Assembly (NCBI GenBank): GCA_020848855.1
Contig: JADLHH010000504.1
Span: 1 to 25,385 of the forward strand
Direction of reading: 5' to 3'
Length of the DNA stretch: 25,385 bases
Origin: Anaerolineae bacterium
GTDB taxonomy: Bacteria > Chloroflexota > Anaerolineae > Aggregatilineales > Phototrophicaceae
A program made the translations under genes and the position numbers. The notes beneath the pieces are model-generated. The model ran no database searches and was not told where the DNA came from. It saw only the letters and a list, made by a program, of their open reading frames with translations. The stretch's first letter is position 1. Every line of letters starts with the position of its first letter. Of this stretch, positions 1 to 25,385 are shown in pieces.

Positions 1-255
1 CATGTAATCCCGGATGTAGGCGTAGAAGTCGCGCCCCATCGGGTAGATGCCGGTACGGAGCGGGATGCGCTGCCCCGGCAGCTGCGAGACGAATCCGGCG
101 GTGTTCAGCCGCAGCGACGGGTACTGGCTCGCCCAGGTCGAGGCGATCACACTGGCGCGGTCGACCACCCGGTAGGCGATGCCCGCCTGCTCCAGATAGT
201 ACGCGCTGCTGATCCCGGCAGGTCCCGCGCCGACGACGAAAACCGCCTCATCCAT
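1..255 (-). CDS. FAD/NAD(P)-dependent monooxygenase-like oxidoreductase, N-terminus only
   Basis: The first 85 codons are present; the rest runs off the left edge. Translation begins MDEAVFVVGAGPAGISSAYY, a textbook FAD-binding Rossmann start (beta strand, then GxGxxG at residues 9-14), with an acidic residue (VVDR, about 34) at the end of the second strand. A following W-x4-YPSLRLNT stretch is typical of flavin-containing monooxygenases and related single-component FAD oxidoreductases, which oxygenate a soluble substrate using NADPH and O2. The NADPH-binding second Rossmann fold lies outside the window, so the exact class cannot be told. The ATG at 255-253 overlaps the stop of the upstream TIR-like gene by 8 bases, which suggests translational coupling. 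Confidence 0.8.
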   Translation of the reverse strand, partial: MDEAVFVVGAGPAGISSAYYLEQAGIAYRVVDRASVIASTWASQYPSLRLNTAGFVSQLPGQRIPLRTGIYPMGRDFYAYIRDYM

Positions 256-943
256 CCGAATCCGGGCTTTCGGTGGGCTGCGGCTCGGCGGCGACCGCCG
301 TCGCGGTCATCGCCACCAGCGGACGATACACCGTCGGCACAGCGAGCAGCGTCGGGATGTAATTGGCGGCTTCCTCGGTTGTCTTGGGCAAAAACTGCGC
401 GTAGATTTCCAGCTCCGGCGCGGCGATCACGTCGCGGGTCATCGAGAACATCGTCTCCTCGCCATTGAACTCCTCGACCGGCGCCTGAATGCCCAGCACG
501 CCGACGCCGTACAACCCGGCGACGAACATCACCAGCGCGGCGATGCCAACGACGATCCCGGCGGTGCGGTTGGAGCGCCTGATCGACGGCGTCAGCACGC
601 GCACCGGCAGCGGCGCATCCCCCGACAGCGCCCGATCGACCTGCTGACGCAGCACGGCGAAGTCGTAGCCGTCCGCAAAACTGACCACGTCGAGATGATC
701 GATCAGCTTGGGCAGCCTGACCGGCTGCGTCATGACCGGGATGACGTGCAGGTTGAGATCGAGCGCGGTGACCAGCTTCGCCTGCAGCGCGTCATCGTTC
801 AGCGCCGCCGGGGACAGCGCGATCACGATCAAATCGCCGCGCGCTGGCGCGCCCTCGCCCACTTCATAGCCCGCCGCCCGCAAATCCGTCGCGATCCGCT
901 CTGCCAGCGCCCGGTCATCCGCTGTGTAAATCATCCTGAGCAT
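248..943 (-). CDS. Membrane-anchored TIR-like domain protein
   Basis: The start ATG at 943 is chosen because AGGAG lies 9 bases upstream; a longer reading frame to 979 has no such site. Residues 1-105 read like the Toll/interleukin-1 receptor fold: an IYTADDRALAERI start, a central strand LIVIALSPAAL, then HVIPVM and a final YDFAVLRQQV helix. The glutamate normally found in the helix after the SPAAL strand of NADase TIR domains is not apparent (NDDALQAKLVTALD), so enzymatic activity is doubtful. One membrane helix (about 125-148, GIVVGIAALVMFVAGLYGVG) is followed by about 80 extracytoplasmic residues of no recognised family. The 8-base overlap with the downstream FAD enzyme suggests co-translation. 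A scaffold or signalling role is inference only. Confidence 0.72.
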   Translation of the reverse strand: MLRMIYTADDRALAERIATDLRAAGYEVGEGAPARGDLIVIALSPAALNDDALQAKLVTALDLNLHVIPVMTQPVRLPKLIDHLDVVSFADGYDFAVLRQQVDRALSGDAPLPVRVLTPSIRRSNRTAGIVVGIAALVMFVAGLYGVGVLGIQAPVEEFNGEETMFSMTRDVIAAPELEIYAQFLPKTTEEAANYIPTLLAVPTVYRPLVAMTATAVAAEPQPTESPDSDG

Positions 944-994
944 TGAATTTCGTCTCCTGTGAGGCGCGGAATGCGCCACAAAACGTGTTTACCC

Positions 995-1022
995 GTAGGG
1001 GCGCACGGCTGTGCGCCTCTAC
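995..1022. repeat. 28-nt GTAGGGGC hairpin repeat, copy 1
   Basis: A near-perfect 28-base palindrome starting GTAGGGGCGCAC and ending GTGCGCCTCTAC, lying between the copper fusion and the TIR-like gene. Same length and same GTAGGGG...CCTAC ends as copies at 14564, 23843 and 24942. Confidence 0.8.
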
Positions 1023-1035
1023 AAAACTTCGTAAA

Positions 1036-3264
1036 TCAACCGGAAATAGAAATCGTCTCCAGCGACCGCAGATAATTCACCACGTCCCACCACTGTGACT
1101 CGCCAGCGTCGCCGCTGCAAGGCGGCAGAGTCCACCAGCCGTCGCGCGTCACGGCGGCGTACAGGTCTTCGTCGCGCAGGCGCGGCAGCCGTTTGACCAG
1201 TTCGTCCGCGTCCGGCGCGCCCTGCCACGCGGCGCACGCCGACTCGTAAAGCGCCTGCCCGCGCGCCAGCGACTCGCTCGTCGGCAGGCTGGTATTGACG
1301 ACCGCCGGGATCGGATTGCCGATAAGCTGGGCTTCCTCACCCGCCTGCGCCGACAGCCACACACCCACCACCACGATCACGACCGTCACCGCCGTCGAGC
1401 CGACCGCCACCGTCAGCGCCGCCGGGCTGAGGTCGAGCGCGTGATAGAAGCGGCGCAGCAGCGGCGACGCCGCGTACACCAGCGCCCCGACCACCCCCAG
1501 CAGCGCCAGAGCATTGAGCAGTGTCGGATCGCGCGACTGGATCACCGAAGCGGCAGCGGAAATATCCCAGTCGAACACCGCCCGCGTCCCGTTCACTTCG
1601 ACGACCGTCCACCACTCGCCGGGGCGAGCGATGTCGTCGCCGACCGACGTGTACAGCCCGCCGCCGGTGCTCTCCAGATCGTGCCACTCGCCGCGATAAT
1701 CGCGCGCCGGCTCGATCATGCGAAACACCACGTTCTGGTTTTCCAGCGCCGCCCCGCCCTGTTCGACCTGCACGTCGTAGGTGTTGATGCCGGGTCCTCC
1801 GGGCGTGATCGTCGTCGTGACGGTGGTGTCGCCCACCGTCTGCGATGCGCTCGGCGGCGGCGCGGTCTCCCCGGCGATCTCCGGCTGCGGGATCGGCGTC
1901 GCGCTCAGGTAGCCGACCGACACCACCACCAGCAGCACCAGCAGCGCTTCCAGCCGTAACGTGGGAATGAAATCGCTTACGCGGGCAGCCGCCGCCGACC
2001 AGCGCTGATAGCGCGCCGGGTCGATGGCGACGTGGTGCGCTGCCCCGACCGTTATCAGCAGCGCCACCAGGATCAGCTTGAGCAGCAGCGCCCCGCCGTA
2101 GCTCGACACCACGTCGGCGGGCGCGGTGAACCAGTTGAGCGCGCTGTAAATGCCGGTGGCGATCACCACCACCAGCCCCGCCGTGGCGATGCGCGTGAAG
2201 CGCCGCAGCGCGATCAGCAGCGCCTGACGGCGCGCGTCGCCGCTGTACGGCTGAAGCGCGACCGGCACAACCAGCGCCAGCGCCGCCGCGCCGCCCGCCC
2301 AGAAGCCGACCGCCATCCCGTGCAGCCAGTCGGACAAAATCGCCAGCCAGGGCAGCAGCAGCGACCCGGCGGCGTGGCTGCCAACGCTGAACGTGCCCAT
2401 CAGCAGCGCCATGCCCCAGATATTCGCCACCCAGAAAGCGCGCACTGTCTCCGGCTGGTTCTGGCGGAAGTAGAAGCTCGCCGCGAACAGCCCGCCCACC
2501 AGCACCAGCAGGATCATGCGCACGTTCCACGTGTCGCCAAAGGTGGTGCCGATGCGCACGACGTTGTATAACTGCCCGCTGATCACACGCCCCAGGTCGG
2601 CGTCGAAGAACACCATCGACTGCTGAAGCAGCGCCAGAATATTCCCGGCGAACGCGACCGCCAGCGCGACGCCGACAATCCAGTTCAGGCGGGTCATCAC
2701 GCGCGGCGGCAGCAGCCCGGCGGGGTATTTGCTGCTGCCCCACGCCGGAACCAGCACCATCGCGTAGACCGAGAACGTGCCGAGCAGCAGCACCGCCGAC
2801 GACAGCGCCAGCACCCGCCACACGACTTCCAGCATCAGCGTAGCTGACGCCTGACCGCTGCTCTCCCCGGCGACCGCGCCCGCCGCCTCGCCGACGAAGA
2901 ATACGCGCGTCTCGACGATGACGTGCCCGTCGCTGGCAAACGCCGTGCGCAGTTCGGCGACATACGCGCCATCCGGCAGATCGGACGGCAGCCTCACCGC
3001 CAGCAGCGCCAGATTGCCGGGATCGACGCCGCCTTCGGCAACCGTACTGCCCGCTTGATCGCGCACCGTCAGCTTGCTGAACTCCGGCTCCAGGTTCTCG
3101 CTGAACCAGTACTGTAGCCGTGCCGGGGCGCGCTCCAGCACCGCCCGGTCATCCGGGATCGAGCGGACGATGTAGCCATGCGCCGACGCCGGCAGCACCG
3201 GCGTCGCCAGCGACGATAGCAGCGCCAGCGTCAGGCTAATCCAGATGAAAATGATCCGGCGCAT
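1036..3264 (-). CDS. CopC-CopD-YtkA copper-handling fusion with a degenerate cytochrome c-like tail
   Basis: About 742 residues; an alternative ATG at 3279 adds five. A signal peptide (RRIIFIWISLTLALLSS...PASA) ends just before HGYIVRSIPDD, so the mature protein would start with the N-terminal His that binds copper in CopC. A second CopC-type His sits in SDGHVIVETRVFFVG (about residue 119 from the longer start). A CopD membrane domain follows (about 150-450), including the DWLHGMAVGFWAGG motif. Next come a YtkA/FixH-like beta domain (about 480-575), two membrane helices, and a C-terminal cytochrome c-like segment SLARGQALYESACAAWQGAP. The heme motif there should be CxxCH but reads CAAWQ, so covalent heme attachment looks impossible. 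CopC/CopD proteins bind copper outside the cell and move it inward. The gene is probably co-transcribed with the overlapping small membrane protein upstream. Confidence 0.9.
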   Translation of the reverse strand: MRRIIFIWISLTLALLSSLATPVLPASAHGYIVRSIPDDRAVLERAPARLQYWFSENLEPEFSKLTVRDQAGSTVAEGGVDPGNLALLAVRLPSDLPDGAYVAELRTAFASDGHVIVETRVFFVGEAAGAVAGESSGQASATLMLEVVWRVLALSSAVLLLGTFSVYAMVLVPAWGSSKYPAGLLPPRVMTRLNWIVGVALAVAFAGNILALLQQSMVFFDADLGRVISGQLYNVVRIGTTFGDTWNVRMILLVLVGGLFAASFYFRQNQPETVRAFWVANIWGMALLMGTFSVGSHAAGSLLLPWLAILSDWLHGMAVGFWAGGAAALALVVPVALQPYSGDARRQALLIALRRFTRIATAGLVVVIATGIYSALNWFTAPADVVSSYGGALLLKLILVALLITVGAAHHVAIDPARYQRWSAAAARVSDFIPTLRLEALLVLLVVVSVGYLSATPIPQPEIAGETAPPPSASQTVGDTTVTTTITPGGPGINTYDVQVEQGGAALENQNVVFRMIEPARDYRGEWHDLESTGGGLYTSVGDDIARPGEWWTVVEVNGTRAVFDWDISAAASVIQSRDPTLLNALALLGVVGALVYAASPLLRRFYHALDLSPAALTVAVGSTAVTVVIVVVGVWLSAQAGEEAQLIGNPIPAVVNTSLPTSESLARGQALYESACAAWQGAPDADELVKRLPRLRDEDLYAAVTRDGWWTLPPCSGDAGESQWWDVVNYLRSLETISISG

Positions 3265-3448
3265 CGGCTTTCTCGGCATGTTCAGGGCTGGCGGTTTCGG
3301 CGCGCGGCGCTTCGAAATCCGGGCGTGTATTGCGGCTTTTCACCCAGCTAATCCCCATGAAAACCAGGAAGATGGCAGCGGCGGCGAGCAGGATCAACTC
3401 GTCGTACGGACCGAGCGCGCCGTGCGCCAGGATGATTGGGATGGGCAT
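3236..3448 (-). CDS. Small single-pass membrane protein
   Basis: A 70-residue protein with GAGGA about 8 bases before the ATG. It has one membrane helix (about 12-32, DELILLAAAAIFLVFMGISW) and a charged tail ending in the His-containing DHFHLD. No family is recognised. Short membrane proteins of this look often sit beside copper or respiratory genes, but that is only a contextual hint. Its end overlaps the start of the CopC-CopD fusion by about 29-44 bases depending on the start chosen, so the two are probably translationally coupled, with this gene first in the operon. Confidence 0.7.
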   Translation of the reverse strand: MPIPIILAHGALGPYDELILLAAAAIFLVFMGISWVKSRNTRPDFEAPRAETASPEHAEKADAPDHFHLD

Positions 3449-3529
3449 GAGCTTTCCTCAGACTGCTTGCGCCCCTATTGTACACCCGCGCGAGCGGTTT
3501 TGCGCCTTTTTTCACGAGGCACTCAGGCA

Positions 3530-3555
3530 AACAAAAACGCGCCCGACAAGCGCGT
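3530..3555 (-). terminator. Intrinsic terminator of the tRNA-Arg transcript
   Basis: Read on the minus strand, ACGCGC, a 7-base loop, GCGCGT and then a T-run (TTTTTGTTTG) form a compact GC stem followed by U-rich RNA. It begins 12 bases after the tRNA 3' end. Confidence 0.75.
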
Positions 3556-3566
3556 TGATGACAATA

Positions 3567-3639
3567 CGCTGCTGGAGGGATTCGAACCCCCGACCTTGCG
3601 CTTAGGACGCGCCAGCTCTATCCCCTGAGCTACAGCAGC
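3567..3639 (-). tRNA. tRNA-Arg (anticodon CCT)
   Basis: A 73-nt cloverleaf. The acceptor arm GCTGCTG pairs fully with CAGCAGC, with discriminator G. The D arm is GCTC-AGGGGATA-GAGC, the anticodon loop GTCCTAA gives anticodon CCT, and the T arm is GGGGG-TTCGAAT-CCCTC. The CCA end is not encoded. The anticodon stem has four solid pairs and a G-A mismatch at the outer 27-43 pair, and the loop carries an uncommon G at position 32. The tRNA decodes AGG. Confidence 0.94.
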
Positions 3640-3651
3640 AGACTGCCGAAT

Positions 3652-3679
3652 ATTGTAGCATAGGTGAGGTGGGGGTCAA
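3652..3679 (-). promoter_or_regulatory. Sigma70-type promoter of the tRNA-Arg gene
   Basis: On the minus strand, TTGACC (-35), a 16-base spacer and TACAAT (-10) end about 12 bases before the tRNA 5' end. This is one of the best consensus promoters in the window. Confidence 0.8.
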
Positions 3680-3684
3680 CAGCC

Positions 3685-3735
3685 GCCCGATGCTCGAAGC
3701 ATCGGGCTACGAAACTAAGCCTGCTCAAGCAGGCT
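3685..3735. repeat. REP pair, left of the RAYT gene
   Basis: Two adjacent hairpins: GCCCGATGCT-CGA-AGCATCGGGC (3685-3707) and AGCCTGCTCAAGCAGGCT (3718-3735), with a 10-base linker. Its reverse complement has the same two-hairpin layout and closely similar sequence as the element at 4238-4289, so the transposase gene lies between inverted copies. Confidence 0.85.
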
Positions 3736-3746
3736 CGGCAGTCAGT

Positions 3747-4184
3747 CTATTCCGCACTCTGTTCAAGATATGGCTGCAAATCGTCCTGCCGATGATGATC
3801 TTTCTGGTTCTCAATATAGCTAATGACGAACGGTAGGTTTTTCGCGCCGAGCGTGAGGACACCATATTCACTTTGCCAGCGAAATCTGGTTTCGAGATCG
3901 GGGAAAGTCAAGTTTACTTCACATGACGAAGCCCCCTTGACCTGACCAACCCAGTCGCCGATAGCCAGCGTGGGACGAATCGATACCGCCACATGTATAT
4001 GATCCGCTATACCGTTTACAGCCAGGATCGGACACCGAAGCTCATGCGATTTAGAGCGAATTGCATTGGAAATAACCACTTCGACCGCCGGAGAAATCAG
4101 CGGCTCACGATTCTTCGTTGCCCAGACGATATGGTAATAGCATTTCCAGAAAGGCACTTCAACCCTCGACCACCTCAACAGCAT
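3747..4184 (-). CDS. REP-associated tyrosine transposase (Y1/IS200-like, RAYT)
   Basis: A 145-residue Y1 HUH transposase. The early strand reads FWKCYYHIVWATKNREPLI, the HUH motif is IADHIHVAVSI (His-Ile-His), and the C-terminal helix carries the likely nucleophile Tyr in FVISYIENQKDHH. Such enzymes cut and rejoin single-stranded DNA at hairpins. The gene is flanked by inverted two-hairpin REP elements (3685-3735 and 4238-4289), the classic RAYT arrangement, rather than by IS200 ends and a TnpB gene. The start at 4184 has no clear ribosome site, so translation may begin a few codons later at a GTG (VEVPFWK). The length is normal for the family and there is no frameshift, so it may be active. 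Confidence 0.9.
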   Translation of the reverse strand: MLLRWSRVEVPFWKCYYHIVWATKNREPLISPAVEVVISNAIRSKSHELRCPILAVNGIADHIHVAVSIRPTLAIGDWVGQVKGASSCEVNLTFPDLETRFRWQSEYGVLTLGAKNLPFVISYIENQKDHHRQDDLQPYLEQSAE

Positions 4185-4237
4185 ACTTCAGAGTTTACAT
4201 GCTTCTATGTCAAGGTCACTTATTGCGATTTGAACGC

Positions 4238-4289
4238 AGCCCGCTTCAGCGGGCTTGAATTTCCCAGCCGGACGCTTCGAGCGTCCGGC
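4238..4289. repeat. REP pair, right of the RAYT gene
   Basis: Hairpins AGCCCGCTTCAGCGGGCT (4238-4255) and GCCGGACGCT-TCG-AGCGTCCGGC (4267-4289). It is inverted relative to the 3685-3735 pair and ends 13 bases from the stop of the WD40 gene. Confidence 0.85.
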
Positions 4290-4302
4290 GACACTCAGCA
4301 CG

Positions 4303-5211
4303 CTACTCCCTCGCCCCCCACAGCCGCACCGTGTTGTCGCCGCTGCCGCTGGCGAGCAGGCTGCCGAATGGGTGAAAGGCGACCGTCAGCACTGGCTTGG
4401 CGTGCCCGGTCAGCGTCGCCAGCGGCGCGGCGGACGGGCTGCCCGCGTCCCACAGCCGGATCGCGTGGTCGCGCCCGCCGGAGACCAGCAGCGCGCCGTC
4501 CCTGCTGAAGGCGACGGCATCGACGCCCCGCTCGTGCGCCGGGATTGTGTGCGTGACCTGACCGGCGCTCACGTCGATCAGCCGGATCGTGCCGTCCTTG
4601 CAGGCGGCGGCGATAGTCGAGCCGTCGGGGCTGGCGACGAGATGCCGTACCCAGTCACCGAGCGTAATCACCGCCCGCTGCCGACCGACCGCGTAATCCC
4701 ACAACCGAACTTCGCCATCCCAGCCGCCCGACGCCAACACCTCGCTGCCAAAAGCAAGACTGGTGATTTCGCCGGTGTGTCCAGCGAATTCTGCCGTTGC
4801 AGCCCTGTTTCGGTCATTCAGCAGCACGCGCCGATCCGCGCCGCCGGATACCAGCAGCCGACCATCCGGGCTGAAGGCGACGGCATTCACAGCGTCGGAA
4901 TGGCTGCGGAACACGTCGAGCGGCTGCCCGGTGGCAGCATCCCACAGGCGTACGGTGGCATCCGAGCTGGCGCTGGCGATCATCCGGCTGTCGGGGCTGA
5001 AGGCGACGCCCTTGACCGGCGCACCATGCCCGGTCAGCGTCCGCGTGGGCGTGCCGCCGAAGCCGCCTTCCCACAGGTGAACGCCGCCGCCATGCGCAAC
5101 CGCCAGCGTGCTGCCATCCGGCGACCATGCGATCTCGGTGATGAAGCCGCACGCTACCTGCGCGATGGGTGTGAGGCGGGCGGCGTTCGCGGCAGAAATA
5201 GGCAGACTCAT
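4303..5211 (-). CDS. WD40 repeat beta-propeller protein
   Basis: 302 residues made almost wholly of WD40 repeats, seven by count, enough for one closed propeller. Recurring marks are the GH dipeptide (TLTGHGAPVKGVAFSPD, FAGHTGEITSLAF, LTGHAKPVLTVAFHP) and repeat ends such as VRLWDAATG, VRLWDYAVG, IRLWDAG and VRLWGARE. One repeat has degenerated (VLLNDRN). There is no signal peptide or membrane segment and no enzymatic domain, so a cytoplasmic protein-binding scaffold is likely; the partner is unknown. No strong ribosome site is visible before the ATG at 5211. It is divergent from the PPOX-fold gene, with 59 bases between the starts. Confidence 0.92.
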   Translation of the reverse strand: MSLPISAANAARLTPIAQVACGFITEIAWSPDGSTLAVAHGGGVHLWEGGFGGTPTRTLTGHGAPVKGVAFSPDSRMIASASSDATVRLWDAATGQPLDVFRSHSDAVNAVAFSPDGRLLVSGGADRRVLLNDRNRAATAEFAGHTGEITSLAFGSEVLASGGWDGEVRLWDYAVGRQRAVITLGDWVRHLVASPDGSTIAAACKDGTIRLIDVSAGQVTHTIPAHERGVDAVAFSRDGALLVSGGRDHAIRLWDAGSPSAAPLATLTGHAKPVLTVAFHPFGSLLASGSGDNTVRLWGARE

Positions 5212-5270
5212 AGCCCGTGTTAAACCTCGTCTAAGGCGGGGGTGGTATCAGTAGACTGAGGGAGTATAGC

Positions 5271-5669
5271 ATGATGACCCAAGGTGCAGTTCTGATGCCA
5301 CAGGCACCCACAACCGAATTCGCGGCGTTCAGCCGCTGTCATACGCTCGCGCTCACGACCTTCCGCCACGACGGGCTGCCAGTCGTCGCGCAGGTCGCGT
5401 TCGCCCACGACGGCGAGCGGCTGTACGTCGCCAGCCGGAGTGACGCCGCGCTCGTCCAGCGCATCCACGAAAATGCTCAGGTAGAAGTCGCGCCGTGCGA
5501 CGCGGAAGACGGCAGCCACATCGAAGCGATGGCGGTCGTCCTCCCCGACGCACGGACGGCAGCGGCAAAGCGCGCGCTCGGCGCGTTCGGTCTGCGCCCT
5601 GTACTGAGCGATCTGCTGCTGAGTCTGGTCGGCGTCCGGCGAGTGTATCTGGAAATCACGCCGATGTAG
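5271..5669 (+). CDS. PPOX-class (pyridoxamine 5'-phosphate oxidase fold) flavin/F420-type protein
   Basis: 132 residues with the split-barrel flavin-binding look: FSRCHTLALTTFRHDGLPVVAQVAF, then GERLYVASRSDAALVQRIHENAQVEVAPCD and a closing RRVYLEITPM strand. This matches the small PPOX-class proteins that bind FMN or F420 and reduce small molecules; the substrate is unknown. GGGAG lies 8 bases before the ATG at 5271, and a second ATG at 5295 is possible. The stop is 17 bases before the start of the glycosyltransferase, so the two may be co-transcribed, though no shared function is evident. Confidence 0.8.
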   Translation: MMTQGAVLMPQAPTTEFAAFSRCHTLALTTFRHDGLPVVAQVAFAHDGERLYVASRSDAALVQRIHENAQVEVAPCDAEDGSHIEAMAVVLPDARTAAAKRALGAFGLRPVLSDLLLSLVGVRRVYLEITPM

Positions 5670-5686
5670 GGCATAATAGCCGATCT

Positions 5687-6799
5687 ATGCACATCGGCTT
5701 GAACGCTCACCTCCACTCCGGGACACAAGGCTATCGCAGCGCCGGGATTCACGGCTACATCGACGGCTTGCTGCGCCATCTGCCCGCCGCTGCACCGGCT
5801 GACTGGCGGCTGACGGCGTTCGTCGGTGCGAGTAACGACCTGCACGTCGAGGGCATGACCATCAGGCGCTCGCGGCTGGATACACAGTCGCCGCTGCGTC
5901 GGATCGTGTGGGAGCAGGCGGCGCAGCCATTCGCGCTGGGCGGCATCGACCTGTATCACGCGCTGGCGTTCGTCGCGCCGCTGCTGCTGACCAAGCCCTC
6001 AGTCGTGACGATCTACGACCTGAGCTTCATCCACTACCCGGAGCGCCTGCCCGCCTCTCGCCGCCTGTACCTGCGCCTGCTCACTGGGCTGACCTGCACC
6101 CGCGCCCGCCGCGTGATCGCCATCTCGCGCAGCACCGCCGACGACCTGACGCGGACGCTGAACATCCCGGCGAACAAAATCGACGTTGCCCCGCCCGGCT
6201 GTGACCCGGCGATCTTTCGCCCGCTCTCCGCCGACGAAATCGCCGCGTTTCGCTGGCAGAATAACCTGCCGGAGCGCTTCTGGCTGTTCGTCGGCACGCT
6301 GGAGCCGCGCAAGAACCTGCCGACGCTGATCGACGCCTACGCCGCGCTGCCGGATAAGCCGATGCTGGTGATCGGCGGCGGCAAGGGCTGGGATTATGAG
6401 CCGATCTTCGCGGCGGTCGAGCGTCACCGGCTGGGCGACTCGGTGCGCTTCGTCGGCTATATCCCCCCGGAAACCCTGCCGATCTGGTACAATTGCGCCG
6501 AAGCGTTTGTTTACCCGTCGGTGTTCGAGGGGTTCGGGATGCCGGTGCTGGAAGCGATGGCGTGCGGCACGCCGGTGATCGTCTCCGATGCGTCGTCGCT
6601 GCCGGAAGCGGTGGGCGACGCCGGGCTGTGCGTCCCGCCGCACGACACAGCGGCATGGTCGGCGGCGCTGCGACGGGCATGGGGCGACGCCGGGTGGCGA
6701 GACGAAGCGCGCGCGCGGGGCTTGGCGCAGGCTGCCCGCTGTACATGGGCAGAGACGGCGCGGCAGACGGTCGAGAGTTATCGCAGGGCGTTGGGCTGA
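5687..6799 (+). CDS. Family 4 (GT-B) glycosyltransferase
   Basis: 370 residues from MHIGLNAHLHSG. The N-terminal Rossmann half carries HALAFVAPLLL and VVTIYDLSFIHYPERLP; the C-terminal half carries LFVGTLEPRKNLPTLIDAY (nucleotide-sugar loop) and the GT4 motif EGFGMPVLEAMACGTPVI with its two glutamates eight residues apart (EX7E). Such enzymes use activated sugars with retention of configuration to build surface polysaccharides or glycolipids. There is no ribosome site before the ATG; a CATAAT hexamer 10 bases upstream could be a -10 for a leaderless message, or the gene may follow from the PPOX gene. Its stop overlaps the next start (TGATG), so it is coupled to the sugar transferase. Confidence 0.93.
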   Translation: MHIGLNAHLHSGTQGYRSAGIHGYIDGLLRHLPAAAPADWRLTAFVGASNDLHVEGMTIRRSRLDTQSPLRRIVWEQAAQPFALGGIDLYHALAFVAPLLLTKPSVVTIYDLSFIHYPERLPASRRLYLRLLTGLTCTRARRVIAISRSTADDLTRTLNIPANKIDVAPPGCDPAIFRPLSADEIAAFRWQNNLPERFWLFVGTLEPRKNLPTLIDAYAALPDKPMLVIGGGKGWDYEPIFAAVERHRLGDSVRFVGYIPPETLPIWYNCAEAFVYPSVFEGFGMPVLEAMACGTPVIVSDASSLPEAVGDAGLCVPPHDTAAWSAALRRAWGDAGWRDEARARGLAQAARCTWAETARQTVESYRRALG

Positions 6800-8253
6800 T
6801 GGTCGATTCGCGGAAGCGCGCGCGGGCGCGCCGGGGCTGGAAAGAAGCGCAGTGGCTGATGCCGCTGGTCGACGTGCTGCTGGTGTTCGCGTCGTTCGGG
6901 CTGGCGTATTTCGTCCGCTACGACCTGCAAATCTTCGTACCACTGCTGGAGCCGAACCGCGCTCCGTTCCAGCCGTATATCCCCTATGCCATCATTTACG
7001 CCATCTGGCTGCTGCTCATGTACCGGGGCAGCGGCTTGTACCGCATCGTCCGCGGGCGGTCGTGGTTCGACGAGCTGTCGATGATCATCAACGGCGTGAC
7101 CAACGCGACGGTCGTGCTGCTGGCGATCAGCTTCGTATTTCAGCCATTGGTTTTCAGCCGCTTGATGCTCGCCTACGTCGCGGCGATCACCATCGTGCTG
7201 CTGGGAGCGGCGCGCGTCGTCCGGCGCATGATACTGGCGCACCTGCGCGAGCGCGGCGTCGGCATCCAGCGCGTGCTGGTGGTCGGCGCGGGCGACGTGG
7301 GCGGCGCTGTGCTGCGCACGATGATGGCGCGCAAGGATCAGGGCTTCGTGCCGGTCGGCTATCTCGACCAGGACCCGACGCACGCCAGCGTCGATCTGGG
7401 GCGGGTCAAGGGGCTGGGCGGCATCGACAACCTGGAGCGCGTCATCCGCGAACTGGATGTCGATCATGTGGTGATCACCCTGCCCTGGGCGCTCCACGAC
7501 CGCATCGTCAAGCTGATCCAGACCTGCCAGCAGGTGGGCGTGGAAGTGAGCGTCGTGCCGGACGTGTTCCAGTTGAATTTGCGCCAGGTGCTGGTCGAAA
7601 ACCTGGACGGCATCCCGCTGCTGCGGGTCAACGGCTACGTGCCGTTCAGGGCGAACGGGCGGCTGATGAAGCGCGCGCTCGACCTGGCGCTGATCATCAT
7701 CGCCGTGCCGTTCGCGCTGGTGATCGGCGGGCTGGTAGCGCTGGCGATCCGGCTCGAAGGACCGGGACCGATCTTCTACACTGCGCCGCGCGTGGGCGAA
7801 AACGGCTCACAGTTCCACATGATCAAATTCCGCAGCATGATCCGCGACGCCGATAAGCTGCGCGGTGAACTGATCAAGACGCAGGAAGTCGACCCGCGCC
7901 GCCCGAAGATCAAGAACGATCCGCGAGTGACGCGCGTCGGGCGCTTTATCCGCTCCAGCAGCCTGGACGAGCTGCCGAACCTGGTCAACGTGCTGCGCGG
8001 GCACATGAGCATCGTTGGTCCGCGCCCGCCCACGCCGGACGAGGTCAAGCTGTACGAACCCTGGCACATGCAGCGCCTGGCGGTCAAGCCGGGCTTGACC
8101 GGATTGTGGCAGGTGAGCGGGCGCAGCGAAATTCCATTCGACGAGATGTGCCTGCTCGATATTTACTACATCGAAAACTGGTCGATCCAGTTGGACGCGC
8201 AAATTCTGATGCTGACGATCCCGCGCGTGCTGAGCCGGCACGGGGCGTATTAA
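6799..8253 (+). CDS. Polyprenyl-phosphate sugar-1-phosphate transferase (exopolysaccharide priming enzyme)
   Basis: 484 residues with the WbaP/WcaJ-type architecture: four N-terminal membrane helices (about 20-138), a Rossmann-like CoA_binding_3 domain (VLVVGAGDVGGAVLRTMM, about 160-260), a fifth hydrophobic segment (about 293-318), and the C-terminal bacterial sugar transferase domain. Catalytic-domain motifs are clear: KRALDLALIIIAVPFAL, GPIFYTAPRVGENG, FHMIKFRSM, DELPNLVNVLRGHMSIVGPR and KPGLTGLWQVSGRS. The enzyme transfers a sugar phosphate from UDP-sugar to undecaprenyl phosphate at the inner membrane face, starting a glycan repeat unit. It begins inside the glycosyltransferase stop, forming a two-gene glycan module. 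Its stop overlaps the convergent FGE-like gene in the tetramer TTAA. Confidence 0.94.
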   Translation: MVDSRKRARARRGWKEAQWLMPLVDVLLVFASFGLAYFVRYDLQIFVPLLEPNRAPFQPYIPYAIIYAIWLLLMYRGSGLYRIVRGRSWFDELSMIINGVTNATVVLLAISFVFQPLVFSRLMLAYVAAITIVLLGAARVVRRMILAHLRERGVGIQRVLVVGAGDVGGAVLRTMMARKDQGFVPVGYLDQDPTHASVDLGRVKGLGGIDNLERVIRELDVDHVVITLPWALHDRIVKLIQTCQQVGVEVSVVPDVFQLNLRQVLVENLDGIPLLRVNGYVPFRANGRLMKRALDLALIIIAVPFALVIGGLVALAIRLEGPGPIFYTAPRVGENGSQFHMIKFRSMIRDADKLRGELIKTQEVDPRRPKIKNDPRVTRVGRFIRSSSLDELPNLVNVLRGHMSIVGPRPPTPDEVKLYEPWHMQRLAVKPGLTGLWQVSGRSEIPFDEMCLLDIYYIENWSIQLDAQILMLTIPRVLSRHGAY

Positions 8254-8984
8254 GCGCGGGCGATCCGAAAGCCCCGGAAGTTGTACCAGCCGAACGGCAT
8301 ATCCCAGTAGCGGAAATTGCAGCGGCAGTCGGCGGTCGTGAAGTAGAACCAGCCGCCGCCGCGAATCACCCGCCCGGCGTCGCCATCCAGATCGTTGGTT
8401 TTATCCTCGTAGGTCGTCAGACACCACTCCCACACATTGCCGGACATATCGACCACGCCGAACGGGCTGTCGCCGACGCCTTCGTACTGGCGCACCGGGG
8501 TCGTGGCGTCGCTGTGGCACGGCTTGATCGAGTTATTGCAGCGGGTACAGTCCCACTCGTTCCCCCAGGGATAGGTGCGTCCGTCGTCGCCCTGCGCGGC
8601 GTACTGCCACTGGTCTTCGGTCGGCAGCGTAATCGACTCGCCGGTCGCGTCGCTGAGCCAGCGGCAGAAGGCGACCGCCTCGTACCACGACACGCCGACA
8701 ACCGGGTAATCCGCGCCGTTCCACTGAGGGTCGTCCCAGAAGCGCGGCTGCCTCCACGATGCACCGGGTACGGCTTTGCCGGTGCTCCAGTCCAGCGCCA
8801 AGCCCTGCTGCCTGGCGTCCCAGCCGGCATCCGTCCACCAGCGGCGTTGGTCGTAGCTGCCCGCCTCGATGAACTTGGCGAACTGCGCGTTGGTGATCGG
8901 GTACTTGGCGATATGGTAGCCTTTGCCGGAAATCTCGACCCAGGCGAACGGGGTAGGCAGGATTGTGCCCGATAGTTGTGTCAT
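8250..8984 (-). CDS. FGE-sulfatase (SUMF1/EgtB-like) domain protein
   Basis: 244 residues. The ATG at 8984 is well fixed by GGAGG six bases upstream, so the longer frame to 9137 is not used. Family marks in order: YHIAKYPITNAQFAKFIEAG, YPVVGVSWYEAVAFCRWLS, ITLPTEDQWQYAAQG, YPWGNEWD, GVVDMSGNVWEWC, VIRGGGWF and the closing GFRIARA. The family includes formylglycine-generating enzymes, EgtB-type sulfoxide synthases and non-catalytic effectors. True aerobic FGEs have two copper-binding cysteines five apart near the C-terminus. Here DCRCNFRY supplies the second, but a Thr appears at the first position, so sulfatase activation is doubtful. No sulfatase is encoded nearby. It may be bicistronic with the DUF4230 gene. 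Confidence 0.88.
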   Translation of the reverse strand: MTQLSGTILPTPFAWVEISGKGYHIAKYPITNAQFAKFIEAGSYDQRRWWTDAGWDARQQGLALDWSTGKAVPGASWRQPRFWDDPQWNGADYPVVGVSWYEAVAFCRWLSDATGESITLPTEDQWQYAAQGDDGRTYPWGNEWDCTRCNNSIKPCHSDATTPVRQYEGVGDSPFGVVDMSGNVWEWCLTTYEDKTNDLDGDAGRVIRGGGWFYFTTADCRCNFRYWDMPFGWYNFRGFRIARA

Positions 8985-9067
8985 CACAGCCTCCGGTGAC
9001 TCACGTTGACCGCGTTTTATGTCATTCCGGCGCGGCGGCGTGAAATGGAAGTCGGCGACAGGCGGCT

Positions 9068-9904
9068 TTACGGGAGCTTGCGCCAGACGGTGGAATTCGG
9101 GTCGTATGACCAGCTCTGCGGCTGATCCGGCTGGCACGACGCCGGCATGACGGTCGCTTCGGGTTCAGCGAAGACGATCTCGACCGGATGCCCGGTCAGC
9201 AGCCGAACGAAATTGCCCAGCACCAGCCGGGTTTCGCTCTCGGCGCGGGCGAGGATGCCGCCTTCGACCGCATCGTCACGGAAGCTGGTCAGCGCCATGT
9301 AATTCGCCAGCAGCCGCGCCTCATCCCAGTCGACCGAGCAGGTCGTGAACGAGCGGTCGTACTGGCGGATGTAATCGACCCGGCAGCTTGTCAGTTCCGG
9401 CTGCGGCACGGTCAGCACGTAGGTTTCGCGGGCAGCATCGTAAGTCAGATCGCCCGCCTCGATCTTGGTCAGGTCGATGCCGGCTTCGACTGCGCCCTGC
9501 ACGACGTGGTTAGCTCGGAAGCCGCACGAATTGAACGCGCCCTGATAGATGTTCACCTGCACGTCGGCTTTGGCAAGCTGCGCGCTGACGCTGACCAACT
9601 GCCCCAGCGGCTGGATGCCCTCGACAATCGTCTGCGTGCTGACGACCTGCGCCTGCGGCGGCGCGCCCACCCCCAGCAGCCCGCCCAGCCCGCCGATGAT
9701 GCCGTTCACGGACGTTACACCCAGCAGCACCAGCATCACCGGGATCACCAGCACGAGCAGCAGACAGCCGAACGCTCCGGCGACACCCCACAGGCAGCCG
9801 CCGCGCGTCGGGCGCGGCGCATCGTCAGAGGGCTGCACATATGTCGGCGGCAGTTCCGGCGGCTGCGGGATGATTTGGTCAGAGGGCGGCGGATTAGTGG
9901 TCAC
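9068..9904 (-). CDS. DUF4230 family membrane-anchored protein
   Basis: 278 residues starting at a GTG (9904) with a proline-rich cytoplasmic head (NPPPSDQIIPQPPELPPTY). One membrane helix follows (about 43-65, FGCLLLVLVIPVMLVLLGV) and then a soluble outer domain. IVEGIQPLGQLVSVSAQLAKADVQV and the later YVLTVPQPELTSCRVDYIRQYD read like DUF4230, a family of unknown function in bacterial envelopes. Several cysteines in the outer part (FNSCGF, TSCRV, TTCSVD, ASCQPD) might pair. The ribosome site is weak, so the start is uncertain. It lies 83 bases upstream of the FGE-like gene on the same strand. Confidence 0.75.
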   Translation of the reverse strand: MTTNPPPSDQIIPQPPELPPTYVQPSDDAPRPTRGGCLWGVAGAFGCLLLVLVIPVMLVLLGVTSVNGIIGGLGGLLGVGAPPQAQVVSTQTIVEGIQPLGQLVSVSAQLAKADVQVNIYQGAFNSCGFRANHVVQGAVEAGIDLTKIEAGDLTYDAARETYVLTVPQPELTSCRVDYIRQYDRSFTTCSVDWDEARLLANYMALTSFRDDAVEGGILARAESETRLVLGNFVRLLTGHPVEIVFAEPEATVMPASCQPDQPQSWSYDPNSTVWRKLP

Positions 9905-9924
9905 AGGGTCAACCCGGTCAACTC

Positions 9925-9938
9925 GAATAGTGCTATTC
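9925..9938. promoter_or_regulatory. Palindrome in the divergent DUF4230/MaoC promoter region
   Basis: GAATAG-TG-CTATTC, a perfect 6+6 palindrome 21 bases before the DUF4230 GTG. Beside it, GGTCAAC occurs twice in direct repeat at 9-base spacing (9907-9922). On the minus strand a TTGTCA hexamer lies about 10 bases upstream of the palindrome, so it could be an operator over that promoter. Confidence 0.4.
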
Positions 9939-10031
9939 TATACGTTCTGACAACACGGCGCGTTGCGCCAAGTGTCGCCATACGCATCGTAATGTTAGCG
10001 GCAAGCTAAACACAAATCAATGGAGTTAAAG

Positions 10032-10072
10032 GTTAAAAGTAGCTGAGCGGATCGGATGTATCTACTTTTAAC
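10032..10072 (+). promoter_or_regulatory. Leader inverted repeat before the MaoC-type gene
   Basis: Perfect 11-base arms GTTAAAAGTAG (10032-10042) and CTACTTTTAAC (10062-10072) with a 19-base loop, ending two bases before the AGGAG ribosome site. It could be an operator or an RNA hairpin that limits ribosome access; the sequence does not decide which. Confidence 0.6.
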
Positions 10073-10084
10073 TCAGGAGCTAGC

Positions 10085-10921
10085 GTGGACTCGTATCAGG
10101 ACTGGATTGGCAGGAGCGAAGAAATCGCGGACGTGATCACGGCGTCGCCCGCGCAGCGCATGGCGGCGACGCTCAACCGCGCCGACGTGTTCACCGAGGG
10201 GACGGCGCTGCCGTTGGGCTGGCACTGGCTGTATTTTCTGCCCGCCGCGCGGCTGGATCACAGCGGGGCAGACGGGCACACCAAACGCGGCGGCTTTCTG
10301 CCCCCGGTGACGCTGCCGCGCCGGATGTGGGCAGGCGGGCGGCTGGCGTTTCACCGCCCACTGCAAATCGGCGAGCGGGCGCTGAAGAAATCGACGGTCG
10401 CCGACGTGACGACCAAGCAGGGCAAGAGCGGCGAACTGGTTTTCGTGCTGGTGCGCCACGAGATCATCGGCGATGGCGGGCTGGCGCTGCTGGAAGAACA
10501 GGATATCGTCTACCGGGGGCTTTCGAGCGCGCAGCCGGCGCCTGTAAGCGAAGCGGCGCTCGCCCCTGCCGAGCCGCAGTTTTCGCGCGCGATCACGCCC
10601 GATCCGGTGCTGCTGTTCCGCTTCTCGGCGCTGACGTTCAACTCGCACCGCATCCACTACGACCGGACGTACTGCACCGATGTCGAGGGCTATCCGGGGC
10701 TGGTGGTGCATGGCAACCTGACGGCGACGCTGCTGCTCGACACGCTGCGCGACCACGCGCCGGATCGGACGGTGACGGCGTTCTCGTTCCGGGCGGTCGC
10801 ACCGCTGTACGACACCGCGCCCTTCCGCGTCGAGGGGCGCATCGACGGCAGCGAGGCGAAACTGTGGGCGCTGAACAGCGACGGCGGCTTGGCGATGACC
10901 GGGACAGCGGCGGTGGAGTAA
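10085..10921 (+). CDS. MaoC/FAS1-like acyl-CoA hydratase (mesaconyl-C4-CoA hydratase type)
   Basis: 278 residues from a GTG with AGGAG six bases upstream. It is a double hot-dog protein. The N-terminal half has FLPAARLDHSGADGHTKRGGFLPPV and LPRRMWAGGRLAFHRPLQIGE. The C-terminal half carries the hydratase motif LLFRFSALTFNSHRIHYDRTY, with the Asp and His expected for catalysis, followed by GYPGLVVHGNLTA. This is the pattern of HTD2-like and mesaconyl-C4-CoA/itaconyl-CoA hydratases, which add or remove water across an enoyl-CoA bond; the Chloroflexus enzyme works in the 3-hydroxypropionate bicycle. No other gene of that cycle is in the window, so the substrate is open. The gene stands alone behind a leader inverted repeat. 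Confidence 0.88.
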   Translation: MDSYQDWIGRSEEIADVITASPAQRMAATLNRADVFTEGTALPLGWHWLYFLPAARLDHSGADGHTKRGGFLPPVTLPRRMWAGGRLAFHRPLQIGERALKKSTVADVTTKQGKSGELVFVLVRHEIIGDGGLALLEEQDIVYRGLSSAQPAPVSEAALAPAEPQFSRAITPDPVLLFRFSALTFNSHRIHYDRTYCTDVEGYPGLVVHGNLTATLLLDTLRDHAPDRTVTAFSFRAVAPLYDTAPFRVEGRIDGSEAKLWALNSDGGLAMTGTAAVE

Positions 10922-10928
10922 GACCTTA

Positions 10929-10964
10929 ACGCAAAGGCGCAAAGGGAAAAAGAAAGACGCAAAG
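10929..10964. repeat. CGCAAAG-type intergenic repeat
   Basis: ACGCAAAGGCGCAAAGG followed by GACGCAAAG: short units at about 9-base period just after the hydratase stop. Related periodic stretches lie at about 15792-15810 (CCGCCAGGACGCCAAGA) and 22075-22143. Confidence 0.55.
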
Positions 10965-10969
10965 AAAAA

Positions 10970-10988
10970 GTGTACATCTGTCGTACAC
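10970..10988. repeat. Small inverted repeat
   Basis: GTGTAC, 7-base loop, GTACAC, between the hydratase and the downstream REP pair. No U-run follows, so it is not a standard terminator. Confidence 0.4.
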
Positions 10989-11035
10989 ATGTGACTTGTC
11001 AAAGCGCGTTCCGGCTTTATCCTATGAGTGTCAGC

Positions 11036-11086
11036 AGCCTGCTTCAGCGGGCTTGAATGCCTAGCCCGATGCTTTGAGCGTCGGGC
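11036..11086. repeat. Solo REP pair, copy 3
   Basis: AGCCTGCTTCAGCGGGCT (11036-11053) plus GCCCGATGCT-TTG-AGCGTCGGGC (11064-11086), the same two-hairpin layout and nearly the same sequence as the pair right of the RAYT gene. It sits 5 bases from the stop of the peroxidase gene, away from any transposase. Confidence 0.85.
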
Positions 11087-11091
11087 GCGCA

Positions 11092-13335
11092 TCACATCAG
11101 CAGACCGATCAGCACGTCATACGTCCGCCACAGCGCCCGCTTGAGCGGGTCGGGCGTCGAGCGGCTGGGCAGCACCGGCGGGAAGGTGTTCGCGCCGGGC
11201 TGGTCGAAGCTGTTGCTCCACCCCTCGCCCGTCCACAGAATATCCGCGCCGGGCACGCCGAAATCGATCAGCGACTGGTCGGGCGCATAGCCGTTGTTCT
11301 CGAACACGTTGTCGTGTATCCAGTTGTTCTCCGGCAGCGGACCGAGGTCGAACACCGTGTCGCGCGGGTAGATGATGTACAGGCTGGTCACCGCCGCGCC
11401 GACCGACTGGTTGCCCCGGAAGGTGTTGTTGAACACCTCGGTATTGTCGGCAGTCAGGATCATCAGCCCCGTGCCGGGCGGCACTTTGCTGACGATGGCG
11501 TTCGCCGCCCCGAAGTTGGCGTGATTGTTGTTCTCGATCAGGTTGTTGTAGACGCGGGTGTTGTAGCCGACCTTCGACGGGTTGTTCGGCAGCAGAAACA
11601 CCAGAATCCCGCCGGAATTGTCGTAGACGTGGTTGTTGTAGACCTCGGCGTCGGTGCTGTTCTCAATCTCGATGCCGGTCACGTTGCCGTAGACCGTGTT
11701 ATTGCGCACGACGATGGGTCCCCGGCTCTGCCCGACGTAGATTGCCGCGTCGGCGATGCCGGTCGCCGTGACGTTCTCGACGGTGATGTCGGTACATTCG
11801 ACCGGGTAGATGCCGTAAATCCCCGCGTTCTCGACGATCAGATTGCGGTAGACGACGCGCTGCGCTCCGGTCGTCAGCACGCCGTTGCCGATGGTATCGC
11901 GGATGCCGAAGCCTTCGAGCGTGAAGTCATCGCCCGTGGTGTTGAAGCCGTCGCTCAGCGTGTTTTGCCCGTCGATCCAGGGGCGATTCTCGCCGTTCAC
12001 GATGCCGCGTAGGGTGATGTTCGGCTGATCGACGTAGACTGTTTCGTGATAGATGCCCGGCTCGACCAAAACCGTATCGCCCGGCTGTGCCTGATCGACC
12101 ACCGCCTGAATCGACTCGCCCGCGCGGACGGTGAGCGTCTGCGGGGCGCGCGGCACGGCAGAGTCGAATGGCGGCGCGGTCGAACGCTCGACCAGCGCGC
12201 GGGCGGGGTTGTCGGCGTGCTGGACGACCGGCAAGCCGCTCGGCACGCGGTCAGGGATGGCGATCAGGTCGGATGGCTCGTCGGTGAGCGCGTACAGGAA
12301 CTGGATCAGGTCGCTGGTCTGCTGCGGGCGCAGGTCGAAGCCACGCACTTTCTCGTCAACCGTCATCCCGTCCTGCGACCCGCCGCCTTTGGCGTAGAAA
12401 TCGACCACCGCGTCGAGCGTGGCGAACGCGCCGTTGTGCATGTAGGGCGCGGAAAGCGCGACGTTGCGCAAGCCGGGCACGCGGAAAGCTCGCACGCTGT
12501 CGGGCGCGTTGACCGTCTCCGACTGACCGAGATCGGGGTTCGCCGGGTCGGTATCCGGCACGCCGAGTACGTGGAAAGTGTTATGGGTGAAGGTGGGCCA
12601 GGCGTGGCACTCGAAGCAGCGGGTCTGTGCACTGCGGAACACGTCGAAGCCGCGCCGCTGCGCCGGGGTCAGCGCGTTGAAATCGCCGGCGACGTTGCGG
12701 TCGAACGGCGAATTACTGCTGATCAGCGTGCGCTCGAAGGCGGCAATCGCGGCGGCGACGTTAGCGACCGTGACGCCGTCGTCGAACGACGCGGCGAACA
12801 TCTGCCGGTATTCCGGGATGGCGCGGAGCTGCTCGACCATCGAGTCCACGTCCGCGCCCATCTCGTTGGCGGCGGTCAGCGGCACGAGCATCTGATCTTC
12901 GAGCGACTTCGCCCGCCCGTCCCAGAACAGGCTGGTGGCATAGGCTGTGTTCCACAGCGACGGCGCGTTGCGGCGTAAATCCTCGCCGTGCGCCCCCGCC
13001 GCGACTGGACGCCCATCGCTGAAGCCGAGGTCGGGATGATGGCACGACGCGCACGACAGATCGTCATTGGCGGAAAGCACCGGATCGTAGAACAGCAGCC
13101 GCCCCAGCGCCGCCTGTTCGGGATCGACGGCGGAAATATCGGGGAACGGAGCCTGCAAGCCGTTGATCGAAGCCTCGGACTGGCGCGCGCCGCCGCCCTG
13201 CTCGCCCGCTGGGATGATCGGGTCTTCAGCGGCGGGCAGGAAGGCGAACGCCGTCGCCAGCCCGCACGCCAGCAGCAGCGGAATGAACAGCAGGTAGCGC
13301 CAGTACGAACGCTTCTTAGGCGGGGTTGGAGTCAT
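11092..13335 (-). CDS. Diheme cytochrome c peroxidase (MauG/CcpA-like) fused to a parallel beta-helix domain
   Basis: 747 residues. An N-terminal signal anchor (about 12-33, WRYLLFIPLLLACGLATAF) exports the protein. Residues about 60-360 are a diheme peroxidase: heme motifs CASCHH (95-99) and CFECHA (240-244), with family marks LGRLLFYDPVLSANDDLSC, RNAPSLWN, FWDGRAKSLEDQ, LRNVALSAPYMHNGAF and LIQFLYALT. From about 400 to 690 there is a right-handed parallel beta-helix with repeated turns such as IQAVVDQAQPGDTVLVEPG, NITLRGI, VRNNTVYGN, AEVYNNHVYDNSGGI and TEVFNNTFRGN. The enzyme part would reduce peroxide or oxidise a partner outside the membrane; the helix may bind a carbohydrate or partner protein. 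No ribosome site is visible before the ATG. A beta-helix fused to this peroxidase is uncommon. Confidence 0.93.
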   Translation of the reverse strand: MTPTPPKKRSYWRYLLFIPLLLACGLATAFAFLPAAEDPIIPAGEQGGGARQSEASINGLQAPFPDISAVDPEQAALGRLLFYDPVLSANDDLSCASCHHPDLGFSDGRPVAAGAHGEDLRRNAPSLWNTAYATSLFWDGRAKSLEDQMLVPLTAANEMGADVDSMVEQLRAIPEYRQMFAASFDDGVTVANVAAAIAAFERTLISSNSPFDRNVAGDFNALTPAQRRGFDVFRSAQTRCFECHAWPTFTHNTFHVLGVPDTDPANPDLGQSETVNAPDSVRAFRVPGLRNVALSAPYMHNGAFATLDAVVDFYAKGGGSQDGMTVDEKVRGFDLRPQQTSDLIQFLYALTDEPSDLIAIPDRVPSGLPVVQHADNPARALVERSTAPPFDSAVPRAPQTLTVRAGESIQAVVDQAQPGDTVLVEPGIYHETVYVDQPNITLRGIVNGENRPWIDGQNTLSDGFNTTGDDFTLEGFGIRDTIGNGVLTTGAQRVVYRNLIVENAGIYGIYPVECTDITVENVTATGIADAAIYVGQSRGPIVVRNNTVYGNVTGIEIENSTDAEVYNNHVYDNSGGILVFLLPNNPSKVGYNTRVYNNLIENNNHANFGAANAIVSKVPPGTGLMILTADNTEVFNNTFRGNQSVGAAVTSLYIIYPRDTVFDLGPLPENNWIHDNVFENNGYAPDQSLIDFGVPGADILWTGEGWSNSFDQPGANTFPPVLPSRSTPDPLKRALWRTYDVLIGLLM

Positions 13336-13356
13336 ATTTAAAGTATCTATTCGACA

Positions 13357-13663
13357 CTAAAGTCCTTCGACATACACGACCTCATTCATGATGTACGGAC
13401 GCAGTTCGTCTTTGATATCACCTTCAGGAACAAGATCGACTTTACGCCCGAACAAATCCTCAAGGTAGAAACGTATACTGCTGTACGTGTTATACGTCGG
13501 TCGGGCGAGCGTCACCAGAATGTCGATGTCGCTGTCAGGCGTCTGCTCGCCCCGCACGAACGAGCCGAACAGCCCCAGCTTGCGCGCCGAGTTCGTACAA
13601 TTTCGCGCTGTAAGCGTTGAGCGCCGCGAGGATCGTCTCCGCCGTCAGTTCCGCCTGCTGCAT
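13357..13663 (-). pseudogene. Frameshifted MNT-domain nucleotidyltransferase
   Basis: The span is 307 bases, one more than a multiple of three. Reading from the ATG at 13663 gives MQQAELTAETILAALNAYSA and KLYELGA. The frame then breaks near 13581-13590, and a +1 shift restores KLGLFGSFVRGEQTPDSDID, with the GSF...DSDID nucleotide-binding motif, and a C-terminus to IMNEVVYVEGL. The joined product would be about 101 residues, the full size of MNT/MntA-type nucleotidyltransferases, which often pair with HepT toxins and AMPylate them. No HepT-like partner is next to it. The intact 66-aa frame 13357-13557 alone would lack the GS motif. A sequencing error cannot be excluded from the sequence alone. 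Confidence 0.75.
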
Positions 13664-13706
13664 GGCATATGCTCTCGTAAAACGTCGATACCGGCATTAT
13701 AACGGA

Positions 13707-14987
13707 TCACGGGCGCGGGCGGCGCAGCCAGAAGACGAGCGCGTAGACGCACATGCCGAGCGTCAGCAGCGCCAGCCCACCGACCCACAGCGCGTACAGC
13801 GGTGCGATCAACGCCTGCGCGTCCACGTAGCCAATGCTGAGGACGCGCTCCAGATACACCTGCACCAGCCCCGCGCCCGCCAGCGCCAGCCCGCCGCCGA
13901 TGCTGCCCAAAACGACCAACCAGAACGGGGCTAACCCGGTCACGCGGCGGTTGTGCCCGCGCATTTCGGCAGATGCCTGATTGACCACGCCCAGGCTGAT
14001 CGCCACGACTGCCAGCAGCGCCAGCCTCGGCTGCAAATCGCTCAGGCGCGTGCCCGCCGTCCACTGGCGCAGCGGCGCTTGCAGCCCACCGAGCGTGCCG
14101 ACGCCCAGCACCAGCAGCAGGACGCCGAGCGCCATCCAGTGAGCAGCCAGCGTGTCGGTCGCGTTCCGGCTGGCGAAGGCGCGATAGGTATGCGACGCGA
14201 AAATCAGGTACAGCAGCGGGACGACGACCGCGCTCAGCCCGCCAAGCCAATCCGGGATGAAGCCGAGCGTCGCCAAGCCGGAGAGCGTCACCAGCGCCCC
14301 CGCCAGCGCCAGCAGCCCGGCGACAGTGTACAGGCTCATGCCCGCCCACAGCGGCGTCACGTCGCTGAAGCGGTGCATCAGCCAGAAGGCGAGCGCCACC
14401 GCCGCCAGCACGCAGCCGATGTAAATGGTCGCGCCGGAGGTCAGCGCGCCGAGCGCCGCCGCCAGCCGGTAATCGTCCGGCTGGATCAGGCTGAGCGCCG
14501 CGCCGACGGCGATCACGATCATGCCGATTGTCCAGATCAGCAGGATCGGCGCTTCGGATTGTTGTAGGGGCGCACGGCTGTGTGCCCGGTATGATCCTTG
14601 CCAGGTGCTTGTCGTCACCAGCGCGATCACGGCGATTTTAGCGACGGCGAACACCGGCGCAAGCGCGATCACCAGATTGAGCACGCCGGCGGCAACCGTC
14701 ACCATCACCAGCAGCGACCACAGCCCAACGGCGCTGCGCAGCAGCGAATTTTCGGCGGCATGGGTCGGTGCGCGTAAGGCGTAGATGCCGCCGCCGAGCA
14801 GCCCGCCGAGGACGGCGAAATCGAGCAGAGCAGCGGCGAAAGCGCTCACCTGATGGTATGGCAGCGAAGTCTGGGTGAGGTCGCCCGGCAGGAGCTTCAG
14901 CCCGGCGATCAGGCTGACGAGCGTGTACCCGATCAGCAGGGCGAGCGTCCAGACGAAAAAGCGGTAGGCGGCGCGGGCGTGGGTCAT
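13707..14987 (-). CDS. Heme-copper oxidase subunit I-like (NorB/CcoN family) membrane protein without CuB ligands
   Basis: 426 residues with about 12 membrane helices, the number in heme-copper oxidase subunit I. Family likeness is strongest in the second half: IPDWLGGLSAVVVPLLYL, then RAFASRNATDTLAAHW, GTLGGLQAPLRQW and FWLVVLGSIGGGLALAGAG, in the same order as CcoN/NorB. One candidate heme His (H45, LPYHQVSAF) is placed like the helix-2 ligand. The helix-10 HxH segment appears as LSDLQPRLALL, and no paired HH before IPDW or helix-6 metal His is seen, so oxygen or NO reduction looks unlikely. Residues about 132-142 (SYRAHSRAPLQ) are encoded by a 28-nt dispersed repeat. The gene starts 2 bases after the NorC-like stop, so the two form an operon. 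Confidence 0.75.
   Translation of the reverse strand: MTHARAAYRFFVWTLALLIGYTLVSLIAGLKLLPGDLTQTSLPYHQVSAFAAALLDFAVLGGLLGGGIYALRAPTHAAENSLLRSAVGLWSLLVMVTVAAGVLNLVIALAPVFAVAKIAVIALVTTSTWQGSYRAHSRAPLQQSEAPILLIWTIGMIVIAVGAALSLIQPDDYRLAAALGALTSGATIYIGCVLAAVALAFWLMHRFSDVTPLWAGMSLYTVAGLLALAGALVTLSGLATLGFIPDWLGGLSAVVVPLLYLIFASHTYRAFASRNATDTLAAHWMALGVLLLVLGVGTLGGLQAPLRQWTAGTRLSDLQPRLALLAVVAISLGVVNQASAEMRGHNRRVTGLAPFWLVVLGSIGGGLALAGAGLVQVYLERVLSIGYVDAQALIAPLYALWVGGLALLTLGMCVYALVFWLRRPRP
14564..14592. repeat. 28-nt GTAGGGGC repeat, copy 2, inside a coding region
   Basis: It begins GTAGGGGCGCACGGCTGTG, identical for 19 bases to copy 1 at 995, then diverges toward its 3' arm. On the minus strand it is read in frame as SYRAHSRAPLQ, in the loop between predicted helices 4 and 5 of the oxidase-like protein. 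Confidence 0.8.
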
Positions 14988-14989
14988 GG

Positions 14990-15760
14990 CTATCGCTCAA
15001 GCGTCTCCAGGAAGGCGAGAATGTCGTTGATCTGCTGGTCGTCGAGAACTTCGCCGAGGTTGCGCGCCATCGCATCCGGGAAGCCGGGAACGACGAACGC
15101 GCCGGGATCGAGGATCGAGGTGCGCAGGTACTCGCTCGCGCTCATCCCCGCCACGCGCGATTCGGCGCGGGTCGCCGCGCCCGCCAGCGACGGTCCGACG
15201 ATCACCACGCCGGGTTCGAGTGAGTGACAGGTGGCGCAGTTGGCGGGCGGGCGCGAGAACCAGTAATACCCCGCCTCAACCGGATCGGTCGGAATGGTCG
15301 GAGCGGCGCTGCTGGCGGAAACTGCCCCGGCGAGGCTCTCCGGCAGCCCGCCGCTGACGTTGATCGGGTTCGGCGGGAATGAGCCAGCGTTTTCATCGAC
15401 TGATCTGAGGAACGCCAGCAGGTGATCGGTCTCGGCGACAGTCAAACCGAAGCGCGGCATGATGCGGATCGCGTCCGGGTGAAACGCGCCGGGGTTGACC
15501 AGAAACGCGCGCAGGTAGGCTTCGCCGCGCGCGCTGTAGATGCGTGTCAGATCGGGGGCATAGTTGCCACCTAAGCCGCTCAACGTGTGACAGCCGGCAC
15601 AGTTGAACGCCCGCCACACAGCGAAGCCCTGCGCCGCGTCGTCGGAGACGGTGCGCACGTCGAACGCACCGCCTGCCAGCGGCACGACGATCACCAGCAG
15701 CAGCGCGGCGGCGAAGCAGATAGCAAAAGACAGGCGAGTTCCGGGCATGAATGCCAGCAT
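14990..15760 (-). CDS. NorC-like membrane-anchored diheme cytochrome c
   Basis: About 256 residues from the ATG at 15760; ATG 15748 is an alternative, and a TTG at 15808 is unlikely. One N-terminal helix (SFAICFAAALLLVIVVPLAG) anchors two c-type domains. The first matches NorC closely: WRAFNCAGCHTLSGLGGNYA, APDLTRIY, RIMPRFGLTVAE and LLAFLRSVDE. The second begins ANCATCHSLEPGVVIVGPSL and ends INDILAFLETLER. NorC normally has one heme and feeds electrons to NorB in nitric-oxide reductase; the extra heme domain is a departure. The gene directly precedes the oxidase-like gene. A good promoter lies at 15824-15851, giving a leader of about 55 bases. Confidence 0.88.
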   Translation of the reverse strand: MLAFMPGTRLSFAICFAAALLLVIVVPLAGGAFDVRTVSDDAAQGFAVWRAFNCAGCHTLSGLGGNYAPDLTRIYSARGEAYLRAFLVNPGAFHPDAIRIMPRFGLTVAETDHLLAFLRSVDENAGSFPPNPINVSGGLPESLAGAVSASSAAPTIPTDPVEAGYYWFSRPPANCATCHSLEPGVVIVGPSLAGAATRAESRVAGMSASEYLRTSILDPGAFVVPGFPDAMARNLGEVLDDQQINDILAFLETLER

Positions 15761-15791
15761 AAAGAGTCGCTTTGCAGAAAAAGAGTATTTG

Positions 15792-15810
15792 AACCGCCAG
15801 GACGCCAAGA
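15792..15810. repeat. GACGCCAAG-type intergenic repeat
   Basis: AACCGCCAGGACGCCAAGA, short units at about 9-base period in the leader of the NorC-like operon, similar in style to the repeat at 10929-10964. Confidence 0.45.
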
Positions 15811-15823
15811 TGTGCTATATGGG

Positions 15824-15851
15824 ATTATAGGATTAATCGCGGGGGCGGCAA
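15824..15851 (-). promoter_or_regulatory. Promoter of the NorC-like/oxidase-like operon
   Basis: On the minus strand TTGCCG (-35), a 16-base spacer and a perfect TATAAT (-10). It is back to back with the Trm112 promoter. Confidence 0.65.
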
Positions 15852-15878
15852 ACGGCAATCGTGTTTACCGTGACGCCG

Positions 15879-15887
15879 TGCTATACT
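15879..15887 (+). promoter_or_regulatory. Extended -10 promoter of the Trm112-like gene
   Basis: TGCTATACT, an extended -10 with 5 of 6 consensus bases, about 37 bases before the ATG. No convincing -35 is seen, as is usual for this class. Confidence 0.5.
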
Positions 15888-15924
15888 TCCGGCTGTAACC
15901 GTAGGCAAAGAGGAACGCTGAGCG

Positions 15925-16167
15925 ATGGCATCCCCGATTGATCCCGAACTGCTGGAGATTCTCCGCTGCCCGGTCGCCGTCCACTACACCGACAAGGGCG
16001 GCGACCCCGGTCGGCTGGAACTGGTCAAGGATAGCTGGCTGGTGTGCGCCGATTCCGGCTACAAGTACCCGATCCGCAGCGGCATCCCGGTCATGCTGGT
16101 CGAAGAGGGCGAGAAATGGAAAGACACGCCGGTCGAAGACCTGCCCGTGCCCCCGCCGGAAGAATAA
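15925..16167 (+). CDS. Trm112-like (UPF0434/YcaR) small protein
   Basis: 80 residues: PIDPELLEILRCPVAVHYTD, then LVCADSGYKYPIRSGIPVML, ending in a proline- and acid-rich tail. The Trm112 fold is a small zinc-ribbon-like domain. In eukaryotes and archaea it activates methyltransferases; in bacteria stand-alone copies (YcaR) are of unknown role. Here only two cysteines (CPV and CAD) remain of the four that bind zinc in some members, as in many bacterial copies. A GAGGA site about 11 bases upstream and an extended -10 promoter support expression. No methyltransferase is adjacent. Confidence 0.88.
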   Translation: MASPIDPELLEILRCPVAVHYTDKGGDPGRLELVKDSWLVCADSGYKYPIRSGIPVMLVEEGEKWKDTPVEDLPVPPPEE

Positions 16168-16171
16168 CAAC

Positions 16172-16201
16172 AGTGCTGAGCGATGCGTGCTGAGTGCTGA
16201 G
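16172..16201. repeat. Short GTGCTGAG direct repeats
   Basis: GTGCTGAG three times, at 16173, 16187 and 16194, directly after the Trm112 stop. Confidence 0.5.
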
Positions 16202-16226
16202 GAAAAGCGAGCATTACGAGCAAGTC

Positions 16227-16349
16227 GCTGGCGGCTTAAACCGCCCGCTAGCCCGGCGCGGCGACCCAGGATCGCCCGAAACCAGCTTGGGTTGAGTCGC
16301 CCCTTCAGTGGGCGACGCTTTGCGCGAGCCGAGGGTTTAAACCCTCGGC
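16227..16349. repeat. Divergent REP-like palindrome cluster
   Basis: This holds most of the 302-base gene-free stretch 16168-16469. Three hairpins: GGCGGCTTAAACCGCC (16230-16245), GTCGCCC-CTTCAGT-GGGCGAC (16296-16316), and a perfect 22-base palindrome 16328-16349 centred on GTTTAAAC with GCCGAGGG/CCCTCGGC arms. The last two, with an 11-base linker, have the same layout and the same CTTCAG loop as the RAYT-type REP pairs. Confidence 0.65.
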
Positions 16350-16399
16350 AAAGCTGCCCCGGAACAAACGCCCCGGAAACACCCCGCCCAACCCTCAAT

Positions 16400-16428
16400 T
16401 TCCCACAGAAACCTAATGGCGTTATACT
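16400..16428 (+). promoter_or_regulatory. Promoter of the NB-ARC/TPR gene
   Basis: TTCCCA (-35), a 17-base spacer and TATACT (-10), about 41 bases before the ATG. The pair ATACT/AGTAT (16424-16440) brackets the -10 and may be an operator. Confidence 0.55.
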
Positions 16429-16469
16429 GAACTTTAGTATCCTGCTTGGCAGAATACGAGTGAAGAACG

Positions 16470-19040
16470 ATGGCGGATTTGACCTCTCACGAAGCACCAG
16501 CACATCAGGCAAATGCGTTGCCCGTGATGCTGCCACCGGGCAAGCTGGTCGGGCGGGACGTGGTCCTGGCGCGCGTATATTCGCAGCTCAAGGAAAACAA
16601 GGCGGTTCTGGTCTACGGCGCGTCGGGCATCGGCAAGACGACGCTCGCAGCCACCCTCGCCAGCGCCTACACCGAACTTCCCGGCGGCGTGCTGTGGCTG
16701 GATGTCAACGATACGCCGCTGCCTGAACTGCTGGCGCGAGTCGGGCGCGCGTATGGCGTCCGCGAGGTAGCGACCAGCGATAACCCGCTGAATCAGGTCA
16801 ACGTCGCCATGAACGCGCTGACCGCCGCCAAGCCGATGGTGGTGATCGACGGGACGATTAACCCGCAGGCGACCGCCGAATTCGTCATGCGGTCATCGAA
16901 CCGCGTGCCGATCCTGATCCTGAGCGACGCCGAGCAGCAGGGACCGTGGACAAACATCCCACTGGGCAACTTGGAGACCGACGCCGCTGCGACGATGTTC
17001 AAGCACCTCGCCCCGGAGCAGACCGAAGGCATCGATGCGCTGATGGCAGCGCTGGACAACATCCCGTTCGCGATCGCCATCGCCGCTGGTGCGATGCGCG
17101 CCAACCGGCAGACGGCGGAACAGTTCCTGGCGGCGCTGCCCAAGCGCCCCGGCATCGCGCCGCCCCTGCTGACGCTGACAGCCAGTTTCAGTTCGCTGAC
17201 CAACCCGCTGCAAGGGCTGCTGCTGTTGATGGGCGCGACTTTCCGGGGCGAGGCATCGACCGAACTGATCAGCCTGATCGCCAACCAACCGGAAGATTCG
17301 ATCACGCAGGCGCTCAACCTGCTGGTGCAGCAGCATCTGGTCGAGCGCTTCCAGCGCTACGGCAGACCCTACTACCGCCTGCACCCGATCACGTTCACCT
17401 TCGCCCAGACGTGGCTGCGCGGCTCGGCGCGGCTGGATGGGCTGCAAAACCGTGTGCGCGACGCGATTCTGGCGTATGCCGGGCGCTACAGCACATCGCC
17501 GGAGCGGCTGGCAGCGGAGATGGAGAATTTCCTCGCCGCCGCGCGCTGGGCTGCCGACAAGGGCGACCGCGATGTCGCCAACCGCCTGACCGCCGGGCTG
17601 ATGCAGGCGAGCGAATTCGTCACCGGGCGCGGCTACGTATACGAGCTGCTGCTGCTGCGCCGTCTGGGAGCAAGCTCTACCAGCGCGTTCCCGGCGTACA
17701 CTGAAACGCCGCCAACACCGGTTGCCGAGGAAGAAGAAGCCCCCGAGGTCGAGTCCGAAGTGGGCGACGAAGACGAGGAACTGGAAGACATCCTCGACGA
17801 AGCGGCAGACGAGGCGGACGACTGGGAAGACGAGGACGAGAGCGAGTTCGAACCCGAAGCCTGGGTTCCGCCGGCGCGGGCTGCGGTCACCGACCAGGAC
17901 GACGAAGACGAGGACGAGGAAGAAGAAGCAAGCATCGTCGACGACGTGCTCGATTTTGAGGAAGAAGGCGAAGAAATCGAGGAGAGCGAGCCGATCTCCG
18001 AGCCGGTGATCACCGACGAGCTTGACCGCCTGCGCGCCGAACTGAACCGGGAACGCGCCGCCGGCAACCGCCGTCAGCAGGCGGAACTGCTGCGGCAGAT
18101 CGGCGAGGAGCAGGTGAAGCGCGGGCAGGAAAACGAAGCGATTGCCAGCTACTCCGACGCGCTGAACGTGTACGAGGCGCTGAATGATTCCGGCGGGCTG
18201 CTGGCGACGCTGGAAACGCTGGCGAGCCTGACGACCAGGACCGACAATTCGCAGGCGGCGGTGCTGCACGCGACGCGCGGCGTCAAGCTGGCGGAAGAAC
18301 TGGGCAGCGACACCCGCCACAGCAACCTGCTGGTGCTGCTCGGCGACGCCCGGCAGCAGCTTGGCGAAAGCGATGAAGCCATCGAAGCGTACACCGAAGC
18401 GCTCGACCTCGCCCGCACCGCCAACGACAAACGCAGTATCGCGCTGGTGCTGTACAAGCTGGGCTTCGCGCAGCTTGACGGCGGCGATTCCGGCACGGCG
18501 ATCCAGTCGTGGGAAGAAGCGCTGACGTTGTTCCGCGAACAGGGACGACGCGACTACGAAGGCAGGACGCTCGCCGGGCTGGGGACAGCATCCGGCGAAT
18601 CCGGGCACTGGAACGAGGCGATCAAGTTCTACACGTCGGCGCTGTATATCGCCCGCGAACTGGGCGACCGCGAGGAAGAAATGCTGCGCCTGAGCGACCT
18701 CGGCTACGCGGCGGTGCAGGCACACGAACTCGGTCAGGCGGTGCTGCGCTACCGACAGGCACTGCACCTCGCCTACGAGAGCAACAACCGCGAGAATATC
18801 GTCAGCACGACGGTCGACCTGGGGCGGCTGCTGGTGGAAAGTCAGCGCCATCTGGACATCACCGAGATGCTGGTACAGGCGGCGATGAAATTCGACCCGG
18901 CAGACCGCGACCTGCGGCGGTTGATGGAGCGCATCGAGGACGAGCGCCCGGTCGTGCCGGAGAACATCAAGCAGGCGCAGGTCAGCGGGACGGCGCAGGA
19001 CTACGCCGCGAACGCCTATTCCCTGCTGGACAGTGCGTAA
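16470..19040 (+). CDS. NB-ARC-type STAND ATPase with acidic linker and TPR repeats
   Basis: 856 residues. Residues 1-28 lead straight into an NB-ARC ATPase: VGRDVVLARV, the P-loop YGASGIGKTTLA (50-58), Walker B PMVVIDGT (about 122-129), a GLPLAL-like box NIPFAIAIAAGAM (about 197) and an MHD-like YYRLHPITFTFAQ (about 302-312). Then comes a region of about 95 residues dominated by Asp and Glu (about 419-512), then TPR repeats to the end, seen as QENEAIASYSDALNVYEAL, ESDEAIEAYTEALDLARTA and HWNEAIKFYTSALYIAREL. STAND ATPases switch between closed ADP and open ATP-bound oligomers when the repeat domain senses a partner. No N-terminal effector domain and no DNA-binding domain is present, so the output is unknown. 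The protein is probably cytoplasmic. Confidence 0.9.
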   Translation: MADLTSHEAPAHQANALPVMLPPGKLVGRDVVLARVYSQLKENKAVLVYGASGIGKTTLAATLASAYTELPGGVLWLDVNDTPLPELLARVGRAYGVREVATSDNPLNQVNVAMNALTAAKPMVVIDGTINPQATAEFVMRSSNRVPILILSDAEQQGPWTNIPLGNLETDAAATMFKHLAPEQTEGIDALMAALDNIPFAIAIAAGAMRANRQTAEQFLAALPKRPGIAPPLLTLTASFSSLTNPLQGLLLLMGATFRGEASTELISLIANQPEDSITQALNLLVQQHLVERFQRYGRPYYRLHPITFTFAQTWLRGSARLDGLQNRVRDAILAYAGRYSTSPERLAAEMENFLAAARWAADKGDRDVANRLTAGLMQASEFVTGRGYVYELLLLRRLGASSTSAFPAYTETPPTPVAEEEEAPEVESEVGDEDEELEDILDEAADEADDWEDEDESEFEPEAWVPPARAAVTDQDDEDEDEEEEASIVDDVLDFEEEGEEIEESEPISEPVITDELDRLRAELNRERAAGNRRQQAELLRQIGEEQVKRGQENEAIASYSDALNVYEALNDSGGLLATLETLASLTTRTDNSQAAVLHATRGVKLAEELGSDTRHSNLLVLLGDARQQLGESDEAIEAYTEALDLARTANDKRSIALVLYKLGFAQLDGGDSGTAIQSWEEALTLFREQGRRDYEGRTLAGLGTASGESGHWNEAIKFYTSALYIARELGDREEEMLRLSDLGYAAVQAHELGQAVLRYRQALHLAYESNNRENIVSTTVDLGRLLVESQRHLDITEMLVQAAMKFDPADRDLRRLMERIEDERPVVPENIKQAQVSGTAQDYAANAYSLLDSA

Positions 19041-19049
19041 ATGACACTG

Positions 19050-19069
19050 GTAGGGGCACGTGCAACCTT
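19050..19069. repeat. Half copy of a GTAGGGGC-type repeat
   Basis: GTAGGGGCACGTGCAACCTT, matching with one mismatch the reverse complement of 23297-23316. The expected second arm is cut short at the border of the element at 19078. Confidence 0.6.
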
Positions 19070-19077
19070 CGGTTGCC

Positions 19078-19259
19078 TATGAGGGTGTTGAAAACCCCTC
19101 ACCCTGCTTGCGACCGCAAGCCGTCCCTCTCCCACGTAAACGGGGCGAGGGACAAAACCCGCTTCACTCCCCCTCTCTCCGCTTGCGGAGAGGGGAAGCA
19201 TCCGCAGGATGTCGGGGTGAGGGGTGGGGTCAAAGCAACCTTTTTTAGATACCCTCATA
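19078..19259. mobile_element. MITE-like non-coding element between convergent genes
   Basis: 182 bases bounded by the inverted ends TATGAGGGT and ACCCTCATA, with longer imperfect pairing of CCCCTCACC near the left end and GGTGAGGGG near the right. Inside are GC-rich hairpins, for example CCCCTCTCTCCGC with GCGGAGAGGGG. There is no reading frame of its own. It lies between the ATPase and the kinase and may also act as a bidirectional terminator. A flanking TA duplication is possible but not provable. Confidence 0.6.
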
Positions 19260-19301
19260 CAACGCCCCTGACACCTACCATTCCATCAGTTTTCACAATT
19301 T

Positions 19302-20891
19302 CTAGTTTACGGGTATCCAGAAGCCGAAGCGACTGCCGCTGCCCTGCTCGCTTTCGACCCACACTTCGCCGCCGTGACGCTCGATGATGGTCTTGACGAG
19401 GCTCAGCCCCAGCCCGCGCCCTTCAATGCCTTCGGAGCCAATCTGCTTGGCGCGGTAGAACGTCTCGAAGATGCGCGCCAGATGCTCCCTGGGCACGCCG
19501 ATGCCGCTGTCTTCGACGTTGAAATGGATCAGGTCGTCCTGAATGAAGGCGCGCACGCAGATGCGCCCGCCGGTGGGCGTGTATTTGACGGCGTTGCTGA
19601 TCAGGTTCTCGATTGCCTCGCGGATCAGCACCGGGTTGAGGGTGACAGGCGGCGTGCCGTCGAGCGCGAAGTCGATTTCCAGGCGATGTTGTTTCTGGTC
19701 TGCCGCCGGGCGGGTGTTTTCAACCGCCGTGCTGACCAACTGCAGAAAATCGACCTTCTGATGGAGTTCCAGCGGCGACTTGCGAATCTGTTCGACTCGC
19801 AGCAGGTCGTCGAGCAGCCCTTGCATCCGCTCGGTGGCGCGCTCAATCGAGTCGAGGTACTCGTGCGTCGTGGAATCGTCGGGCGTGTCCAACCGGATCA
19901 GGCTGCAATAGCCGACGATCAGCGCCAGCGGGCTGCGCAAATCGTGCGACGCCATCTTGAGCATCTCGTCCTTGAAGCGGTTCAGGTCGCGCATGGCGGT
20001 GATGTCGCGCAGGATAATCATGTGCCCCGCCATGTCGGTCGCGGGGTGCTGCCACGCCGAAATCGTCGCCAGATAATCGCGCCGCTGCCGTTCGGAACGG
20101 GTTTCGAATGACCACATCTGCCCGCCCTGTGGCGACTTTTCCAGCGCGCTGACTATACTGGTGAACATGGCGTCGGTGTGAACGTAGCTGGACAATAACT
20201 GTCCGGTCGCGCTGGAAGTCGAGCCGCCGCTGAGCAGGCGCGCCGCCGCGTCGTTGAGCAGCAGAATCCTGCCCTGTTCGTCCAGCACCAGCAGGTAGTC
20301 AGGAATCGCGTGGAGAATCGTCTCCAACTGCTGCTGCTGCTGAAGCATCTGGTTGAAGAACTGCGCGTTGCGCACGGCGACGGTCGCCTGGTTGGCGACA
20401 ATCGTCATCAGGTGCAGGTGGTAGTCGTTGAAATGGTTCGGCTCGGTGTGGAGCATGGTCAGCACGGCGAGGACTTCGCCGTTGTAGAGGAACGGCACGC
20501 ACAGCACCGAGCGCGCTTTGGAATTGCTGTCTGGGAAGATATACCAGCGCTCGTCCTCGCGCGTGTCGTAGACGATAGTCCCCTGTTTGTGACGGAAGAC
20601 CCAGCCCGCCAGCCCTTTGTCGAGTACGCGCTGGGCGAGATGGATCGAGCGCGGCTGGTCGGCAGCGCTGTCCGAATGGTCGACCGAGAGATGCTTGACG
20701 AAAATCTGCCGCCAGTCCTCGACGTACTCCGGGCGCAGGATGAGGCTGACTTTGGTCGCGCCGACGGCGTTCGCCATGAGTTCGATGACCCGCTCCAGCA
20801 CGCGATTCTGATCGAGCACCGTCAGCATCTGCGAGATTTCGGCGAGGAGTTCCAAATCTTCAAGCGAAGGGCGCTGGGTCGTGTCGGTCAT
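19302..20891 (-). CDS. Soluble GAF-PAS sensor histidine kinase (orphan)
   Basis: 529 residues without membrane segments. A GAF domain (about 25-180, with ARSVLCVPFLYNGEVLAVLT) is joined by a Gln-rich coil (QMLQQQQQLE) to a PAS domain (about 190-300, AIPDYLLVLDEQGRILLLND). The kinase core follows: H-box KMASHDLRSPLALIVGY with His316, N-box NLISNAVKYTPTGG, G1 DSGIGVPREHL, F-box IFETFYRAK and G2 GRGLGLSLVKTIIERHGG. All catalytic motifs are intact. GAF and PAS domains sense small molecules, light or redox state. No response regulator is adjacent, so the partner is elsewhere. The gene is convergent with the ATPase across the MITE-like element. Confidence 0.95.
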   Translation of the reverse strand: MTDTTQRPSLEDLELLAEISQMLTVLDQNRVLERVIELMANAVGATKVSLILRPEYVEDWRQIFVKHLSVDHSDSAADQPRSIHLAQRVLDKGLAGWVFRHKQGTIVYDTREDERWYIFPDSNSKARSVLCVPFLYNGEVLAVLTMLHTEPNHFNDYHLHLMTIVANQATVAVRNAQFFNQMLQQQQQLETILHAIPDYLLVLDEQGRILLLNDAAARLLSGGSTSSATGQLLSSYVHTDAMFTSIVSALEKSPQGGQMWSFETRSERQRRDYLATISAWQHPATDMAGHMIILRDITAMRDLNRFKDEMLKMASHDLRSPLALIVGYCSLIRLDTPDDSTTHEYLDSIERATERMQGLLDDLLRVEQIRKSPLELHQKVDFLQLVSTAVENTRPAADQKQHRLEIDFALDGTPPVTLNPVLIREAIENLISNAVKYTPTGGRICVRAFIQDDLIHFNVEDSGIGVPREHLARIFETFYRAKQIGSEGIEGRGLGLSLVKTIIERHGGEVWVESEQGSGSRFGFWIPVN

Positions 20892-21028
20892 GGTTCTCTG
20901 TTGACGGATTTCCTGTGTATCATCGTTCTAAGTGAAACATAGTGCCGGAATACAGACAAGTGAAGATTTTCTAACCAGCCTGAAATTCGTAAACCGTATA
21001 ACACCCAAATCCGCCCGTTTCAGAGACC

Positions 21029-22042
21029 TCAGGCGGGGTCAAGCGACACCGGATTCGCCAGCAGCCCGGTCAGAAGGGCGATGCAGGCTTCCACGTCGCG
21101 GGTGTCGACCGTCTCGCTGTTGGTGTGGACGTAACGGCACGGAATCGAGATGCACCCGCTGGGAACGCCCGCCCGCGCAAGCTGGATGCCCGCCGCGTCG
21201 GTCGTGCCCATTGTCAGCAGCTCAAGCTGGTAGGCGATACCATCAGCCTGGGCACGGTTGACCATCCAGTCGACGACGGCAGGCGGAACGACCAGTCCGC
21301 TGTCGTGGACTTTGATCGCCGCGCCGTCACCGAGCCGAACCGCCATCTTGGGATTCTTCGCCATATCGCCGGTGCTGGTCACGTCAAGGGCGATGCCGAT
21401 ATCGGGGTTGATGCCGTAGGCTGCCGGGCGCGCGCCGCGCAGCCCGACTTCCTCCTGCACGGTGAAGACGAAATAGACTTCGTTGGGCGTCTGCTTGTTG
21501 AGACGGCGCATGGCTTCCAGCCCCACAACGCAGCCGATGCGGTCGTCCATCGACTTGGCGACCAGCCGCGTGCCGCGCTGCTCCAGCGGACGCCAGAACG
21601 CCGCCGGGACACCGGGTTTGAAATCGCCGTTGCCGTCGCCCGTGCCCACGTCGATGTAGAAGGCAGTTAGATCTGGGACGCTGGTGCGCCCAGTACCAAA
21701 GTAATCGTGCGCGCCGATGACGCCGACCGTGCCATCCTCGAAATAGACGCGGTTGCCCAGCAGCGTCGTGTTGATCAAGCCGCCGATGGCGCTGAAGCGC
21801 AGATAGCCGCTGTTCGGCTCGGCGAAGGTCGCCATGATGCCGATCTCGTCCATGTGGGCGGCGACCATGATTTTCGTAGCGTTAGCCCCACCCTGCCCCA
21901 CCCGGCAGATCAGGTTGCCGAGCGGGTCGACGGTGATTTCGTCGGCGTAGGGTTCGGCTTCGGCGCGGATAATTTCGCGGACGCGGTGTTCGTAGCCGGA
22001 CGGACCCCAGGCTTCGACGAGTTTCTTGATGAGTTCGTTCAC
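21029..22042 (-). CDS. M42 family metallo-aminopeptidase, copy 2
   Basis: 337 residues from a GTG at 22042, fixed by AGGAG eight bases upstream; the longer frame to 22096 is not favoured. M42 marks in order: LVEAWGPSGYEHRVREII, VAAHMDEIGIMATF (metal His and Asp), AKSMDDRIGCVVGLEAM (bridging Asp), VQEEVGLRGARPAAYG (catalytic and metal Glu pair), ALDVTSTGD and CRYVHTNSETVD (last metal His). These are cytoplasmic dimetal peptidases forming 12-mer tetrahedral shells that trim short peptides; some members were first named endoglucanases. It lies about 100 bases after its paralogue, separated by an imperfect inverted repeat. Confidence 0.95.
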   Translation of the reverse strand: MNELIKKLVEAWGPSGYEHRVREIIRAEAEPYADEITVDPLGNLICRVGQGGANATKIMVAAHMDEIGIMATFAEPNSGYLRFSAIGGLINTTLLGNRVYFEDGTVGVIGAHDYFGTGRTSVPDLTAFYIDVGTGDGNGDFKPGVPAAFWRPLEQRGTRLVAKSMDDRIGCVVGLEAMRRLNKQTPNEVYFVFTVQEEVGLRGARPAAYGINPDIGIALDVTSTGDMAKNPKMAVRLGDGAAIKVHDSGLVVPPAVVDWMVNRAQADGIAYQLELLTMGTTDAAGIQLARAGVPSGCISIPCRYVHTNSETVDTRDVEACIALLTGLLANPVSLDPA

Positions 22043-22074
22043 AATGTGCGCTCCTGTTGCGTTCAATTGATTCA

Positions 22075-22143
22075 CCACAGCGACCGCAGAGCACACAGAG
22101 AATTTTGATAAAGTATTCTCTGCGATCTCTGTGTGCTCTGTGG
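22075..22143. repeat. CACAGAG-type imperfect inverted repeat
   Basis: The arms begin CCACAGCGACCGCAGAGC and end TGTGTGCTCTGTGG, 28 bases each around a 13-base loop. Each arm is built of CACAGAG/CGCAGAG units at 9-10-base period. It sits between the stop of the upstream M42 gene and the ribosome site of the next. Confidence 0.65.
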
Positions 22144-22144
22144 T

Positions 22145-23179
22145 TCAGATAAAGGCTTCTCGCGTGATCCGGTTGAGCGCGGCTTTGATCAGCCGCAGCG
22201 TATTATCGTAATCGTCGCGGTGCAGGTAGGCAGTCGGGCTGTGGATGTAACGGCACGGCATCGAGATCACCGCCGTTGGCACGCCGCCATTCGCCCGGTG
22301 GATCGCGCCGCCGTCTGTGCCGCCGCCCAATTCGGTCTTGAGCTGGTACGGGATGCCCTCGGCGTCCGCCGTCGCGCGCACGAAGGCGAGCAGGCGCGGA
22401 TGGGTGATCATGCTCCGATCCATGACCGACAGCGCGGGTCCGCCCTGCAGGCGGCAGGTGGGGTTGATTTCGTCCGGCTCGTCGGGGTCGGCGAGCGGAT
22501 TCGGGATATCGTTGGCGGTCGTGCCTTCGAGGACGAAGGCAGCGTCGGGGTTGAGCGTCTGCGCCGCGACCTGCGCGCCGCGCAAGCCGATTTCTTCCTG
22601 CACGGTGAACGCCGCCAGCACGTCAACCGGGTACGGTCCCCCCTGAAGCACGTCGATCAGCAGCGAGCAGCCGACGCGGTCGTCGAACGATTTGCCGCGC
22701 AGCATCTTGTCGCCAATTTCCATGAAGCGGCTGTCGAAAGCGATGCGGTCGCCGGGCTTGACCTTGCCCGCCGCCTCGTCCTTGCTGGTCGCGCCGATGT
22801 CGATGCGCAGGTTCGCCAGCTTGACCGCGTTCTGGTCTTTATTGAGGTGAATAGGCGTCCAGATGATGACGCCGGGCACGCTGCCGATGCGCACGCGCAG
22901 ACCGGGCAGGATGCGCTCGTCAATGCCGCCGATATTGCTGAAGCGGATCAAGCCGTCGCCGTCGAAGCCGCGCACCATGAAGCCGATCTCGTCCATGTGC
23001 GCGGCGATCATCACGCGCACACGAGGATCGCCCGTGCCCTGCTGGAGCGCGGTCACGCCGCCGAGGGCGTTGATGCGGATATCGGTGGTGTGATCATGAA
23101 TGGCAGGAATGACAATTTTGCGAACGGCGTCTTCACTTCCAGAGACGCCGACCGCCTCGGAGAGTTCTTTGATAAGCAT
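22145..23179 (-). CDS. M42 family metallo-aminopeptidase, copy 1
   Basis: 344 residues: LSEAVGVSGSEDAVRKIV, MIAAHMDEIGFMVRGF (metal His and Asp), GKSFDDRVGCSLLIDVL (bridging Asp), FTVQEEIGLRGAQVAAQ (Glu pair), FVLEGTTANDIP and CRYIHSPTAYLHRDD (last metal His). All five dimetal ligands are present. It is clearly homologous to the next gene downstream but diverged, so the pair may form mixed or specialised peptidase shells, as reported for other organisms with several M42 paralogues. A TATACT hexamer about 35 bases before the ATG (minus strand of 23215-23220) is a possible -10. Confidence 0.95.
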   Translation of the reverse strand: MLIKELSEAVGVSGSEDAVRKIVIPAIHDHTTDIRINALGGVTALQQGTGDPRVRVMIAAHMDEIGFMVRGFDGDGLIRFSNIGGIDERILPGLRVRIGSVPGVIIWTPIHLNKDQNAVKLANLRIDIGATSKDEAAGKVKPGDRIAFDSRFMEIGDKMLRGKSFDDRVGCSLLIDVLQGGPYPVDVLAAFTVQEEIGLRGAQVAAQTLNPDAAFVLEGTTANDIPNPLADPDEPDEINPTCRLQGGPALSVMDRSMITHPRLLAFVRATADAEGIPYQLKTELGGGTDGGAIHRANGGVPTAVISMPCRYIHSPTAYLHRDDYDNTLRLIKAALNRITREAFI

Positions 23180-23296
23180 ATCCGACCCAACTCCGTGTGC
23201 AGAAAACGCGAGTAAGTATAGCGTAGGTTGGGGAAAACCAGTAGAAATTATTCAAATGGACTTGTGGGAAAATTTCGGGGCACAGCGCAGCAGCTA

Positions 23297-23316
23297 AAGG
23301 TTGCACGTGCCCCGAC
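23297..23316. repeat. Half copy of a GTAGGGGC-type repeat, inverted
   Basis: Reverse complement GTCGGGGCACGTGCAACCTT, one mismatch from 19050-19069. It lies between the VOC and M42 genes. Confidence 0.6.
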
Positions 23317-23337
23317 GATGACAATCCGGGTGGATGG

Positions 23338-23748
23338 TCAGGCGATGTGTTCGAGCGCGGGCTTGGGAACGGGATAGCACATGGGCTGGGCGAAGGTCAG
23401 GCGGTTGCCGTCGAGGTCGATGATGGTGAAGGCGCGGTCGCCCCACAGTTCGATATGCAGGCGCTCGACGATGCAGACTTCGCGGGCGATTAGATAGGCG
23501 TAAAAATCTTCGAGGGGGCGGGTTTCGGGCAGCAGCAGGTAAAGCTCGACGCCGCCGGTCAGCGGCGCGCCGTCGCGGCGGGCACATGCGCGGCTGAACA
23601 TGATGCGTGCATCGCCGAGATAGGCTTCGGCATAGGCGGTTTTGCCGTCGAGACCGGGCAAGCCACCTTCACCCCGGAAGCCGAGCACGCGGGTGTAAAA
23701 CGCCATGCTCAGGTCGATGTCAGGGACGCGCAGAATGGGTGTAATCAT
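23338..23748 (-). CDS. VOC superfamily (glyoxalase/bleomycin-resistance fold) protein
   Basis: 136 residues from the ATG at 23748, chosen because GGAGAG lies six bases upstream. It has a typical VOC layout: TPILRVPDIDLSMAFYTRVL, then RIMFSRA, GGVELYLLLPETRPLEDFY and the closing WGDRAFTIIDLDGNRLTFAQ. The His usually found in the first strand of metal-dependent glyoxalases is absent, which fits the PhnB/bleomycin-binding side of the family rather than a metalloenzyme. The ligand is unknown. The gene has its own likely promoter with a 12-base palindrome (23763-23774) near the transcription start. Confidence 0.88.
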   Translation of the reverse strand: MITPILRVPDIDLSMAFYTRVLGFRGEGGLPGLDGKTAYAEAYLGDARIMFSRACARRDGAPLTGGVELYLLLPETRPLEDFYAYLIAREVCIVERLHIELWGDRAFTIIDLDGNRLTFAQPMCYPVPKPALEHIA

Positions 23749-23762
23749 TCGGCTCTCCATTT

Positions 23763-23783
23763 GAACACTTGTTCTATATTTTA
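23763..23783 (-). promoter_or_regulatory. Putative promoter and operator of the VOC gene
   Basis: On the minus strand TAAAAT (-10, 23783-23778) is followed by GAACAAGTGTTC (23774-23763), a palindrome matching the Gram-positive-type LexA pattern GAACnnnnGTTC. The -35 is poor. An eight-base pattern could occur by chance in a window this size. Confidence 0.4.
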
Positions 23784-23842
23784 GCCGAAAATTTCGCATT
23801 TTGCGAGTCGAAAAATGAGAGGAAGGCAGGTAATTGTGACAA

Positions 23843-23870
23843 GTAGGGGTGAGGTATACCTCGCCCCTAT
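23843..23870. repeat. 28-nt GTAGGGG hairpin repeat, copy 3
   Basis: 28 bases, GTAGGGGTGAGGTATACC then TCGCCCCTAT, just after the stop of the TyrA-like gene. It has the same length and ends as copy 1. Confidence 0.75.
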
Positions 23871-23888
23871 AAGGGATTGGTTCAGGGG

Positions 23889-24917
23889 TTATTCGTCGTC
23901 GTCGGATTTGTCGCGCTTGAGGCGCTTGGTCAGCGCGCTGCCAAACATGCCGTTCATGAACAATTCGCCGCGCGACGGCTGAGCCGGCGCATCGAGGTTG
24001 TCCCAGCGTCCTTCCCGGCGATGCACCACCCATGTCACGTAGGCGTCCATCGTCTGGATGAGCATTTCTTCGAGCGCGGCGCGGTCATTTTCGGCGAGCA
24101 GCGACCGCAGACTTTGCAGCGCTTCGACCGTCGAATCGATGTTGCGCACCAGATTATCGCGGTTGTTGAGCAGCAGGTCGCGCAGGTCGTCGGGGTGATG
24201 ATCGTACAGATGGTGGGTCAGCCGCCCGAACGCAGCATTGCCGACCCGCTGGGCGTCGTCCCAGCCGTTGCGGCGCTGCAGACTGTAGAACGCCGTCAGA
24301 CCGAGCGCGGCGGGCAAGCCTTCGGTCGCGGCGCTCCACACATCATGCTCGACCGGGTCGCCGAAACGCGGCATCATGCCGAGCAGCGCGCCGAAGTCCG
24401 ACGCCAGTTCGACGGCATCGCGGTCGCATGACGGGCTGGGCAGCAGCAGCAGCGTGCCGCCATCGAACAGGTCGGCGGCGGCATGGGCGGGGTCGTCCAA
24501 GCCATCGAACAGGTATTTGGCGTTGAGGATGGGCGTGACGCCGACCATGTACACCTCGTCTTGCAGGTGCTTTTCTGCCCACTCCTGCGACGGCAGCTTG
24601 AGCGGCGAGGTATCGAGCAGCACCGCGCCGGCGCGCAAATCCTTGCCGATCAACGAGTACGCCGCCTGCACGTCACGGTACGGCAGCGCCAGCACGACGA
24701 TGTCCTTGTCGGATGCGGCGTCGATCAGGTTGCGGGCGATGTGGTCGACCGGGTTGGTGGTTTTGAGCGCCTGCGATTCCAGATTGTCGGCGGTGTAGCC
24801 GGTGATGACGAACTGCTGGCGGGCATCCTTGCGGGCGTTGTAGCGCTTGAGCGCCAGCCCAACCGACGCTCCGATGCGCCCCAGTCCGAGTATGCCTACC
24901 TTGATTGTCGCTACCAT
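23889..24917 (-). CDS. TyrA-like (prephenate dehydrogenase family) NAD(P)-dependent oxidoreductase
   Basis: 342 residues. The N-terminal Rossmann domain starts IKVGILGLGRIGASVGLALK and continues with IVVLALPYRDVQAAYSLI and GAVLLDTSPLK, in the usual TyrA order. The C-terminal half is helical and ends in a charged tail (KRLKRDKSDDDE). In true prephenate dehydrogenases the segment after the third strand reads GxHP with the catalytic His; here it is VGVTPILNAKY, with Thr in place of His. The substrate is therefore uncertain, and an F420 or hydroxyacid-type dehydrogenase role is also possible. No other aromatic amino acid gene is nearby. Its leader contains a 28-nt hairpin repeat. Confidence 0.82.
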   Translation of the reverse strand: MVATIKVGILGLGRIGASVGLALKRYNARKDARQQFVITGYTADNLESQALKTTNPVDHIARNLIDAASDKDIVVLALPYRDVQAAYSLIGKDLRAGAVLLDTSPLKLPSQEWAEKHLQDEVYMVGVTPILNAKYLFDGLDDPAHAAADLFDGGTLLLLPSPSCDRDAVELASDFGALLGMMPRFGDPVEHDVWSAATEGLPAALGLTAFYSLQRRNGWDDAQRVGNAAFGRLTHHLYDHHPDDLRDLLLNNRDNLVRNIDSTVEALQSLRSLLAENDRAALEEMLIQTMDAYVTWVVHRREGRWDNLDAPAQPSRGELFMNGMFGSALTKRLKRDKSDDDE

Positions 24918-24941
24918 GATTCCTGATCCTAACCGTCTAAT

Positions 24942-24969
24942 GTCGGGCAGGTGTAAGACCTGCCCCTAC
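24942..24969. repeat. 28-nt GTAGGGGC hairpin repeat, copy 4
   Basis: 28 bases beginning GTCGGGCAGGTGT and ending ACCTGCCCCTAC, in the leader of the TyrA-like gene. Confidence 0.75.
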
Positions 24970-24987
24970 TACGTGGCATATGCCCTA

Positions 24988-25016
24988 ATTATAGCGGGCG
25001 CGGCGACCCGGTTCGA
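24988..25016 (-). promoter_or_regulatory. Likely promoter of the TyrA-like gene
   Basis: On the minus strand a perfect TATAAT (-10) with TCGAAC 17 bases upstream as a weak -35. The leader of about 65 bases contains the 28-nt hairpin. Confidence 0.5.
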
Positions 25017-25023
25017 TTTTTGC

Positions 25024-25385
25024 TCAGCCGCGATCCGCTTTCGGGTAGACGCGCTCCCAGATGTTCGGGTAATCGAGGACGACGCCGGTGGCATCAACCG
25101 GCAGGTTCGCGGTGAAGCCGCTGTCGAGACTCTCATAGCGAAACGTCGCGCCGCCGTCGGTTTGTTCGAGGCAGGTATAGCGCTGCTGAACGACGCGTGG
25201 GGTCAGATGCGGGATGCGAATGTAGATCATCCTGAGCACTTCCGCCTGCCCCACCTGCCAGTTCATGCGTCGGATCGGCAGGGTGTTGGTGAACGGCGTG
25301 CCCGCGAGGTCGATGTCGAGGCAGTCGTCGAAGCCGTCGAGATGGCGCCCCTCGGCATCCTGCCAGCCGGCGGGTCCGCGCAGCA
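25024..25385 (-). CDS. Putative glycolipid-binding protein (DUF1089-like), 5' end missing
   Basis: The frame is open to the right edge, giving about 119 C-terminal residues. It reads GWQDAEGRHLDGFDDCLDID, then AGTPFTNTLPIRRMNWQVGQ, VLRMIYIRIPHL and QQRYTCLEQ, ending with YESLDSGFTANLPVDATGVV and DYPNIWERVY. This ordered set matches the putative glycolipid-binding family (DUF1089), a beta-rich cytosolic domain whose ligand in bacteria is not established. The start lies outside the window, so the internal ATG at 25266 is not taken as the start. Confidence 0.83.
   Translation of the reverse strand, partial: LRGPAGWQDAEGRHLDGFDDCLDIDLAGTPFTNTLPIRRMNWQVGQAEVLRMIYIRIPHLTPRVVQQRYTCLEQTDGGATFRYESLDSGFTANLPVDATGVVLDYPNIWERVYPKADRG

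Follow-up and report, generated by a model that had tools for sequence, protein, structure and literature searches.

What does a respiratory enzyme do once the ligands of its hemes and metal are gone? This question is raised by a pair of genes on the reverse strand of contig JADLHH010000504.1 (assembly GCA_020848855.1) from an Anaerolineae bacterium of the Phototrophicaceae (Chloroflexota); the stretch analysed, here called the window, is 25,385 nt long. The pair encodes a homologue of NorB with 426 aa and 12 transmembrane helices (13707..14987) and a diheme NorC-like cytochrome c (14990..15808), which is listed with a TTG start and probably begins at the ATG at 15748 or 15760. A first-pass annotation had described the region 13707..15760 as a NorC-like cytochrome paired with a ligand-poor protein resembling oxidase subunit I, and this observation is confirmed. 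Judged from its sequence, the pair belongs by descent and fold to the lineage of the cytochrome-c-dependent NO reductase (cNOR), and by the defining ligands it is no NO reductase. On balance, we consider it somewhat more likely than not that the pair is a cofactor-free descendant of this enzyme, in which the shell docks the cytochrome for an electron relay on the outer face of the membrane.

The membrane subunit is predicted, in a confident model, to adopt the 12-helix fold of subunit I of the heme-copper oxidases (HCO), as first proposed, and an unrelated fold was not found. Its superposition is closest to NorB; CcoN of the cbb3 oxidase falls below cNOR in both structural score and identity. 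The ligand columns discussed here rest on a His/Glu assignment and P. aeruginosa numbering, the calcium site excepted, which we take to be those of cNOR. The column of the helix-II heme b His is occupied in the window by Ala51 (14835..14837), that of the helix-VI FeB His by Gly185 (14433..14435), those of the helix-VII FeB His pair by Ser236-Gly237 (14277..14282) and those of the helix-X HGH by Gln319-Pro320-Arg321 (14025..14033), all on the reverse strand, so the alignment puts no His at the FeB/CuB sites of this subunit. Across 86 members of the ligandless family (72 from a first round and 14 further ones), the columns II, VI, VIIa, VIIb, X-b3 and X-b hold a His in 0, 0, 0, 2, 2 and 0 proteins, respectively. 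The first-round alignment of the 72 members with four true NorBs gave 0 at II, VI, VIIa and X-b, 1 at VIIb and 2 at b3. The ligand loss is conserved among the homologues, since 82 of 86 have none of the six His and P0026, L008, L011 and L109 have one each. All six are found in 60 of 61 true NorBs, and L120, a true cNOR of the same class with all six His, serves as a control on the alignment.

Other parts of the active site are altered as well. The heme b3 His column holds Gln in 71/86 members, Gln319 being that of the window. The FeB-site Glu of helix VI and the helix-VIII Glu are each retained in 0/86, although the former column is His in six of the 86, which counts against a cofactor-free reading. 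In cNOR, 132 columns show an invariance of 97% or more. Of these, 25 persist in 80% or more of the ligandless family, mostly Gly, Leu and Trp plus QxYLER, and none of the ten invariant His columns does (His in 0-2 of 86 each). The proton path suggested by the first-pass annotation finds no support, since both Glu and these ten His are gone. The same holds for H45 as a remaining heme ligand: it lies six residues off the heme b column, its own column is His in only 30 of 72 members, and it was rejected for this lack of conservation. Alignment and model together indicate that the NorB-like subunit has kept its 12-helix shell and lost the known ligands of heme b, heme b3 and FeB. It would be unable to reduce NO or O2 or to move electrons across the membrane, and the loss of the ligand columns across the family supports the non-catalytic role proposed at the outset.

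The cytochrome begins with a hydrophobic helix, followed by a NorC domain (match to 3o0r_C, E 5.9e-10) with the heme motif CAGCH (residues 70-74, 15587..15601, reverse strand) and a second cytochrome c domain with the motif CATCH (residues 191-195, 15224..15238, reverse strand). That it is a dedicated partner is borne out by gene order: in clade A, a cytochrome gene lies upstream of the NorB-like gene at 14 of 15 loci, the window and 13 of the 14 others; in the true cNOR set, NorC was located upstream at 58 of 62 loci. L006 has no cytochrome gene nearby, and its genome holds a 177-aa frame that matches residues 43-141 at 37%.

PMC4816578 describes a calcium ion in cNOR that bridges the two b hemes as well as the subunits, with NorB E135 and NorC G71 and Y73 as ligands. 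Of 58 true NorC ORFs, 57 have this Tyr (NorC Tyr73), the exception, L034, being a fragment without the motif. In the ligandless family, the motif is readable in 13 of 14 NorC domains (that of L007 is interrupted by the contig edge), and all 13 have replaced the Tyr with Ala, Asn, Ser, Gly or Pro. The window cytochrome has Asn, its CAGCH being followed by GLGGNYAPDL where most true NorCs have GEGAYYAPxL. The absence of the Tyr from the NorC-like protein implies that the partner changed in step with the heme loss. On the NorB side, the E135 column is Glu in only 46/86 ligandless members.

The extra heme domain noted at first sight is present, but it is not unusual, because 37 of 58 true NorC ORFs are diheme as well. 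In the window, this domain shares 46-53% identity with the small cytochrome c of three distant loci (L141, L143 and L144), compared with 38-39% for its counterpart in the three best true diheme NorCs. In the case of L005 and L010, these identity ranges overlap or come close to it, and the corresponding split in the tree is weak; the second domain may therefore be ancestral.

The role in electron transfer that had been envisaged for the pair can apply only to the outer-face cytochrome and not to the NorB-like subunit, in which no known heme site is left. Gene order and conservation suggest that the shell would serve as a membrane dock, and the diheme cytochrome would relay electrons on the outer face alone, linking a respiratory electron carrier to a redox enzyme outside the cytoplasm. 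Candidate docking residues are E380, R381 and Q391, located where helices XI and XII end on the outer side, the first two belonging to the QVYLER motif (residues 376-381, 13845..13862, reverse strand), which stands at the outer end of helix XI as in cNOR. Where a cytochrome gene is adjacent, the three residues are conserved at 13, 14 and 13 of 14 loci, respectively, and where none is, at 1, 1 and 2 of 13 (Fisher p 9.8e-6, 7.5e-7 and 6.9e-5, kinship ignored). The association is not independent evidence, because the nested set L108-L119 accounts for 12 of the 13 loci that lack the cytochrome gene. L006, which keeps all three residues without a cytochrome gene nearby, also speaks against the docking function. 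Counting along the alignment matches Q376 and E380 to cNOR Q411 and Q415. These are placed in a predicted proton pathway by PMC4816578, the available text of which does not contain the word "interface" and reports that a Q415-type variant keeps 98% of its activity.

The favoured redox partner would most often be the protein encoded downstream on the same strand (11092..13335, 747 aa), a fusion of a MauG/MbnH-like diheme domain (CCP_MauG, PF03150, 1.7e-55) with a right-handed beta-helix. Its nearest relative with a solved structure is the di-heme enzyme 6e1c (E 5e-48). At the position of Tyr314, 6e1c likewise has a Tyr, presumably the Tyr ligand of MauG/MbnH enzymes, and the peroxidase 2c1u has a Met. 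The protein shares the CCP_MauG domain and this Tyr with MauG/MbnH (PDB 3L4M, 6E1C), but it differs from them in carrying a beta-helix half that passes TIGR03805 and in scoring below both NCBIfam cut-offs (TIGR03791, 237.9 vs 443.85 bits; TIGR04039, 231 vs 362.85). A reading frame beside it (10073-11095, reverse strand) was rejected as a gene, its translation resembling a shadow frame, and MaoC/FAS1-DH-like matches fall on the plus-strand ORF 10085-10921.

Of the 15 clade-A loci, 8 have a MauG-beta-helix gene no more than about 3.1 kb downstream (window, L001, L004, L005, L007, L011, L139 and L140). The other seven have none nearby; in two of them (L006 and L010), the ligandless NorB gene is immediately followed by one for a GSDH (glucose/sorbosone dehydrogenase) instead, and L002 and L009 lie near contig ends. 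In L006 and L010, the GSDH-type dehydrogenase is perhaps the redox partner. Upstream in L006, there are genes that resemble, by eye, those for a sugar ABC transporter and a sugar kinase. Orthologues of the window's MauG-beta-helix protein (68-79% identity) occur in 10 of 12 family genomes, the match in G009 being partial; G002 and G006 have distant CCP-type matches only and no close orthologue. In a sample of 396 genomes of the class, four have an orthologue of at least 68% identity, three of them together with a NorB-like gene and G378 with only a frame-broken match to it. Matches at E<=1e-60 were found in 60/396, many forming a separate group of about 46-56% identity. The enzyme does not need the pair, since such distant genes occur in many genomes without a NorB-like gene. 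A small cytochrome c gene directly precedes the distant gene in three of seven loci read, namely the L141, L143 and L144 mentioned above.

A dock alone does not account for all features of the membrane subunit. Seven family-specific residues (H266, encoded at 14190..14192 on the reverse strand, R274, N336, R343, R348, R422 and R423) lie, by HCO topology, at the cytoplasmic end. The subunit would have gained an Arg/His/Asn set at this face, which a role as a pure anchor does not explain. All seven are present in 59/86 members and at least five in 79/86, against 0/61 cNORs with at least five. It is conceivable, although we give it no great weight, that the subunit acquired a new, non-redox function there, for example binding the head groups of anionic lipids or polyprenyl phosphates, aiding a glycosyltransferase or signalling, and that the cytochrome is an ancestral partner that acts at most as a redox sensor. 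The nested members L108-L119 point in this direction. These twelve are not a demonstrated single clade (L115 and L119 stand apart from the other ten in the tree), and they retain most or all of the set without an adjacent cytochrome gene; in their genomes, the cytochrome matches are, among the matches listed, to the second domain only. This suggests that the membrane subunit can work without the cytochrome. In ten of the twelve, the gene comes directly after a gene from one and the same cluster, or overlaps it by the start as listed; the L132 representative of this cluster was identified as a PMT_2 glycosyltransferase (PF13231, 1.6e-9). The overlap is four bases in L128, L129, L132, L135 and L136, and the cluster's gene stands just before the ligandless NorB gene in L127, L130, L131, L133 and L137. 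However, positive charge is usual at this face of membrane proteins, and L011, L042, P0056 and P0058 persist with E-R-Q kept and much of the set lost, L011 and L042 having the cytochrome. In five cytochrome-bearing loci (L002, L004, L005, L007 and L008), H266 is replaced by Arg. A somewhat more speculative version is that the HCO fold was exapted for a non-redox membrane task at the cytoplasmic face, for example dealing with lipid-linked phosphates for a GT-C glycosyltransferase, the cytochrome serving as a redox switch in the larger branch; if true, an HCO-superfamily subunit would exist as a whole family without heme or metal of its own. Beside the docking function, which we continue to prefer, the cytoplasmic set and the glycosyltransferase-linked members leave room for a second, non-redox role that the subunit may have.

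It is very unlikely that the subunit has remained a heme or metal enzyme by relocating its ligands, for example to H205/H266/H283 or H45. The frequency of His at H266 (77/86) and H283 (69/86) would agree with this, but H205, H266 and H283 are found at, or close to, the cytoplasmic ends of helices VI, VIII and IX, off the former heme plane. H266 gives way to Arg in the five loci named above, a His at position 205 is limited to 45 of 74 clade-A members, H45 is poorly conserved, and NorC has lost its calcium/propionate Tyr as well. That the gene is a decaying pseudogene or a sequence artefact is barely credible: 107 of the 132 cNOR-invariant columns are lost, yet the frames are intact in relatives, new family-specific residues and the gene order are conserved, the fold is confident and dN/dS is low.

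This last point rests on four close pairs with dN/dS of 0.087, 0.138, 0.311 and 0.316, ratios by which the ligandless family is under purifying selection. A protein search returned 59 homologues with a lowest identity of 36%, all but one of 375-437 aa. In a maximum-likelihood tree from a quick search, with long branches flagged, a branch with an SH-aLRT of 100 separates 85 ligandless proteins from 17 cNORs and two other HCOs, so that a single loss suffices. Proteins shorter than 340 aa (P0051), L122 and the duplicates L105, L125 and L126 were left out, and the cNOR rows are L120 and 16 out of 18 loci selected for their spread. The true cNOR set comprises 62 NorBs recognised in L012-L080 plus L120, without L042; after a length filter, 61 entered the invariance comparison. 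As the locus search pattern included QVYLER-like letters and the best 80 of 423 loci were used, that search could have overlooked members such as L108-L119.

With cNOR (NorBC; PDB 3O0R, 4XYD), the window family shares the NorB fold, the NorC-type partner directly upstream, which can be diheme in both, and the QxYLER motif; it differs in lacking the known heme and FeB ligands, both Glu and the calcium-ligand Tyr. The eNOR of Chloroflexota belongs to the same superfamily and phylum and also has an altered ligand set, an active-site Gln substitution according to the available text of PMC8756737. In L121, taken as eNOR-like from its Gln, this residue replaces the helix-VI FeB His and the II, VII and b3 His are kept, whereas the window family has lost all six His columns. 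Compared with CcoN of cbb3, the HCO heme and copper ligands are absent (columns via the NorB alignment), and the partner is NorC-like by its first domain.

Because a conserved family shares the ligand loss, its former enzyme shell must have another task. A conserved, selected and cofactor-free HCO branch would represent the pseudoenzyme counterpart of a respiratory enzyme, and a natural test of which parts of cNOR serve partner docking and which catalysis. In searches of the open-access literature, no description of ligandless NorB proteins was found. Surveys of the nitrogen cycle are affected: 24 of the 59 homologues carry a name from their source, and 16 of these 24 are called nitric oxide reductase subunit B, an activity against which the absent ligands argue. 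Genomes called NO reducers on the basis of such a protein are probably mislabelled. A query with a true cNOR NorB gave one match in 11 of 12 family genomes and none in G012; all 11 coincide with the family locus, and no second cNOR-type NorB was found by this query. A strong PF00115 subunit I match is present in 12/12.

A search across the class gave matches at E<=1e-3 in 20 of 396 genomes, and a ligandless member is present in 15 of these. The remaining five are the true cNOR L120, three other HCOs (L121-L123, one short) and L124, a frame-broken stretch in which tblastn finds 0/3 window proteins. The contig of L007 is labelled Bacteroidetes, groups closely with L008 from Chloroflexota and is probably misbinned.

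Elsewhere in the window, the reverse strand encodes a TIR-domain match under the cut-off (248-979), a CopC-CopD fusion of 747 aa with Pfam domains above the cut-off and NCBIfam single-protein models under it (1036-3279), an IS200-like Y1 transposase (3747-4184) and two M42 peptidases in tandem (21029-23179). The forward strand carries a TPR protein (16470-19040) with an N-terminal AAA-type match under the cut-off and an acidic low-complexity stretch.
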